From: Planctomycetota bacterium
Lineage (GTDB): Bacteria; Planctomycetota; Phycisphaerae; Phycisphaerales; SM1A02
DNA length: 64,000 bases
Assembly (NCBI GenBank): GCA_022574595.1
Contig: JACZRS010000015.1
Span: 1-64,000, forward strand
Direction: 5' to 3'
In this document: piece by piece, positions 1 to 64,000 of the stretch
How positions within the stretch are numbered: position 1 is the stretch's first letter
Layout: every line of letters starts with the position of its first letter
Notes under the pieces: model-generated
What the model was told of the DNA's origin: nothing
Seen by the model: the letters and a program-made list of their open reading frames with translations, nothing else
Database searches by the model: none
Made by a program: the position numbers and the translations under genes

Positions 1-1308
1 CCGCCCCAGCCCCACTCCCCGCAGCTTCGCCAGCGCGAGCAACATGCTGGCGCCAGCAAGAAGTTGAAGAATCGCGCCCGGCTCGGGTGTTGGGGTTGGC
101 GTCGCCGTCGGGGTTGCCGTTGCCTCGGTGATCTCGAAACAATACAGGCGTGCGCTAGAGAGGTCACAGTCATCCGTACGAATTGTTGTCCACGAAGAGG
201 TGCTTCTACTCGCGTTGCCGGTCATGGCTCGGAAAGTAGAGCTGTTTGAGGTCCAGCCGTTGCAATCGCCCGTTCCCGTGTACAGGCCGTCCGCAGCCGT
301 AGCTGTCCAGACGGGGCGGAAGCCCACATCGGTTCCGTTCTCATCGTCTTCGATCGCGACATCCAAGCTGCTATCGGTGAGATCTGCGATGTCATTCGCG
401 ATTTTCGTGCCATCAACAGCGCGCACGAACGGACCGCTGCCGGGAGTCAGGCGATCGACGGCATCCAGCGTCGTCGTCGACAACCACGCAACCCAGGAAC
501 CGCCGAGCCCCGCGGTGGAGGCCAGGCCATTGCAGGTCGCATCCGCACCCGCGATCCCGCCGAGATCTGCATCCGTCGTGGTGGACGTGACGAATACCCT
601 AGTAGCCGGCGGCGTAGAACGCAGGGCGAAGAGGATCCACACGGCGCCGCGATTCGGGCCCCCGTCGTCATCCCGGCTTGCACCCACCGCCATGTCGCCC
701 ACGCCATCACCATCGAGATCTCCCAACGAGGCCACGCCCATCCCGAAGTTGTCGTCATCGTGGAGCGTTCCCAGGAAGCCCCCCTGGGTGTTGCTGATCT
801 TCTGGTGGGACTTCACGGTTCCGTCGGTGTTGAGGAACAGCACCCAGACCGCCCACCCGCCCCCGACGGCCAGGTCGCCCACGCCGTCGCCGTCGAGATC
901 GCCCAGCGAGGCTACCGACCGGCCGAAGTAATAGCCATTACCCAGCGTGCCGGTGAAGCCGCCTTGCGTGTCACTGATCTTCTGGTGGTCGTTCACTGTT
1001 CCGTCGGGGTTGAGGAACAGCACCCACACCGCGCCGCGCTGCCAGCCCCCGTCGTCATCGCCGTCCGCCCCCACGGCCACGTCGCCCACGCCATCGCCGT
1101 TCAGATCACCCAGCATGACCAGCGAGCGGCCGAAGTGATCGTCTTCATCCAGGATGCCGGTGAAGCCGCCCTGGGTATCGCTGATCTTCTTGTGCGACAG
1201 CACCCAGCCGGGCTGGGCGTGGGCGCGCTGTTCGCTTATGACCACGGCAAGCGCGATTACGGCGACGACGACTGAACGTTTCGTTGATACTGAGTATGCG
1301 TACATCAT
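1..1308 (-). CDS. FG-GAP repeat secreted protein with PEP-CTERM-like tail (3' end off window)
   Basis: 436 codons are visible. A signal peptide (about residues 1-31, cleavage near AHA-Q) is followed by three FG-GAP/VCBS-type units, each with a calcium-loop motif of the form GDLDGDGVGD (near 67-76, 136-145 and 196-205). Residues 237-390 resemble the secreted DUF1554 type (FVTSTTTDADLGG start, paired Cys). A Thr-Pro linker leads to PEP (408-410), a hydrophobic helix and a basic stretch, the layout of a PEP-CTERM sorting signal. The start is supported by an ATAGGAGG ribosome site at 1312-1320; either of two adjacent ATG codons could be used. It is probably exported and surface-sorted. Its base composition is much more GC-rich than the rest of the window, suggesting different origin. 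The stop codon lies beyond base 1. Confidence 0.85.
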   Translation of the reverse strand, partial: MMYAYSVSTKRSVVVAVIALAVVISEQRAHAQPGWVLSHKKISDTQGGFTGILDEDDHFGRSLVMLGDLNGDGVGDVAVGADGDDDGGWQRGAVWVLFLNPDGTVNDHQKISDTQGGFTGTLGNGYYFGRSVASLGDLDGDGVGDLAVGGGWAVWVLFLNTDGTVKSHQKISNTQGGFLGTLHDDDNFGMGVASLGDLDGDGVGDMAVGASRDDDGGPNRGAVWILFALRSTPPATRVFVTSTTTDADLGGIAGADATCNGLASTAGLGGSWVAWLSTTTLDAVDRLTPGSGPFVRAVDGTKIANDIADLTDSSLDVAIEDDENGTDVGFRPVWTATAADGLYTGTGDCNGWTSNSSTFRAMTGNASRSTSSWTTIRTDDCDLSSARLYCFEITEATATPTATPTPTPEPGAILQLLAGASMLLALAKLRGVGLGR

Positions 1309-1738
1309 TGGGCCTCCTATTGCCAAAAAGGTCGCACAGGGTGGCACATGCAATATGTCTAGGTCGCCCCCGGAGACAGGTGTCACCCAAGCAACCGTTG
1401 ATATACTAACGCGCCGGCACAGTATCTGGAAGATTCCTCCGCCAAAGCGGGTTTTTTAGGGTTTTCCCGAGCGGCTGGGGCACTCAACACCGTTTCTCGC
1501 CCTGGTATAGTACTTTCTGGAGCGTGTCATCCCGTCAAACCCGCTGACCGGCCCGCCGCATTGGTCAGCCAGGGTAAACGCTAGCACACCTGGTTTTTGC
1601 GGCTCCTACCCTCCGGTTCGGTTTACCGGCAGGCCCCTGCCTTAGATCTTGCCCCGTGCTTTGCCGACGGGATGAACGTTTAAATGAGTAACTGCGTGAT
1701 CGTTGCGCCTTAGTCATTCGCTTCGAGGCCATCCATCA

Positions 1739-1837
1739 ATGCGGCTCCTGCGTGTATTGCTCAACGTCAAAGCAGAGATCGAAGATCAACTCAGCGATCT
1801 GCTCACCCTCTTCGCCAATTGGGGGCCTTGTAAGTAG
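1739..1837 (+). pseudogene. Relic of a dockerin-type C-terminal tail
   Basis: The 33-codon frame ends in SDLLTLFANWGPCK followed by TAG. This is the same ending as the dockerin repeats of the secreted proteins at 18445-20778 (DLLNLFASWGPC) and 60342-62540 (DLLQLLANWGPCP). The calcium-loop half (GDGxVxxxD) and the whole upstream protein are missing; the residues before it (MRLLRVLLNVKAEIEDQ) do not resemble a dockerin. I read it as the 3' remnant of a lost secreted-protein gene on the plus strand. Confidence 0.6.
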
Positions 1838-1921
1838 AGGAAGGCAATAGGCACTAGTGAAGATACTCCTTTACAATGTTTAGCGGGAGACGCGCAGCGT
1901 CCCATCTTCATTATAATTAAA

Positions 1922-1953
1922 CGGACGCTTCCTAAATATTTAGACAGCGTCCG
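1922..1953. repeat. Hairpin with nested palindrome
   Basis: Arms CGGACGCT (1922-1929) and AGCGTCCG (1946-1953) enclose the perfect palindrome CTAAATATTTAG with two-base mismatches on each side. A looser hairpin (GGGA...TCCC, about 1885-1903) that also contains AGCGTCC lies just upstream. Possibly a terminator for the lost gene or a remnant of a repeat family. Confidence 0.4.
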
Positions 1954-2165
1954 ATTTATTCATCTTGGCTGGCGACATCGCGCATTACGAGTCAGCCGAC
2001 CTGCTCGGTCAGGTCACCTTGACCAAGGAGATCAGCTTCATGTCACCGGGCAGTAGATGTCGCGCAGATGATCATCCTCGAGCATTACATAGATTACGTT
2101 GTTCAACCGGGGTCTGATGGCAATCATCATTGACAACAAGCCTCGTCCATGTAAAGTAATCTACG

Positions 2166-4437
2166 ATGACAGCGAAGGAACGAACAACAATACGTACAAG
2201 TGGTCATAGTATGATGACCGCCTACGTGATTCTGATTCCTCTTTTCTGGCGCGTGTTTCTGCTCGTCGAGCGAGGTCAAGATTTCCGTTCCCATGATGCA
2301 AGAGGATTAATAGCCGACATCGCGGTGGCACTCTGTTTCATCGCCCTACTTACCCCCCTTGCGCGAGCTTTGAGAATCGCATCAGTCATAATGCTTACGT
2401 TGTAGAGCGCCCTTCACTACGCGATCTACGAGCACATCGTTGTTTTGGGGGAATTGCCGAACTTTGATCACATCAGCTACTTGTTAGATCCAACATTCTT
2501 CTTGGGTTCCGTATTGCACATTACCCATCCGATCTTTCTATTGACGTTGACTATTGCCGGCGTTATTGGTTGGTTGGCGTCTAAAAGTGTTGCATGATTG
2601 GCCCAGACGCACCGTCAGCGCTTTTGTCTGCTGTGTTGGTCTAATGATGGCCGTTACATTTTGGCCTACAAGAATCAAGACAATGCCTTGGAGACAGCAG
2701 AGCGCCCTCATCGAAGTATTCGTTGCATCGGCACAAGCGCTTGCGGACGATACAACACTAGACCTAATCGGTGAATCTGGAATCCTGGCGGGGATTGATG
2801 TTTCTTATGCGGAACTAACCATCGTGAACCAGGCATTCGCATCTGATCTGGCGGGACAACGGCGCATCGATATTGGTCGTACCGAGCGGCCGAATGTTCT
2901 ACTTATTCTTCTAGAAGGCGTCTGCGGCGCTCACATTGAAGCGATCTGTCGGCCTACTGGGGTGAAGAGTAATATAAGTATGCCCTATCTCGATGAACTT
3001 GCGCGCACGAACCTGTGCTACAGTAACTTCCTGACCCATCAAGGACAGACCAATCGCGGCTTGTATTCAATACTTGCCGGCGACTTTCCGCGGCTTACCA
3101 CGGCTATCCCAAAAATGGCAGAGATCGCAGGCAGCGGTAAAACAACTCGGTCATTCCTGCCTGAGGTGCTGCGGAAGAACGGGTATTCGACTGCATATAT
3201 CCAGGCGGCTCCGCTCGGTTTCATGATGAAGGACCGCTTCATGCCAGTTGTGGGTTTTCAGACTGTTCTCGGCGATGCCTCTTTCGATCACTCCTACAAA
3301 CACAATGAATGGGGTGTCGATGATCTTGCTTTTTTTGAGAAAGCTATCGATCAGCTAAAAGCACTTGCAGTAAAGAGCGACCCTTGGTTTGTTACATTGC
3401 TTACCGTTGGCACACACCATCCATTCCTCGTGCCCGATTCATACAAAAGCCATGCTGACGAAACTGAGCGCATCCGTTCCTTTTATTACGCAGATGAAGC
3501 TTTGAAATGGTTTCTGGGCGAATGTGAATCATAGAATCTTCTTCAAGACACTCTTGTTATCGTGACAAGCGACGAATCGTTGGGGCTTATTGGATCTACG
3601 GACGCCATCACTCGCCGCATGAGCCACCATTGGGGTTTCGCGATTGCGATCATCCCTGATGAGAAGCCACAGATGATAACTGAGCCATTCTGCCAGAGTG
3701 ATCTGGCACTTTCGGTGATGGACTATCTGCAACTGACTGAAGAAACTACGGACTTCATCGGGCGAAGTATTTTCCGAATCTATACCCAGCCGCGACCTCT
3801 CTTTTTCGGTAGCACCTACGGACAGTTCGTTGGGATGTTCGATTCCGCTGGGAAACTGAATGTCTTTAACGATCGATTCAAGCCGCTCTACTCAGCAGAC
3901 ACAGCTCCCGACGCGCTGTTTAGAATCTCGCCGCTTGAAGAAGAACCGGACAACCTAGGCGTAATCGCCGCTGTAGTTAGTCGTAGTTTGGGCGATCCCT
4001 CCCCAACGAACGGGCGCATCATCACGCTTGCGGATCGGCCGTTCCTAATCAGTGGCAATTTACAGGAAACATATGTTTTTGGTCACCAATATCTTGCGAT
4101 AGATCAGGACGCGGTGCTTGTGATTGAGCTAGACGTAATGATCTCGACCAGTGAGAAAAATCGGGTGAAATTGCAGCACCGTTTCTGGGTAGGTGACAGC
4201 TATCCCAGCAAGTTTGTCAGCCCTAGGCTTTCTGATAAGGGACGGTACCGGGTCCGCTGCATTTATCGAACAGGCGCAGCTCAGCCTGAGGTTTTCCTGC
4301 GACAGTTGGCGCTGCGAGAACAATTAACGGATGCAACTATAAAGTTTGATCGAGCAACGATTACTGTTGTGCCGATTAGCGACTGGGACGGTCCCGATCT
4401 TTGGCCTGGTGAATTCCGCATATTGGAAGAAGACTGA
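2166..4437 (+). pseudogene. LtaS-family membrane sulfatase, disrupted by two TAG stops and a frameshift
   Basis: The reading runs from ATG 2166 in one frame to TAG at 2403-2405, continues in the same frame to TGA at 2595-2597, shifts by one base somewhere near 2554-2597, then runs to TAG at 3532-3534 and on to TGA at 4437. Conceptually joined it gives N-terminal membrane helices, an alkaline-phosphatase-superfamily domain (metal-site Glu in PNVLLILLEG; likely nucleophile Thr in HQGQTNRGLY; THHPF) and a beta-rich C-terminal part. This matches lipoteichoic-acid-synthase-like phosphoglycerol transferases/sulfatases. The usual late Asp-His metal pair appears as SDES. With three disruptions it is almost certainly inactive. 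The longest intact piece starts about 2554. Confidence 0.75.
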
Positions 4438-4457
4438 ACGAGAGGTATTACCTGTGG

Positions 4458-4486
4458 GACGCCGCCCGCTGAAGCGGGCTGCGCCG
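4458..4486. repeat. GC-rich dispersed palindrome, copy 1
   Basis: The arms GCCGCCCGCT and AAGCGGGC face each other around a central G. The same 29-base sequence, with two differences that make it a better palindrome, occurs at 62750-62778. It lies four bases from the 3' end of the tRNA-Arg gene. Confidence 0.6.
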
Positions 4487-4489
4487 AAA

Positions 4490-4563
4490 CGCGCCCGGCA
4501 GGACTCGAACCTGCGACCCCCGGTTTAGGAAACCGGTGCTCTATCCAACTGAGCTACGGGCGC
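4490..4563 (-). tRNA. tRNA-Arg (anticodon CCT)
   Basis: A 74-base cloverleaf: acceptor stem GCGCCCG/CGGGCGC (7 perfect pairs), D arm GCTC/GAGC, anticodon stem CCGGT/ACCGG with loop TTCCTAA (anticodon CCT, reading AGG), T arm GCAGG/CCTGC with loop TTCGAGT, discriminator G. CCA is not encoded. Its 3' end points left toward the decayed GC-rich region, the side where integrative elements usually sit. Confidence 0.95.
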
Positions 4564-4661
4564 TTGAATACTATTTGCTCTCAATCGACGCGCAGCATCA
4601 TACTTCTACATCATTGAGATGTCAGATATTGCCAGCAAGTAATCAACGCCAATGGCTAATA

Positions 4662-6845
4662 CTACTCACCTTCATCAGCCGCGGCAGACTCCATTTGGAT
4701 TTTCACAATACGCCCACGAATCATACGTTTCACAGACAATCGAAGCTCAACCTGATCCGCAATGGCTTTTTCAAAATCATCTGCATTCATGATGGGAATA
4801 TCATTAACGCTAGTAATGACTTCGTATGGCCGAAGCCCAGCGATCGAGGCTTTGCTGCCCGGCTCCAGCTTGGAAACGATCACTCCAGGATCATCGGCAG
4901 TCTTCTGGAAATACCTGCGAACTTCATAAGTCATGTTGCGCACGGTCACGCCCAAAGACTCAGCTTCATAACGTGCAGCCGAGGCATAGTGTGGGGGACT
5001 TTCAATTACAGACATATCAAAGTTAAGCAATTGGCCATTACGCCAAACTTCGATGGAAAACCCGGTGCTAAAACCTATATCAGTGAGCTTGCGGTTGAGG
5101 GTGTTTTCAGCAGATGGCCAGGGCGTTGGCATCTGATCAAAATAAGCTTCCGGCATGTCATCAAGCTGGTCCCAAGGGAACATATTCATGGCAAACATGT
5201 AATTATCCTGAAGCTGAAGCTCAATTGGCTTGGGTTGACCTTCAGCCTGAATTCGAAGCAACAGATCGCCCATCTCGATACCAGCTTCAGACGCGGGAGA
5301 GTTTGCATAAACAAATGTAACCAGCGCTCCGATTTCACCATCATTGGTTCGATCAGATACGCCGTTGGCCCTTGCAAGTTCGCGGTCAAGAGCTTGCAGC
5401 TCCACACCCATCCATGCGAGTCGATTTTGCTCTTCCTCTGAAAGTGGGATATTGCTCACATCAAAATGCGCTGTCAGATCATCAAAAACTTCCGCCAAGT
5501 ATTTGGCAGCGGTCATGACCGGTTGCTCGCCTCCCCATTGATCTTCATCCGCCACTTTTTTTCGTCGGGAAATTGGAATCGCCACAACTTGGCCTGATGT
5601 ATCAAAGAGAAACTTACTAATAGGGTATGAGCTAACCGCGGGATAGATATGTTTTTTCCAACCGAGGCTAAACGAGCGAATGCGGTCATGCCAATAGTAG
5701 GCAACTCTGTTTTCGCCTTGAATTGCAATTTCAGATGTAAGAAGGAGTTGTTTGCGATATGAACGGATGTCCTGTCTGCTTAATGGCGATGTTGAAGCTA
5801 CGGGACTTTCAAGTTTGGCAACAAATCCGCCATAGTCTTTTAGTGAACCAACGAATGTTGCAGGAATTGCCTCGCCATCCGGAGTATGAACCATGATCCG
5901 TTCCAAGCGCGCAGTAACTTTTGGTTTAAGCATGCTGAGGATCAGAATGTGCTGCTCATCCAGCATTAGGCCTGCGACATTGCGTTCAGTTGAGTCGTCT
6001 TCATAGCCATATCCTCTGCCGTATCTAGCGTATGGATTTGATTGGTCAGATTTTCGTGGGCTGCGAAAACTAAGTGAAACACGCGGAATTGAGTAATCCG
6101 CTAGCGAATCAATCGAAGCATGAGTTTGCTCGAGGTTAGCAATATCCAGACTTTTCCAATCAACAGGCGAGCCTTTCCACGAATCATCGTCCGGGATCTG
6201 GCTAATCATTGACATGCCAACCGGCTTACCGTCGTTATCTACGATCAGGCAATTCGTGGGTACCGCGAAATATCTTTCACCATTACCTCGCTGGTGCAAT
6301 TGCTTAGAAAGAGGTCTAACACTTACGATCCAATCACCATTTTGTTGTCCGTATGTGATGGCTGAGTATGGGCCTTCAGCTTGCGAATCAAATTCAAACG
6401 GCTGAACATTTTTTAACGGGGTAGCGGTTTCTAATAATACCGCAGCCTGATCGATGGCAAATGCAATTGGTTTAGCATCAACAACTTGATCACCAAAGCG
6501 AATACTAGTGTGCTTAATGAATCGACTATGCAGAAGCGGATCACTACTAATTATCAATGTCGGCGAAAGTGCAAATCCTGCTCGTTCAGCTTCCCGCTCC
6601 TCGCTGATAGTTTCTTCCAGATCATAGTAATGCGTATTGCTACAATTAGGACAAAGATACGACCAGCCAGTCCCATTTGGCGCTTGACCCTTGTCGAATT
6701 GCAATTTGTATCTAACTTGCACCAGGCCGCTGCGCACAGAGTTGGCAATTTGGGTGAAATCAGCTTCGGATTTGTCGTCCGCATTTACAATAGTCGCAGC
6801 ACTAAGAACCGCAAGCAAGATTGAAATGTGAATTTGTTTTCGCAT
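4662..6845 (-). CDS. Secreted two-PDZ protein, degenerate HtrA-like
   Basis: 727 residues. A signal peptide (about 1-22, ending near VNA-DD) is followed by two trypsin-fold-like regions (about 35-230 and 270-440) in which I find no His/Asp/Ser triad: the place of GNSGGP reads TNCLIVDNDGKPVG. Two PDZ domains follow (about 470-560, MGVELQALD; about 630-720, LGVTVRNMTYE with GVIVSKLEPGSKASIAGL). The start at 6845 is chosen because GGAGG lies 8 bases before it; an ATG 21 bases further up would contain that ribosome site. It lies 48 bases downstream of the active HtrA homolog and is probably cotranscribed. Likely a periplasmic binding or adaptor protein rather than a protease; this role is inference. 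Confidence 0.75.
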   Translation of the reverse strand: MRKQIHISILLAVLSAATIVNADDKSEADFTQIANSVRSGLVQVRYKLQFDKGQAPNGTGWSYLCPNCSNTHYYDLEETISEEREAERAGFALSPTLIISSDPLLHSRFIKHTSIRFGDQVVDAKPIAFAIDQAAVLLETATPLKNVQPFEFDSQAEGPYSAITYGQQNGDWIVSVRPLSKQLHQRGNGERYFAVPTNCLIVDNDGKPVGMSMISQIPDDDSWKGSPVDWKSLDIANLEQTHASIDSLADYSIPRVSLSFRSPRKSDQSNPYARYGRGYGYEDDSTERNVAGLMLDEQHILILSMLKPKVTARLERIMVHTPDGEAIPATFVGSLKDYGGFVAKLESPVASTSPLSRQDIRSYRKQLLLTSEIAIQGENRVAYYWHDRIRSFSLGWKKHIYPAVSSYPISKFLFDTSGQVVAIPISRRKKVADEDQWGGEQPVMTAAKYLAEVFDDLTAHFDVSNIPLSEEEQNRLAWMGVELQALDRELARANGVSDRTNDGEIGALVTFVYANSPASEAGIEMGDLLLRIQAEGQPKPIELQLQDNYMFAMNMFPWDQLDDMPEAYFDQMPTPWPSAENTLNRKLTDIGFSTGFSIEVWRNGQLLNFDMSVIESPPHYASAARYEAESLGVTVRNMTYEVRRYFQKTADDPGVIVSKLEPGSKASIAGLRPYEVITSVNDIPIMNADDFEKAIADQVELRLSVKRMIRGRIVKIQMESAAADEGE

Positions 6846-6893
6846 CGGTGTATCCTCCTGGGGCATACTGGTAATGACTATTCGTTTGATAAG

Positions 6894-8264
6894 TTAATCT
6901 TTTTCATAATCTCTGGAGAAGTCCAGTACAATTTGACGCATCAAGCCACCGCGCAGCATCATGAACATTATACGGTGCTGGTTTTGAACATTATCAATCG
7001 CAGCTTTGTGTATTCTCTTAACATCATCGAGAGTTGTGACATCCTGGCCATCGATTTTCAAAAGAATGTCGTTGTCTCTAATACCCGAGGAAGATGCATT
7101 TCCCGGATACTTCAAACCGTAAACAAAAACACCCTCTTTTCGATAAAAGTAAAGCGCTTCATTATCGAATTGATTGATTTCTTTGACGGTGAAATCCCAT
7201 CGTGGGCAATCGAGTTCCTTGCCTTCGATTTTGCCTTTTTCTCGTGGTGTGATTTCAACAATAAGTTTTTCATCGCCTCGGCGAATATCAAAACGAGCTG
7301 GCTCATGTTTAGTAAGCAATCCCAGCATGCGCCTGACACTTGGAAGATCCTCAGCCGTTAATGCGTTGGTCGGTTGACCATTAACCGAAACGATGCGGTC
7401 ACGCGGTTTCAAACCGGCACGCCTGGCGGGGCTTTGGGGATCTGTTTCAGCAACGATTACACCGTTGGTTGCGTCAAAGTATGTATCTCTCTCGAAATCT
7501 CTAAGGGGCTGAAGTTGAATACCAGTCCAGCTCCAGGCAACTTCGCCGGATTTTCGCAGTTCGCCTACCAGGAATTCAACGATCTCTCCTGGAATTGCGA
7601 ACCCCATACCATCACCAAAGTTCATGCCCCGTGTATTGATTCCAATAATTTGGCCTTGGGTATTAACCAGTGGTCCGCCTGAGTTACCTGGATTAATCGC
7701 AGCGTCGGTTTGTAGCCACAAGCTGTATTCGCTGATTTTAGGCAGATATCGTTTAGTACAAGAAATGATCCCGATGGATACGGAGCGATTAAGTCCCCAA
7801 GGTGCGCCCATGGCCATGACGAAATCACCTTCTTTGAGAATGGTAGAATCTCCAAATTCTGCAAATGGAACAGATTCATCGCCGGGTTTGAGTTTCAATT
7901 TAATAAGCGCAAGGTCAGTAGACTTGTCAGTCCCAATCACCTCCGCCTCTACAGCCCGTCCATCGTAAAGCAGGCATCGCAAAGATGTTGTCTTCTCTAC
8001 AACATGCCAATTGGTTAATACTTCCCCTTCAGGAGAAATCAGCACACCGCTGCCTGAGATTTCCTGGGATATTTTCTCGCCAGCCTCATGACTTTCTCGA
8101 AGAGACTTTATGAATACTACCGCTGGGAAAACCTTGGCCTTGGCGTCCTGGACAATGCGACGGAAATCAAGCTGGGGCAAAAGGTTAGGGTCGCTTTGAG
8201 CGGATGCAAATTGTGAGAAACAGATGCAGATTACAGTAATAGAAATGAGAACAGTATGGCGCAT
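6894..8264 (-). CDS. HtrA/Deg-like periplasmic serine protease
   Basis: 456 residues with a signal peptide (about 1-22, FASA-QS). The trypsin-like domain carries the catalytic triad H87 (TNWHVV), D117 (STDLALIKL) and S195 (NPGNSGGPLV). Two PDZ domains follow (about 225-330 and 365-450), the second with GVFVYGLKYPGNASSSGIRDNDIL. Members of this family degrade or refold misfolded envelope proteins. The start at 8264 has an AGGAG ribosome site 9 bases upstream; a longer reading from 8330 has no such support. First gene of a two-gene unit with the degenerate PDZ protein, divergent from the sugar cluster. Confidence 0.9.
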   Translation of the reverse strand: MRHTVLISITVICICFSQFASAQSDPNLLPQLDFRRIVQDAKAKVFPAVVFIKSLRESHEAGEKISQEISGSGVLISPEGEVLTNWHVVEKTTSLRCLLYDGRAVEAEVIGTDKSTDLALIKLKLKPGDESVPFAEFGDSTILKEGDFVMAMGAPWGLNRSVSIGIISCTKRYLPKISEYSLWLQTDAAINPGNSGGPLVNTQGQIIGINTRGMNFGDGMGFAIPGEIVEFLVGELRKSGEVAWSWTGIQLQPLRDFERDTYFDATNGVIVAETDPQSPARRAGLKPRDRIVSVNGQPTNALTAEDLPSVRRMLGLLTKHEPARFDIRRGDEKLIVEITPREKGKIEGKELDCPRWDFTVKEINQFDNEALYFYRKEGVFVYGLKYPGNASSSGIRDNDILLKIDGQDVTTLDDVKRIHKAAIDNVQNQHRIMFMMLRGGLMRQIVLDFSRDYEKD

Positions 8265-8501
8265 AGTCGCTGGCTCCTTAAGAGAATTCTGTAACGTACA
8301 TCTTTGGTTCCACATTTCCCATTTATTCATAATAGATTATTCTTCTTTTAGGTTTAGAGATGATTTAGATGTTCGAATTGAATCACGTTTTTTCTTGCAA
8401 TTCAAATGAGCGATGAATACTGGAACTGAAATATCAAGCAGACCCCTGAAAGTTTGTATGTCAAATTCCTTCATAATGGCTAATTGTAGGCAAAAAAACC
8501 C

Positions 8502-9200
8502 ATGCGCATAGGGGTAATCATCCAGGCACGTATGAGTTCGACGCGTTTGCCCGGCAAAGTGCTGAAGCAAATCCAAGGCAAATCCGTTCTAAACTACCTG
8601 CTAGAGCGTATTGGGCAATGTTTGGGGCTACAAGACGTAATCGTTGCTACATCCACGGATAATACTGATGACGCAATAGAAGAATTCTGTGAGGAATCAG
8701 CTGTTGGGTGCTTTCGCGGCAGTTTGGAGAATGTGGCTGAGCGCTTCAAAGATGCAGCTGTAAATTACAAGCTCGATGCATTTGTTCGAATTTGCGGGGA
8801 TAGCCCACTAATTGATCCACAATTGGTAGATGAACATGTTGAGCTTTTTCGCCAAGGTGCTGCGGACTTAGTCACAAATGTTGCCAATCGTACTTTCCCG
8901 CATGGCCAATCCGTGGAAGTCTTATCCACCGAGGTCTATTGCCAAACAGTTGACAAAATGAATCTCCGCCAACACTTTGAGCATGTAACTCGATATTTCT
9001 ACGAGCATCCTGATGAGTTTGCGATCAAGGAGATCAAGTGTCCAATTGAGTGGGATGGGGCGAACTTTGTTATTGATACACCTGCTGATTTTAAGCGGAT
9101 ATCAACTCTAATAGAGGCAATGCAGAGGCCGCATTGGGAATACCACTTAAAGGATCTGATTCACTTGGATTTCCAACTGCATGAATTAAGCCAAGCTTGA
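8502..9200 (+). CDS. spsF: SpsF-like CMP-sugar cytidylyltransferase
   Basis: 232 residues. The N-terminal nucleotide-binding motif IIQARMSSTRLPGKVL (7-22) is typical of the CMP-NeuAc synthetase/SpsF family (cytidylyltransferase 3); CGDSPLID (about 98-105) contains the metal-binding Asp. It should activate a nonulosonic-type acid with CTP in the cytoplasm, fitting the NeuB-like synthase 4 kb downstream. First gene of the plus-strand sugar cluster. The exact sugar cannot be told from sequence. Confidence 0.85.
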   Translation: MRIGVIIQARMSSTRLPGKVLKQIQGKSVLNYLLERIGQCLGLQDVIVATSTDNTDDAIEEFCEESAVGCFRGSLENVAERFKDAAVNYKLDAFVRICGDSPLIDPQLVDEHVELFRQGAADLVTNVANRTFPHGQSVEVLSTEVYCQTVDKMNLRQHFEHVTRYFYEHPDEFAIKEIKCPIEWDGANFVIDTPADFKRISTLIEAMQRPHWEYHLKDLIHLDFQLHELSQA

Positions 9201-9215
9201 CATATCAGCTAAGTA

Positions 9216-9243
9216 TTGAAAATTGTTATACTGAATGGATAAT
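9216..9243 (+). promoter_or_regulatory. Candidate sigma70-type promoter
   Basis: TTGAAA (9216-9221) and GATAAT (9238-9243) are separated by 16 bases, each one mismatch from consensus, about 50 bases before the next gene. It would allow the cluster to be transcribed from its second gene onward. Confidence 0.4.
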
Positions 9244-9292
9244 TTCAGCCAATAGTCTCCGTTATGGATAACCGAGCAAGAGAGAGCGCTGC

Positions 9293-10345
9293 ATGGATGC
9301 AATGCCTGACAACTTAACAATCGAAAAAAACGCAAGTGAAACAAAGCTGCTTCGCATTGGAGTGATCGGTTTAGGTGTTGGCGCTCAGCACATCCCCGCG
9401 TATAAAGAAAACTCAAATTGTGAGGTAGTATCTCTTTGTGATATTGATGCTGCTAAGCGCACAGAGTTTGCAGTTAAATATCCAAATATGTTAATTACTT
9501 TTGATGCATCGCAGGTTCTAAATGATCCAACCATTGATGTCGTTTCGATCGCTTCTTATGACGATGTGCACGCACAGCAGATAATTACTGCACTTGACAA
9601 TGATAAACACGTGTTTGTAGAAAAGCCGCTATGCCTTCACGCAGATGAAGTTCGAGATATTCGCCATGCACTAAAGCAGCGGCCCCATCTGAAACTAAGC
9701 TCAAATCTGATCCTTCGCAGGTCGCCTCGGTTTATGCGTATAAAGCAAATGATTGAGGATGGAAGTTTCGGCGAGCTATATCACCTTGAAGCACAATATA
9801 ACTACGGCAGGCTGGCAAAGATCACCGACGGTTGGCGCGGTGAGATCCCTTATTACTCCGTAGTCTTAGGCGGAGGCGTCCACATTATTGATCAACTTCT
9901 GTGGATGACCAAGCAGCGTGTTGTAGAAGTCGCAGCCTTCGGCAATCGAATTTGCTCAAACAACACAAACTTCAAGCACGATGACATGGTTGCTGCAATT
10001 TTACGATTTGAAAACTCGATGACCGCAACCATCACCGCTAACTTCGGTTGCGTTCGCCCGCATGGGCATGGCCTTGAAATCTACGGGACCAAAGCAACTT
10101 TTGTAAATGGTGAGCCTGATGGATTTTTATATACATCGCGCGATCCATCGGATAAGCCACAAGTTATTAGCGATGTTCATCCCGGCGCAGCAAAAGGTGA
10201 TTTGATCGCAAGTTTTGTGGATAGTATTTTGGATATTGCTGAACCTGAAGTCTCAGCTGATGAAGTATTTGATGTCATGTCTGTTTGTTTAGCGATAGAT
10301 AAAGCAAAGCAGCAAAATCGAACTATCGAAGTGGAGTACATTTGA
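9293..10345 (+). CDS. Gfo/Idh/MocA-family oxidoreductase
   Basis: 350 residues. A Rossmann nucleotide motif IGVIGLGVGAQH (about 22-33) and the family EKP motif (110-112), followed by the C-terminal alpha/beta domain (GGGVHIIDQLLWM). These NAD(P)-dependent enzymes oxidise a sugar hydroxyl; paired with a DegT aminotransferase, as here, they usually make the 3-keto intermediate that is then aminated. The stop overlaps the next start (TGATG). A purine-rich stretch before ATG 9293 could be the ribosome site; ATG 9302 is an alternative. Confidence 0.88.
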   Translation: MDAMPDNLTIEKNASETKLLRIGVIGLGVGAQHIPAYKENSNCEVVSLCDIDAAKRTEFAVKYPNMLITFDASQVLNDPTIDVVSIASYDDVHAQQIITALDNDKHVFVEKPLCLHADEVRDIRHALKQRPHLKLSSNLILRRSPRFMRIKQMIEDGSFGELYHLEAQYNYGRLAKITDGWRGEIPYYSVVLGGGVHIIDQLLWMTKQRVVEVAAFGNRICSNNTNFKHDDMVAAILRFENSMTATITANFGCVRPHGHGLEIYGTKATFVNGEPDGFLYTSRDPSDKPQVISDVHPGAAKGDLIASFVDSILDIAEPEVSADEVFDVMSVCLAIDKAKQQNRTIEVEYI

Positions 10346-11562
10346 TGCCTTTGGATACAAAAACTTCTGTGGTTGAAGTTATTAGTTCAGATGAAGCTCA
10401 GCAAAAAAGCGAAATCAGATCTATCCCATTCGGCAGGCCCATGATTGGCGACGCTGAACGCGCTGCTGTTATGGATGTTCTTTCAGGACATATTCTCACG
10501 CATGGTCCAAAGGTAAAAGAGTTCGAAACCGCATTTGCAGAATTTACAGGTGCGCCTCATGCACTTGCGACTTCATCGTGCATGGCCGCACTTCATTTAG
10601 CGTATATGTATCTTGGGATAGGCTGCGATGATGAAGTAATAGTTCCTGCACAAACACATGTCGCGACAGCCCATGCGGTGGAGCTTTGCGGGGCTCGAAG
10701 CGTGTTTGTGGACTGCGAATCACAGACTGGCAATATCGATATTGATCAAATCGAGGCAGCGATCACTGAAAAGACCAAAGCTTTAAGTGTTGTGCATTAT
10801 CTTGGCCTGCCCGTTGATATGCCAAGGATCATGCAGATTGCTAACAAACACAACCTTTTCGTTGTCGAGGATTGTGCCCTTGCAATTGGCGCGACAGTAC
10901 AAGGAACTCATGTCGGTCTCTTTGGCGATGTCGGCTGCTTTTCATTTTATCCGGTAAAGCACATCACCACGGCTGAGGGCGGGATGTTGATCACTCGCCG
11001 AGATGATGTAGCGGAAGCGGTTTCAATGCTCCGCGCTTTCGGAATTGATCGCAATATAGTCTCGCAGCGACCAATTCCAGGAGAATATGATGTTCAGGTG
11101 TTGGGAAATAACTACAGAATGAACGAGCTTGGGGCTGCGATGGGCCTTGTCCAGGTAGGTCGGCTCGATGAATTTCTCGCCAAAAGGCGGGCGAATTATG
11201 AGCAATTAGAGGCTGGTTTAAGCGATATCCAGGGGATAAAGCTATTAAATAGCACTACTGGACCGCTACAAAGTGCTTACTACTGCTTCACAATACTGCT
11301 CGGCGAGGGCCTTGAACCCAAGCGGCGGGCAATGATGGATCTCTTAAAGCAGCGTGGTGTGGGCTGCAGTGTGTATTACCCAAGGCCTGTACCCAATATG
11401 AGCTATTACAGGCAGCGCTACGGATCTGCCGATAAATGCTTCCCAGTGGCGTCGCGTTTTAGTGCGACATCTATCGCTTTGCCTGTTGGTCCCCATGTGG
11501 GGAAAAAGGACGTCCAGTATATCGTCGCTTCGGTCAAGACTGCCATTGCTACGGTTAGATGA
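10345..11562 (+). CDS. DegT/DnrJ/EryC1 sugar aminotransferase
   Basis: 405 residues, the usual length. PLP-binding Lys is K205 in FSFYPVKHITTAEGG and the cofactor Asp is D176 (VVEDCALAIGA). It transfers an amino group, normally from glutamate, to a keto sugar nucleotide. The ATG at 10345 overlaps the previous stop, indicating translational coupling; a TTG one codon earlier is less likely. It follows the Gfo/Idh dehydrogenase, a pairing known from amino-sugar pathways. Confidence 0.9.
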   Translation: MPLDTKTSVVEVISSDEAQQKSEIRSIPFGRPMIGDAERAAVMDVLSGHILTHGPKVKEFETAFAEFTGAPHALATSSCMAALHLAYMYLGIGCDDEVIVPAQTHVATAHAVELCGARSVFVDCESQTGNIDIDQIEAAITEKTKALSVVHYLGLPVDMPRIMQIANKHNLFVVEDCALAIGATVQGTHVGLFGDVGCFSFYPVKHITTAEGGMLITRRDDVAEAVSMLRAFGIDRNIVSQRPIPGEYDVQVLGNNYRMNELGAAMGLVQVGRLDEFLAKRRANYEQLEAGLSDIQGIKLLNSTTGPLQSAYYCFTILLGEGLEPKRRAMMDLLKQRGVGCSVYYPRPVPNMSYYRQRYGSADKCFPVASRFSATSIALPVGPHVGKKDVQYIVASVKTAIATVR

Positions 11563-11563
11563 G

Positions 11564-12616
11564 ATGACCCGGATTAAAGATCGTACGATCGCGCTAATAG
11601 GTGGAGCTGGCTTCATTGGTCACAATCTGGCCTTGGCCTTGGCATCTCGTGGGGCAAAGGTAACCATCGTTGACAGCCTTCGTGTAAACAATCTGTTTGC
11701 ATTTTCCAATGCTGATCCAAATACGCCCAATCGTGACTTGTACCTGCGTATGATTTATGAGCGGCAATCCCTGTTAAATGCTGCTGGGATTACTCTTTAC
11801 ACACAAGATGCTCGAGATGAAGCTGCACTTAAGGATGTGCTGGGGATGATAAAACCTCAGATTCTGATCCATTTGGCTGGGATTTCTCATGCAGACAGAT
11901 CAAATCGCCATCCGCATGATGCATTTGAACACACACTTCACACATTAGAAAACACTCTTGCTTGCGCGCGCGAGTACGTAGAGCACTTCATATTTTTCTC
12001 ATCAAGCATGGTCTATGGGAACTTCACCAAGGGCATAGTTACAGAAGAAACCCCTTGTGATCCTTTGGGTATTTATGGAGCTTTAAAGTACAGCGGCGAG
12101 AAGCTGGTCACAGCTCACAATCAAGTGTTTGGCTTGCCATATACGATCGTAAGACCGGCCGCTTTGTATGGGCATCGATGTGTGAGTCGGAGAGTTGTCC
12201 AGGTATTTATAGAAAATGCACTTAAAGGCAAAGAGCTTTCCGTAGCTGGAGACGGCAAGGATCGACTGGATTTTACTTACATAGATGATCTGATTCATGG
12301 TGTACTTAAGATTATTGAGACAGATGAAAGCCGAGGCGAGATTTTTAATATGACGTTCGGCCATTCTCGCTCTATTGGAGAACTGGTTGATGCTCTTAGT
12401 TGTGATTTTCCTGAGATAACGGTGAACTACAAACCCAGGAATCGCCTGATGCCCACACGAGGCACTCTTTGTATAGATAAAGCCCGTGCCTTATTAGGGT
12501 ATGATCCTAAGTGGCCAATTGAGCGCGGCATTCTTGAGTACATTAAGTGGTATAAAGGTCTTGGCGAACCTTCATTAGTAGAGCCAAAGGTGAGCAGCTC
12601 GTTGGTTGCGACATAA
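11564..12616 (+). CDS. NAD-dependent sugar epimerase/dehydratase (extended SDR)
   Basis: 350 residues. GGAGFIG (13-19) binds NAD; the catalytic Y171xxxK175 lies in IYGALKYSGEK, with the preceding SSSMVYG strand. Sugar nucleotide epimerase, dehydratase or reductase; the substrate is unknown. The start at 11564 is one base after the aminotransferase stop; a longer frame would run inside that gene. Confidence 0.88.
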   Translation: MTRIKDRTIALIGGAGFIGHNLALALASRGAKVTIVDSLRVNNLFAFSNADPNTPNRDLYLRMIYERQSLLNAAGITLYTQDARDEAALKDVLGMIKPQILIHLAGISHADRSNRHPHDAFEHTLHTLENTLACAREYVEHFIFFSSSMVYGNFTKGIVTEETPCDPLGIYGALKYSGEKLVTAHNQVFGLPYTIVRPAALYGHRCVSRRVVQVFIENALKGKELSVAGDGKDRLDFTYIDDLIHGVLKIIETDESRGEIFNMTFGHSRSIGELVDALSCDFPEITVNYKPRNRLMPTRGTLCIDKARALLGYDPKWPIERGILEYIKWYKGLGEPSLVEPKVSSSLVAT

Positions 12617-12634
12617 AGGCAGGTCGTAATTATT

Positions 12635-13363
12635 ATGCTGATGCACGCTCAATTGATCCGTGATACTTGGTTGGTGGAGCGGCTCGGATGCAATGTTTAC
12701 CAAGTACCATCAGAGTTGCTGCTGGATGAAGGTGTTGACTATCAAGCCTTGATGCCTGAATTGCAAGAGCTGCCAGTTTTTGCTTATGTGAAGATTCCAG
12801 TTGATAAATCTCATGTCGTAGATTCGTTAATTCGCATCGGCTTTGAGCTGGTGGATACGAATCTACAATTTGAAAAGGTTGTAACTAACACACCTACTAT
12901 AAATACAGGCTCAACAAATATCAGGTTGGCGCAGCCTGGTGATGAGCAGCAGGTAGTGGAGTTGGCAAAACGCAGCTTCATTCATTCTCGCTTTCATACA
13001 GATAAAACTATTAGCGATTCGCAAGCTAATAAAATAAAAGCTGATTGGTCTAGATCATTCTTTCAAGGGGAACGCGGCGATGCAATGGTCGTAGCGGTCG
13101 ATGGGGACCGTATCGTTGGATTTTTACTGTCACTATTAACAGCAGATGATTGTTTAGTGATTGATTTAATTACAGTTGATGAAAATATGCGTGGCCAGGG
13201 CTTGGCAGGCGCAATGACTTGGTTTACGCAAGCTCAATTTCCTAATGCAAAAAAACTAAGAGTTGGCACACAGTTAGCAAACATTGCAGCAGCGCGTTGT
13301 TATGAAAAATTAGGTTTTGTATTAGCTCGCTCTGATTATGTTTTACATTATCACCGCAGCTAG
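12635..13363 (+). CDS. GNAT acetyltransferase, WecD-like architecture
   Basis: 242 residues. The first 90 residues form a half-domain without a clear acetyl-CoA site. The GNAT core follows, with the acetyl-CoA loop VDENMRGQGLAGAM (about 185-198) and the C-terminal ARCYEKLGFV motif. The two-part layout recalls WecD/RffC, which acetylates a 4-amino-dideoxy sugar nucleotide. In this cluster the likely acceptor is the amino group made by the DegT enzyme. Ends in TAG. Confidence 0.75.
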   Translation: MLMHAQLIRDTWLVERLGCNVYQVPSELLLDEGVDYQALMPELQELPVFAYVKIPVDKSHVVDSLIRIGFELVDTNLQFEKVVTNTPTINTGSTNIRLAQPGDEQQVVELAKRSFIHSRFHTDKTISDSQANKIKADWSRSFFQGERGDAMVVAVDGDRIVGFLLSLLTADDCLVIDLITVDENMRGQGLAGAMTWFTQAQFPNAKKLRVGTQLANIAAARCYEKLGFVLARSDYVLHYHRS

Positions 13364-13393
13364 AAATGTAATTGCAATGGGGGATAACGATTG

Positions 13394-14422
13394 ATGAAGA
13401 TAGGCGAATTTGATCTTGATAAAAAGGTAATGGTAGTTGCTGAGATCGGCAACAATCACCAAGGAGACTTTAGGCTTGCTAAAGAGTTGATAAACCTAGC
13501 AGTCCAAGCGGGCGCTGATGCGGTTAAATTTCAAACGTTTAAGACGGAGCAGTTTGTAAGTCAATCAGACAAAATACGCTTTGAAAAAATGAAGTCCTTT
13601 GAGCTATCGCCAGATCAATTTTGTGATCTTAGCGCACATGCTCAAAAAGCTGATGTGCTATTCTTATCTACTCCGTTAGATATTCCTAGCGTTGGCGTAC
13701 TCAAGCCAATCGTAAGTGCAATAAAAATAGCCTCTGGAGATATAACCTTCTTTCCATTGTTAAAGGAAGTTGCGCAAGCGGGAAAACCAATCATCCTTTC
13801 GACCGGCATTGCTACAATTAAAGAAATTAGAGCAGCCAAATCAACTATTGAAAGTACGTGGGATGATTTAGGAATTGATCAGGAATTAGCAATTCTTCAC
13901 TGTGTGAGCAGCTATCCAGTACCAAATGAGGAAGTTAATCTTGGAGCTGTACTTGAGCTTGCAAAAGATTTTCACTGTACTGTGGGTTATTCAGATCACG
14001 CACTGGGAATCGATGCAGCTGCGTTGAGTGTTGCTCTTGGTGCGCGAATTATCGAAAAACACTTTACCATCGATAAGAATTATTCTGATTTTCGCGATCA
14101 CAAATTGGCTGCGGATCCCAAAGAGTTCCGCGAACTTGTAAATCGAGTTGAATTATATACCAGTCTAATGGGAGAGGGTAAAAAAGTTCCTCAAAATTGT
14201 GAGCTTGCTTCAGCGGATAGCATACGCAGATCAATAGCTGCCAAACATGATTTAGCCCCCGGAAAAATAATTGTTGCTGATGATCTGATTTGGGTGAGAC
14301 CTGCTGGTGGAATTGCTCCGGGTAACGAAAACCTAGTTGTGGGGCAGCGAATTGAAAAATTTGTTAAAGCAGGGCAGCAAATCGTTCCTCCTATGCTAAC
14401 TAGCGAAAAAGTTGAATTATAA
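13394..14422 (+). CDS. neuB: NeuB-like nonulosonic acid synthase with SAF domain
   Basis: 342 residues. The TIM-barrel begins with VVAEIGNNHQGD (about 15-26) and shows VKFQTFK, IKIASGD and GYSDHALG; a C-terminal SAF/antifreeze-like domain covers about 280-340 (RRSIAAKHDLAPG). The family condenses phosphoenolpyruvate with a C6 amino sugar to give sialic, legionaminic or pseudaminic-type acids. It is the committing enzyme of the cluster and the partner of the SpsF-like transferase. ATG 13394 preferred; a TTG precedes it. Confidence 0.9.
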   Translation: MKIGEFDLDKKVMVVAEIGNNHQGDFRLAKELINLAVQAGADAVKFQTFKTEQFVSQSDKIRFEKMKSFELSPDQFCDLSAHAQKADVLFLSTPLDIPSVGVLKPIVSAIKIASGDITFFPLLKEVAQAGKPIILSTGIATIKEIRAAKSTIESTWDDLGIDQELAILHCVSSYPVPNEEVNLGAVLELAKDFHCTVGYSDHALGIDAAALSVALGARIIEKHFTIDKNYSDFRDHKLAADPKEFRELVNRVELYTSLMGEGKKVPQNCELASADSIRRSIAAKHDLAPGKIIVADDLIWVRPAGGIAPGNENLVVGQRIEKFVKAGQQIVPPMLTSEKVEL

Positions 14423-14431
14423 AAAATCCAA

Positions 14432-16282
14432 ATGTGTGGTATTGCAGGCTATTACGGAACGAAACCAATTGATTCAAACAGAATCAATTGTTGCCTGCAG
14501 CTTATGAAGCATCGTGGGCCTGACGCTAGCGCGTCATTTTATCACAGCCTTTCAGATAACAATCATTTGCATTTGCTACATACTCGATTGAGTATTATCG
14601 ATTGTGATCCGAGATCAAATCAACCATATCGCATTGGGCAATACACTTTCATTTTTAACGGCGAGCTGTACAACTATCGTGAGATAAAACGCAATTTGGA
14701 ATCTATTAATTGCGTTTTTAAAACAGATAGCGACACAGAAGTATTGATGCAGCAGCTTATTACACATGGTGATGCGGGTTTAGAGCAATGTGAAGGAATG
14801 TGGAGCTTTGCGCTATATGATCAGCATGATGGAACCTTAAAGTTGTGTAGAGACAGGTTTGGGGAAAAACCTCTTTATATTCTTGAAGATGAAACGGGAA
14901 TTTACTTTGCATCAGAAATCAAGTTCTTGCGAACACTGTTGGGAAAGCCACTGAACATTAATTACCAGCATGTTTATCGCTATATGGTAAATGGTTACAA
15001 AGCTCTATACAAGAATAACAATGGTTTTTATGAAGGTGTGCGTGAACTTAAGCCTGGGACCGTGCTTACGATAAATGCGGATTTATTACAGAACGAAATA
15101 AAATATTGGAATCCTAATTTCGTTTGTGATGAAGAAATCTCACAGGAAGAATATGTATCACAAATCAGAAAAGAGTTAATTCGTAGTGTTAATCTAAGAC
15201 TTCGCGCAGATGTGCCATTGGCGTTCTTGATGAGTGGGGGGATTGATTCGAATTCGTTAATAAGTATCGCAAAGCGAGTATTTAATTACGATGTGCATGG
15301 TTTTACGCTGGTTGATAAGGATGAGCGTTACGATGAACAGGAATTAGTAGATCATGCTGTGAAAGAATTGGGGATTCGTCACACTTCTATACCTGCGGAT
15401 ACTACGGATTTTCTTGAAAATTTAAGAGCGTTAGTAATTCAACATGATGCGCCTGTTTGCACAATTTCGTATTACGCACATTGGTTGCTTCTAAAAGCGA
15501 TTGCAGCGCATGGATATAAAATATCTATAAGCGGCACAGCTGCGGATGAATTATTTACAGGCTACTACGATCATCACAATGCTTACTTATATGAAGTAAT
15601 GGATGATGAGATATTATCACTTCAATCAAACAAAGATTGGACAGAGCATGTAGCTCCTATTGTGCGCAATCCATATTTGATAGACCCCAAGCTGTTTGTA
15701 AATAAACCAGATTTCCGGGGGCACATTTTCCTTGATGCGGATGCATTTAGTAATTGCCTGACAAAACCCTGGCATGAGCAGTTTTCAGAAAAGCGTTACT
15801 GCAAAGGATTATTGCGCAACCGAATGTTAAACGAATTATTTCACGAATCAGTCCCTGCGATTTTGCATGAAGATGATTTAAACGCAATGTCTCAATCGGT
15901 TGAGAATCGTTCACCTTTTCTTGATAGGGGATTATTCGAGTTAAGCCAAAGAATTCCTACGCGTTATTTGATCCAAAATGGATATACAAAATATATGCTT
16001 CGCCAAGCTATGCAAGGGATTGTTCCTGATCGTATATTAAGTGAGAGGCGAAAAGTGGGATTCAATGCTGCGATTACTTCTTTTCTTGATTTTACAGATA
16101 AAGAAACACGCTCCTCTATCCTGGATGATAGTCCGATCTTTGATCACGTTAAGAAAAGTAGTATCGAGCAGATAATCAACCAGCCTTGCTTGCCAAACAG
16201 TAAAAGCAAATTCATCTTTAACTTTCTAAACAGCAAGTTTTTCCTTGAAGAATTTGCTAGCCAAACATGTACTGTCGCATAA
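14432..16282 (+). CDS. asnB: Asparagine synthetase-like glutamine amidotransferase
   Basis: 616 residues. The N-terminal nucleophile is C2 (MCGIAGYYG) in a class II glutaminase domain (to about 190). The synthetase domain contains the PP-loop SGGIDS near residue 268. Close relatives either make asparagine or amidate cell-surface sugars in O-antigen and capsule clusters. Ten bases after neuB and ten before the acetyltransferase, so almost certainly part of the sugar operon; amidation of a sugar carboxylate is the likely task, but this is inference. Confidence 0.85.
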   Translation: MCGIAGYYGTKPIDSNRINCCLQLMKHRGPDASASFYHSLSDNNHLHLLHTRLSIIDCDPRSNQPYRIGQYTFIFNGELYNYREIKRNLESINCVFKTDSDTEVLMQQLITHGDAGLEQCEGMWSFALYDQHDGTLKLCRDRFGEKPLYILEDETGIYFASEIKFLRTLLGKPLNINYQHVYRYMVNGYKALYKNNNGFYEGVRELKPGTVLTINADLLQNEIKYWNPNFVCDEEISQEEYVSQIRKELIRSVNLRLRADVPLAFLMSGGIDSNSLISIAKRVFNYDVHGFTLVDKDERYDEQELVDHAVKELGIRHTSIPADTTDFLENLRALVIQHDAPVCTISYYAHWLLLKAIAAHGYKISISGTAADELFTGYYDHHNAYLYEVMDDEILSLQSNKDWTEHVAPIVRNPYLIDPKLFVNKPDFRGHIFLDADAFSNCLTKPWHEQFSEKRYCKGLLRNRMLNELFHESVPAILHEDDLNAMSQSVENRSPFLDRGLFELSQRIPTRYLIQNGYTKYMLRQAMQGIVPDRILSERRKVGFNAAITSFLDFTDKETRSSILDDSPIFDHVKKSSIEQIINQPCLPNSKSKFIFNFLNSKFFLEEFASQTCTVA

Positions 16283-16291
16283 CGAGAAACT

Positions 16292-16897
16292 ATGGGAATT
16301 ATTCACTCATTATATTCCATGGCCTGGCGTTTATATCTTAAAGCGCGCGGGGCAACGGTTGGACACAACTTCAAAGTGCAAGGGTGGATACATATTCTGC
16401 TGCGCCATAACGCCAGCCTCAAAAATCTAGTAATTGGTGACAATGTGACCCTCGGAGGGAAAACCTATATCCGCATCAGACGCAATGGGAAAATTATTCT
16501 TGGTAATGATGTAAGTACAGGTACTGAAGTCTGGCTGGTATCCGCTAATGATGCTCAACTAAGAGTTGGATCAAATACCGTTTTAGGCAGCTACAGCATT
16601 TTCAACGGCGGACACAATTTAGAAATCGGCAAAGACTGTATCTTTGCAGCTTTTGTCTACATTAATAGCTCCGATCACCACTTCGCTAAAGACCAACTAA
16701 TAAGAGAGCAAGGTTTCTTTGGTGCTCCAGTAGTGATCGGTGACGATGTATGGCTGGGCGGGCACGTCTTTATCAACAAAGATGTGCATATAGGTACTGG
16801 TTGTGTAATTGGAGCTGGAGCGGTCGTGATAAACAGTATTGAAGATTACAAAATAGCAGTGGGAAATCCTGCAAAGGTAATAAGAGATAGAGATTAG
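16292..16897 (+). CDS. Hexapeptide-repeat acyltransferase
   Basis: 201 residues of left-handed beta-helix repeats ([LIV]-G-x-x-x-x pattern) with a basic N-terminus and the catalytic-His region INSSDHHFAK. The C-terminal motif VIGDDVWLGGHVFINKDV followed by VGNPAKVIRDRD is typical of WbbJ/NeuD-like O- or N-acetyltransferases of surface sugars. Cotranscribed with neighbours. Confidence 0.85.
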   Translation: MGIIHSLYSMAWRLYLKARGATVGHNFKVQGWIHILLRHNASLKNLVIGDNVTLGGKTYIRIRRNGKIILGNDVSTGTEVWLVSANDAQLRVGSNTVLGSYSIFNGGHNLEIGKDCIFAAFVYINSSDHHFAKDQLIREQGFFGAPVVIGDDVWLGGHVFINKDVHIGTGCVIGAGAVVINSIEDYKIAVGNPAKVIRDRD

Positions 16898-16906
16898 AAT
16901 TAAACA

Positions 16907-18049
16907 ATGAATTATTGTACTAAGTGTTTGATGCCTCGCACTAAGCCACACCTGTCGTTTGATGAAAACGGAATTTGTGGAGCATGCAGTGCGCACCAGA
17001 AAAAAAACGAAGTGCTAGGCGGAATAGATTGGCAGCAAAGGAAGCAGCAATTTAATAACTTGCTTGAGCAAGCGAAAGATGCAAACACCCCACATTACGA
17101 TGTGCTTGTCCCAGTCAGTGGTGGTAAAGATAGCATTACACAAGTTCACCGTGTGCTAAATCGGGGTCTGCGGATCCTTGCAGTTAATGTTGATTACGGT
17201 ATCAAAACAGAAATCGGTAAACAGAACCTGGAATGTATCGCTGAAATGGGCGCAGACCTTGTTATCTTCCGTCCAAGGCAGCCTTTGCATAAAAGATTGA
17301 TTCGCCTCGGCCTGGAAGATTTCGGTGATCCCGATTTACTTAGCCACACGCTGTTGCATGCGTATCCGCAGCATGTTGCTCTGCAATATGAAATCCCCTT
17401 AGTTGTGCTAGGTGAAAACGCAGCCTTTGAATATAGCGGGGAATCCGATGAAGTTGGGGGAAACTGCATGACGCGCCAATGGTTTGATCGCTACGCCGCT
17501 AACCAAGGCCAAGATGCGCGATTCATAAGCAAACAATACCATATACCCTTTGTTGAGCTGCGCTTTTACGATTACCCCGATGAAATTGCAACCTCAAATA
17601 CCCGTGCGGAGTTCTTAAGTCATTACTTTAGTTGGGATTCGCAGGAGCATTTGAAAATAGCACAAAGCTATGGTTTCAATACTCTTAATGAACCATCTGA
17701 GGGAACGTATCGCAATTTCGTAGGTTTGGATGAGAAGATTCACAGAATCCATCAGTATCTGAAAGTAATGAAGTTTGGTTATGGCCGTGCTACCGACCAT
17801 GCCTGTGAGGATATTCGCAATGGACGGCTTACCCGCGAAAAGGCCAAGCTACTTGTAGCTAAACATGATCTAATAGATATTTCTAATAGCATTCTTAACG
17901 ACGTAGCTGATTATCTGGAAATATCTTCGGATAGTCTTAGCAAGATGATAGAGAAGTATCGCAACCCCGACATTTGGCAAAGAACTTCAGACGGATGTTG
18001 GAATATTCCTAACCATCTTCAAGATGAAGTAGTTGCGGCTGGTGTATGA
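16907..18049 (+). CDS. N-acetyl sugar amidotransferase (PseA/WbpG/LegG type)
   Basis: 380 residues. The N-terminal zinc site uses C4/C7 and C24/C27; the PP-loop SGGKDS is residues 71-76 and activates the substrate with ATP. The family converts an acetamido group on a sugar into an acetamidino group. Usual partners HisH/HisF that deliver ammonia are not in the window, so ammonia may come from elsewhere or from the AsnB-like enzyme. It suggests that the final sugar is amidinated. Confidence 0.85.
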   Translation: MNYCTKCLMPRTKPHLSFDENGICGACSAHQKKNEVLGGIDWQQRKQQFNNLLEQAKDANTPHYDVLVPVSGGKDSITQVHRVLNRGLRILAVNVDYGIKTEIGKQNLECIAEMGADLVIFRPRQPLHKRLIRLGLEDFGDPDLLSHTLLHAYPQHVALQYEIPLVVLGENAAFEYSGESDEVGGNCMTRQWFDRYAANQGQDARFISKQYHIPFVELRFYDYPDEIATSNTRAEFLSHYFSWDSQEHLKIAQSYGFNTLNEPSEGTYRNFVGLDEKIHRIHQYLKVMKFGYGRATDHACEDIRNGRLTREKAKLLVAKHDLIDISNSILNDVADYLEISSDSLSKMIEKYRNPDIWQRTSDGCWNIPNHLQDEVVAAGV

Positions 18050-18068
18050 AAGCATAGAGGATTTAGTT

Positions 18069-18461
18069 ATGGAGCTAACGAAACCTGATCCGCCTCGAAC
18101 TTACAAAGTCGGTACAGCTGATGCAATAACGATAAAAGATTGTGCGAGCATCGAACTTAAACCTAACGAACAAGTTACGTTCGTTACGGAGCAGGGAAGT
18201 GAATATGATGTTGCGCGCACCGAGTTCGGCTATTACGCCACACCATCATTAAATAGCAGGTTATGCAAACAAGGTTTGAAAGCTTTATTGGTTAAAAACC
18301 AGAGAGGTCGTTTTTATATTTTGCTTGTAGAAGATGGAAAAGAAGATGTGTTAAATCAATATCTCGAACGCGAGCAGATAAAGATTATTTGTTGGATGGA
18401 TAACGATGAAGCACTAAGTGAAATTGAAAATCGCTTAGGCAAAGCTACTTTTGGGAAATAA
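18069..18461 (+). CDS. Hypothetical protein of the sugar cluster
   Basis: 130 residues, no family recognised. The start at ATG 18069 is supported by GAGG 8 bases upstream; an earlier TTG at 18033 would overlap the amidotransferase. The protein has a mixed alpha/beta composition (YKVGTADAITIKD at the N-terminus, FYILLVEDGKE in the middle) and no signal peptide. It is last in the sugar operon, and its 3' end overlaps the convergent dockerin gene by 17 bases. Confidence 0.6.
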   Translation: MELTKPDPPRTYKVGTADAITIKDCASIELKPNEQVTFVTEQGSEYDVARTEFGYYATPSLNSRLCKQGLKALLVKNQRGRFYILLVEDGKEDVLNQYLEREQIKIICWMDNDEALSEIENRLGKATFGK

Positions 18462-20778
18462 CAGTAATTCGGTAATCGAGGCTATCCCAAATAACAGGTG
18501 GATTGTCCATAACCTGATCACACATCAGATTGGCCGTGGCTATTAACTTATATTCATAACCTGCTTCAAAGCCGTTTTTCCCAGGCGCTGCTGTTACAAG
18601 TAGTGAGTTATTATCAGTTGGATCTACATTGAAAACAAAATTTGTCGGCGAAAGCCCAGAAAACGGATCAGTAGAGCCAGAATTTCTGCGCTCAATGGTC
18701 AGGGGTGTATTGGCATTAAGCGCAATCGGCCCATAGTGTCGCAACTTGACTACAAGTGGGGGATCAGTTCTATAATGCAATACCGTTTCGCCGTTGCTTG
18801 GCTCACAGGACTCATCGTGAAGATCAAACGGTGCTAAGCCTATCGATCCGCCGCCGAGTGATTGGGCGGTGTATGTATAGCCAGGCCCGGTTAGTATGAC
18901 TTGTTCCGGATCGCCGTCGAATCCAATTTTGACCGGTGCGTCCCACACCGCCCCTGGAATATTATCAGCATTGAAAATGATTTGTGTTGTCAATCCGCCG
19001 ACTGGTACTTCCAAAGTGCGGTTCGAACCGGTGTATCCCTGTACGAATGTGATGGGAGCATCTAGCTCGACTGCGAAATGTAGCAGCCCACCCGATGGCT
19101 GTGAACTCATGGTGCGAACGTTAAGAGAGCCAACGAATCTGTCAACATAGATCATTGAGATTGCCCCCGTTCCATCGTTTACATGACCGTTGATATGAGC
19201 ATAAAGGTTATGTGCCTTGGTGATGTTGCTGAAGTAATGCTTGGCCTCGATCAAGATAGGAGATTGAGGAGTGCCTATGTCACCTTCAGCGGAAATAAAA
19301 GCGATTCGGCCAAACGGAGCAAGAATATCACCGTAGATGTTGCCAACAGCCTTGACCTTGGTTATCCCGCGGGTGTTGTTATCAGGTGTCGTCGCGATAA
19401 TGTCATCGGTGACATCGCCACCCAATAAAATGTCCCCGATTGCCTCGACAATGATCAGCCCCACATCCCCAGCAACATCAACTCTGTTGAGTAAGTGCTC
19501 GCCATCAGCGATCTCCAGGATATTGTTAACCGTGTTGAACTTCAGATTAGAGTTGTTACAACTGGGCAGGACTCGAATTACCACCGGTGATCCGGCCGGC
19601 GGACCCTCAACGTCGATGAACAAGTGTTCGATAGTCAGCCCATCACTTGTCGGATGCAACTCAAAGAAGCTCGTGCTGTAAGGCGCATATAGATCCTGGA
19701 GGTAAACATCAAAATGGTTGTTTCCCAAATCAACGATGTTGTAAGCACTTGGAGGGATTTCGGGGTCGCAAGCGTCGCCGGTTACAATAATGTTGCCGTA
19801 GCTGGGGCCATCGTCGTCAATACAACCTTCATCCAATGGGCCCCACAAGCTGAAGATTATTAGTAAATCGCTTGTACCAACTATGCCATCACCATCGAGA
19901 TCTGCCCCGCAAGCATCACACGGCCCCCATGATGCGAACAAATTGAGTAGGTCGGAAGTATTGACTGTGCCATCACCATTGAGATCAGCGTCGCAAACGG
20001 ATGGGTCAAAGTCGAAGCTTGTTGCTCCTATACGATATCGAAATGACTCGATCGAGAATTCTGAAACACCCGGGCTTGAGGTTGTAGATAAATGTGCTCG
20101 ATTTGGACCATTAGCGTTCCCAAGTTCTGCATAATCCCAGGTAACTCTCAATTGGTCATCAACAAAGAGTTTAGCTTGTGACTGTCCATGTTTTTCTACA
20201 CGGTATGTATGCAGAGTATCGGTTGTGTCCAGATCAAATTTTGCCACTTTGCCATCACTTGATAACCAATCAACAGGACTAGTAGAAGTGTGAAAACCTA
20301 CTGAGTTAGCTGTAATTGCAATTGTAAGTGACTTTTCGAGATCTTGAAAACCACTAAACCAAACTATGTCAATGTTGTGCGGCGGAGTGGAATTGGCACC
20401 AAGTTCAGCTTGGCCAACAACTTCAAATACTGCATCTTGTATTGAGCAATCAAACACATCATATTGGCAATAGGCGGAGCGAAGGCCGTTGGGCGGATCA
20501 GATGTTTGATTAGAATTGTCAAGAACGTGAAGCACATTTCCTAAAATTTCACCATCGATCCATTGTGAATGGCCACATCCTGTTAGCCAGGCTGGAGTCA
20601 TTTCATTAGGAAGTAGACCTTCTGCTGCATTGAAACTAATTACATTATGTATAGCTTCACAATCCTGGGCGTAAAGTGAATGCTCAACCCCTGTTAGACA
20701 AGCAATTGTTACAGCAGCGAACCATTTAGATGCAGTTGGCAAAATGGCAGCCTTTACCTCAAATCGATGAATCAGCAT
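18445..20778 (-). CDS. Secreted protein with internal dockerin-like repeat pair
   Basis: 777 residues. A signal peptide (about 1-38, ending near LYA-QD) is followed by a jelly-roll-like domain (about 40-250), then two dockerin repeats at about 257-315: DLNGDGTVNTSDLLNLFASWGPC and DLDGDGIVGTSDLLIIFSLWGP, each with a calcium loop. About 460 further residues of beta-rich sequence follow, so here the dockerin pair is internal rather than terminal. Start at 20778 chosen for GGAG 7 bases before ATG. Probably exported; function unknown. Confidence 0.8.
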   Translation of the reverse strand: MLIHRFEVKAAILPTASKWFAAVTIACLTGVEHSLYAQDCEAIHNVISFNAAEGLLPNEMTPAWLTGCGHSQWIDGEILGNVLHVLDNSNQTSDPPNGLRSAYCQYDVFDCSIQDAVFEVVGQAELGANSTPPHNIDIVWFSGFQDLEKSLTIAITANSVGFHTSTSPVDWLSSDGKVAKFDLDTTDTLHTYRVEKHGQSQAKLFVDDQLRVTWDYAELGNANGPNRAHLSTTSSPGVSEFSIESFRYRIGATSFDFDPSVCDADLNGDGTVNTSDLLNLFASWGPCDACGADLDGDGIVGTSDLLIIFSLWGPLDEGCIDDDGPSYGNIIVTGDACDPEIPPSAYNIVDLGNNHFDVYLQDLYAPYSTSFFELHPTSDGLTIEHLFIDVEGPPAGSPVVIRVLPSCNNSNLKFNTVNNILEIADGEHLLNRVDVAGDVGLIIVEAIGDILLGGDVTDDIIATTPDNNTRGITKVKAVGNIYGDILAPFGRIAFISAEGDIGTPQSPILIEAKHYFSNITKAHNLYAHINGHVNDGTGAISMIYVDRFVGSLNVRTMSSQPSGGLLHFAVELDAPITFVQGYTGSNRTLEVPVGGLTTQIIFNADNIPGAVWDAPVKIGFDGDPEQVILTGPGYTYTAQSLGGGSIGLAPFDLHDESCEPSNGETVLHYRTDPPLVVKLRHYGPIALNANTPLTIERRNSGSTDPFSGLSPTNFVFNVDPTDNNSLLVTAAPGKNGFEAGYEYKLIATANLMCDQVMDNPPVIWDSLDYRITVISQK

Positions 20779-21073
20779 CTTCAATTCTCCCTGGTTCTTC
20801 GTTGCCTTAAAAGTGTGGCTTACGCCTTTGATTTCTTGAAGCGCTGAACCATATTTTGTTCAGGAAAAGACTCCTATATAAAGATGCAGGCTCGCCAGTC
20901 CATGTCAAGTAGAATTTGTCTAAACCATTGGTAAAACACGACTTACCCAGATAGCCCAGCATGATTTTATAGTCATGTAGGCCTCAAATTCAGCAGCAAA
21001 ATTGTGACTGTATTACCTGTGAATATGCCATTGAAAATCCCGTTGTCAGCCGAGAAAAGCCGATTAGGACGCA
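20779..21073. other. Divergent spacer
   Basis: 295 bases between the leftward dockerin gene and the rightward HldE-like gene; it must contain both promoters. I see no repeat or strong hairpin. TTAGGA before the GTG at 21074 is the probable ribosome site. Confidence 0.4.
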
Positions 21074-22699
21074 GTGGCAACTTCATCGAAGATCGTAAGC
21101 CTGGAGCAAATAAAGGCATTGGTTGGCGCAGCTCAGAGTGCGGGCAAGAGCGTTGTGCTTTGCCATGGCTGCTTTGACATAGTTCATCCTGGCCATGTGA
21201 GGCATCTTCAACACGCAGCCAAGCTTGGCGATCACTTGCTGGTAACAATCTCTGGTGATTCGATTGTGGACAAGGGGACAGGTCGGCCACTGATTCCACA
21301 GGAGCTTCGTGCTGAGAATCTAGCAGCACTTGATTGCGTGGATTGGGTAGTAGTGAACTCACAGCCAACCGCAACGGGTTTGCTCGGACTAATTCAACCA
21401 GATGTTTTTGTTAAGGGTAGAGAGTACGAACATAATCGCGATCCCAGGTTTCAAGAAGAACGGGAAGTCGTAGATAGCTACGGAGGCAGAGTTGTCTTTT
21501 CATCCGGCGATGTGGTTTTCAGTTCCACAGCCCTTATTAACGTGCTGGAGCAATCGACCGATCCAGTACACTTAAGGCTTCGTCAACTAATTGATCAGCA
21601 GCGTATAGATCCGGATTCTATTTCACGATTGCTGGAATCGTTTCAAGGAAAACGCGTTGTAGTTGTTGGTGAGACGATTATTGATACCTATGTAATGTGC
21701 GATCGACCTGCTATGGCTAGCGAAGGGCCGATTATGACTCTGCGCCCGATTGAATATCGCAGCTTTGATGGCGGTGCAGCGATTGTTGCAAAGCATCTAG
21801 CAGCTATGGGTGCAAAACCAACTTTAATAACAGCTTTACCAAATAGCCCGGAAGCGGAAGCGCTTCGCCAAAGATTAACTGCCGCTGGAGTTGATACTCA
21901 GTGGATTGAACAACCGGGAAAGATAATCCAAAAGCAGCGCTTTAATGTTGGCTCTACTAAGGTGATGAAACTAGATCTAGGTGAGCCGATTACCCTTGAT
22001 GCAACTGGTCAAAGCACGCTTTTGGCAATGGCGGAAGCAGCGGCTGAGCAATCTGAAGCGGTAATAATAACTGACTTTGGGCAAGGCTTATTTTCTGCTG
22101 CATCTATGACTGAACTATGTTTGCTGCTTAGATTGTGCACGGATTTCTTAGCCGGGGATGTAAGTGGCAGGCGCTCAAATCTTCTTTCGATGAAACAGAT
22201 GGATCTAATCTGCCCAAGTGAATTGGAGATGCGCGAAGCACTGCATGATTATGATGAGGGAATGACAGCTGTGGTGTGGAGATTGCTGCATCAAACTGAA
22301 TCCAAATCAGCAATAATCACTCTTGGCAGCGAAGGCTTGATTGCATTTAAGAGAACTGCAGGCGCATCAGCGAGTATTGATGATTGGAAAACTCGATTAG
22401 CAGCTGAGCATATTCCCGCACTTGTTGCACATGCAATAGATCCACTTGGTTGCGGCGATGCATTACTTGCTGCTGCAACACTAACGAGAATCGTTGGTGG
22501 TGATCTTACACTAGCAGCTACTGTAGGCGCAATTGCCGCGAGCGCTCAATCGCAGCAGCTTGGTAACGCTGTGATCGGGACGGTTGATCTGCGAAAGGGA
22601 ATCCGCAGATTATGTGAAGCACAACTTACTTACTCAACTCAACCCCAAGCAGAAGTTGTGAGCCTACCACGTGATCAGCTACATCTTGCCCACTCATAA
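21074..22699 (+). CDS. Bifunctional HldE-like protein with reversed domain order
   Basis: 541 residues. The N-terminal half is a cytidylyltransferase with the H38-PG-H41 motif (HGCFDIVHPGH), as in RfaE2. The C-terminal half (about 193-520) is a PfkB/ribokinase-type kinase with FDGGAAIVAKHLA (231-243) and DPLGCGD (456-462; D462 is the expected base), as in RfaE1. In E. coli HldE the kinase precedes the transferase; here the order is inverted. The expected role is making ADP/CDP-activated heptose for envelope glycans. GTG start with TTAGGA just upstream. It overlaps the next glycosyltransferase by 29 bases. Confidence 0.85.
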   Translation: MATSSKIVSLEQIKALVGAAQSAGKSVVLCHGCFDIVHPGHVRHLQHAAKLGDHLLVTISGDSIVDKGTGRPLIPQELRAENLAALDCVDWVVVNSQPTATGLLGLIQPDVFVKGREYEHNRDPRFQEEREVVDSYGGRVVFSSGDVVFSSTALINVLEQSTDPVHLRLRQLIDQQRIDPDSISRLLESFQGKRVVVVGETIIDTYVMCDRPAMASEGPIMTLRPIEYRSFDGGAAIVAKHLAAMGAKPTLITALPNSPEAEALRQRLTAAGVDTQWIEQPGKIIQKQRFNVGSTKVMKLDLGEPITLDATGQSTLLAMAEAAAEQSEAVIITDFGQGLFSAASMTELCLLLRLCTDFLAGDVSGRRSNLLSMKQMDLICPSELEMREALHDYDEGMTAVVWRLLHQTESKSAIITLGSEGLIAFKRTAGASASIDDWKTRLAAEHIPALVAHAIDPLGCGDALLAAATLTRIVGGDLTLAATVGAIAASAQSQQLGNAVIGTVDLRKGIRRLCEAQLTYSTQPQAEVVSLPRDQLHLAHS

Positions 22700-23795
22700 T
22701 CGACCTGGACGTTTAAAGCTAACGCTTGCTCAAATTAACAAGCTGCCAACGGAGGATCTTGCGCCTCTTGGTGGTGGTGAGATTGTCATTGTTGATAACG
22801 CAACTGTTTCGACAATCAAAGTTCCGCAAAACCTACCTAACGGTCTGCCCATCAAACTTGTTGGCTTAGAGACCAATATGGCTGCGGCATCACGCAATAT
22901 CGCTGCCCAAAACGCCAGCGGCGATTGGCTGATTATGCTCGATGATGATTCATACCCGCTGGATAATGGATTCGTAGAGGTTCTTGTAAACGCACCAACC
23001 GATGTTGCCGCTATCGGAGCGGACATTCGTTTGCTCAGCGGACAGCGTGAAGCGGGCGGCCTTCCAGAAGTGATAATCGGTTGCGGTGCTGCAATTCGAC
23101 GCGATGCCTTCCTTGCAGTTGGTGGCTACGAAGAGAGTTTTCATTATTACGTTGAGGAATATGACCTGTGCGCCAAACTCCTGCTTGCAGGCCATCGTGT
23201 AATTCACGATATGCGGTTTTCTGTGATGCACGAAAAAGTTTCCACAGGGCGTGACATGAATGTCATACTCAAGCATCTTGTGCGCAACAATGGTTGGGTA
23301 ACGCAGCGATACGCACCCGATGATTGTCTTGCCAATGATTTGCGGGAAACAATTGTAAGGTACGGCCAGATCGCTAAAAAAGAGTCCGCTGAATCAGGAT
23401 ATCTACAAGGCATCAAAGAGCTGTTTGCTACTCTTACTGATCAACCTCGCAAACCCATGTCTAATGATTTGTTTGATCGATTCACAGGTGTTTCTCATGT
23501 GCGTAGTACTTTAGAAGAATTACAACCCACACAAAAAATTGCACTCGTACACAAAGGCAAGAATTGCTGGGTAGTAGAAAAAGTATTAAGAGAAATGGGA
23601 GTCAAGGCTGTTGATAGTGAATCCGATGCGGATTTGCTAATGATCGGCACACTATCACCCGGCCCAATGATTGATGCCTGGCAGTCATACGCTAACTCTA
23701 CAAAGAGCGCAATGTTACCTTGGCGCCCAACTAGCCTCGATCTTAAAGCAAATTCTTACTCTAAAATGCCAGCTATCGTTGGATTAAGCATTTGA
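22671..23795 (+). CDS. Family 2 glycosyltransferase
   Basis: 374 residues. The GT-A fold begins ISYILPTHNRPGRL; the metal-binding motif is LDDDSYP (about 90) and an acceptor-site motif YYVEEYDLCAKLL lies near 162. About 130 C-terminal residues do not resemble GT2 and may be a specificity domain. GTG start inside the preceding gene implies translational coupling to the HldE-like enzyme. Probably transfers a heptose or related sugar onto an envelope glycan. Confidence 0.82.
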   Translation: MISYILPTHNRPGRLKLTLAQINKLPTEDLAPLGGGEIVIVDNATVSTIKVPQNLPNGLPIKLVGLETNMAAASRNIAAQNASGDWLIMLDDDSYPLDNGFVEVLVNAPTDVAAIGADIRLLSGQREAGGLPEVIIGCGAAIRRDAFLAVGGYEESFHYYVEEYDLCAKLLLAGHRVIHDMRFSVMHEKVSTGRDMNVILKHLVRNNGWVTQRYAPDDCLANDLRETIVRYGQIAKKESAESGYLQGIKELFATLTDQPRKPMSNDLFDRFTGVSHVRSTLEELQPTQKIALVHKGKNCWVVEKVLREMGVKAVDSESDADLLMIGTLSPGPMIDAWQSYANSTKSAMLPWRPTSLDLKANSYSKMPAIVGLSI

Positions 23796-24039
23796 GCTAA
23801 TTCTTCATAGCCATAGAATCAGCTGATTTCTCACCATGGCCGGTAAATTGCTCTAGTTCTTGCATGGAATCTGCAATAAGCTGCGGTTTTTAACACTATT
23901 GGACAGAGCGATTATGGATAAGCCACTGCATATCCTGCACAGTTGGCCTTGTTGATTTACCATATGCCTAGCTAAGGCGTAAGAAGCCGTAGTAAGACCG
24001 ACCTCGTTTATGCCAATTTAAAAGAAGGATAAAAGATCT

Positions 24040-25737
24040 GTGAGCAATTCACTATTTGAAACGCATCGTGAAACTTTGGACCGGGCTATTAAAGCTAACC
24101 ATGAACGAACCTATTGGAGCGCATATCCAGAAATACCCAGCGGGAAAATATATGGAGAAAATGCCAAGGCAGACGGCCAGGCTGCGTATGAAGCTCGGCT
24201 TGGTAAACCCTTTGTTATAGATCAGCCGGGTACGGTCGGAACTATCGGTGCGGAAGTTTCACCATTTGGGCCTGCCTTGGCAATCACATATCCCAAAGCT
24301 GATCTTGATGTACTGCTCCCTGCTGCTGTTGCTGCGATGGATTCATGGAAGCAAGCCGATGCGCAGCAGCGCGTTGGTGTGTGCATGGAAATTCTGCACC
24401 AGATAAATAAACGCAGCTTTGAGTTTGCCCTTGCGGTAATGCACACAACCGGTCAAGCCTACATGATGGCTTTTCAAGCAGGTGGGCCACACGCACAAGA
24501 TCGTGGACTTGAAGCGATTGCTTATGCATATGAAGCTATGACAAGTGTTCCTGCAAATGTTAAGTGGAGCAAGAAAGTATCAAAGACTGACACGATCGTA
24601 TTAGACAAAACTTTTCGCATTATGCCTCGCGGCGTAGCAGTTGCGATCGGATGCGCTACATTCCCAACCTGGAATACCTATCCTGGAATGTTTGCAAGTT
24701 TAGCTACAGGTAATGCAGTTGTAGTAAAGCCCCATCCCGCAGCGATTCTGCCATTAGCGATTACTGTTGAGATAGCCCGCAGTGTCTTAAGCGAGCAAGG
24801 CTTTGATCCCAACTTAGTTACGCTGGTTGCGGATAGTGTGGATGAACCTGTTGCCAAAGAGTTAGTCACTCGTCCTGAAGTAAAAATCATCGATTACACC
24901 GGTTCAAGTGAGTTCGGCAACTGGATTGAAGATAACGCAAAACAAGCGGTCATCTATACAGAAAAAGCTGGTGTCAACTGTGTCATTATCGATAGCCTTG
25001 ATGATCTTCGAGCGGTGACAGGCAATATAGCCTTCTCATTAAGCCTTTATTCTGGGCAGATGTGCACTACAAGTCAGAATATCTTTATTCCTAAAGGTGG
25101 TGTGCAAACTGCTGATGGCAATAAAACTGCGGATGAGATCGCTCAGGCCATTGTAAAAGCGGTAACCTGGCTGCTAGGTGATCCTAAACGTGGCTCAGAA
25201 ATTCTTGGTGCAATTCAAAGCGAGAAAACACTAAAGCGAATCGAGCAAGCCAAGAAAGATGGGGGAGAGGTGCTCAATGATTCTGTGCCAGTTGAAAATG
25301 AGATGTTCCCAGATGCCAAAGCCCGCATGCCTTTGATACTTAAGGTTGATGCATCACAGGAAAAACTATACATGCGTGAAATGTTTGGCCCGATCGTTTA
25401 CATCGTCCAAACAGAAAACACGGATCAAAGCATAGAACTGACAGCCAAAGCATCACGCGAACATGGGGCTATCACCTGCTCACTTTACAGCACTAACCCG
25501 GATGTTATCGCGAAAACCGAAAACGCCACAGCAGAAGCAGGCGTAGCGCTATCGTGTAACTTGACAGGGCAAATCTGGGTGAACCAATCATCTGCCTACA
25601 GTGATTTTCACGTTACAGGCGCCAACCCATCGGGTAATGCAACGCTTTGTGATACTGCGTTTGTGGTTAATCGTTTCAGAATTATTCAAAGCCGTATTCC
25701 TGTTGCAGTCGAGGCTGAAGCTCATGCCAGCGTATGA
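24040..25737 (+). CDS. paaN: PaaN-type aldehyde dehydrogenase
   Basis: 565 residues. An aldehyde dehydrogenase fold with likely nucleophile C342 (YSGQMCTTSQN) and YTEKAGVN upstream; the long N-terminal part matches the PaaN family. In the phenylacetate pathway it oxidises the ring-opened semialdehyde CoA ester. Unlike E. coli PaaZ it has no MaoC-type hydratase domain, so ring hydrolysis needs a separate enzyme not seen here. GTG start with AAGGA 10 bases upstream. It overlaps paaY by 14 bases. Confidence 0.88.
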   Translation: MSNSLFETHRETLDRAIKANHERTYWSAYPEIPSGKIYGENAKADGQAAYEARLGKPFVIDQPGTVGTIGAEVSPFGPALAITYPKADLDVLLPAAVAAMDSWKQADAQQRVGVCMEILHQINKRSFEFALAVMHTTGQAYMMAFQAGGPHAQDRGLEAIAYAYEAMTSVPANVKWSKKVSKTDTIVLDKTFRIMPRGVAVAIGCATFPTWNTYPGMFASLATGNAVVVKPHPAAILPLAITVEIARSVLSEQGFDPNLVTLVADSVDEPVAKELVTRPEVKIIDYTGSSEFGNWIEDNAKQAVIYTEKAGVNCVIIDSLDDLRAVTGNIAFSLSLYSGQMCTTSQNIFIPKGGVQTADGNKTADEIAQAIVKAVTWLLGDPKRGSEILGAIQSEKTLKRIEQAKKDGGEVLNDSVPVENEMFPDAKARMPLILKVDASQEKLYMREMFGPIVYIVQTENTDQSIELTAKASREHGAITCSLYSTNPDVIAKTENATAEAGVALSCNLTGQIWVNQSSAYSDFHVTGANPSGNATLCDTAFVVNRFRIIQSRIPVAVEAEAHASV

Positions 25738-26320
25738 GTTTGAGGGAATAACACCGGTCGTTGATCCCACCGCTTTTGTTCATCCAACAGCGGTATTGAT
25801 CGGCGATGTGATAATCGGCCCCGGCTGCCTGATAGGTCCAGGCGCATCTCTGCGCGGCGACATAGGCAGAATCATCATAAATAAAGGCTCAAACCTTCAA
25901 GATGGCTGTATCGCCCATAGTTTCCCATCTAAGGATGTTGTAGTAGAGGAAAATGGCCACATCGGACATGGCGCAATCCTGCATGGCTGCACAATTAAGC
26001 GCAACGCGCTTGTTGGAATGAATGCGGTAATAATGGATGATGCGGTGATAGGTGAAGACAGTTTCGTTGCAGCACTTGCCTTTGTTAAAGCGGGAATGCA
26101 GGTTCCACCTCGCACTTTAGTTGGCGGAATCCCCGCTAAAATTATGCGCGAACTAAAAGATGATGAAATTAAATGGAAATCAGTCGGAACAGGTCATTAT
26201 CAACATCTCGCTAAGCGCTATCTCGCAACATCAAACCAAGTTCAACCTTTGACAGAAGTTGAGCAAGATCGCAGGCGTGTGCCTGAGCTGGTCTATAAAC
26301 CAAAGCATGAGCAGGGATAA
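25724..26320 (+). CDS. paaY: PaaY, gamma-carbonic-anhydrase-like hexapeptide protein
   Basis: 198 residues from ATG 25724, inside the end of paaN. The left-handed beta-helix carries the gamma-CA metal histidines (CIAHSFPS, NGHIGHGAILHGC). PaaY is a thioesterase-like member that clears dead-end CoA esters of the phenylacetate pathway. A longer reading from 25601 would lie within paaN and has no support. Convergent with the lpd gene. Confidence 0.88.
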   Translation: MPAYEFEGITPVVDPTAFVHPTAVLIGDVIIGPGCLIGPGASLRGDIGRIIINKGSNLQDGCIAHSFPSKDVVVEENGHIGHGAILHGCTIKRNALVGMNAVIMDDAVIGEDSFVAALAFVKAGMQVPPRTLVGGIPAKIMRELKDDEIKWKSVGTGHYQHLAKRYLATSNQVQPLTEVEQDRRRVPELVYKPKHEQG

Positions 26321-26322
26321 TT

Positions 26323-26350
26323 AGCTATCAGCTATCAGCTTTCAGCTCTT
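26323..26350. repeat. Heptamer tandem array A
   Basis: Four 7-base units: AGCTATC twice, AGCTTTC, AGCTCTT. On the minus strand the units read TGATAGC, TGAAAGC and similar, the TGANNGC type also found at 32158 and 39211. It encodes the last residues and stop of the lpd gene. Confidence 0.6.
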
Positions 26351-27720
26351 AGTGCTGCTTCACCTAATAGTTCGCCGATGGTTGGGTGCGGGTAGACCGC
26401 TGAGGCAAGGTCAGTTGTTACTGCTCCCATTTCGATTGCAAGAACGCCCTGCGAGATCATTTCCGCAGCTCCCATACCAACAATCCCAACACCGAGCACG
26501 AGCTTTGTGTCCGGATCATAAATAAGCTTGGTCATCCCATTGTCTTGCCCCAAACTCACAGCTCGGCCCGACGCTCCCCAGGGAATCTTGATTACTTCAT
26601 GTGCAATGCCTTCATCGTTTGCCTGCGTTTCAGTCAAGCCACACCAAGCTAACTGTGGATCGGTAAAGACAACAAACGGCACAGCTTGCGGCTCATAAAC
26701 ACTACCCCATCCCGCGATCGCTTCGGCTGCGATGCGCCCCTGGAGGATTGCTTTATCTGCAAGTAGTGGTGAGCCTGTCACATCACCAATTGCATAAATC
26801 CGCTGATTTGTAGTGTGGAGTTGTTCGTCAACGGAAATGTAGCCTTGGGCATCAGTTTTTATATTCGCATTAGCTAGATCCAAACCTTGGGTATTAGCTA
26901 TATGCCCAATGGCAACGATAACGTAGTCAAACTTGACAGGGTCACTATCATCTTCAAACGATGCATTGATACCATCAGCTACTTCATTCATGCTGGTGAC
27001 ATTGGTATTGACTTGGATGCTTGCAATTACTTCGCTTAATCTTCTTGTCAAGGGTCGAACAAGATCCGCATCAGCGCCAAGTAAAATTCGATCATTTTTA
27101 GTTACTAGAGTTACTTCACTACCTAGAGCTGCGTATATGGTTGCCAGTTCTACTCCGATATAATCGCCGCCGATCACCAATAACGATTTAGGAATCTCCT
27201 TAAACTGCAGCGCTTCACTTGGATCCATCACGCGTGGCGATTTGCACCAATCATCTGGCGTTGAAACGGGAATAGCGCCAGTTGCAATAATAGCGCGCTT
27301 AAAACGGATCCTTGATGATGAACCACTATGGATGGATAGTTGGCGCTGATCTTCAAAACGCGCAGTTCCCTTTATGATTTCAATGCCATGTTTCTTGGCG
27401 ATGCTGTTAAGACCGGAGCCTAGCTTTTCGATTGTTTGTGTTGTCCATTTACGGACTTCATCGAGATCGACTCTTGGTTTGTCGAAATGTATGCCGAACT
27501 TTGCTGCTTGTTCTGCTAGTTGAAGCGTTTGACCAATACTCAGCATTGTCTTTGATGGGATGCAGCCGTTATGTAGGCATACACCACCAAGCCCGCCCGA
27601 TGCATCGACGATGATGGTTTCAATACCTAGATCAGCAGCGCGAAAGGCAGCGGTATATCCGCTCGGCCCTCCGCCTATTACAACCAGATTCGTTTCCTGT
27701 GTGAATTCACCAACAACCAT
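26335..27720 (-). CDS. lpdA: Dihydrolipoyl dehydrogenase (E3)
   Basis: 461 residues. FAD motif VIGGGPSGYTAAF (14-26), redox disulfide C48/C53 (GGVCLHNGCIPSK), NAD motif LVIGGDYIGVELA, and the C-terminal PHPTIGELLGEA His-Glu pair. It reoxidises the lipoamide of the adjacent 2-oxoacid dehydrogenase complex. ATG 27720 chosen; a TTG at 27756 would place coding sequence inside a hairpin. The final residues come from heptamer array A. Confidence 0.92.
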   Translation of the reverse strand: MVVGEFTQETNLVVIGGGPSGYTAAFRAADLGIETIIVDASGGLGGVCLHNGCIPSKTMLSIGQTLQLAEQAAKFGIHFDKPRVDLDEVRKWTTQTIEKLGSGLNSIAKKHGIEIIKGTARFEDQRQLSIHSGSSSRIRFKRAIIATGAIPVSTPDDWCKSPRVMDPSEALQFKEIPKSLLVIGGDYIGVELATIYAALGSEVTLVTKNDRILLGADADLVRPLTRRLSEVIASIQVNTNVTSMNEVADGINASFEDDSDPVKFDYVIVAIGHIANTQGLDLANANIKTDAQGYISVDEQLHTTNQRIYAIGDVTGSPLLADKAILQGRIAAEAIAGWGSVYEPQAVPFVVFTDPQLAWCGLTETQANDEGIAHEVIKIPWGASGRAVSLGQDNGMTKLIYDPDTKLVLGVGIVGMGAAEMISQGVLAIEMGAVTTDLASAVYPHPTIGELLGEAALRAES

Positions 27721-27742
27721 AATAAGAGTTATAGGTGCTTTT

Positions 27743-27775
27743 ATGCGTTTGAACAAAGTTCAGGCTCAAACGCAT
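27743..27775 (-). terminator. Intercistronic hairpin between E2 and E3 genes
   Basis: Ten-base perfect arms ATGCGTTTGA (27743-27752) and TCAAACGCAT (27766-27775) with a 13-base loop begin 3 bases after the E2 stop. Read on the minus strand the stem is followed by AAAAG, not a T run, so it is more likely an mRNA-stabilising or attenuating hairpin than a full terminator. Confidence 0.45.
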
Positions 27776-27777
27776 TC

Positions 27778-29097
27778 TTATAGCAGCAATTGAGCGGGGT
27801 TTTCCAGAGCTGAGATAATATCCTGCTGGAAAGCCACTTCGGATCCACCATCAATGATTCGATGATCAAATGAAATGCTAATTGGCATAATTAATCGTGG
27901 CAAAACCTTGCCATCAACAACCCATGCACGCCATTTTGTGCGACCAAGCGCCATAACTGCAACCTGTGGCTGAGTAATGATCGGAGTCGAAAAACGACTG
28001 CCACCCATGGCACCTGCGTTTGAGATAGTAAACGTTCCGCCACGCAAATCGTTTACAGCAAAGCTGGCGGCTCGCGCTTTTTCTGTTATTTCGTGTAAGG
28101 CTGCGTTAATTTGTGCAATACCCATTTGATCGGTATCACGAATCACCGGTGCCACAAGTCCACGCTTGGTGTGAACACCCACTGCTATATTTATGTAACG
28201 CTTGTAAATTATCTCACCCGCCTGGTCATCGAAACTGGCGTTAAATATCGGATGCCTTCGCAGCGCCATCGCAGCAGCGCAAAGAACAAACGGCAAAAGT
28301 GTTAACTTACCCACCGAACTTTCCAAACTGTCGTGAGTGCGGCGCAGTTCATCAAGTAGCGTTACATCTGCTTCATCGGTGTCCGTTACATGTGGGATAG
28401 TTTGGCAAGACTTGGTCATATTCGCAGCGATGGTTTTGCGCGCCTGGGAAAGTGGTTGGCGCGTGATAGGGCCGTACTGATCCTTATCCGATGTGCCAGG
28501 CGGTTCGGGCATAGGCTGCATAGCCATGGTCGGCAATTTGGATCTTGATGGTTTTGCTACAGGCACACCTACGCTTGTCACACTAACGGTTGGTGTTGGG
28601 AGGGAAGGACTAGCTGTGGCTTTATCTAAATCTGATCGAAGTACGCGACCGCCTGGGCCACTGCCTTCAATAGTATTTATGTCAACGCCTAGTGTGCGCG
28701 CAAGTTTGCGAACTGCTGGCGAGGCTGGTTTTGTTCTTCCTGGCTTAGATATAGCAGTTGCTGCAATAAGCGCACCTGCTTTTTGGGCACTCGATGTAGA
28801 AGAAATTGCCTGCTGCTTGGAGGCTTGCGAAGTCTTGGCTGCACTTGTTGGCATAGACCCTGATTCTTCAATCGTAACTAACACCTCACCGACGTTTACT
28901 ATCTGCTGCTCCGCAACATGCAGCTTTTGCACTATACCTGCATAAGGAGATGGAATCTCCACCGAAGCCTTATCCGTTTCAACTTCCATGAGAGGCTGAT
29001 CTTCAACAATCAGATCACCTTCAGCGACCAGCAAGCGCACAATTTGACCTTCTTTAACACCTTCACCAAGATCAGGGAGTTTGAAATCTTTGGGCAT
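27778..29097 (-). CDS. 2-oxoacid dehydrogenase dihydrolipoamide acyltransferase (E2)
   Basis: 439 residues. Lipoyl domain (1-76) with lipoylated K43 in ETDKASVEIP; a Ser/Ala/Lys-rich linker; a peripheral-subunit-binding domain (about 122-157, VRKLARTLGVDINTIEGSG); a catalytic domain with DHRIIDGGS near the C-terminus. It accepts the acyl group from E1 and passes it to CoA. Six bases after the E1 beta gene. Sequence alone does not show whether the substrate is pyruvate, a branched-chain or an aryl 2-oxoacid. Confidence 0.92.
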   Translation of the reverse strand: MPKDFKLPDLGEGVKEGQIVRLLVAEGDLIVEDQPLMEVETDKASVEIPSPYAGIVQKLHVAEQQIVNVGEVLVTIEESGSMPTSAAKTSQASKQQAISSTSSAQKAGALIAATAISKPGRTKPASPAVRKLARTLGVDINTIEGSGPGGRVLRSDLDKATASPSLPTPTVSVTSVGVPVAKPSRSKLPTMAMQPMPEPPGTSDKDQYGPITRQPLSQARKTIAANMTKSCQTIPHVTDTDEADVTLLDELRRTHDSLESSVGKLTLLPFVLCAAAMALRRHPIFNASFDDQAGEIIYKRYINIAVGVHTKRGLVAPVIRDTDQMGIAQINAALHEITEKARAASFAVNDLRGGTFTISNAGAMGGSRFSTPIITQPQVAVMALGRTKWRAWVVDGKVLPRLIMPISISFDHRIIDGGSEVAFQQDIISALENPAQLLL

Positions 29098-29103
29098 TTG
29101 GGG

Positions 29104-30087
29104 CTACTCGTACGCTAACGTTTGCTTTACCGCTTGGATAATTGTGTCTGGATCTGGTAGGTAATGCTGCTCTACCTGGAAGTGTGGGAAATGTATATCG
29201 TATCCCGTGACTCGATTGACAGGAGCTTCAAGATGTTCGAAAGCTTTTTCGTTTAGGCGTGCGATGATTTCCGCAGCTATGCCGCAGTTGCGCGGGCCTT
29301 CGTGAACGATCACACATCTGCCTGTCTTTGAAACCGAATCAACTAGCGTTTGAGTATCCATTGGCGAAATTGAAAGTAGATCAATCACTTCAACATCAAC
29401 ATTATGAAGATCAACAAGGTCCTCTGTTGCTTCGAGCGTCGGCCGCATCATCGCACCATAAGCGATCAATGTTATGTCCGACCCCGTGCGCACAACCTGG
29501 GCCTTGCCAATTTCAATTGCTTCGGGCTCATCAGGTACATCCTCACGATAAGCTCTATACACAGCTTTTGGTTCATAGAAAATAACCGGATCAGGATCAT
29601 TTATTGCTGCATTAAGTAGTGATCGAGCGTTTCTTGGACCCGAAGGAATCACAACTTTCAGGCCGGGCGTATGCGCCCAATAGGCTTCGCGTGATTCTGA
29701 GTGATGCTCTACTGCTCGAATTCCACCACCATAAGGCGTGCGCAGAACCATTGGTACTGGGTAGCGACCGCGCGAACGATTGCGGTACCTGGCCATGTTC
29801 TGCTCGATCTGATCGAACGCCTGCATGGTGAAGCCGGAAAATTGAATTTCCGCTACTGGTTTAAGTCCCGTTATAGCCATACCAACCGCAGTCCCAATGA
29901 TGGCGTTCTCGGCAAGTGGTGTATCAATCACACGATCTTCGCCATATTTTTCCAATAGCCCCTTTGTTATACGAAACACGCCGCCATTTACCGCAATATC
30001 TTCCCCCATGATGCAGACGCGCTCATCAGCGTTCATGCACTCATCAAGAGCGAGGTTAAGAGATTCAGCCATGTTCATTTGCGGCAT
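29104..30087 (-). CDS. 2-oxoacid dehydrogenase E1 component, beta subunit
   Basis: 327 residues. Typical E1 beta: MNMAESLNLALDECMNADERVCIMGEDI at the N-terminus, TPLAENAIIGTAVGMA, and a C-terminal transketolase domain with HEGPRNCGIAAEI. It forms the thiamine-diphosphate heterotetramer with the alpha subunit encoded upstream, from which it is separated by 213 bases of repeats. Confidence 0.92.
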   Translation of the reverse strand: MPQMNMAESLNLALDECMNADERVCIMGEDIAVNGGVFRITKGLLEKYGEDRVIDTPLAENAIIGTAVGMAITGLKPVAEIQFSGFTMQAFDQIEQNMARYRNRSRGRYPVPMVLRTPYGGGIRAVEHHSESREAYWAHTPGLKVVIPSGPRNARSLLNAAINDPDPVIFYEPKAVYRAYREDVPDEPEAIEIGKAQVVRTGSDITLIAYGAMMRPTLEATEDLVDLHNVDVEVIDLLSISPMDTQTLVDSVSKTGRCVIVHEGPRNCGIAAEIIARLNEKAFEHLEAPVNRVTGYDIHFPHFQVEQHYLPDPDTIIQAVKQTLAYE

Positions 30088-30102
30088 TTGGAAATCCTGT
30101 TG

Positions 30103-30272
30103 AAGAAGGCATCAAGGCATCGTGGCATCAAGGCAATAGGTTTAGCCGTAGGGCTTGACCCTACGTGGTAATGGAAGAAGGCTAGTTAAGAAGGCATCAA
30201 GGCATCGTGGCATCAGGGCATCAAGTTTAGCCGTAGGGCTTGACCCTACGTGGTAATGGAAGAAGGCACTAG
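30103..30272. repeat. 85-bp tandem duplication with REP-like hairpin
   Basis: Two near-identical 85-base units start at 30103 and 30188. Each begins with 8-base sub-repeats (GGCATCAA/GGCATCGT) and contains GTTTAGCC followed by the hairpin GTAGGG-CTTGA-CCCTAC (30140-30165 and 30225-30250). It lies between the E1 alpha and E1 beta genes. The GTTTAGCCG foot is the same as in the REP repeats around the RAYT at 37.6 kb, but the stem differs. Confidence 0.75.
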
Positions 30273-30291
30273 GCACTAGGCACTAGGCATT
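30264..30291. repeat. Heptamer tandem array E
   Basis: AGGCACT three times, then AGGCATT. An imperfect copy of the surrounding text (GAAGAAGGCACT...GGCATTAGTA) occurs on the other strand at 62787-62815. Confidence 0.6.
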
Positions 30292-30300
30292 AGTAGGAAA

Positions 30301-31512
30301 TTATTGATCAGTTTCTTTGCGATCTAATTTATTCAGGTATTCTTGTTTTTGTTCTTGTAGTTCTGCTGGGAGCGTTTGGTACATGTAATCAAATACAACA
30401 CGAGGATTAGCTTTTGCGAGTTCTCTAAAGCGTTCTCTGCCTGCCAAAACTTCCTGTTCACATTCAGTTGCGATTTTTTCAATTGCTTCAATACTCAGCA
30501 GGTCTTTATTTATCAGGTACTTTTCATAACGCGCTATGGGGCAGCGTGTTTTCCAATACTCAACTTCCTCATCCTTGCGGTAAACCTTGGGGTCATCCGC
30601 TGTGGTGTGCAAGCTCATGCGATAGGTTACAGCTTCAAGGAAAGTTGGACCTTCACCACGTCGCGCTCTATCGACTGCACCGTTCATGGCAACGATCATG
30701 GCAAGAATGTCGTTTCCATCAACGCGCATGGAGGGGATTCCGTAACCTAGGCTTCGTCCGGCCAGGAAATCTGCTCCGGTTTGTTTTTGAACGGGCATCG
30801 AAATTGCGTACCCATTATTTTCACAAACGAAAACTATTGGAGCTTTATCTACCGCAGCGAAGTTAAAGGATTCCCCAATAATACCCTGTGAGATAGCGCC
30901 ATCACCAAAGTTTGTTACAACCACCGCGTTGTCTTTTTGCCGCTTTAGGCCCATTGCTACGCCGGTTGCGGTTGCAACCTGTGAGCCGATCACGATCGAA
31001 AACGGCAAATCATTAACACCGTCTGGGATATTAAATCCATCAGCATAGCCATTCCAAAGCAGCATCAACCCTTCAATAGTCCAGCCGCGCCAAAGCTGCG
31101 CCCCAAATGAGCGGTAAGATGGGCTGAACCAATCTTTTTGCAATAATGGATAGATTTGGCCGACTTGAGTTGCTTCTTGACCCATACCCGGGGCAAAAGT
31201 TCCCATTTCACCTTGACGTTGCATAGTCAACATGCGCGTATCTAATTTACGCGCCAGGATCATGGCTCGATAGATTTTCAGATGCTCTGCGGATTCGAGC
31301 TTTGGCTCGTGCGCGGGATCGCTGACTTCGCCCTTTTCATTGAGAATCTGAAGGTTGGGTATCTCGCCAAGAGCGATGGATGGTGTGGAAATATCTCTGC
31401 GTGGCTTGGGTGGTGTGATTGTCGGTCTCCGCGAAAATTGCGAACTTTTAACTGCTATTTCGGGTGCGCTAGGCGTTACTTTCTGAGTTTGATGAATCGT
31501 GTCTTTGGGCAT
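30301..31512 (-). CDS. 2-oxoacid dehydrogenase E1 component, alpha subunit
   Basis: 403 residues. The thiamine-diphosphate motif is GDGAISQGIIGESFNFAAV; the phosphorylation-loop region reads TYRMSLHTTADDPKVYR, nearer to PDH-type than to classical branched-chain enzymes, though not decisive. The first 60 residues are a Pro/Ser-rich extension. ATG 31512 is preferred over a TTG two codons earlier. It lies downstream of paaABCD in the same direction (181 bases after the likely paaD stop region, with no terminator seen), suggesting shared expression. Confidence 0.9.
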   Translation of the reverse strand: MPKDTIHQTQKVTPSAPEIAVKSSQFSRRPTITPPKPRRDISTPSIALGEIPNLQILNEKGEVSDPAHEPKLESAEHLKIYRAMILARKLDTRMLTMQRQGEMGTFAPGMGQEATQVGQIYPLLQKDWFSPSYRSFGAQLWRGWTIEGLMLLWNGYADGFNIPDGVNDLPFSIVIGSQVATATGVAMGLKRQKDNAVVVTNFGDGAISQGIIGESFNFAAVDKAPIVFVCENNGYAISMPVQKQTGADFLAGRSLGYGIPSMRVDGNDILAMIVAMNGAVDRARRGEGPTFLEAVTYRMSLHTTADDPKVYRKDEEVEYWKTRCPIARYEKYLINKDLLSIEAIEKIATECEQEVLAGRERFRELAKANPRVVFDYMYQTLPAELQEQKQEYLNKLDRKETDQ

Positions 31513-31624
31513 TATCAATTATATAGCTTGTGTATGGTGGCCATGAAAATGCGGCAAGTTCAGTAGCATCCTAGCGGCCAAGAGCGTTTGACTCCAGTTG
31601 AGCTGTAGCTATTGGCTATCGAGA

Positions 31625-32131
31625 TCATACACGTTTCATATGCTCAAATGTGTTGCGACAATCATCGCAGTAATAGATCATTCTGCACCGAGTTGGCCCA
31701 AATGAGCTTTCCAAGCGAGTATTGTTAGATTCACAAAATGGGCAAGCAATCGCAGAAGTGTGAAGCGTTACCGTGCCATCGTGGCCTGGGACAGGAAGCT
31801 TTGAACCAGTCTCAGGAACCGTCACGCCATGCTCAGCCAATGATTTTCGACCTACATCACTAATTCTATCTACCGACCAGGGCGGATCATAAACGAACCG
31901 GACTACAACTTCCTTAACCCCCTCAATTGCCTGTACTTTGGTCCTGATATCTTTTTCAATCATCGGCAAGGCGGGACAGCCAACGAAAGTAGGTAATATG
32001 TCAATAGATACACACGCGCTATTTTCCTGTATATCCAAACGCTCCACCAATCCCAAATCCACAATGCTGATCGGCATCTCCGGATCAGGAATCGTGCGCA
32101 GAACATCCATGATGGTTTGGTTGTCGAGCAT
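31625..32131 (-). CDS. paaD: PaaD, phenylacetyl-CoA epoxidase maturation factor
   Basis: 168 residues. MIP18/DUF59-type domain (IPDPEMPISIVDLGLV, VDILPTFVGCPAL-like core) plus a C-terminal zinc ribbon (ACPFCESNN, CRMIYYCDDC). PaaD is needed for an active epoxidase. The start is uncertain: ATG 32131 fits the family, but ATG 32146 and GTG 32152 are also in frame. Confidence 0.88.
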   Translation of the reverse strand: MLDNQTIMDVLRTIPDPEMPISIVDLGLVERLDIQENSACVSIDILPTFVGCPALPMIEKDIRTKVQAIEGVKEVVVRFVYDPPWSVDRISDVGRKSLAEHGVTVPETGSKLPVPGHDGTVTLHTSAIACPFCESNNTRLESSFGPTRCRMIYYCDDCRNTFEHMKRV

Positions 32132-32157
32132 AGTCTTACTTATCATATGCACTGGCT

Positions 32158-32192
32158 TGACCGCTGACCGCTGATAGCTGACGGCTGAGAGC
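32158..32192. repeat. Heptamer tandem array B
   Basis: Five units of the form TGANNGC: TGACCGC twice, TGATAGC, TGACGGC, TGAGAGC. It fills most of the spacer between paaC and paaD. Confidence 0.65.
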
Positions 32193-32198
32193 TATTCC

Positions 32199-32978
32199 TC
32201 ACCATGCTGCGCCTGGTTCAAGGCGATATACCTCGCACATTTCATCTAACAAAGGTGCAAAATGCTCACTGTGCAAGCCTCGGCGTCCACCCTTGGCATC
32301 CGCATCAGGTGCGGCAAGCGTGAGGTTTAACCCGCTTTGTTGTGCTACTTGTTGGAGATCATCACACCAGATAATAAACATTTCATTTTCTAGCTGCGGG
32401 TAAATACCTGCTTCAACTAATTCCGCTTCGCCATCAACTTGCTCAAACAGCATTGGTGCATATGGCCCAATAGTATCAAGCGCATCTTGCAGACGCTGCT
32501 TTGAATCATCATTGCCATGACCTAATCGAACCATCCACGCATCAACGTGCTGCACATGCACCTTTTCTTCTGCATGTAATCTGCTCGCAAGATCTGCAAG
32601 CGGTTTATATGAAGATTTAGATAATCGTTTAAGCCTAAGTAGATCAAAGTGATCGCAGAAGAAACGCCGAGCGATTGCAACCGCCCAGTTGTAGTCATCA
32701 GGTAACTCGACAATTGTAGCGCATCGATATTCATCAGCAGATCGTCCATAAGCAGTTTCGTCCGCTGATTTACCTGTGAGTGAGCTTATTAGTTCATAAA
32801 GCGTTTGCGCGTGCGCGATTTCATCTTGAGCTAAGGAGGAAAACGCAATATCTTCTTCGAGGATAGGCGCAAGACCCGTCCAGTCTGAATTGCGATGACC
32901 CAGCATTAACTTGTCATCCGCAACGGATAGGAGCAGATTGGTGAGTGGTTTTTTGAGGTTTTCTGGTAGTGTGTTCAT
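32199..32978 (-). CDS. paaC: PaaC, structural subunit of phenylacetyl-CoA epoxidase
   Basis: 259 residues, ferritin-like fold. MLGHRNSDWTGLAPILEEDIAF and LAQDEIAHAQTLYELI are PaaC hallmarks. It forms the PaaAC core with PaaA, where it is the non-catalytic partner. Standard length and order (A-B-C-D). Confidence 0.92.
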   Translation of the reverse strand: MNTLPENLKKPLTNLLLSVADDKLMLGHRNSDWTGLAPILEEDIAFSSLAQDEIAHAQTLYELISSLTGKSADETAYGRSADEYRCATIVELPDDYNWAVAIARRFFCDHFDLLRLKRLSKSSYKPLADLASRLHAEEKVHVQHVDAWMVRLGHGNDDSKQRLQDALDTIGPYAPMLFEQVDGEAELVEAGIYPQLENEMFIIWCDDLQQVAQQSGLNLTLAAPDADAKGGRRGLHSEHFAPLLDEMCEVYRLEPGAAW

Positions 32979-33011
32979 GTCATCAATAAATTAAATTATC
33001 TACATAAGAAC

Positions 33012-33033
33012 CCAACGGATTGCTATCCGTTGG
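33012..33033 (-). repeat. Perfect hairpin between paaB and paaC
   Basis: CCAACGGAT (33012-33020), loop TGCT, ATCCGTTGG (33025-33033): nine perfect pairs with a four-base loop in the 69-base gap. No T run follows on the minus strand, so an mRNA-processing or stabilising hairpin is more likely than a terminator. Confidence 0.55.
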
Positions 33034-33047
33034 CGTCAGGCTGTTTA

Positions 33048-33653
33048 TCAAAACATCTCTTTCAGATCTTCTTTTTCATATTCCTTCAGGTCGCGTTCAG
33101 CTCGGATTTTTTCCCACTTGCTTCGCACATTCTTTGCGTACCCGCGAGCCATTCGATAATCCTGGCTGGTAAATCTCCAAATAACCTCATCATGCTTTGT
33201 AATAAGGATCATATCCTGGGGCGCAACCCAAATGCTCTGAAGTTTATCGCTGTTTGGCAGCGTTTGTTTGGCTTGTTCTAGTGCTTGCTGAGAATTACTC
33301 GCTTGGGTTCTATCAACAGAAACATATTGATCGCCAGCATTTTGTTGCGTGAAAATTTCAAAGGTGCGCAATGGGCCGGCTTCTGAAGATGTAGGCAGAG
33401 CCGATTCCGTGCTGCCAATCGCTTCTCGGGGTATGGCCCAGATATTTACACATTCCTGGTCCTGGCCATAATGTTCACAGGCAAAGCGAAGGGCCATCTC
33501 ATCATCTATTGCATTGACCCAGCCAGCGTAAATGTGCGGGCCGCCATCTTTAAGCTGCGTGAAAATTACATACGAGTCCATATCCCCTTCCTCTGGGAAT
33601 TGGAGCTCATCTGTACGCAATGGTATGTTCATTCTTCTCTTAGAAGTTGGCAT
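33048..33653 (-). CDS. paaB: PaaB with two tandem PaaB domains
   Basis: 201 residues, about twice the usual 95. Domain 1 (about 25-80) reads DSYVIFTQLKDGGPHIYAG ... CVNIWAIPRE; domain 2 (about 95-150) reads RTFEIFTQQNAGDQYVSVD ... LQSIWVAPQD. Both share the F-x-IFTQ opening and the (V/L)xxIWxxP ending of PaaB. A basic, charged C-terminal tail follows. PaaB bridges PaaAC dimers in the epoxidase, so a covalent PaaB dimer is plausible. GGGGAGAAG precedes the ATG at 33653. Confidence 0.88.
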   Translation of the reverse strand: MPTSKRRMNIPLRTDELQFPEEGDMDSYVIFTQLKDGGPHIYAGWVNAIDDEMALRFACEHYGQDQECVNIWAIPREAIGSTESALPTSSEAGPLRTFEIFTQQNAGDQYVSVDRTQASNSQQALEQAKQTLPNSDKLQSIWVAPQDMILITKHDEVIWRFTSQDYRMARGYAKNVRSKWEKIRAERDLKEYEKEDLKEMF

Positions 33654-33671
33654 AGTTTCTTCTCCCCGTAA

Positions 33672-34694
33672 TTACGCAGCCGGGGGCATTGCGGTACTGC
33701 CTTGGCGAATTGCTTGTCTTACCCATCGGCCTTGTTCATAAGAGAATCGTCGTAGGCCAAGGCGCTGTTTGTTGCAGGGGCCGTTACCGCGGATTACTCG
33801 ATAAAACTCTTCCCAATCCGGTTCTGTAAAGCTCCAATTGCCGGTCGATTCATCTAGCTTAAGGTTTGGATCAATCTTTTTACTTATCACCAAGCCGTTT
33901 TCATCTTTCTCAACAACGTGGATTTTTAGTCCAAGGTCAAGTGCTGCCGGTGCGAAGCGATTAATGAATCTTTGCCTTAAATTATCATTACTAACGGTTT
34001 TCATCCGCCAACGCATGGGTGGCAGACTTTCACAATTCGGTTTATCTGGCGGGCCGAAGAACATAAGCGAGGGATACCACCAACGATCAAAGGCATCCTG
34101 GCCCATTTGGCGCTGCATAGGTGTTCCGGTCATCAAAGTCAGCACCATATCTTCGCCACTTTTGAAGTGGAACGCTTCTTCCATATTGATGCGTCTCATT
34201 GTGCGGACATAAGGGCCATAGGCTCCATCTGCGAGGGACTTTTGGTTTAGGATCGCAGCCCCATCAATCAGCCACTGGATCATGGTGATATCACCCCAGG
34301 TTGGCGCGGGGTAATTAAAAACATTGTGGTATTTGGTCTTGCCGGTTATCAGGTCGCGCAGCATTAGATCCCTCGATTTGCCGAGGTCTTGCGAGACTCT
34401 ATAAAGCATTTGCCCGTGGCCAATTTCGTCCTGAACCTTTGCGGTCAATGCTAGCTTGCGCAGCAAACTTGGAGCGCGTGTGATCCATTCACCTTCGGGC
34501 AATGCTCCAATTATCTCAGAGTTGGCATGATGCTCCGCCATTTTTAGCATGCCTGTGCGATAAGCTTGTGGCATCCAATCGTCTGCTTCAAGGAGTGTTC
34601 CGTTTGCGATCTTAGCTTCAAATTCAGCTATTTTTTCCGGATCTTCCTTCACATTATGATCAATGTGCATTCCCACGTTTGAGCTTCCTGACAT
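33672..34694 (-). CDS. paaA: PaaA, catalytic subunit of phenylacetyl-CoA epoxidase
   Basis: 340 residues. Di-iron ligands lie in the conserved PEGEWITRAP, KVQDEIGHGQMLY and NMEEAFHFKSGED segments. With PaaC it epoxidises the aromatic ring of phenylacetyl-CoA. An insertion near residue 255 (GLKIHVVEKDENGLVISKK) is the only obvious difference from the E. coli protein. 28 bases after the thiolase gene and 18 before paaB. Confidence 0.93.
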   Translation of the reverse strand: MSGSSNVGMHIDHNVKEDPEKIAEFEAKIANGTLLEADDWMPQAYRTGMLKMAEHHANSEIIGALPEGEWITRAPSLLRKLALTAKVQDEIGHGQMLYRVSQDLGKSRDLMLRDLITGKTKYHNVFNYPAPTWGDITMIQWLIDGAAILNQKSLADGAYGPYVRTMRRINMEEAFHFKSGEDMVLTLMTGTPMQRQMGQDAFDRWWYPSLMFFGPPDKPNCESLPPMRWRMKTVSNDNLRQRFINRFAPAALDLGLKIHVVEKDENGLVISKKIDPNLKLDESTGNWSFTEPDWEEFYRVIRGNGPCNKQRLGLRRFSYEQGRWVRQAIRQGSTAMPPAA

Positions 34695-34722
34695 TACTGA
34701 AGAATCCTTTCGATCAATCTAT

Positions 34723-35925
34723 CTAATCTCTACTAATCACCGTTGCTATACCCTGGCCGACGCCTACGCATAGTGTAGCCAGGCCGAGGCTTGTATTCGT
34801 GCGAATTAATTCATGAAGCAGTGTCGTGACAAGCCTGGCACCGGTGCAGCCTAGCGGGTGGCCGATGGCTATGGCGCCACCATTTGGGTTCACCTTCGCT
34901 TCATCTAATCCTAGTTCGCCAATACATGCTAGTGCCTGGGCAGCAAAAGCTTCGTTTAATTCAATAATATCAATATCAGACAGCTTGAGTTTGGCTCGCT
35001 CTAAGACTTTTTTTGTGGCTGGCACAGGACCTAATCCCATACAAGCAGGATCAACTCCCGCAGTTGCGGAGCAGCCTACATAGCCAAGTGGCGATAGCCC
35101 CATGGATTTTGCAACTTCAGCTTCAACTAATAAAACAGCCGCAGCACCATCGTTTATTCCAGCGGAATTACCTGCTGTGACGGTTCCTTTTTCATCCTTT
35201 GCGAATACTGGTTTGAGTGTGGCAAGTTTTTCGAGGGGAGTTTCAGGCCGAGGGTGTTCATCCGTATCTACAATAATCGCATCTTTTTTTCTCTGGGGAA
35301 TTTCAATTGGGACTATTTCATTATCAAACTTGCCCGATGCGTTGGCAGCCGCCCATTTCTGCTGACTGTCAAATGCGAATTTATCTTGATCTTGGCGATT
35401 GATATTGAATTTACGTGCCACGTTTTCAGCGGTTTCACCCATGGAGTATGGGTGGTAAAGTTCTGAAAGCTTAGGATTTGTAAACCGCCAACCGATTGTT
35501 GTGTCGTACATTTCTGCGTTACGATCAAACGCCGCTTGCGATTTTGCGACAACAAACGGCGCTCGACTCATACTCTCAACACCACCAGCAATAAACACGT
35601 CGCCGTGACCCGCTTCAATCATCCTCGCAGCGATGTTGATGGCTTCAAGCCCCGATGCGCAGAGGCGATTAACAGTGCAGCCGGGGACAGTCACCGGCAG
35701 CCCCGCAAGCAATGCAGCCATCCTTGCCACATTTCGATTGTCTTCGCCCGCTTGGTTTGCTGCACCAAAGTAGACATCTTCTATGAGCGATGGATCGATA
35801 GCGGATTTATTAATTACAGCCGAGATGATGGTCGCAGCCAGATCATCAGGCCGAACCGAAGCCAGTGCTCCGCCATAACGGCCAATGGGCGTGCGGAGGG
35901 CAGTAATAATGGCAGCTTTTCGCAT
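34723..35925 (-). CDS. paaJ: Beta-ketoadipyl-CoA/acetyl-CoA thiolase
   Basis: 400 residues. Nucleophile C89 ([13 protein letters not shown]), substrate-site [11 protein letters not shown], and the C-terminal [11 protein letters not shown] and CVGVGQG motifs with the second Cys. Its place directly before paaA argues for the final thiolytic step of phenylacetate breakdown (to acetyl-CoA and succinyl-CoA). Confidence 0.9.
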
Positions 35926-35962
35926 AGGCAGATGATAGCGGAGAAGGGAGAAGAAGGCTTTA

Positions 35963-35990
35963 GGTGTCAGGAGTCAGGTTTCAGGGTTCA
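35963..35990. repeat. Heptamer tandem array D
   Basis: GGTGTCA, GGAGTCA, GGTTTCA, GGGTTCA: four 7-base units of the form GGNNTCA in the 70-base gap upstream of paaJ, touching the DUF559 element. Confidence 0.6.
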
Positions 35991-35995
35991 TATTC

Positions 35996-36467
35996 ACCCT
36001 CCCTTTTAGGGAGGGGGTTAGGGGGTGGGTATTTTTGTCAATTCACTATCAATACTCTCAACAGCTTGCAATATCGCGTTGCCAACAGCTTCAAGATCTT
36101 GAAGCACATCATCATTAGTAACGCGCATAACGCGGTACCCTAGCTTCTTAAGCGATCGAGTTCGAGCTTCATCAGTATCTGCACGACCAACATGACTTTC
36201 ACCATCAACTTCTACAATGAGTTTGTGTGCAGGGCAGCAGAAATCGACAATGTATTTTCCTATTACAGCTTGCCTGCGAAACTTAAGACTATCGAGTTGG
36301 CTTTTTCTTAATAGTTGCCAAAGTATTCTTTCGGGTTGGGTTGGGAGATTTCGCATCTCTGCTGCTCTTGCGCGCAAGACTGGGGGTATGCGGTGTTGTT
36401 TTTGTTTACTGGAAGTTTTGTTCACTGCTTTACCCACCCCCTAGCCCCCTCCCTGGAAGGGAGGGGG
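35996..36467 (-). mobile_element. Miniature element: DUF559 nuclease gene framed by inverted repeats
   Basis: Left copy 35996-36030 and right copy 36432-36467 are inverted to each other. Each consists of a small hairpin (CCCTCCC, a short loop, GGGAGGG) followed by a TAGGGGGTGGGT tail that points inward toward the gene. The interior is almost entirely one 139-codon nuclease gene. The repeats supply the last codons and stop of paaH, the GTG start of the nuclease and the nuclease C-terminus. The compact layout suggests insertion at the 3' end of paaH. Confidence 0.65.
36018..36437 (-). CDS. DUF559 (Vsr/PD-D/ExK-type) endonuclease-like protein
   Basis: 139 residues. The core YIVDFCCPAHKLIVEVDGESH has D65, E76 and D78 in the order expected of a PD-(D/E)xK nuclease; LPTQPERILWQLLR and FRRQAVIG are DUF559 hallmarks. 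GTG 36437 overlaps the paaH stop by 8 bases. The C-terminus (KIPTP) is encoded by the left repeat. Function of the family is uncertain; homology to Vsr and MutH-like nucleases is fold-level knowledge. Confidence 0.8.
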   Translation of the reverse strand: MGKAVNKTSSKQKQHRIPPVLRARAAEMRNLPTQPERILWQLLRKSQLDSLKFRRQAVIGKYIVDFCCPAHKLIVEVDGESHVGRADTDEARTRSLKKLGYRVMRVTNDDVLQDLEAVGNAILQAVESIDSELTKIPTP

Positions 36468-37605
36468 AATAAGATTTGCCGATTTGTTGTGCCCATTCGA
36501 ATGGGCCCTTGGGGTAGTTTACGCCAAACTTTAGTGCGGTGTCGATATCTTGTTTCTCCGCAACACCCCTGTCGTAAGCGTGCTGCGCTTGAGTGAATAA
36601 CGCAGAAAGTATTCGCGCAAAGACATATTGTTGAAGCTCATCACCAGTTTCATCTGTCGCAGCGCGTACAAACCCGCTTGCGGCTTCGCGTTGCTGTTCA
36701 TTTAACCCTAACGGTATTAAATCAATATCAATCGCAGCACAAGGCGAATCACCACTATAGTCATAAACGCCGCGCCCCGTCTTCTTCCCCAAATAACCAT
36801 CCGCAACAAGCTGCTCCTGCAAACTACTAGGAGTTAACAGTGGGGGCCGATCAAGCTGCTCCCAAACACTTCTTGATGTTGCGGTATTAATATCCTGCCC
36901 GATCAGATCAGTAAGTTCCAACGGCCCCATACGAAACCCGCCAAGCTGCTTCATGGCATTATCAATTTGCTCAGGTGTTGCGTAACCATCTTCAAGGATC
37001 CTAAATGCTTCAAGGTAGTACGGCCTAGCAACGTGATTCACAATAAACCCAGGCACATCCGCTGCCCGCGCAACTTTCTTACCCCATGATTCTGCAATCT
37101 TCGCAACACGATCTGCAATCGCAATATCAGTTTTATCACCCTTAATAACTTCAACCAGCTTCATAATTGGAGCAGGGTTGAAAAAGTGCATTCCTACGGT
37201 TCGATGAGATTGCCCAATGGCTTCGCCGATCTTTGTTACCGATAGTGATGAAGTATTTGTCGCAATAATGCAGTCGCTATTTAATGCGGGAATGATATTG
37301 CCCAGCACCTTGGCTTTGATATCCAAATCCTCAACAACCACTTCAATAATAAGTTCGCAATTGCTGAAACAATCTGGCGAGTTCGCAACAAGCAAGTTCT
37401 TTGCAGCAACATCTCGCTGATCTTGTGTTGAACGTTCCTTCTCAACCAGTCGATCCAAACGTTTATTTATACCTGCTATTGCAGCGTGAACCGTCGCTTC
37501 ATCCACATCCATAAGCTCGACGGTCCAGCCGGCCATTGCCGCAACCTGTGCAATGCCCGCACCCATTGTCCCTGCGCCAATAACACCAACCGTTTTTGAA
37601 CTCAT
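36430..37605 (-). CDS. paaH: 3-hydroxyacyl-CoA dehydrogenase
   Basis: 391 residues. NAD motif VIGAGTMGAGIAQ near the N-terminus, catalytic-His motif GMHFFNPAPIMKLVEVI, then the helical domain (GFIVNHVARPYYLEA, GGFRMGPLELTDLIG) and a partial second copy. It oxidises the 3-hydroxyadipyl-CoA intermediate. The start is ATG 37605; a longer frame from 37680 reads through a REP copy. The last residues (SPSLPGRGLGGG) are encoded by the inverted repeat of the DUF559 element, so the original C-terminus has been replaced. Confidence 0.9.
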   Translation of the reverse strand: MSSKTVGVIGAGTMGAGIAQVAAMAGWTVELMDVDEATVHAAIAGINKRLDRLVEKERSTQDQRDVAAKNLLVANSPDCFSNCELIIEVVVEDLDIKAKVLGNIIPALNSDCIIATNTSSLSVTKIGEAIGQSHRTVGMHFFNPAPIMKLVEVIKGDKTDIAIADRVAKIAESWGKKVARAADVPGFIVNHVARPYYLEAFRILEDGYATPEQIDNAMKQLGGFRMGPLELTDLIGQDINTATSRSVWEQLDRPPLLTPSSLQEQLVADGYLGKKTGRGVYDYSGDSPCAAIDIDLIPLGLNEQQREAASGFVRAATDETGDELQQYVFARILSALFTQAQHAYDRGVAEKQDIDTALKFGVNYPKGPFEWAQQIGKSYSPSLPGRGLGGG

Positions 37606-37622
37606 ATTTATCATCAACACGT

Positions 37623-38243
37623 TTAGCCGCGACCCGACAGGGGAGCGCTTAGCGCGGAGATTGGCTGCACAAACCCCCATACCTGTCGCTGCTTACCTTC
37701 TTTTAGTGGATTATCTTCAACGTATTTAATTGCACGCACAATATCTTCATATGAATTCAGATACACCTTCCATTGTCCACGCGCCCACATTTTGGGCAAT
37801 CGCTCACCTTCATTCGCAAGTGAAGCAAACGGATGCAAGTTATCGCTTGCAAGTTTGTGCGAAGCAGCACCCTTTAGCAGATTAGTAGCATATTCAATTT
37901 TATATCTGTGGCGAGAAATTACCATATGCACATGCTCGGGCAGGATTGTGCAAGCTAGAACATTTAAACCACTAATTTGTGCGAAGTCTGCGAATCCGAA
38001 GCCAATACTTCTAGCTTGATTGCCGGTAAATTGAACTGGTGGATATTTTAGTTTACGTTTAGCAGCCTCGCGCATTTCCTGGTCGTGTCTGTGGCCTGCA
38101 ACGGATTGGCGAGTTTGAGTTTTTGTTGCTTTACCGAAGCGGAGCAATTCCCATGCGCCTATGAAGTTTGACCAGGATCCTCTGGGGTCGTTGGGGAGCC
38201 AAAAGCCGTAGGAGCAGAAGATGATGTGGTATGCCTTAACCAC
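37623..38243 (-). CDS. REP-associated tyrosine transposase (RAYT, Y1/HUH family)
   Basis: 206 residues. HUH motif H104-V-H106 (ILPEHVHMVIS) and catalytic Y174 in AIKYVEDNP; the N-terminal YHIIFCSYGFWLPNDPRGSW block is typical of RAYTs. GTG start just inside the upstream REP. The final residues are encoded by the downstream REP copy. RAYTs nick and rejoin single-stranded REP DNA. It interrupts the paaH-paaG spacing. Confidence 0.85.
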   Translation of the reverse strand: MVKAYHIIFCSYGFWLPNDPRGSWSNFIGAWELLRFGKATKTQTRQSVAGHRHDQEMREAAKRKLKYPPVQFTGNQARSIGFGFADFAQISGLNVLACTILPEHVHMVISRHRYKIEYATNLLKGAASHKLASDNLHPFASLANEGERLPKMWARGQWKVYLNSYEDIVRAIKYVEDNPLKEGKQRQVWGFVQPISALSAPLSGRG

Positions 38244-38247
38244 GGGC

Positions 38248-38347
38248 TAAACGTTCCCCTGTCGGGTGGCGGCTAAACGGGCTGGTTTTTGTGACTTAAT
38301 ACCATTGCACACTCTCCAAACGCTCCCCTGTCGGGTCGCGGCTAAAC
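38248..38347. repeat. Two REP-like copies in direct order
   Basis: Copies at 38248-38278 and 38318-38347 share AACG(C/T)TCCCCTGTCGGG and the GGCTAAACGGG(C/T)TGGTTT flank. The first differs at two stem positions. Together with the 37621 copy and a solitary one at 48805 they define the family. Confidence 0.75.
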
Positions 38348-38368
38348 GGGTTGGTTTGCGGTTAAACA

Positions 38369-39184
38369 TTATTTTCCCGTGAACTCCGGTTTGCGCTTTT
38401 CTAGGAATGCGGTTACGCCTTCGAAATGGTCTTGGGTTTTTCCTGCGGTGTCTTGTGCGAATGACTCTGCTTTTAATTGACTATCAAGATCGTTATCAAA
38501 TGATTGGTTTAATAGACGCTTAGTTAGCGCTAACCCGCGGCTGGGCATTGCTGCGAGCTTCTTTGCCATGGCTCTTGCTTCATCCATTAGTTGATCCGCT
38601 TCTACAACCTTATTAACCAGCCCAAGTTTTAATGCTTCTTCTGCACTAATCTTGTCGCCGGTGAAGCAGAGTTCTTTGGCTTTTGCTAGTCCTACAAGTC
38701 TTGGCAGTATGTAGGTGCTACCCGTATCAGGAATTAGCGCGACATTTATAAACACTTCTATTAGTGATGCATAAGTTGATGCGATTCTTAGATCACACAC
38801 AAGCGCGATGCTGCAACCCGCGCCTGCCGCCACGCCGTTAATCGCTGCTATGACTGGCTTATCCATATTGAAAATGAGTTTTGCGATGGGATTGTAACGT
38901 CGATCCAAATCCTTACTGAACTCCGGAACATAACCAGGCACATAGCGATCCTTTAGATCACCAAGATCCTGACCGGAGCTAAACGCTTTACCCGCGCCTG
39001 TGATAATAAGTACGCGCACATCCTTATCACGAGCTGCTTGCTTTAATGCATCCTGCAATTCAAATGAAAGCTGATCGTTAAATGCGTTGTAAACTTCAGG
39101 GCGATTGAGCGTGATCGTGCAAATGTGATCAGAAACTTCAACCGTTAATTTTTCAAATGTCTTTTCAGTAGCAGTAGCTGGCAT
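38369..39184 (-). CDS. paaG: Enoyl-CoA isomerase/hydratase, PaaG-like
   Basis: 271 residues, crotonase fold. GQDLGDLKDRY forms part of the oxyanion loop; AAGAGCSIALVCDLRIAS lacks the first catalytic Glu, and the second acid is the Asp in LIPDTGSTYILPRL, as in PaaG (ring 1,2-epoxide to oxepin isomerase). Ends KRKPEFTGK. Likely converts the epoxide product of PaaABC to the oxepin. Confidence 0.87.
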   Translation of the reverse strand: MPATATEKTFEKLTVEVSDHICTITLNRPEVYNAFNDQLSFELQDALKQAARDKDVRVLIITGAGKAFSSGQDLGDLKDRYVPGYVPEFSKDLDRRYNPIAKLIFNMDKPVIAAINGVAAGAGCSIALVCDLRIASTYASLIEVFINVALIPDTGSTYILPRLVGLAKAKELCFTGDKISAEEALKLGLVNKVVEADQLMDEARAMAKKLAAMPSRGLALTKRLLNQSFDNDLDSQLKAESFAQDTAGKTQDHFEGVTAFLEKRKPEFTGK

Positions 39185-39210
39185 TACATATATTCCTTCT
39201 TAATTCTTGC

Positions 39211-39224
39211 TGAACGCTGAACGC
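39211..39224. repeat. Short heptamer array C
   Basis: TGAACGC twice in the paaF-paaG gap, the same TGANNGC type as arrays A and B. Too short to be strong by itself. Confidence 0.4.
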
Positions 39225-39227
39225 TTC

Positions 39228-40034
39228 TTACTTCCCCTTAAACTCCGGCTTACGTTTTTCCATAAAAGCGTGCATTCCCTCTTTTTGGTCCTCGGTAGCA
39301 AACAGAATATAAAACAGCTTGCGTTCGTATTCGAGGCCTTCACTCAAATGCATTTCGTGAGCTTTAAGCACAGCTTCCTTAGCCAGCCGAAGTGCGATCG
39401 GGCCTTTGGTTGCCATCTTCTTTGCAACCTTGAGAGCTTCAGTAAAGAAGTGCTCAACAGGCACAACGCGGCTTACAAGTCCAGCATCCAGAGCTTCAGT
39501 TGCGCTTAGAAATCGGCCGGTCAAAATCACATCCATTGCCTGGGCTTTACCTATTGCTTTGGTAAGCCTTTGCGTGCCACCAGCACCGGGCATTACGCCA
39601 AGGTTTATTTCGGGTTGGCCAATTTGTGATGTATCTGATGCAATAATTACATCACAGTGCATCATCAGTTCGCATCCGCCCCCTAATGCGAAACCGCTCA
39701 CAGCAGCGACAATGGGTTTTTTTATTTTCTTAACGCGTTCCCAAGTTGCGAATTGATCGCGCATATACATTTCGATAGTAGAGCGATCGGCCATATCCCC
39801 TATATCCGCCCCTGCTGCAAACGCGCGTTCACTTCCTGCGAGTACAATAACGTAGATGGATTCATCATGATCGAACGCTTCCATTTGCTCTGCCAGTTGA
39901 TGCATCAATTCGGGGTTAAGCGCATTAAGAACCTTGGGGCGGTTAAGGGTGATAACGCCAACGGCTCCATCGGTTTCTGCTAAAATGAGTTGTTCGCTGG
40001 TCATTGGTTTTGTCTCAAGGATTGAAGTAGTCAT
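39228..40034 (-). CDS. paaF: Enoyl-CoA hydratase, PaaF-like
   Basis: 268 residues, crotonase fold with both catalytic Glu residues (ALGGGCELMMHCD and QPEINLGVMPGAGGTQRL), so a true hydratase. Probable step: 2,3-dehydroadipyl-CoA to 3-hydroxyadipyl-CoA. Its ATG overlaps the stop of the upstream thioesterase (ATGA); an internal ATG 10 codons on is possible. Ends KRKPEFKGK like paaG, consistent with a shared ancestor. Confidence 0.87.
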   Translation of the reverse strand: MTTSILETKPMTSEQLILAETDGAVGVITLNRPKVLNALNPELMHQLAEQMEAFDHDESIYVIVLAGSERAFAAGADIGDMADRSTIEMYMRDQFATWERVKKIKKPIVAAVSGFALGGGCELMMHCDVIIASDTSQIGQPEINLGVMPGAGGTQRLTKAIGKAQAMDVILTGRFLSATEALDAGLVSRVVPVEHFFTEALKVAKKMATKGPIALRLAKEAVLKAHEMHLSEGLEYERKLFYILFATEDQKEGMHAFMEKRKPEFKGK

Positions 40035-40426
40035 CGTTTTGCTCGTTCGATGAGGGATTTTAATTTTTTCTTAGGTAATACACGCTGCGTTTGTCTGCCA
40101 CGCCCTACTAAGCGCTCACCATCATAAGCGCAGATTTCACAAATGACTTTTCTATCATCAACTTCCACCGCCTCAGCTACTACTCGAATGGTATGTCCCA
40201 GGGGAGTTGGCGAAAGATGTTCAATCGACAGGTGAGAGCCGATCCCTTCTTCGTGGTCATCTAGATGTGGGGCCAGTACCTTGCGGGCAGCCAATTCCAT
40301 GTGATAGGCCATTGACCAGGTGGAATAAACCTTATGCACCACGATGCCATCAAAAGCTGGGCACATATCTTCGGTGACCAGAGCGGTGACTTCAGCTGAG
40401 TTTCCGATTTTTAGCGATGATTTCAT
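40031..40426 (-). CDS. FlK-like hotdog thioesterase
   Basis: 131 residues from ATG 40426 (ATG 40447 also in frame). MKSSLKIGNSAEVTALVTEDM, HKVYSTWSMAYHMELAAR and GIGSHLSIEHLSPTPLG follow the fluoroacetyl-CoA-thioesterase/hotdog pattern. As first gene of the paa run, with a 4-base overlap to paaF, it may replace the PaaI thioesterase that removes dead-end CoA esters. Substrate is inferred, not shown. Confidence 0.78.
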   Translation of the reverse strand: MKSSLKIGNSAEVTALVTEDMCPAFDGIVVHKVYSTWSMAYHMELAARKVLAPHLDDHEEGIGSHLSIEHLSPTPLGHTIRVVAEAVEVDDRKVICEICAYDGERLVGRGRQTQRVLPKKKLKSLIERAKR

Positions 40427-40479
40427 TTCTAAGGTGCAGTGTAGCATTCTCGGAAGATTAGTAAGCTAGACTGCTGGCT

Positions 40480-41370
40480 ATGCAAGATCTGCTTGGCCTG
40501 GCAATTTTACTTCTTGTAGCGCTATTAGCGTTATTATTCGTGCTGGTTGGGATACTAGTGCATGGCTCAACGCATCCTCCAAGGCATACTGCGGGTTATG
40601 CGGTTGCTAGGAATTTGCCTTGCGATCCGGGCGATTTGAAACTGCCGTTCGAGGAGTGGACGCTTGATCTAGCGGATGGTGCAAAATTACCTATCTGGGA
40701 AATCGCTTTTGATAAGGGGGATATTACGGCTGTATTCATTCATGGCTGGGGTAGATCGCGGATAGATATGCTTAGCAGTTTGGAGCCTTGGAAAGGTCTT
40801 TGTAATCGCTTGGTTTATTACGATTTGCGTGGACATGGCGATTCTGAAAATTGTAAAAGTCGACTCGGCTGCGATGAGCACAAAGACTTAATCGCGTTGC
40901 TTGAGCGGTTAGGTGAAACAAACTTCTTGTTGGTAGGCCGATCTATGGGCGCAGGTATCGTAATCGCAGCGGCTGCAAGTGAAAATAAAGTTGCTGATGC
41001 GATCGCAGGTGTTATCGCTTACGCGCCATATATAGATTTTAATAAAACACTGCGCGGCCGATTGCTGAGCATGGGTTATCCTGCTCGTCCTATTAGTGAT
41101 TTAGCTGTTGTTTGCTTTACCCTGCAAGGACTAAAACAAAATAGCGTACTTAAAGATGCAGGTTGTATGCGCTGTCCCTTATTAGTGATTCATGGAAGCG
41201 AAGATAAAATTTCAACCGCACAGGACTCTCAAATGATTGTTGACGCTTCAAAGTATGGCCAGCTATATACAGCAAATGGTGCAGGCCATAGCGATGCACA
41301 TTTAGTAGACGCAAAAGCGCATGATGAAGTAATATGCGAATTTGTCAATCAGAATCTGGCTCGGTCATAG
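40480..41370 (+). CDS. Membrane-anchored alpha/beta hydrolase
   Basis: 296 residues. One N-terminal membrane helix (5-28) then an alpha/beta-hydrolase domain: HGWGRSR oxyanion region, nucleophile elbow GRSMGAG, acid in HGSEDKIS, and His in GAGHSDAH. Serine hydrolase of unknown substrate facing the periplasm or cytoplasm. Divergent from the paa operon by about 50 bases; its 3' end overlaps the convergent fumarase gene by 26 bases. Confidence 0.82.
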   Translation: MQDLLGLAILLLVALLALLFVLVGILVHGSTHPPRHTAGYAVARNLPCDPGDLKLPFEEWTLDLADGAKLPIWEIAFDKGDITAVFIHGWGRSRIDMLSSLEPWKGLCNRLVYYDLRGHGDSENCKSRLGCDEHKDLIALLERLGETNFLLVGRSMGAGIVIAAAASENKVADAIAGVIAYAPYIDFNKTLRGRLLSMGYPARPISDLAVVCFTLQGLKQNSVLKDAGCMRCPLLVIHGSEDKISTAQDSQMIVDASKYGQLYTANGAGHSDAHLVDAKAHDEVICEFVNQNLARS

Positions 41371-42802
41371 ACATCGCATCAAGAAGTTCATCGAGCCGTT
41401 TGGGTTCAACGAGTTTCTTCTCAAGCACATATTCGCGCACGGTTTGGCCAGACGCGAACGCACCTTTAGCAACCTTCGCTGCTTCATCGTAACCAATTTC
41501 CGGTGCTAACGATGTACACATCATCAAGCTTTTTTCTACTAAACCCGTTGCAATAGCTTTGTTTAACGATAAATCTTTAATGCACTTATCCGCAAATACA
41601 CTTGATACGTTTGCAAGAAGTTCGATTGTTTGCATCAGGTTGCTAGCCATCATGGGCATTGCCACGTTTAGTTGTAAAAGTGAACCGATGCCTCCTAAGC
41701 CACCTGTTGTTATTGCTGCATCATTGCCAATTACCTGACATGCAACCTGCATTACCGATTCGCAGATTACGGGATTTACTTTGCCGGGCATTATTGATGA
41801 GCCTGGCTGAATTGCGGGCAGGGATAGTTCATATAGCCCGCAGCGAGGGCCTGAACCAAGCCAGCGAATATCGTTTGCGATCTTTGAAAGGCTTACTGCG
41901 ATGGTTTTTAATTCGCCCGATGCTTCGACGACACAGTCGCGCGTTGCCTGGGCTTCATAATGATTGAGTGCTTCAGCAAATTTCACTCCCGTAGCTCTTG
42001 CGAGTCGTGCTGCGACGAGTTTGCCAAAGCGTGGGTGAGTGTTGATTCCGGTTCCTACTGCTGTTCCGCCGATGGGCAGATTTTCGGCTAAGCGTATCAT
42101 GGCGCGTTCTGCTCTTTTAATAGAATATTCCGCTTGAGCTGCAAAGCCTGAGAATTCCTGTCCAACGCGAATGGGCGTAGCGTCCATCAAATGTGTTCTG
42201 CCGATTTTTACAACATTGTCCCATTTTCTAGCTTTGTTTTTCAGCCCGCTAGTTAGTTTTTTTAGTGAAGGGATGAGGTTATTATAAATCGCAAGCGCAG
42301 CTGCGACCTGCATTGCGGTGGGGAATGTGTCGTTTGACGACTGCCCCATATTTACATGATCGTTGGGGTGGATGGGGTCTTTAGCCCCTATTTTCTTACC
42401 CGCATTCTTACAAGCTATATTTGATACAACCTCGTTGACATTCATGTTGGTAGAAGTGCCTGAGCCGGTCTGAAACACATCGACGGGAAAGTGCTGCATC
42501 ATCCCCGCATCGGAAGGATCATCTTCAACTGAAGCGATGATCTCATTGCACGTTTCAACGATCAGCTTTGTTCGTTTTTGATCGAGCTTGCCAAGTTCGC
42601 GGTTAGCTTCTGCACAGGCACGCTTTAACAGCCCAAAGGCATGAATGACAGTGGGGGGGACAGTTCGGCCTGATATTGGGAAATTAAGTACAGCCCGCTG
42701 CGTTGATGCTCCGTAGAGTACAGAAGCGGGGACTTTCATCTCGCCCATGGAATCACGTTCAGTGCGAGTTTTTGCGGTAGTTTTAGTTTTCTTCTTTGCC
42801 AT
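41345..42802 (-). CDS. fumC: Class II fumarate hydratase
   Basis: 485 residues. Signature GSSIMPGKVNP, plus GSGTSTNMNVNEV and HPNDHVNMGQSSNDTFP, fit FumC rather than aspartase. It hydrates fumarate to malate in the TCA cycle. The start at 42802 follows a Lys-rich opening (MAKKKTKTTAK); a longer frame from 42958 would overlap the region before the sirtuin gene and has no support. Confidence 0.92.
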   Translation of the reverse strand: MAKKKTKTTAKTRTERDSMGEMKVPASVLYGASTQRAVLNFPISGRTVPPTVIHAFGLLKRACAEANRELGKLDQKRTKLIVETCNEIIASVEDDPSDAGMMQHFPVDVFQTGSGTSTNMNVNEVVSNIACKNAGKKIGAKDPIHPNDHVNMGQSSNDTFPTAMQVAAALAIYNNLIPSLKKLTSGLKNKARKWDNVVKIGRTHLMDATPIRVGQEFSGFAAQAEYSIKRAERAMIRLAENLPIGGTAVGTGINTHPRFGKLVAARLARATGVKFAEALNHYEAQATRDCVVEASGELKTIAVSLSKIANDIRWLGSGPRCGLYELSLPAIQPGSSIMPGKVNPVICESVMQVACQVIGNDAAITTGGLGGIGSLLQLNVAMPMMASNLMQTIELLANVSSVFADKCIKDLSLNKAIATGLVEKSLMMCTSLAPEIGYDEAAKVAKGAFASGQTVREYVLEKKLVEPKRLDELLDAMSMTEPDSD

Positions 42803-42851
42803 GATGCAAACCCTAACAGGCCTTGGCAATTGTGCAAAGCCGAGCATCAGT

Positions 42852-43562
42852 TTAATGCAGCAGTTGCGGTACAACCTCGCTGGCTTTACCCAACAATTCA
42901 AAATCCGCAAGATGACTTGCATCACTTGTTTGTGTATTAACAATGATGATCTTTGCACCTGCTGACTTGGCTAATGCGATTAAGCCCGCAGCAGGATAAA
43001 CCGCAGCACTCGTACCAATTACAAGTAATACATCACAATCACTACAAGCTCGCTCAGCTTTATCCCACGCATCTGTTGGCAATGATTCGCCGAACCACAC
43101 CACGGCAGGCCTAAGCTGCGATCCACAGTTTGGACAATCACGAAGAACCGGTGGATCATTCATCGGTACAGCTTCATTGAACCCGCATGAGCTATGACAG
43201 CGATCGCGCGCGATTGTCCCATGAAGTTCAATGATCTGTGCTGCGCCTGCTCTATGAAGCAAATCATCAACGTTTTGTGTTACGTTTATAATGTCGGATC
43301 GAGCTGCAAGGGCGCAATGAGCTTGGTTAGGAACAGCAGCAGCGATATCTTTTCGTCTTTGCCCATACCACTGAATAACAAGTTTGGGATCTTCTTCAAA
43401 GCCTTGCGGTGAAGCTAAGCGCATGGGATCATGCTTGGCCCACATTCCGCCGGTTTGTGCATCACGGAATGTTGAAATACCTGATTCAGCACTAAGCCCT
43501 GCACCGGAAAAAGAAACAATGCGCGTGGCAGCTTGGATTATTGTTTTCGCTTGCTCGATCAC
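42852..43562 (-). CDS. cobB: Sirtuin NAD-dependent protein deacylase
   Basis: 236 residues. GAGLSAESGIS (20-30), TQNVDD (95-100), catalytic H114 and a four-Cys zinc site (C122, C126, C143, C146). Y66 and R69 (WYGQRR) match the Tyr-x-x-Arg pair of class III sirtuins that remove succinyl and malonyl groups. Its start overlaps the stop of the HEAT lipoprotein (ATGA). Confidence 0.9.
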   Translation of the reverse strand: MIEQAKTIIQAATRIVSFSGAGLSAESGISTFRDAQTGGMWAKHDPMRLASPQGFEEDPKLVIQWYGQRRKDIAAAVPNQAHCALAARSDIINVTQNVDDLLHRAGAAQIIELHGTIARDRCHSSCGFNEAVPMNDPPVLRDCPNCGSQLRPAVVWFGESLPTDAWDKAERACSDCDVLLVIGTSAAVYPAAGLIALAKSAGAKIIIVNTQTSDASHLADFELLGKASEVVPQLLH

Positions 43563-45721
43563 CCAGCCGATTCATTTTCTATCGCACCTGAATTCCCAGA
43601 CTCATCTATAATCTTGGCATTTGCTGCATCGAACATGGCCTTGGTTTGCTCGTCTAAACCATCAGCAAATCTGCGACTAATTTCATCACGTAGTCTTGCA
43701 GCTACTTGTGGATCAGCCTCTACAGTTTCGCTGAGCAATTTTACCCAAGTTGCGGAATCGCCTGCCATGCCAAACGCCAGTTCATATTGATTTGCAAGTG
43801 CTGCAGCTTTGAATCTCAATTGCGCTAGATTAGGCAGCGTTACCGTTTTATCGATTCGCAGCAATAGATCGTGTGCTTGTTGATACTTGCCCGTTACAAT
43901 CCAAAGTTCGCTTAATCGCATAAATAATGGCCAACGTTCGTCTGCGCTCAATGCGTTTTCAGATAACTGCGCCCCGCGCGAAAGGATAATCCCGCGCAAA
44001 GTCTCATCAATGTGAGTAATCCCGATTAGTACATCATCAGCTTGCAACATCAAATTGGCGGGGAGCTTAGAGCTAAACGTAACAAGAGTGGTGGTCCACA
44101 TCTGGTTTTGCGCAGTTGGCGCAACTAACGCAGCCAGCTCTCGTAATGTCGCAACATCGTATGGGCCACGACTTAGTAACTTTACTAGATATGGGAAGAC
44201 AGCCTCATCTGCTGCGTGCTGTCTTAACGGATCAATAATCTTTGCATGAGCAAGTCCCTCAGCAACAGCGCTGCGCAATAAGGGGTCATCCGAATTCAGC
44301 CAAGTTTCCAACTGTGCGCCATCGGGTTGTTGTCCAAGGCCAGCTAACAATCTAGCTCCACTTACTTGAACATCTTCGCCCAAGGTCTGACGGATGGCAA
44401 CGCTTACTTTGGTTAGCTGATCTTGGTTCAATGAACCGTTAATAACTAGCGCCCAAAGCGCATCCGCAGCAGCAGATTTCGCGTCTGTATGGCTTAGCCA
44501 CTTCACAGCAAGCTCAAATCCCTCAATGGTGGGTCGTTTATATAGGATTTCCAAATACGCTGCGGCTCGACTTGGATCGGTCTCATGTGCAAGAACTGCA
44601 ACCACCAACTCCGCCGTTGATGTGTAGTTAAGATCATTGAGCAATCGAGCAGTTGATACGCGCAGAGTCGGAGATTCGCCGGGATCTGCTAGTCGCTGAG
44701 CAAGTTTGTCCTGTACATCAACGGGTGGTATTTCGCTATCACGAAGCAATCGCTCTACTCGATCAACCGCAAACTGCCTCACATCTGTCCATGGCTCACC
44801 AAGAAGTTGTTGCAAGCGGACAAACTGTTCTTGAGGTGATAGTCGAACAAATAATTCGCGTTCCGCTTCAGCTATTCTCTTAGCAGCATCGTCAAGAGAA
44901 GTTTGTTGCTGTTGTGCTTGTTGCTCTAACTGAGTAATGCGCGAACTTAAACGCTGCACCATGATGCGCAGCCAATCTTCGTAAGGTTCGTTTTTGTGTT
45001 CCGCCCACCATGTGCGCCAACGATTTACATTTCGGCCATGCGGCAGGCCGGTTAGCTTTTGTAAGCTATCGCAAACTCCGTTTAAAATATCTTGCGGTTC
45101 GGTGGGTTGTCGTTCAAGAAGCTGCATCAAGTAACCCGCACTTTCGCGGCTTCTAAATGATCCCAAAGCTGAAATAGGGCCAAGTCGTTGGGCGGATGCC
45201 GCTCTTGCATCAAGCGTCGCGTCTGCGACTTGTTTAAGAGCAGAATTGCCATATCTAGGCAACACGATGCTGAGCCTTGATACTACAGTTGGAGAACCAT
45301 TTTGTAGAGTCGATATTGCTGCTGGAAGTAGTTCCGTTACTGGCTCAGCAGCACTATCAAGTGCATTAATAACAGCAATTACAACTGGCTCTTGATCGCT
45401 GCCCAAGGCTGCTGTGAGTACAGCAAATGCTTGGGGTATCTTCATGGCAATTAGCTCTTCAGCTGCACTTTGTCTGGTAGCTGAATCTGTCCCACTTGCG
45501 ACTGGGGCCATGAGCGTACTTCGATAGATCCGAAGCTGATTTGACTGTTGTGAAGTGAGGCCGTCTTGGTCGTCCTGAAAAGGAAGAATGGCCAAAACGT
45601 CAGAAATAAGGCCTGGAGCAGCTTTATCGTCTAAACTACAAGAGATAAGTTGGCTGGGCATAACAGCCAGACAGAGAATAATCGAGGTCCGACCTCGAAA
45701 TCTAGTAGATTGGGTAGACAT
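43559..45721 (-). CDS. HEAT-repeat lipoprotein
   Basis: 720 residues from ATG 45721. The lipobox LISC places the lipid Cys at residue 28. Armadillo/HEAT-like helices cover most of the protein; a coiled coil (about 255-290, ITQLEQQAQQQQTSLDD) divides two repeat blocks. No catalytic motif. Probably a scaffold on the inner side of the outer membrane or the outer face of the inner one. Translationally coupled to the sirtuin gene. Confidence 0.7.
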   Translation of the reverse strand: MSTQSTRFRGRTSIILCLAVMPSQLISCSLDDKAAPGLISDVLAILPFQDDQDGLTSQQSNQLRIYRSTLMAPVASGTDSATRQSAAEELIAMKIPQAFAVLTAALGSDQEPVVIAVINALDSAAEPVTELLPAAISTLQNGSPTVVSRLSIVLPRYGNSALKQVADATLDARAASAQRLGPISALGSFRSRESAGYLMQLLERQPTEPQDILNGVCDSLQKLTGLPHGRNVNRWRTWWAEHKNEPYEDWLRIMVQRLSSRITQLEQQAQQQQTSLDDAAKRIAEAERELFVRLSPQEQFVRLQQLLGEPWTDVRQFAVDRVERLLRDSEIPPVDVQDKLAQRLADPGESPTLRVSTARLLNDLNYTSTAELVVAVLAHETDPSRAAAYLEILYKRPTIEGFELAVKWLSHTDAKSAAADALWALVINGSLNQDQLTKVSVAIRQTLGEDVQVSGARLLAGLGQQPDGAQLETWLNSDDPLLRSAVAEGLAHAKIIDPLRQHAADEAVFPYLVKLLSRGPYDVATLRELAALVAPTAQNQMWTTTLVTFSSKLPANLMLQADDVLIGITHIDETLRGIILSRGAQLSENALSADERWPLFMRLSELWIVTGKYQQAHDLLLRIDKTVTLPNLAQLRFKAAALANQYELAFGMAGDSATWVKLLSETVEADPQVAARLRDEISRRFADGLDEQTKAMFDAANAKIIDESGNSGAIENESAG

Positions 45722-45822
45722 ATCGTACAGCTTGGGCAAGACTACACTAATAATAGTACTTACAGAATCGTATCGGCTACTTTTTGTCAGTTAAGCAATG
45801 GAAAAATGAGTCAAGGTAATGG

Positions 45823-47187
45823 ATGCCCATGAGCGAGTGGATTGATGCTGAACAACACGCAGATCGTGCATTAGAGATGTACGAGCATGGCCGATGGGCT
45901 GAGGCTGAGTCTGAACTCCGCAAGGCTTTATCCTTAAACCCACATCAGCCAGAATGGCTATTTAATCTGGGTTTGACGCTTGAAGCTGCGGGTCGAGATG
46001 CGGAAGCATTTGCCAGTTATGAGCGAACTGCTTCTTTAATGCCTGGCCAGGCTGATCCACTCATGGCTGCGGGAATTGTCGCTATTCGCTTAGAGCAGTA
46101 CGAGCGGGCAATTGAATTGCTCTCAGAAGCCCTGAGAATCGACCCACAAAGCGAACTTGGTTACGCCCACCAAATCGAGTGCTACACCCATTTGGATAAG
46201 CACGATGAAGCGGAGACTATGTTTTATCTTGCTCAACAAGAACTGGAAGAACCTAGCGCCCATTGCCTGGCCATGATGGCTGAGAGCTTGGTAATAAAGG
46301 AAGATCACGATCGGGCGGAATGGTGTTTTCGCGAGGCGCTTAGGTTAGATCCCTCGCTGCCTCGATTGCGATCGAGGCTTGGATCGATTTACGCTGCCAC
46401 CGGAAGAAATCGACGCGCGCTTCAAATGTACTTACGTGATCTAAGAAGCGATCCAGGAAATATTGATACGCTGCTTGATTATGGCGAGCTGCTGATTGAC
46501 ATGGGCAGAGTGCCCGAGGCCGCAGAAAAATTCCGCAGAATTCTAGAGCTTGAACCAGCCAACGTTGATGCACACCACCATCTAGGAGAGATCGCCCTTA
46601 AAGCTGGTCGATACGAACAGGCCAATCTCGAATTCGAATTAGTGCTCAAGCTCGACCCTGAATATCCACGAGTTCGTGAAGCCTTGGCTGCATCTTTCTT
46701 ACGCAGAAACCGAATCCAAGATGCCAAGCCATTTCTTATTGAAGAATTAGAGATCATTCGAGCGAGAGATCTCGATCATGTTCGACTATATGAACTTGCT
46801 TCGCTTGGCGAATTGCTGCTTCAAGCAGGATTGGCCAATGAAGCTTGTTTTATTCTACAACTGGCTATTAAGAAGCAGGATAATGATCCTGAGCTTTGGA
46901 TGAATCTGGCTAGAGCACGCTTCATAAAAGGTGATCGCTCAGGAGGATCTGCTGCATCAAGGCGTGTGATTCGTCTTGATAACCAGTGTGTAATTGCAAT
47001 GCACAATCTTGCATTAGCTGCCCTTGAAGAAGGGCGATTGAGACTTGCATCCGGCTGGATTTCTCGTGGGCTTAAGGTTGATCATCACGATCACGGACTG
47101 AGGCGATTGAGGATGAAGCTCTACGCTATGTGGATTGCCCAAAAAGCTAAATCCCTGGTCGATAGGGCATTGCCTTGGCGCAGTTAA
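45823..47187 (+). CDS. TPR-repeat protein
   Basis: 454 residues, about ten tetratricopeptide units (for example WLFNLGLTLEAAGRDAEAFASYERTA, DAHHHLGEIALKAGRY). No signal peptide or membrane segment, so cytoplasmic. ATG 45823 has AAGG 8 bases upstream; ATG 45829 is possible. Divergent from the HEAT lipoprotein by about 100 bases. Protein-interaction role only. Confidence 0.8.
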   Translation: MPMSEWIDAEQHADRALEMYEHGRWAEAESELRKALSLNPHQPEWLFNLGLTLEAAGRDAEAFASYERTASLMPGQADPLMAAGIVAIRLEQYERAIELLSEALRIDPQSELGYAHQIECYTHLDKHDEAETMFYLAQQELEEPSAHCLAMMAESLVIKEDHDRAEWCFREALRLDPSLPRLRSRLGSIYAATGRNRRALQMYLRDLRSDPGNIDTLLDYGELLIDMGRVPEAAEKFRRILELEPANVDAHHHLGEIALKAGRYEQANLEFELVLKLDPEYPRVREALAASFLRRNRIQDAKPFLIEELEIIRARDLDHVRLYELASLGELLLQAGLANEACFILQLAIKKQDNDPELWMNLARARFIKGDRSGGSAASRRVIRLDNQCVIAMHNLALAALEEGRLRLASGWISRGLKVDHHDHGLRRLRMKLYAMWIAQKAKSLVDRALPWRS

Positions 47188-47241
47188 AGCCCTTCAGTAC
47201 ATACATTTTGATAATAGTGCTATACAGCTATACAGAGCCGA

Positions 47242-47481
47242 CTAAAGCGTGGCGCTGGTATATGGCAAAAGAGCCATATATCTAGCACGCTTGATAGCGC
47301 TTGCGATCATTCGCTGTTGTTTAGCCGTTACGCCTGAACGTTTACGAGAATAGATCTTTCCGTTAGGCGTCATCAAGCGACGAAGATCATCAATGTCCTT
47401 GTAATCAGCAAACATTTTCCCATCAGGGGAATTGTGAATGCAATTGGGACGGCGTGTAGGGGTTCGGTACGAACGGTTCAT
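47242..47481 (-). CDS. rpsR: Ribosomal protein bS18
   Basis: 79 residues. DYKDIDDLRRLMTPNGKIYSRKRSGVTAKQQRMIASAIKRARYMALLPY is the bS18 core. AAAGGA precedes the ATG. It stands alone rather than with rpsF, ssb and rplI, the common arrangement. NCIHN at the N-terminus could be a remnant of a zinc-type variant. Confidence 0.92.
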   Translation of the reverse strand: MNRSYRTPTRRPNCIHNSPDGKMFADYKDIDDLRRLMTPNGKIYSRKRSGVTAKQQRMIASAIKRARYMALLPYTSATL

Positions 47482-47940
47482 GGGAAATCCTTTTAGGTCG
47501 TCATGGATGCGTTTGGACGCAGCCTAATCCTTATTGATTTGGCGACGAGATGGTCAGGATAGCCCTAACAAGCACAGAATCAAGCATCTGGACCTACTCT
47601 AGGCCCACATAAAGAACCTATTTGGTACGCTCAAACCTAGATTTTCAAGCTCAAGAGCGTATTAAGGTTCAGCAACTAAAAATCTATCTCAGATCCTTCA
47701 CAGGGCCATTTTACCTAATTCCTACAAAGACTTTGAAACCGCATGTTTCCCCATGCGAAATAATGGTTGAATTACAACATAAACCTTTCCTCCTCTCCTC
47801 CTTCCTTTACACATGCCGACCGGTACCCGCCCGACGTTGCCCCCACCGTCGAGACACCGGTCGGCGGTTTTTTTATAATTGAGTCATTTTTTGTGATTCT
47901 GTAAATATCTGCCCCAAAGCCGATATCGTATTAGGTAAGA
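47482..47940. other. 459-base spacer upstream of rpsR
   Basis: No gene is visible. It contains the rpsR leader, a pyrimidine-rich tract (about 47786-47808; AAGGAAGGAGGAGAGG on the minus strand) and a strong plus-strand terminator at 47816-47874 that has no obvious gene in front of it, implying an unannotated plus-strand RNA. Confidence 0.5.
47816..47874 (+). terminator. Strong Rho-independent terminator with nested stem
   Basis: Outer arms CCGACCGGT (47816-47824) and ACCGGTCGG (47856-47864), an inner stem CGACG/CGTCG, then CGG and seven T residues. The nearest upstream plus-strand gene ends 630 bases before it. Confidence 0.7.
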
Positions 47941-48609
47941 ATGCGTCTACCTCTAATCGGAATTACAGTTGATTTCCAAGACGATAGATACACCACCAAG
48001 TGCGCTATTGCCAAGATGGTTGCGCTTGCTGGTGGTACGCCCATCTTGCTTCCTTGTATTAGCGAATTTGCTGCGCAGTATGTCCAGGCATGTGATGGCT
48101 TAATCCTTAGTGGTGGCGACGATCCAATTATGGAACATTGGGGGATCACAACACACAAACAAGCCAAACCAATATCTGCTCAGCGACAAGGTTTCGAGTT
48201 GGCGCTACTTGATGCACTTGATGATGAAAATAGCAAACCAGTATTCGGTATCTGCTTAGGTATGCAGTTAATGGGGCTACATAACGGCGGAAGCTTAGAT
48301 CAATTCTTACCCGATTCTTTAGAAACATCTGATCAACATTGGGGCAATATTGATCACCCAATTGCAGGTTCACTTGGTGAAGGCACTGTTCATTCTCATC
48401 ACAGACAAGCACTAACCCAGCCGGGTAGATTAAGTATTGTTGCTAAGTCTCCCGATGGAGTGATCGAAGCGATTCAAGATAATGATCGAGATTTCTATCT
48501 GGGCATTCAGTGGCATCCCGAGCGAACTGAAGATGAAAACCTTGGGCTTGGATTATTCAAACGTTTCGTCCACGCTAGCCGCGAATCCGCCCTTTGTAAA
48601 CAAGCTTAA
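47941..48609 (+). CDS. Class I glutamine amidotransferase-like gamma-glutamyl hydrolase (PuuD-like)
   Basis: 222 residues. Nucleophile C105 in FGICLGMQLM and the His-Glu pair in IQWHPERTED. Peptidase C26 family; the closest described role is hydrolysis of gamma-glutamyl-GABA. No neighbouring polyamine genes, so substrate is uncertain. Confidence 0.82.
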   Translation: MRLPLIGITVDFQDDRYTTKCAIAKMVALAGGTPILLPCISEFAAQYVQACDGLILSGGDDPIMEHWGITTHKQAKPISAQRQGFELALLDALDDENSKPVFGICLGMQLMGLHNGGSLDQFLPDSLETSDQHWGNIDHPIAGSLGEGTVHSHHRQALTQPGRLSIVAKSPDGVIEAIQDNDRDFYLGIQWHPERTEDENLGLGLFKRFVHASRESALCKQA

Positions 48610-48649
48610 AAATACCTTTGGTGCCGAGGCGCTTTCAGCGTAGGGCAGT

Positions 48650-48707
48650 GCCTTTGGCCTGCCGTTTTATAATGTGCTATGCGCCTTGGGTTTTGCAGGC
48701 CAAAGGC
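48650..48707. repeat. 13-bp inverted repeat
   Basis: GCCTTTGGCCTGC (48650-48662) and GCAGGCCAAAGGC (48695-48707) are perfect complements with a 32-base loop. The right arm is also part of a smaller palindrome, GCAGGCC-AAA-GGCCTGC (48695-48711). Follows the gamma-glutamyl hydrolase; no T run. Confidence 0.55.
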
Positions 48708-48803
48708 CTGCCAAACCGCACTTTAGTAAACGTCAAAACATAAAATGAAATGTTTTAGCGGCGGGTTACCGACCAGCACGTCTAGTCTTGTAATGTAACT
48801 TAA

Positions 48804-49346
48804 TTAAACGCTCCCCTGTCGGGTCGCGGCTAAACTGTACGTTGAAGCTTCAATGCCATAGACATAATTCTCGATACCTGTATCTTCGAGATGAGTTCCC
48901 CTGCGCAAGCCGCCGATCTTTTCTAGGGCACGCTGTGAACGATAGTTATGTATGCCTACGATTAAAATCACATTGTCTACGAAGCCAAACGCGTGCTCAA
49001 GCATGAGGTGTTTTAGTTCTCGGTTGTAAGTACCACCCCAATGGGATCTTGCCAGGAATGTCCAGCCGATCTCGATCTCACTTTGCTCCTGGTCGTAGCC
49101 ATGGTATCTCGATGATCCGATGACGTTGCCGCTAATGCGATCAATGACAAGAAGCGCACCGCCGGATTCCATAGCTTCTTGGAAGAAAACCTCGAAGACC
49201 TTTTTTTGATACCGATCATTTGCGGGATGTTGCTCCCAGATTAGCGGATCAGCAGCGACAGCATATAGCGCATCAAAGTCATCCGCACAAAGCGGCCTGA
49301 GTTCGACTAGTTCACCTTTAAGATGTGGTTGAAGGTTGGGTGGCAT
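48804..49346 (-). CDS. RimJ/RimL-type GNAT acetyltransferase
   Basis: 180 residues. ELVELRPLCADDFDALYAV opening, ARSHWGGTYNRELKHLML acetyl-CoA region and NYRSQRALEKIGGLRRG fit GNAT acetyltransferase 3. The last ten residues (SLAATRQGSV) and the stop are encoded by the REP copy at 48805-48835, so its C-terminus was extended by the repeat. The start abuts the preceding stop (TGAATG). Confidence 0.85.
   Translation of the reverse strand: MPPNLQPHLKGELVELRPLCADDFDALYAVAADPLIWEQHPANDRYQKKVFEVFFQEAMESGGALLVIDRISGNVIGSSRYHGYDQEQSEIEIGWTFLARSHWGGTYNRELKHLMLEHAFGFVDNVILIVGIHNYRSQRALEKIGGLRRGTHLEDTGIENYVYGIEASTYSLAATRQGSV
48805..48835 (-). repeat. Solitary REP-like repeat
   Basis: The same 31-base sequence as the copies around the RAYT at 37.6-38.3 kb, identical to the 38318 copy over its core. 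It lies at the 3' end of the GNAT gene and forms its stop region. Confidence 0.8.
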
Positions 49347-49760
49347 TCATAGTTTCATTTGCTTATCTTCTGAATTGACAAGAGTGAGATTTACGCACTC
49401 ATTACCATCTTGCAGTTTCTCCAATTGCAATTCATAATTAACAGGAATTGGTTTGCCGCCACTACCAACATCAAGCGCGTGAATACTTCCTTTGGTCTTT
49501 TTTCGACGATACCAACGAAAGCCTGCTGCATGTTTGAGCGTTCCGACCACTTTCATTGGATTAAGCCGATCAAAGGAAAACTGCTGGGCAACAAGCCAGT
49601 CTTTCAAATCTGTGTTATCTCTGGCCAATTCTATAAGATTTGGCACCGGTTCATTATCCAACAAGCTTACAGATTCGATCTTTGCTCGTCGTATTGTGAC
49701 GAGAAGACAGTTAACATATCCGGCATTTCCTGACCATTCTCTTTTGTATTGTTTAGACAT
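49347..49760 (-). CDS. Hypothetical protein
   Basis: 137 residues, no family recognised. SFDRLNPMKVVGTLKHAAGFRWYRRKK is the most distinct stretch; no signal peptide or membrane segment. Its stop is directly followed by the GNAT start, so the two are cotranscribed. Confidence 0.55.
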   Translation of the reverse strand: MSKQYKREWSGNAGYVNCLLVTIRRAKIESVSLLDNEPVPNLIELARDNTDLKDWLVAQQFSFDRLNPMKVVGTLKHAAGFRWYRRKKTKGSIHALDVGSGGKPIPVNYELQLEKLQDGNECVNLTLVNSEDKQMKL

Positions 49761-49836
49761 CTACTGAACTCCTCCCATTCAATTTTAAGTAAGCGTGCAC
49801 ATAGTAAAGAAAAATGGTAGGAATCTGTTATTAGAA

Positions 49837-50892
49837 TCACTTAACAGTAGGCAACCAAGCGGCTAATAGATCTACTGTGGCTTTGAGATCCTTCTTGTCT
49901 ATTGATTCGGTTACTGTGTGGATGTATCTTGTGCCGCAAACTATCGCAGCGGTTCGTGCGCCGCTACCGGATTTTTGGATTGCTGCTCCATCCTGTCCGC
50001 CTCTTGGAAGAATACATCTTTGATAAGGGATCTTTTTGCTTTTGGCGACCTTGGCTAATTCTTCAGTGAGTTTGTAATCCCCAATCATCGAGGAATCCTG
50101 GATCATTAAGCCTACACCGTCGCCGTGTTTGCTCACTCGATCTGTTTCGCCAATTCCGGGTGTATCGCAGGCTAGAGTTGTATCGAGACCAATACCTATA
50201 TCTGCTTTGATAGCGTTGGCGGATGTTAGTGCGCCGCGCAAGCCGACCTCTTCCTGAACTGTAAACACAACAACAATTTCACATGCGTGCTTGGCGGACT
50301 TACCTTTTGCAATTTTCTTAATCGCTTCGATTGCAACAAAACATGCGATGCGGTTATCCAGCGCTTTTGAAACAATCTTTACGGGTTGTTCCAAGAAGGG
50401 CTCGTTCATTACAACATAGTCGCCGATCTTCACCTTCTTCAAAACTGCTTTCGCTTCCATACCCAGATCGATAAAGAATTCGCTGGTTTCGGGAATTTTC
50501 TTGCGATCTTCTGGCGATGAAATGTGTATGGGCTTACCACCTGGATTCATCACGCCTTCAAAGTCGCCTGTGTCACAACAGACCATAACTCTGCGCGAAA
50601 ACAAATTTCGGGGGTCGAAGCCGCCTGCTGGGTTTACCCAGATGAAGCCACGATCATCTATATGTCTGACATAGAAACCAATTTCATCCATGTGGGCTGC
50701 GATCATCACGCGGGTTGGCGATTTCTTCGATTTTGTTGTGGCTTTTCGTGTACAAATCAAAGAGCCCATGGCATCGGTTGTTACAGTATCGAATAAGCCT
50801 TTGATATTTTTCTTGATCAGTTCTCGAACGCGTTCCTCTCGGCCGGGGATGCCTGGCGTTTCGCACAGATTTTTAAGCAGTTTCATGTCCAT
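49837..50892 (-). CDS. M42-family aminopeptidase
   Basis: 351 residues. Metal ligands in AAHMDEIGF (H67, D69), KALDNRIACF and TVQEEVGLRGA, the last with the catalytic Glu pair. FrvX/YsdC-type cytoplasmic metallo-aminopeptidase forming a large tetrahedral oligomer in known members. ATG 50892 or two codons later. Confidence 0.88.
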   Translation of the reverse strand: MDMKLLKNLCETPGIPGREERVRELIKKNIKGLFDTVTTDAMGSLICTRKATTKSKKSPTRVMIAAHMDEIGFYVRHIDDRGFIWVNPAGGFDPRNLFSRRVMVCCDTGDFEGVMNPGGKPIHISSPEDRKKIPETSEFFIDLGMEAKAVLKKVKIGDYVVMNEPFLEQPVKIVSKALDNRIACFVAIEAIKKIAKGKSAKHACEIVVVFTVQEEVGLRGALTSANAIKADIGIGLDTTLACDTPGIGETDRVSKHGDGVGLMIQDSSMIGDYKLTEELAKVAKSKKIPYQRCILPRGGQDGAAIQKSGSGARTAAIVCGTRYIHTVTESIDKKDLKATVDLLAAWLPTVK

Positions 50893-50987
50893 TGCTGATT
50901 GTTTCTCTTGTGATATTTTGAATTAAATTAGGTAAATGAATTCTAGATTCGCTATGGTCCTAAGATATACAGTTAAGGTAAAGCATA

Positions 50988-52280
50988 ATGATCTACCAAA
51001 GCCCAATCCGCAAACTGCTAGAAGCATACCAAGGCCCGGATGTAGGCCCAGATGCCAGCTCCGCTAAAGCTGCCCACCGACCCGGAGCAGCCACCGGCGA
51101 GCGTACTTCTGGACTAATTGCAGAGTTTTTCACCTATTCATCCACGGAAGCCGTTGAGAAAACCCATCAGGTATCGTGCGAACTTGTGGGTAGCTTCGGG
51201 GATCTACATGCTGAATACGCAGCAATCAGAACCGGAGCAGGCATATTTGACAGCCCACATCGCGGGACAATTCAAGTAACAGGTCCAGAGCGGAAAGATT
51301 TTCTTAACAGGATGCTGACGCAGGAACTTAAGGATTTTTCTTCGGGTCAAGCAAGAGAATCATTTTGGCTGAACCGTAAAGGACGTATTGATGCGGATCT
51401 ACTCTTAATGGAGTTGGGGGATCACATTCTTCTAGATGTCGATATTACACAGCTAGAGCAGGCAATAGAAACGCTTAATCAGTTCATCATTCTCGAAGAT
51501 GTAAAACTCGAAGATGCCACCGAAAAATATCACCACATAGCTATCCATGGCAAACAAGCAATCGCAGTAATCGCCTCCGCGAGTGGCGATACTCAGTTCA
51601 CACTGGAAAACCTGCAAACGAAAACCATCTCAATAAATTCGATAGAAGTAATAATCGTCAGACGCGATCAAACAGGTGAGATTGGCTTAGAGCTTATTGT
51701 GCCGCGAGATGATGCTGCGACTGTATATGAAGCGCTAATTGCTGAGGACAATAAGTCCAACAAACGTGTTCGCCCCATTGGTTGGTTTGCTTTTAATACA
51801 GCTCGCATAGAAGCGGGCACACCGCTTTTTAATGTTGATTTCGCAGCCAGTAATCTTCCGCATGAAACAGGTGTTGTTAATAACCGGGTCAGTTTCACCA
51901 AGGGTTGTTATCTGGGCCAGGAAATCGTGGCGCGCATACAAAGCCTCGGTAAACCCAAGCGTATGCTGGTTGGGCTGCGAATTAAAGGCGATGCTTTACC
52001 CGATGCGGGCGCACAGGTATACAAATCTGATGATGAGGATTCAACAATTGGAGTTGTAACTTCATCTACAATAAGCCCAATGCTGGGTTCTGCTCCGATT
52101 GCCTTTGCGCATATCGCTATTGTTCAAGCAGAAGTAGGCAATACCGTTATAGTAGAAGCAGAATCAGATAAAGTTGCCGCTACTGTATGTGATCTTATGT
52201 TTTACAAGGGATCGGCTGAGCAAAAGCAAATTGATATGCAAACTTCAAACCAAACGCCGACGGGTGAATCTAAGGCTTAG
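50988..52280 (+). CDS. ygfZ: YgfZ/GcvT-like folate-binding protein
   Basis: 430 residues. The KGCYLGQEIVARI signature of YgfZ, with its conserved Cys, and the GcvT-like opening (YAAIRTGAGIFDSPHRGTIQVTG). YgfZ/IBA57-type proteins help to assemble or repair Fe-S clusters, fitting MiaB at the right edge of the window. An N-terminal 50-residue segment precedes the fold. Slightly overlong for YgfZ. Confidence 0.82.
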   Translation: MIYQSPIRKLLEAYQGPDVGPDASSAKAAHRPGAATGERTSGLIAEFFTYSSTEAVEKTHQVSCELVGSFGDLHAEYAAIRTGAGIFDSPHRGTIQVTGPERKDFLNRMLTQELKDFSSGQARESFWLNRKGRIDADLLLMELGDHILLDVDITQLEQAIETLNQFIILEDVKLEDATEKYHHIAIHGKQAIAVIASASGDTQFTLENLQTKTISINSIEVIIVRRDQTGEIGLELIVPRDDAATVYEALIAEDNKSNKRVRPIGWFAFNTARIEAGTPLFNVDFAASNLPHETGVVNNRVSFTKGCYLGQEIVARIQSLGKPKRMLVGLRIKGDALPDAGAQVYKSDDEDSTIGVVTSSTISPMLGSAPIAFAHIAIVQAEVGNTVIVEAESDKVAATVCDLMFYKGSAEQKQIDMQTSNQTPTGESKA

Positions 52281-52282
52281 TG

Positions 52283-52408
52283 ATGCTATTAGCGAAAATG
52301 TTTAAGATTGAAAGTTCCGAGTTGATTCTTTTCGTAGCAGGTGGCGTGCTAACACTTGTGGTAATAGGTATATTTGCATTTGTGTTGACTCGTAAGAACA
52401 AACACTAG
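52283..52408 (+). CDS. Small single-pass membrane protein
   Basis: 41 residues starting 2 bases after the ygfZ stop. One membrane helix (about 14-36, LILFVAGGVLTLVVIGIFAF) followed by a positive tail (TRKNKH), so the C-terminus probably faces the cytoplasm. No family recognised. Its position between ygfZ and the lyase gene in the same direction makes translation plausible, but no clear ribosome site is seen. Confidence 0.5.
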   Translation: MLLAKMFKIESSELILFVAGGVLTLVVIGIFAFVLTRKNKH

Positions 52409-52435
52409 CTATCAATTAAAATTCGTCATTTACAT

Positions 52436-53338
52436 ATGTCAGATTCCCCTAGCAGAAAAATCCGCATCACAGAAGTTGGGCCACGTGATGGATTGCAAAA
52501 TGAAGCAAAGATCCTATCCGCTACGGACAAGATCAAGCTGGTTGATCTACTATCCGCCTGCGGCGTTGGGGAAATTGAAGTTTCCAGTTTCGTTAGCCCG
52601 CGCTGGATTCCACAGCTTGATGATGCAGATGAGGTATTTGCTGGGATTACGCGAAACAAGAATGTTATTTACTCCGCATTAGTGCCTAATGAGCAGGGGA
52701 TGGAGCGCGCCTTAGCAGCTAAGGCTGAAAAAATATCAGTTTTTACCGCAGCATCAGAAACCTTTAGCCAAAAGAACACCAACGCATCAATCCAGGAAAC
52801 TCTTAGCCGCTTTAAGCCAGTAATTAAGCTAGCCAAGCAATCGAATCTACCTGTTCGTGCTTATATCAGTTGCGTTGTTGCCTGTCCTTATGAAGGTCCG
52901 ATCGCACCAAGCACAGTACGCGCACTTGCAAGCAAACTCCTTGATCTTGGCGCGGATGAAATCGATCTTGGCGAAACAATTGGCGTAGCGGTTCCCACAG
53001 ATATTCAAGCGCTTTACGAAGGATTAGCTGATCTTCTAGAGCCATACGAAACAACACTTCACCTGCACGATACACGCGGAACAGCTTTGGCGTGCGCTCT
53101 AGCAGCTTTGCAACTTGGGGTAGCAAACTTTGATACATCGTGTGGTGGCATTGGTGGTTGCCCTTACGCACCAAACTCAGCAGGCAATTTAGCAACAGAA
53201 GATCTGGTATATATGTGCTCGAACATGGGTTACCAAATCAATATTGATATGAACGCGCTCTTTGCAGCTTCGCGTCACGTTGCAGCAGCTTTAGATCGTT
53301 CACTACCTGGACGTGTATTTAACGCTAATGGTGCATAA
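52436..53338 (+). CDS. mvaB: Hydroxymethylglutaryl-CoA lyase
   Basis: 300 residues. TEVGPRDGLQNE (13-24), the catalytic HLHDTRG metal motif, and the active-Cys loop GGIGGCPYAP. Cleaves HMG-CoA to acetoacetate and acetyl-CoA in leucine breakdown. The 3' end overlaps the convergent phosphoesterase gene by 64 bases. Confidence 0.92.
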   Translation: MSDSPSRKIRITEVGPRDGLQNEAKILSATDKIKLVDLLSACGVGEIEVSSFVSPRWIPQLDDADEVFAGITRNKNVIYSALVPNEQGMERALAAKAEKISVFTAASETFSQKNTNASIQETLSRFKPVIKLAKQSNLPVRAYISCVVACPYEGPIAPSTVRALASKLLDLGADEIDLGETIGVAVPTDIQALYEGLADLLEPYETTLHLHDTRGTALACALAALQLGVANFDTSCGGIGGCPYAPNSAGNLATEDLVYMCSNMGYQINIDMNALFAASRHVAAALDRSLPGRVFNANGA

Positions 53339-54162
53339 TCACCATCTTCTTCAGATAGTTCCGGCAATTGGAAGCTGGCGATAGGCTCAGCTGCAAATTC
53401 ATACAAACCATCGCGAAGAAGAATCGGCCAAACTTCCAATCTATCATATTGTAAACAAACAGCCAGCGGTTTACCGGGAAATCCAAACGCACCTGTATTG
53501 ATAATCACTCGGCCATCAATCTGCCAAATGCCCGGCCGATGTGTGTGACCAAGAATCGCAAAGCGAGCCTGCGGCGAATAGTCCTTAACAAAACGGCTGA
53601 CAAGGCGTGGGAATACGTGCCAATAGTGCAGCACCTGGATAATCGCCCATGGCCGAATCAACATTGCAAATAAACTCGAATGACCTGCTTCATCCTCCAG
53701 ATCACTCCATTCTGCGTGTGAAGCTTTTTGTGAAGCTCCCAGTCGCGATTCAAGGTGATTGCGCGATTCAGGTTCAATTTCTGCAAGCGCCTCCTCATGC
53801 GCTTTTCGCATCCTTCCCGCAGCTGGGCTCCAAGGTGCGATGGCTGGATGTAGTACATCACCATGCGTTACAAATACTTGGTCGTCAGCCAAATGCAAAT
53901 GTCGCACTTCTCCGATAAATGGATCGTGATTGCCGGATAGAAGCGTAAGAGACACGTTATCCTTGTCGCAAAAATCAAGTAGTTGTAAGAGTTGCGTAGC
54001 AGCTTGAGCCCAGTGCTTGGGATGATGAACTTCTGCAACGTCGCCGTTTATGATGAGGTTGGATGCGCCATCCCAAAGTGGTCTAAGTGCAGCTGCAGAA
54101 ACCGCAGCTCCGCTTGGCCTTCCAAGATGTGTATCAGACAGTATGACTATGCGTTTGGTCAT
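53275..54162 (-). CDS. Metallophosphoesterase
   Basis: 295 residues. Complete motif set: SDTHLG (D10, H12), NGDVAE (D41), SGNHD (N78, H79), HGD (H100) and GHTHR near 215. A UDP-diacylglucosamine hydrolase-like (LpxH-family) fold is possible, but the length and C-terminus are not diagnostic. Convergent overlap with mvaB. Confidence 0.85.
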   Translation of the reverse strand: MTKRIVILSDTHLGRPSGAAVSAAALRPLWDGASNLIINGDVAEVHHPKHWAQAATQLLQLLDFCDKDNVSLTLLSGNHDPFIGEVRHLHLADDQVFVTHGDVLHPAIAPWSPAAGRMRKAHEEALAEIEPESRNHLESRLGASQKASHAEWSDLEDEAGHSSLFAMLIRPWAIIQVLHYWHVFPRLVSRFVKDYSPQARFAILGHTHRPGIWQIDGRVIINTGAFGFPGKPLAVCLQYDRLEVWPILLRDGLYEFAAEPIASFQLPELSEEDGDYAPLALNTRPGSERSKAAAT

Positions 54163-54225
54163 TAATAATGATTATCGACATGGGGCCAACTTCACTTCAG
54201 CGAGTAGTATGCCTCGGCAGGAATG

Positions 54226-55605
54226 CTAATCCGAATCTTCCAACAATTGGCAGACCTGTTTGGCGCCAGGCCCGAATGTGAGAACGTTCTTACCTTTTTT
54301 CTTTGATAATAGTGCTAATTTATCTGCATGATCCAGAAGCACAGACACGGTTGAGCCATCCCAGGGATAAGTTGCCAGGCCGCCGGAAATGCTTAGTGTT
54401 CCCGGTGCATCTATGCCAAGCTTTGGGTAATTCATTTTACAAATTTGTTGCTGGAAGCGATTGGCTATTTTTTCAACCGTATCAGGTGGCGTTGATCCAG
54501 CTTCACGAGGTCCAGCCAGATCTGCAAATATTACCGCAAACTCATCGCCACCTAATCTACAAACACGATCGCCACTTCGGATCATTGACTTAAGAAGGCG
54601 AACCGTTTCGCGGAGTATCTCATCGCCCGCAGCATGGCCGAACTGATCGTTGTACTGCTTAAAATTATCAATATCAAAGACCATCAAGCTGATAGCGCAG
54701 CGTTTTGTTGACGCTTCTTGCAGGATATCTTCCATGAATCGATCAAAGAACCTTCGATTCCAGGCTCCGGTTAAATCATCACGCAGAGATTGCAAACGAA
54801 AATCGCGATAACGCTTATCAAGTGACAGCCAGCGCGCCAGCCAATCCGCCCAAGGGGTAAGCGCTTGCGCATCTGTTTTTTTGGAGCAAAGCCAGCCAAT
54901 GCTCTCATCATTATGTTCAACTTCCGCTGATGCGCTGCCATCATCTGCACAATTATCATCCAACCTCACATCATCCCATTTAGTTTGTTGTCTTATTAGC
55001 GTAAGTGCAGTATCAAGAACGCCTGAGCTTTCACTTTGTATGGCTTCTACCAGGTCTATATCGCCAAGCGATTCTGTCGTGGTAGCTTGTGTTTGAGTCC
55101 CTTTTTGTTTTTCACCAATAGCGGTTAATAGATCCGCATTGGTAAGCTCGCTCGGCTCCTGCTCAGTAACTACTGGCTCAACTTGCTTTTTAGATTCACG
55201 CGGTGGGTCATCGAATGGTTGTATTTCTTCACTCAACGCTCGCTGCAAATCATCACTGGTAACTGGTTCAAAAAGCACTGCATCAAAGTCTTTTACGTTT
55301 ATATTTAATTCGCGCAATTGCCCTTTACTTTGAGCAATAACAACTATCCTTAATGCCGGATCAACTCTTCGAAACGCTTCTGGTGCATAAGCGATTCCAT
55401 TTGGTAAAGCAGATAGTGAAATAACAACCGTTGAAATAGGCTTGGTTGCGTGAGCAGTTGTCACTTCACCAAGCGCTTCAAACATGCTGCTTACGCCGAT
55501 TGCTTCGGTTGATAGTCCAACACAATAGCGCGTGAAATCAGTTTCATTAGCCACAACTAAAACTTGACTACGCGATGATCTTGTTGATTGCTTTGAGGCG
55601 CTCAT
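54226..55605 (-). CDS. Diguanylate cyclase with receiver-like N-terminus
   Basis: 459 residues. GGDEF at 352-356 is intact and an RxxD inhibitory site (R343-D346) sits five residues before it, so feedback-inhibited c-di-GMP synthesis is expected. The first 125 residues look like a receiver domain (VLVVANETDF, VDPALRIVVIAQSKGQ) without a clear phospho-Asp. An acidic linker lies between. Overlaps the upstream gene by 4 bases. Confidence 0.87.
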   Translation of the reverse strand: MSASKQSTRSSRSQVLVVANETDFTRYCVGLSTEAIGVSSMFEALGEVTTAHATKPISTVVISLSALPNGIAYAPEAFRRVDPALRIVVIAQSKGQLRELNINVKDFDAVLFEPVTSDDLQRALSEEIQPFDDPPRESKKQVEPVVTEQEPSELTNADLLTAIGEKQKGTQTQATTTESLGDIDLVEAIQSESSGVLDTALTLIRQQTKWDDVRLDDNCADDGSASAEVEHNDESIGWLCSKKTDAQALTPWADWLARWLSLDKRYRDFRLQSLRDDLTGAWNRRFFDRFMEDILQEASTKRCAISLMVFDIDNFKQYNDQFGHAAGDEILRETVRLLKSMIRSGDRVCRLGGDEFAVIFADLAGPREAGSTPPDTVEKIANRFQQQICKMNYPKLGIDAPGTLSISGGLATYPWDGSTVSVLLDHADKLALLSKKKGKNVLTFGPGAKQVCQLLEDSD

Positions 55606-56081
55606 GATTGGTTTTCCTGATCTTCAATATCCAGGAGCATGGCTAGCTCATCGCCTGATATATGTAAATCAGTAACGCCATCATCTTCATCATGTTTAAT
55701 TACAGGATTAGTCTCAAACTCATCATGGCTTTGATTATTTTCGATTGGCTCAGAAACGCATTGCAACTTGCCCTTTTCATACGACCAAATCGAAACGATC
55801 GGCAGGTATTGAGCAATCGCACCCAACATGGTTTGAAGCTCAGGCCAATGCTCTGGCTCAACTACAATCAGAGCGATGCCTTCGCTGCGTGATAAACCCC
55901 AAGCTGAACGTGATGCTTGCGTTCGCTCAAGCAGGCAAAGGTCGCTCATAGCCAGCAGCGGCACATTTGTCTGTCTTACATGCCAATTGCGAGCTTCAAG
56001 CAGTTGCTTAAGCTCTTCATTTACGTGCTCTGGCTTCGGCGTAAGCACGATGCAGTTGGCTTTGCCGATTGTCGCTTCCAT
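55602..56081 (-). CDS. Hypothetical protein coupled to diguanylate cyclase
   Basis: 159 residues. The first 100 residues resemble a receiver-like alpha/beta fold (ANCIVLTPKPEHVNEEL, GIALIVVEPEHWPEL); the rest is acidic and disordered. Its stop overlaps the cyclase start (ATGA). Possibly a regulatory partner of the cyclase. Confidence 0.6.
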   Translation of the reverse strand: MEATIGKANCIVLTPKPEHVNEELKQLLEARNWHVRQTNVPLLAMSDLCLLERTQASRSAWGLSRSEGIALIVVEPEHWPELQTMLGAIAQYLPIVSIWSYEKGKLQCVSEPIENNQSHDEFETNPVIKHDEDDGVTDLHISGDELAMLLDIEDQENQS

Positions 56082-56191
56082 TTGTTGGTTCCGTTAGTAA
56101 ATTACAGGAGACTCATGTATTGTAGCAATTGACGGTGGCGATGGAACCTGATTCTCTTTTTTACAATTATTACCCAGAGTCACAATCATCG

Positions 56192-57292
56192 TTAGTCCAT
56201 CCCCAGCAATATCTTTGCGATAACTAAAGCTGCGTCCTTAGGCTCGTTATCCACAAGGTTTCTTCGCATTGCGCTTCTTTTATTTTCATCAGCCATCAAC
56301 TTTAAGATGGTTTTGCCCACGAAATTGACGTTTTCTGCGGCATCAATTCGGTCCGTTTCTATTGCAGCACCCCCGATGTCCACCATGGGCTGAGCGTTTA
56401 AGCGCTGATGATCGTCCCTGTGATATGGATAGGGCATGAAGACAGTCGGTACAGCATTGGCCCAGGCTTCAGCAACGGAACTTGCCCCCGATCTGCTGAT
56501 AGCTAAATCAGCTGCGCCCCATGCCAGGCCCATATTAGTTTGAAACTCATCAACCTTTGAGAGTAGGTTTGCTTGTTCGTAAGCACTTTTCAGGTCACTA
56601 GCAGAACCATGACCTGCTAAGTGATATATCTGCCAATCAGTATTTTTTTCCGAGATAGACTTTGCAAACGTGGCCATAAACTTATTAATACTTGTCGCGC
56701 CTTGTGAAGCGCCGGTAACCAGTAACGTGAACTTATCCGGATCAAGCTCTAATTTACTCTTGCAAATTGCTTGTTGATCATCAGCAACACAATTTCGTCG
56801 AATCGGCATACCGACTATCGCGTAATCAAATCCACTAGCGTGCCTAACTTCAGTTGCTAATAGAACGCGATCGCATTTTCGCGCTATCCAACGATTAGCT
56901 TTGCCCGGCGGATCATCGAGATTTACCAGCGTCGAAGAAATACTGCAAGATTTCGCTGCGGCTACTACTGGAGCAGAAACGAACCCACCCATTGAAACTA
57001 TTTCACTGACATTTTTCTCTTTGATTATTTGTGTTGCTAAGCTTCTACTTTTTCGGTTATTTATTACAAATCGAAGCAACGCCAAGGGGTGTGGTGAAAA
57101 ACCTGTTGCGGGTAAAGGCTCAAACTTTGCCTGTGCCTGAGTTAGCATATCTTTATCAATCGTCCGATTTGAACAAGCGAAAATACACTTAACTTGTGGG
57201 TCCAGCTCTAGTAGTCGCTCAGCCACAGCTAATCCCGGGCTGATGTGCCCGCCTGATCCGCCGCCTGCAAATAAAAACGTCTTATCAGGCAA
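56192..57292 (-). CDS. murG: MurG, UDP-GlcNAc:lipid I GlcNAc transferase
   Basis: 366 residues. GGGSGGHISPG (10-20), VSMGGFVSAPV, and the acceptor/donor site RSGASSVAEAWA and DDHQRLNA. Makes lipid II at the cytoplasmic membrane face. Follows ftsW by 12 bases. Confidence 0.92.
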   Translation of the reverse strand: MPDKTFLFAGGGSGGHISPGLAVAERLLELDPQVKCIFACSNRTIDKDMLTQAQAKFEPLPATGFSPHPLALLRFVINNRKSRSLATQIIKEKNVSEIVSMGGFVSAPVVAAAKSCSISSTLVNLDDPPGKANRWIARKCDRVLLATEVRHASGFDYAIVGMPIRRNCVADDQQAICKSKLELDPDKFTLLVTGASQGATSINKFMATFAKSISEKNTDWQIYHLAGHGSASDLKSAYEQANLLSKVDEFQTNMGLAWGAADLAISRSGASSVAEAWANAVPTVFMPYPYHRDDHQRLNAQPMVDIGGAAIETDRIDAAENVNFVGKTILKLMADENKRSAMRRNLVDNEPKDAALVIAKILLGMD

Positions 57293-57304
57293 ATGAGAAG
57301 CTCG

Positions 57305-58459
57305 TTAAGTTGGGTTAGGTACGGTTTGTAAATTTTCTAGTGGCTGCGGGCTAGTCTTGTGATTGGTTCGGTCTATGGATATAAGCAGCCCTATACAAAA
57401 AGCGGTTAACACCCAGCCGGTTCCGCCAGAAGATATCAGTGGCAGGGCGATTCCCTTTGTTGGTGCGGTTCCGGTGACGACAGCCATATTTATTAGTGCT
57501 TGCAGGCCGATGGTTGCCATTACGCCCAGGCCAACCAATCTCGCAAAGGGGTTTAAGGTTTGGCGTATTATTGATAGGCCGCACAATAGCAATCCTGCGT
57601 AAAGTGATACAACTACAAGGCCGCCGATTAATCCCAATTCCTCGCAAATTACCGCAAAGATAAAGTCGGTTGTATCTTCTGGGAGATATCCGAATTTTTG
57701 TACTCCGTTACCTAAGCCCCGTCCCGCTAAGCCTCCGCCTGCGACCGCTGCCATGGACTGAATCATGTGGTAACCAATGCCCTGGGGATCTTGATAGGGA
57801 TCAACAAAGGCGCGCAATCGATCTAGTCTATAAGGGTTGGCCATGATGGTTGCGACTAGTCCTGCAATTGCCGGGGGAGCTAGAACTGCCACGTGCCAAA
57901 GTTTAGAGCCGGCTGCGATGAGCATGACTACTGCCACCATACCGATAAGTGCTGCTGTGCCTAAATCTTCCATAGCGATTACTACGCAAACTATGCCGAC
58001 AAAAATCATTGGCGGCAGGAATCCGCGGAAGAATTTGCCTAGCGATTCAGCTCGACGCGCTGCATACCAGGCAATGACAATAATCATTGTCCACTTTGCA
58101 ATCTCGCTTGGCTGAAAGCCGATCGGCCCAAGCGTGATCCATCTTCGCGCCCCGTTTACTTCCCTACCGATACCCGGCACATGAACCGCAGCAAGAAGAA
58201 GTAATGAACCAAGAATCATCCACGGAATTGGTGATGCCAAGCCTTTAGATTTGTAAAGCCATTCGATATTCAGCTGCGAAGCCACCAGCATCATTATTAA
58301 AGCTATTAGTGCCAGGATCGTTGGCCGACCCAGCAAAACCTGCGATAGATCCAGGCTTTGCTCTGCGTTTACGGTTAGTCCAGCAGAGTTGACCATCACC
58401 ACACCAAGTGTGAGTAGCGCAAAAACGATCAATATTAGTCCGCGTCCAGCTTGCATCAT
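57305..58459 (-). CDS. ftsW: FtsW, SEDS-family peptidoglycan polymerase
   Basis: 384 residues with about ten membrane helices. Conserved SEDS motifs: GARRWITLGPIGFQPSEIAK, PEDTTDFIFAVICEELG and ISSGGTG. Polymerises lipid II at the septum. MM start; either Met works. Together with murG it is a minimal dcw fragment. Confidence 0.92.
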   Translation of the reverse strand: MMQAGRGLILIVFALLTLGVVMVNSAGLTVNAEQSLDLSQVLLGRPTILALIALIMMLVASQLNIEWLYKSKGLASPIPWMILGSLLLLAAVHVPGIGREVNGARRWITLGPIGFQPSEIAKWTMIIVIAWYAARRAESLGKFFRGFLPPMIFVGIVCVVIAMEDLGTAALIGMVAVVMLIAAGSKLWHVAVLAPPAIAGLVATIMANPYRLDRLRAFVDPYQDPQGIGYHMIQSMAAVAGGGLAGRGLGNGVQKFGYLPEDTTDFIFAVICEELGLIGGLVVVSLYAGLLLCGLSIIRQTLNPFARLVGLGVMATIGLQALINMAVVTGTAPTKGIALPLISSGGTGWVLTAFCIGLLISIDRTNHKTSPQPLENLQTVPNPT

Positions 58460-58561
58460 CCGCTCAATATCGGTTGTGCAACAAAGAGCATGTGACTTTT
58501 GGTGGAGAGGCCATAAGGGATGACTTATCAGTCTTGAGCAATGAAGCGATACGCTTTAATG

Positions 58562-58583
58562 GCGCCCACGACTTTCCGGGCGC
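58562..58583. repeat. GC hairpin
   Basis: GCGCCC (58562-58567) and GGGCGC (58578-58583) with a 10-base loop in the spacer before ftsW. No T run follows on either strand. Confidence 0.35.
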
Positions 58584-58635
58584 AATCCCTGTGGCTCTTC
58601 TAGATGAAGGTACTAGGCATTAACGCATGCAATGC

Positions 58636-60300
58636 TCACTCGATGATGCGGCGGAGGGCGTTGTGCTGTTCGGAGGTAAACACCACTGAATCAAGTAGCT
58701 GTTGGGCAAGGTCACTGGCCTCTTGCACTTTGTCTTCGTGTTTCAGCCTGTGCACACGGACAAGTAAAGCTGGCGCGAATCCTGGTTGTTTTTGCAGCAA
58801 CTCTTCCGCCATATCGTGAAAGATCGTCAGATCGTCAAAGGCAAGTGCGTGTTTAACAATCGACATTTGCAACTGAAGCTGCGGTCCCGGCCCAAGCCTT
58901 TGACTGAGGTTAATAGCTTTCTGGAGCATAACTTGTCCAGCTTCCTGATCACCCATCTTGCACAACAGTTCGGCGGCTCTGGGGTACAACTGGAGGACGG
59001 TAAGATTTTCAAACACCAACCGCAGCTCAATAAGGCGCACGAGGTTATAGAACGCAGCTTCAGAATCGCCGCGCTTACTAGCCTGAAGATACTCCACTTG
59101 ATAAACGTCCATGCCATCGTCTACTGTCTCGAACTGCTGGTACTGCCGCAACCGTTCGTTCATGTCCTCGCCGGTGGCATCTCGTATTGCCGTGATCAGG
59201 TCCTCTGAGCGAACCTGAGCCATGTCTCGTAGATGATCCAGGATCTCCTTCACACACCCGATTCCGTGATGCTCGATCAATCGTTGGGCTTCGTATGTCG
59301 CGAAGACACTTCGTGCGCCCTTTAGTTGTTTCTCTCTACCGAATGGCGTATCGGCGACCGGTTTCCAGTTACGCTGTCTTTCGAAGGCAAAATTATCAGC
59401 AGGCCAGTACCGTAGGTTTATGTTGTGCTCGAGATCGGCGTAATCCTTGGTATTGAAGAATGCTGCAAAGTCGGATGCAGCTTTGTCTTCACCGAGTCGC
59501 TTCATAACTTCTAAAGTGATCGCGTAGGTAAAGCCTTCACTGAACCAACGGGAAAGTGCATCGGCCGGACGAATGATCTTGATGATCGTACTCTTAGTCA
59601 GAATGATAACCCCTAACCTGCTTTGCCCAATCACAGCTTGGAAGCTGGACAGAAATTCTCTCAGCTTGTCAACAGCAGTGGCTGGCTCGTCAACCACGTA
59701 CGCGAGCCATTCCACAGGCGCTAAGGCTAGCGAGCCATCGTCGTTCAATGTACTTGTGACTTCAAAGTTATAGCTAGCTTTGTCTGTGTCAGGGTCGTAA
59801 GAGAAGTTCGGCAATATACCGCCACGGCGCAGATAGGCCTTGTTGGTCTCTGCGAGCCCGAAGTAGAACCGAAATCTGGAAGCAGGTGCCAATTCAATGG
59901 GTAGTACTCCTCCTTTGAAAACGTTGAGCAATTGTCTTTGTTCATCTACTTGCTCTGCATCGGGCTCAAAGCCGAGAATTTGATTGATGTGTTCGATCGA
60001 CTCATGTGCCTTGTGTTTCCAGATTCTGTGCCTGTTACCGTTCTCCGCGAGTTCTGTGACGAAACTCTCGAGCACGGTCTTGATTGCATCACGTTGATCT
60101 GAAAGCTTTGGGTCGAGATGGAGTGTTCCGCCCTTAAATGGAACCGGTTCGAGGTTCAACGGCGCCCAGGGATCCTCCTCGACAACATCATCCACACTGG
60201 GTGGCTCGAAGGGGATATTGGACAGTGCGACTCCCGAAGTGCAGCTACAGACGAGTAACACGAGTATTGGTATGGTAAGCGCTCTTGGCATAGTAAGCAT
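58636..60300 (-). CDS. Lipoprotein or secreted protein resembling an inactive gluzincin
   Basis: 554 residues. A hydrophobic leader ends in VCSC (C20), a weak lipobox. The middle contains SRWFSEGFTYAIT, which matches the WxxEGxA segment that normally follows HExxH in MA-type peptidases; the expected HExxH position reads STIIK. The C-terminal third has TPR-like helices (AAELLCKMGDQEAGQVMLQKAI). So a catalytically dead MA-like domain is likely but not proved. Confidence 0.6.
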   Translation of the reverse strand: MLTMPRALTIPILVLLVCSCTSGVALSNIPFEPPSVDDVVEEDPWAPLNLEPVPFKGGTLHLDPKLSDQRDAIKTVLESFVTELAENGNRHRIWKHKAHESIEHINQILGFEPDAEQVDEQRQLLNVFKGGVLPIELAPASRFRFYFGLAETNKAYLRRGGILPNFSYDPDTDKASYNFEVTSTLNDDGSLALAPVEWLAYVVDEPATAVDKLREFLSSFQAVIGQSRLGVIILTKSTIIKIIRPADALSRWFSEGFTYAITLEVMKRLGEDKAASDFAAFFNTKDYADLEHNINLRYWPADNFAFERQRNWKPVADTPFGREKQLKGARSVFATYEAQRLIEHHGIGCVKEILDHLRDMAQVRSEDLITAIRDATGEDMNERLRQYQQFETVDDGMDVYQVEYLQASKRGDSEAAFYNLVRLIELRLVFENLTVLQLYPRAAELLCKMGDQEAGQVMLQKAINLSQRLGPGPQLQLQMSIVKHALAFDDLTIFHDMAEELLQKQPGFAPALLVRVHRLKHEDKVQEASDLAQQLLDSVVFTSEQHNALRRIIE

Positions 60301-60341
60301 TATACATGAAAGAACGGTCTCATGAAGTATTGATCATTCAG

Positions 60342-62540
60342 TCACGGACACGGCCCCCAATTGGCGAGTAGTTGCAGCAGGTCATTAGTATCAACAGTAC
60401 CATCCCCGTTAAAGTCAGGAAAGCCTTCGGGATCAAGACCCCACCAGCCGAGTAGGATTAGCAAATCGCTGACGCCCACGAATCCGTCGCTTTGCAAATC
60501 CCATGGGCAGACATTTGATTGGAATTCATACGCGCCCATGTCCACAATCGGTGGACCGCCGATCCCGGTGTCTTTGGTAAATGGATCGTCGATAAATCGT
60601 GGATTGCCGTCTAAGTCTGTTTTGATTTCCTTCGGCACAGCGTTGTTGTCTCCGGCATCGATGCATGGTGAGTTGGGCAGTAGTCGCAAGTTGCCGTCTT
60701 GGAGATCGATGATTAGTGGATCGATAGCAATGTTGCCCACTCCCTCCCAACCTCCTAGCACATTACTGAAAGTTATTGTCGTAAAAGAGTCGCCCGAATC
60801 TAGAATCTGCTCGTTCTCATTGTAATAAACGAGACAGTTCGTGAGAGTCGGGTAGCTAGGTACATTGTTTTCGTTATATATCGCTCCGCCAAGACTGGCA
60901 GAATTGCTTGCAATCGTGCAGTTAAATAGCGATCCATTGCCTCCAAACCTATTCATGATTGCGCCGCCGCGCCTTGCGGAGTTTCCGTAAAATTGACAAT
61001 TGATTGCATTTGCGCTGCTGTTAATATTATTAAATATTCCACCGCCGCGATTCGCAAAATTACCAGAAATATTGCAAGCCGAGAAGCTGGGGCAGCTTTG
61101 AAGGTTATACACCCCGCCTCCATCAAACTGAGCCATGTTGTTTGAAATCGTACAATCTATAAACGTAGAACTACTGAATAATCCACTGCTAATTGCCCCG
61201 CCATGGGCCTCTGCAGTGTTGGTGGTGAAGATGCAATCTGATATCAACGGGCTGCTACTAATTGTGTGCATTGCACCGCCACTATCAGCGGAGTTCCAAT
61301 TGAAAACACAACTAGTGTAGATCGGATTGCTCGATATGTTGCGAGCGGCACCGCCTGCTGTTGCTGAATTGGTCATGAAACTGCAGTTAATTACCGACGA
61401 TCCAATGCCTTCCTGAATTTGTATACCACCTCCCCAATTAGCAGTGTTATCAGTAAACGTGCTATTACTCAGGATTAGTGTACTATTTAGTGAGTATATC
61501 CCACCGCCATTATGGGCAGCATTGTTTTCATCGAAAGTGCAACTGGCAACCGTTGCATTTCCTCCGTTGTTGAACATTCCACCACCGCCAGTACTGTTAC
61601 TTGTGCCTTCAGCTGTGTTATTCGAGAAATGGCAATTGGTAAGCATCGAGTTGCTGAGTTCTATATTGCACATCCCACCGCCGGAGTTTCCAGCTGTGTT
61701 CTCGAAAAATTCGCAATCTACCAAGATTGGGTCGTTGAATTGAATGCTGTACATCCCACCGCCGTCACCAATTGCTGAATTCCCGCTAAAGGCGCAGTTT
61801 GTAACCGTCGGGCTACTGAATTCACGGTTCTGTATCCCGCCTCCATCACCGTCAACTGAGTTAGAACTGAAAGTAGAGCTGGATATGTATGGGCTGCTCA
61901 TTAAGTTGTAGATCGCTCCGCCACCACTATATTGTGCAGCACCAACGACTGTGTTTCCGCTGAAGTTGCAGAAGACGATCGTCGGGAAGCTGCCAATATT
62001 CACCATCCCGCCTCCGCCACTATACTCATTGGCACTTGCCACAGTATTTTCATTGAAATTGCAGTTAACAATCAATGCGTTGCTGATGATATTATACATC
62101 CCGCCGCCACGCACACTTGCCGAGTTGTTGTTGAAATTGCAGTTTGTTATCGTTGGGGAGCTGTGGTCATTTACCATCCCACCACCGAAGTCAGCATTGC
62201 CACCGGTGATCGTGAAACCATGTAGCACCGAATCCGATCCCTCGCCACTGTTGCAGGTTACCACCGACCCAGCTTGTTGTGCGTCGATGATTGTTACATC
62301 AGATCCATTCGAACTATGCAGCCAGATCGCCTTTCCGAGGAAATTGATTGTTTCGTTATATGTGCCAGGTGCAATCACCACCTCGTCATCATTCATAGCC
62401 GCATCAATGGCTTCTTGAATTGTCGGGTAGTCGCTGGGGACGTGTATTGTGTCGGCCGCTACTGTCGGACCAAATGCGGCCGCTAGAGACATCGCCAAGA
62501 CGATCAGGGGGTTGGTACTCTTGAAATTCAAGGACATCAT
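60342..62540 (-). CDS. Secreted parallel beta-helix protein with dockerin tail
   Basis: 732 residues. Signal peptide 1-29 (TVAA-DT). A right-handed beta-helix from about 30 to 660 built of repeats with SGGG(M/I) and (T/S)NC(x)F(x)(N/G)N, like polymorphic outer membrane proteins. C-terminal dockerin pair (SDGFVGVSDLLILLGWWG and FNGDGTVDTNDLLQLLANWGPCP). AAGGAG precedes the ATG. Likely surface or extracellular; adhesive or glycan-binding role inferred. Confidence 0.88.
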   Translation of the reverse strand: MMSLNFKSTNPLIVLAMSLAAAFGPTVAADTIHVPSDYPTIQEAIDAAMNDDEVVIAPGTYNETINFLGKAIWLHSSNGSDVTIIDAQQAGSVVTCNSGEGSDSVLHGFTITGGNADFGGGMVNDHSSPTITNCNFNNNSASVRGGGMYNIISNALIVNCNFNENTVASANEYSGGGGMVNIGSFPTIVFCNFSGNTVVGAAQYSGGGAIYNLMSSPYISSSTFSSNSVDGDGGGIQNREFSSPTVTNCAFSGNSAIGDGGGMYSIQFNDPILVDCEFFENTAGNSGGGMCNIELSNSMLTNCHFSNNTAEGTSNSTGGGGMFNNGGNATVASCTFDENNAAHNGGGIYSLNSTLILSNSTFTDNTANWGGGIQIQEGIGSSVINCSFMTNSATAGGAARNISSNPIYTSCVFNWNSADSGGAMHTISSSPLISDCIFTTNTAEAHGGAISSGLFSSSTFIDCTISNNMAQFDGGGVYNLQSCPSFSACNISGNFANRGGGIFNNINSSANAINCQFYGNSARRGGAIMNRFGGNGSLFNCTIASNSASLGGAIYNENNVPSYPTLTNCLVYYNENEQILDSGDSFTTITFSNVLGGWEGVGNIAIDPLIIDLQDGNLRLLPNSPCIDAGDNNAVPKEIKTDLDGNPRFIDDPFTKDTGIGGPPIVDMGAYEFQSNVCPWDLQSDGFVGVSDLLILLGWWGLDPEGFPDFNGDGTVDTNDLLQLLANWGPCP

Positions 62541-62596
62541 TTAGCTCCTTCAGAATAAGAGGATGCACACTGACGCCTATCGGCAAGTCCTTGGCC

Positions 62597-62633
62597 GCCC
62601 CCGGATAAGGTGCCCCCGGATAAGGTGCCCCCG
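62597..62633. repeat. 15-bp tandem repeat
   Basis: GCCCCCGGATAAGGT twice (62597-62611, 62612-62626) and seven bases of a third copy, in the spacer between the beta-helix gene and miaB. Confidence 0.7.
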
Positions 62634-62749
62634 TGCAGCAGAACGAAAATCAGTGTATAGCAGATGGCGGCAGTCGGAAAGGGAAAATCTTTATTTTGGA
62701 TTAGAAGGCACCTTGGTTCATCCCTCATGTTACATTCCTCACTTTTCAA

Positions 62750-62778
62750 GACGCCGCCCGCTTAAGCGGGCGGCGCCG
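62750..62778. repeat. GC-rich dispersed palindrome, copy 2
   Basis: GCCGCCCGCTTAAGCGGGCG forms a near-perfect palindrome. It is the better-preserved copy of the sequence at 4458-4486. Confidence 0.65.
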
Positions 62779-62786
62779 GCGGCTTT

Positions 62787-62815
62787 ACTAATGCCTGGTG
62801 CCCAGTGCCTTCTTC
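62787..62815 (-). repeat. Copy of the GAAGAAGGCACT...GGCATTAGTA spacer repeat
   Basis: On the minus strand this reads as an imperfect copy of 30259-30295, with fewer heptamer units. Confidence 0.55.
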
Positions 62816-62836
62816 AACTGCCTACGATAGGCCGCT

Positions 62837-64000
62837 GTGATTAAAGCTGATACACCAACACCAAAGATCGATCTGGGGCGGAGCGTTTATCTTGAGACGT
62901 TCGGTTGTCAGATGAACGAACTTGATAGCGAACTTGTGCGCGGGCATTTGTCAGCGCTTGGTTATACGTTTACTACCGATCAACTAGCTGCGGATGTTGT
63001 GCTTTTTAATACTTGTTCAGTGCGCCAGCAGGCGGAGAATAAGGTTCTTAGTCGACTGGGAATTATTGCTGTAAACAAACGTGAAGGTGCGGAGGTGGTG
63101 GTGGGGGTGATCGGTTGCATGGCTGAGCGCGAGGGCGCGGACATGATTAAGCGTTATCCACAAATCGATTTGATGTGTGGGCCCGGCGAGCTGGATAAGC
63201 TGCCCATGCTTATTGATAACGCAATGAAAACCCAGGCGGTGGAGCTTGCGGATCGAGTTGCGCTTCAAGGCAATCGCACTCGCAGAACAGCAACGCTTGC
63301 CGCGGCTGAAGATAATCTCCAATTGCTTGATCTTTCGCGTGCGTTTGACCCGGAAGGTGGGCAATTGGGGAGGAGCGCTTACGTTAGGATCACGCGTGGA
63401 TGTAATAAATACTGCACATATTGCGTGGTTCCATATACACGTGGCGCAGAAGTGCATCGCCCTCCTACTGATATTGTGGATGAATGTAAGCGTTTAGCGG
63501 ATTCGGGTGTTATCGAAATTACACTTTTAGGGCAGACGGTCAATCATTATGTATATACACATGGAGTTGCGGTTTCGCTTGATGGTCGTGAGTTAGATCA
63601 GGTTGGGCCGGGCGCTGCTGCGTTTAAGGCAAACTCAAATGGATCAAGCAAAGGGGTAATTAAGGGTAATCGCACTACAAGCTTTGCTGATCTACTTAGA
63701 CGCATTCACGATGAAGTTCCCAAGGTGTTGCGGCTGCGCTTTGTTACGAGTTATGCGCGAGACTTTGGCGAAGATATTTTGCACGCCATGGCTGATTGTG
63801 AACGGATTTGTGAGTATTTGCACGCTCCGCTTCAATCGGGATCGGATCGCGTACTGAAGCTGATGAATCGTGGATATACCAGCGGGGAGTATTTGGATTT
63901 CGTTGAGCGCGCCAGAGCGATTATGCCTGATGTAAGCTTGGCGGGAGATATTATTGTTGGTTTTTCGGGGGAAACCGATGAGGATTTTCAGCTGACTAAG
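62837..64000 (+). CDS. miaB: MiaB, tRNA-2-methylthio-N6-dimethylallyladenosine synthase (3' end off window)
   Basis: 388 codons are visible. The N-terminal UPF0004 Fe-S cysteines are in TFGCQMN, NTCSV and GCMAE; the radical-SAM motif is TRGCNKYCTYC. It methylthiolates i6A37 of tRNAs. About 35 extra residues lie between LLGQTVNHY and SFADLLRRI, where other MiaB proteins have a short loop. GTG start at 62837, since a TAG lies just upstream in frame; the ribosome site is weak. Confidence 0.93.
   Translation, partial: MIKADTPTPKIDLGRSVYLETFGCQMNELDSELVRGHLSALGYTFTTDQLAADVVLFNTCSVRQQAENKVLSRLGIIAVNKREGAEVVVGVIGCMAEREGADMIKRYPQIDLMCGPGELDKLPMLIDNAMKTQAVELADRVALQGNRTRRTATLAAAEDNLQLLDLSRAFDPEGGQLGRSAYVRITRGCNKYCTYCVVPYTRGAEVHRPPTDIVDECKRLADSGVIEITLLGQTVNHYVYTHGVAVSLDGRELDQVGPGAAAFKANSNGSSKGVIKGNRTTSFADLLRRIHDEVPKVLRLRFVTSYARDFGEDILHAMADCERICEYLHAPLQSGSDRVLKLMNRGYTSGEYLDFVERARAIMPDVSLAGDIIVGFSGETDEDFQLTK

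Follow-up and report, generated by a model that had tools for sequence, protein, structure and literature searches.

A DUF559 nuclease gene between inverted BoxC-like repeats as a probable minimal mobile element

What kind of genetic unit is formed by one small gene lying between two inverted copies of a hairpin-forming repeat, so tightly that the repeats provide its start and its stop as well as the end of the neighbouring gene? The question is raised by a locus in the window, the stretch of 64,000 nucleotides of Planctomycetota bacterium contig JACZRS010000015.1 that we analysed, and it concerns DUF559, a widely distributed family whose function Pfam still gives as unknown. The gene (36018-36437, minus strand) encodes a protein of 139 amino acids that matches PF04480 with E=1e-36 and 125.6 bits, the cut-off being 20.6, and it is the only gene inside the repeats, in a unit of about 470-490 bp. 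The left terminal inverted repeat (35988-36031, plus strand) has its hairpin, CCCTCCC-TTTTA-GGGAGGG, on the outside and a G-rich tail towards the gene; the right one (36431-36474, minus strand) is of the same type, again with the hairpin outside and the tail inwards. The two are 44 nt long each, 89% complementary and separated by 399 nt, and the pattern of the repeat, which reads CCCTCCCTTTTAGGGAGGGGGTTAGGGGGTGGG, has two matches in the 64 kb window, compared with a mean of 0.00 over 100 shuffles. The left tail contains the DUF559 stop codon TAA (36018-36020), the right tail contains the first possible GTG start (at 36437), and the last 13 codons of the paaH-like 3-hydroxyacyl-CoA dehydrogenase gene (36430-37680, minus strand, as the open reading frame is listed; its true start may be later) are right-repeat sequence, YSPSLPGRGLGGG. 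Downstream of the element lies a thiolase gene (34723-35925, minus strand).

An earlier note, made from the bare sequence, had described a single DUF559 gene bounded by inverted hairpin-plus-tail repeats that supply its start, its end and the last codons of paaH, and this description stands in full; its coordinates, 35996-36467, were correct to a few bases, but on either side the aligned repeats reach some 7-8 nt beyond them. An Rfam search of 35500-38400 gave no match up to E=1, and PADLOC found nothing beyond a weak mREase_II match (19.8 bits). As a separate observation, a Y1/RAYT-like gene (37623-38243, minus strand) lies beside paaH, outside the repeats and about 1.2 kb from the DUF559 unit; it scores below the curated cut-offs (PF01797 21.5 of 23; NF047646 44.6 of 80), and a palindrome-like stretch at this gene (37627-37655) has one copy in the window.

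The hairpin-plus-tail architecture of the repeats is that of a family known as BoxC, PIT or TM, which forms an intrastrand triplex in vitro and, according to the accessible sections of PMC4666352, has been known since the 1990s and occurs in more than 260 genomes. The same sections report 23 copies in E. coli MG1655, five inverted pairs among them, at unstable loci; they describe the repeats without a linked enzyme and, in E. coli, without association found with transposons, phages or plasmids, whereas here a repeat of this type ends a DUF559 unit. The word "endonuclease" is absent from the main text of that paper. The window repeat does not fit the E. coli consensus (CCCTCNCCCN3-6GGGNGAGGGN3GGGNGAGGG; PMC4666352, accessible sections), and since its letters differ we call it BoxC-like. 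What it shares is the relation of tail to hairpin: across 140 arms from 77 loci, tails match a fold-back onto their own hairpin with a mean of 0.815, versus 0.757 when the tails are permuted (the highest value in 500 permutations being 0.774), and 94 of the 140 arms reach at least 0.85, the relation expected of a triplex-type repeat. In the window, the right arm matches at 1.0 and the left, whose outer stem base is changed, at 0.625 as parsed. Because tails match their own hairpins above random, the triplex geometry tends to persist through changes of the letters.

If gene and repeats form one unit, related genomes should be informative about how they come and go. When paaH was searched for in 61 genomes, among them that of the window, 30 loci were returned, namely the window, four matches at a greater distance and 25 relatives that were examined. 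A thiolase match follows paaH in 15 of the 25 relatives, and neither DUF559 nor the repeat (by its hairpin pattern) was found downstream of paaH in any of the 25, over about 1.4 kb for most of them (the sequence stops immediately in one locus and after 1.1-1.2 kb in two). In the nearest syntenic relative, L251 (identity 76% for paaH and 82% for the thiolase), about 180 bp separate the two genes and contain neither DUF559 nor a repeat; this is an empty site at paaH of the kind that the earlier note had proposed to look for. Given that relatives lacking the element have the thiolase next to paaH, the thiolase marks the far side of the site, and given that these relatives lack both gene and repeats, the two either arrived jointly at the window site or were lost jointly in the relatives. 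The 3' end of paaH was probably rewritten by insertion of the element.

Elsewhere in its own 4.09 Mb genome, the window repeat has four further copies at up to 3 mismatches, six in all with the two of the element. None of the four belongs to a tail-to-tail pair, and no such pair other than the element itself was found in this genome. The window's DUF559 gene is its only strong DUF559 match. A looser pattern finds 36 copies, of which 30 form a second subfamily, CCCTCTCC..GGAGAGGG..GGGTGAGGG (24 of the 30 viewed), mostly solitary and close to the E. coli BoxC consensus.

A richer series of states was found at one intergenic site in Bradyrhizobium, where both orthologous flanks could be located for 28 of 30 loci. 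No repeat is present at 13 of these sites, two of which contain another insert (11 if these are set aside); one repeat is present at three, two repeats without the gene at one (L143) and the DUF559 gene at 11. The earlier note held that relatives keeping both repeats without the gene would speak against it, and such a state does exist at one of the 28 sites, but around a DUF559 remnant. Compared with the element of DUF559-bearing L131, its sister on the tree of flanks, L143 retains the left end (73 of 80 bases identical, 91%) and the last part of the gene together with the right end (89 of 111, 80%), and the middle is missing. Since its repeats surround a remnant, L143 is a deletion derivative and does not refute a mobile element; as an internally deleted copy keeping both ends, it has the form of a MITE. 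Well-supported branches force at least four changes of DUF559 presence at this site, with a whole-tree minimum of nine. Labels shuffled on the flank tree need as few changes in 333 of 500 cases, and repeated loss of a resident element fits the scatter as well as repeated gain. Other inserts were also seen in Bradyrhizobium: one of about 1.2 kb at this site in L136 and L139, patatin-like by eye, and in L130 a palindromic one within a repeat hairpin, likewise seen by eye.

Solo, paired and full states at one site would also be produced by homing alone, with the nuclease gene invading pre-existing repeat pairs that are its target and not its ends. The characterised relative I-Bth0305I is a homing endonuclease, and at two E. 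coli sites BoxC sits where other strains have REP-like sequence. We nevertheless regard this explanation as unlikely, given that 13 of the 28 Bradyrhizobium sites (11 without the two other-insert sites) have no repeat to be invaded and that none was found beside paaH in the window's nearest relative, L251. These repeat-free sites indicate that repeats and gene come and go together.

The arrangement is not confined to these two settings. DUF559 loci were scanned with alignment of relatives and the best 80 of 555 confirmed loci were kept, 73 of which had at least 250 bp on both sides and were scored. Within this selection from the best 80 of 555, 48 of the 73 loci have an inverted repeat scoring at least 18 no more than 300 nt from the domain match, compared with one of 392 control windows shifted by 1.2-2.2 kb within the same loci; grouped by common neighbourhood, the figure is 37 of 58 independent neighbourhoods. 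The repeats are hairpins with a fold-back tail directed towards the gene at 32 of the 48, have the tail outwards at 8, and show neither or both at the other 8. Represented among the loci are Planctomycetota, Alpha-, Beta- and Gammaproteobacteria, Chloroflexota, Cyanobacteria and Bacteroidota, and among high-scoring Bradyrhizobium loci, some of which share sites with the 73-locus set, 27 of 30 reach a score of 18. Conversely, in a one-contig Planctomycete (G080) with 48 repeat copies, there are three tail-to-tail pairs whose members lie 435-532 nt apart (start to start). Each of them encloses one of the three strong DUF559 genes of this genome, and an extra copy lies within one of the pairs. 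DUF559 genes without repeats, which the earlier note had named as a second point against it, do occur: the association holds for 48 of the 73 loci, but 25 of the 73, again from the best 80 of 555, have no inverted repeat at score 18, so that not every DUF559 gene belongs to such an element.

As for the protein itself, its predicted structure (mean pLDDT 85.5) was compared with the PDB by Foldseek and resembles 3hrl (E=2.2e-9), the catalytic domain of I-Bth0305I (3r3p, 6.8e-6) and Vsr (5.2e-3), and a sequence profile agrees for 3hrl and 3r3p (3r3p E=7.8e-6). The predicted fold is thus Vsr/I-Bth0305I-like and, by both profile and Foldseek, that of an EDxHD homing endonuclease. In 49 sequences chosen from repeat-flanked loci, eight residues do not vary (E36, W40, Q56, E76, D78, H82, D89 and R92), and four of them, E76, D78, H82 and D89, may be the EDxHD active-site residues. 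The kinship suggested by these models is one of fold and sequence for I-Bth0305I and of fold for Vsr. E. coli vsr adjoins dcm (PMC12907096, accessible part), and I-Bth0305I is the protein of a mobile intron; no report of either between such repeats was found in the literature searched.

A fold of this kind invites another explanation, in which DUF559 would be a resident nuclease for mismatch repair, similar to Vsr, and its small gene would be flanked by hairpins that serve as terminators or insulators. Genes often end in hairpins, the predicted fold does resemble Vsr (E=5.2e-3), and Caulobacter VsrA, which has a DUF559 domain, has been proposed for very-short-patch repair (PMC12907096, accessible part). 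On the other hand, the gene and both repeats are absent as one unit, similar repeat pairs exist without the gene, G-rich tails pointing inward on both sides would be an unusual terminator design, and earlier work cited in the accessible sections of PMC4666352 found no terminator activity of the E. coli repeat. We consider a resident repair gene with terminators quite unlikely.

REPINs are dispersed inverted repeat pairs that exist as short units, and pairs of this kind occur in Bradyrhizobium and in Planctomycete relatives, though not in the window's own genome. Bradyrhizobium macuxiense (G101) has 85 repeat copies, with none for a reversed-pattern control. Among the copies listed, close neighbours (less than 200 nt apart) are tail-to-tail in 21 of 33 cases in this genome, in 12 of 12 in G069 and in 8 of 8 in G096, and the head-to-head cases inspected in B. 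macuxiense resemble two adjacent units. Its paired unit runs from about GTGAGG to CCTCAC over roughly 150-240 bp, with imperfect ends, and 21 such units gave no consistent target-site duplication at any offset. Pairs of mixed loop type account for 8 of 8 in G096 (p=0.018) and 12 of 21 in B. macuxiense (p=0.24). A candidate asymmetry between left and right ends (a loop base that is G at the 5' end and A at the 3' end) was dropped as not general: it appeared as 15 GA and 0 AG of 30 in Bradyrhizobium, several sharing one site, and as 3 to 1 of 22 outside it, with 38 of 90 loci unreadable. The relative G096 has 71 repeat copies, all eight of its listed close pairs being tail-to-tail with mixed loops, and has no DUF559 match; either DUF559 has been lost there or its repeats were moved by something else.

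Which enzyme, then, goes with the repeats? The pairs might be REPINs moved by a Y1/RAYT transposase, with DUF559 a passenger caught between two of them, and there is something to recommend this: REP-RAYT systems share the layout, the window has a RAYT-like gene about 1.2 kb from the unit, and among Planctomycete relatives at least five copies are found in 22 of 60 Y1-positive genomes and in one of 41 Y1-negative ones. Copy number follows DUF559 as well, however. Taking E<1e-17 as a strong match, and with tests that ignore kinship, the median copy number is 17 in the 21 of 101 Planctomycete genomes (own included) with strong DUF559 and 0 in the remaining 80 (p=8e-8, kinship uncorrected); the reversed-pattern control gave 0 except in G078 (5 matches) and in G097 and G099 (1 each). 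DUF559 still tracks copy number inside the Y1-positive Planctomycetes (p=3e-6), and among the Y1-negative ones, four of which have DUF559, it is not associated with it (p=0.16). In 117 Bradyrhizobium genomes, the 104 with strong DUF559 have a median of 8 copies versus 0 in the 13 others (p=0.008, kinship uncorrected), 20 of the 104 having no copy of the pattern, whereas copy number is unrelated to Y1 presence (p=0.29). Between 21 and 75 copies are present in 13 Bradyrhizobium genomes that have no Y1 match, although two of these, G111 and G219 (25 and 23 copies), also have only a weak DUF559 match. Furthermore, the same gene family between repeats across many phyla is not what one would expect of a passenger, and we hold the passenger explanation to be very unlikely. 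Protein and repeat also vary together: over non-syntenic locus pairs, with three loci excluded for an internal stop (L042, L043 and L108), similarity of protein and of repeat correlates with rho 0.265 for all 83 loci (p=0.0005), 0.368 for the 34 from Bradyrhizobium (p=0.0002) and 0.145 for the other 49 (p=0.019).

We thus consider it probable that the unit is a minimal mobile element, a DUF559 gene between inverted BoxC/PIT-like ends of triplex type, resembling REPIN-RAYT systems but with a Vsr/EDxHD-type nuclease. That it is a mobile unit, as the earlier note had suggested, is well supported by the joint absence of gene and repeats in relatives, by the internal deletion in L143 and by the dispersed paired repeats. 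The repeats would be the ends of the element, and repeat pairs with little between them would be non-autonomous derivatives that arose from it by internal deletion, in the same relation to it as REPINs to RAYTs. DUF559 is likely the enzyme of the unit, and the conserved arrangement, the co-variation of protein and repeat and the nuclease fold suggest that it may act on the repeat, perhaps by cutting it. A Vsr/homing-type nuclease would recognise the hairpin-plus-tail end, perhaps extruded or single-stranded at a replication fork, and would cut at the repeat end or at a target; host repair could then fill the break with a copy of the element or of a derivative.

Known systems resemble this element in part. 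A REPIN-RAYT system likewise has a gene between inverted palindromic repeats (PMC3733652, accessible sections) and dispersed inverted pairs as short units, and no target duplication was seen here; its enzyme is an HUH transposase and its repeat has a GTAG tag, in contrast to the PD-(D/E)XK nuclease of Vsr/EDxHD type and the G-rich fold-back tail found here, where the Y1-like gene lies outside the flanking repeats. CGTC-tagged REPs are also palindromic, also present in Bradyrhizobium and said in the same sections of PMC3733652 to have no dedicated transposase, but A/T pairs nearly always begin their 8-9 bp stems and their tails are mostly CCA, whereas here the repeats are rich in G/C and their long tail is rich in G. 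A classical insertion sequence would have a DDE or HUH transposase inside and a target duplication; the unit contains DUF559 only, and no duplication was consistent over the 21 units.

So small a unit, with one nuclease, is a candidate mover for the long-known and unexplained BoxC repeats, and would, if this is true, represent a new class of mobile element made of a repair/homing-type nuclease and a triplex-forming end. It is possible, and we propose it tentatively, that DUF559 proteins are the movers of BoxC/PIT/triplex-type repeats throughout bacteria, the ends being intrastrand triplexes and a Vsr-type nuclease the sole enzyme, recognising them; ycjD, the E. coli DUF559 gene, would then be decayed or domesticated, and its absence would explain the low BoxC number of some lineages. 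The literature searched, with subscription journals mostly outside its scope, yielded no described spreading mechanism or linked enzyme for BoxC-type repeats and no link between DUF559 and these repeats, the accessible parts of PMC12907096, PMC9403480 and PMC12308824 included; the last reports Legionella segments that are repeated and recombine and that contain DUF559 along with a transposase. Nor do the accessible parts of the ycjD literature (PMC12817139, PMC1189080) link that gene to these repeats, the original BoxC and PIT papers lying outside the scope of the search. The statement in the earlier note that the system was not known as described therefore holds, in the papers searched, for the DUF559-repeat link, but not for the repeat type, which is known as BoxC/PIT/TM (PMC4666352, accessible sections).

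In E. coli itself, BoxC copy no. 9 of PMC4666352 (1,351,204-1,351,239) adjoins ycjD. It is a single repeat of this type downstream of the gene, and no second copy was seen upstream. In a sample spread over a ranking of 5,422 records (60 listed, one plasmid set aside), the median number of BoxC places is 19 in the 37 that match the repeat together with its ycjD-side flank and 5.5 in the 22 without such a match (p=4e-8), a difference confounded by lineage. A clean empty site of BoxC was not found in E. coli: at ycjD, other lineages have the eef operon, and at two BoxC sites, with four strains each, other strains have REP-like sequence instead. At nrdAB and tktB-ypfG (L280, L282 and L284-L291), BoxC and this REP-like sequence, which is presumably REP/BIME, interchange between strains.
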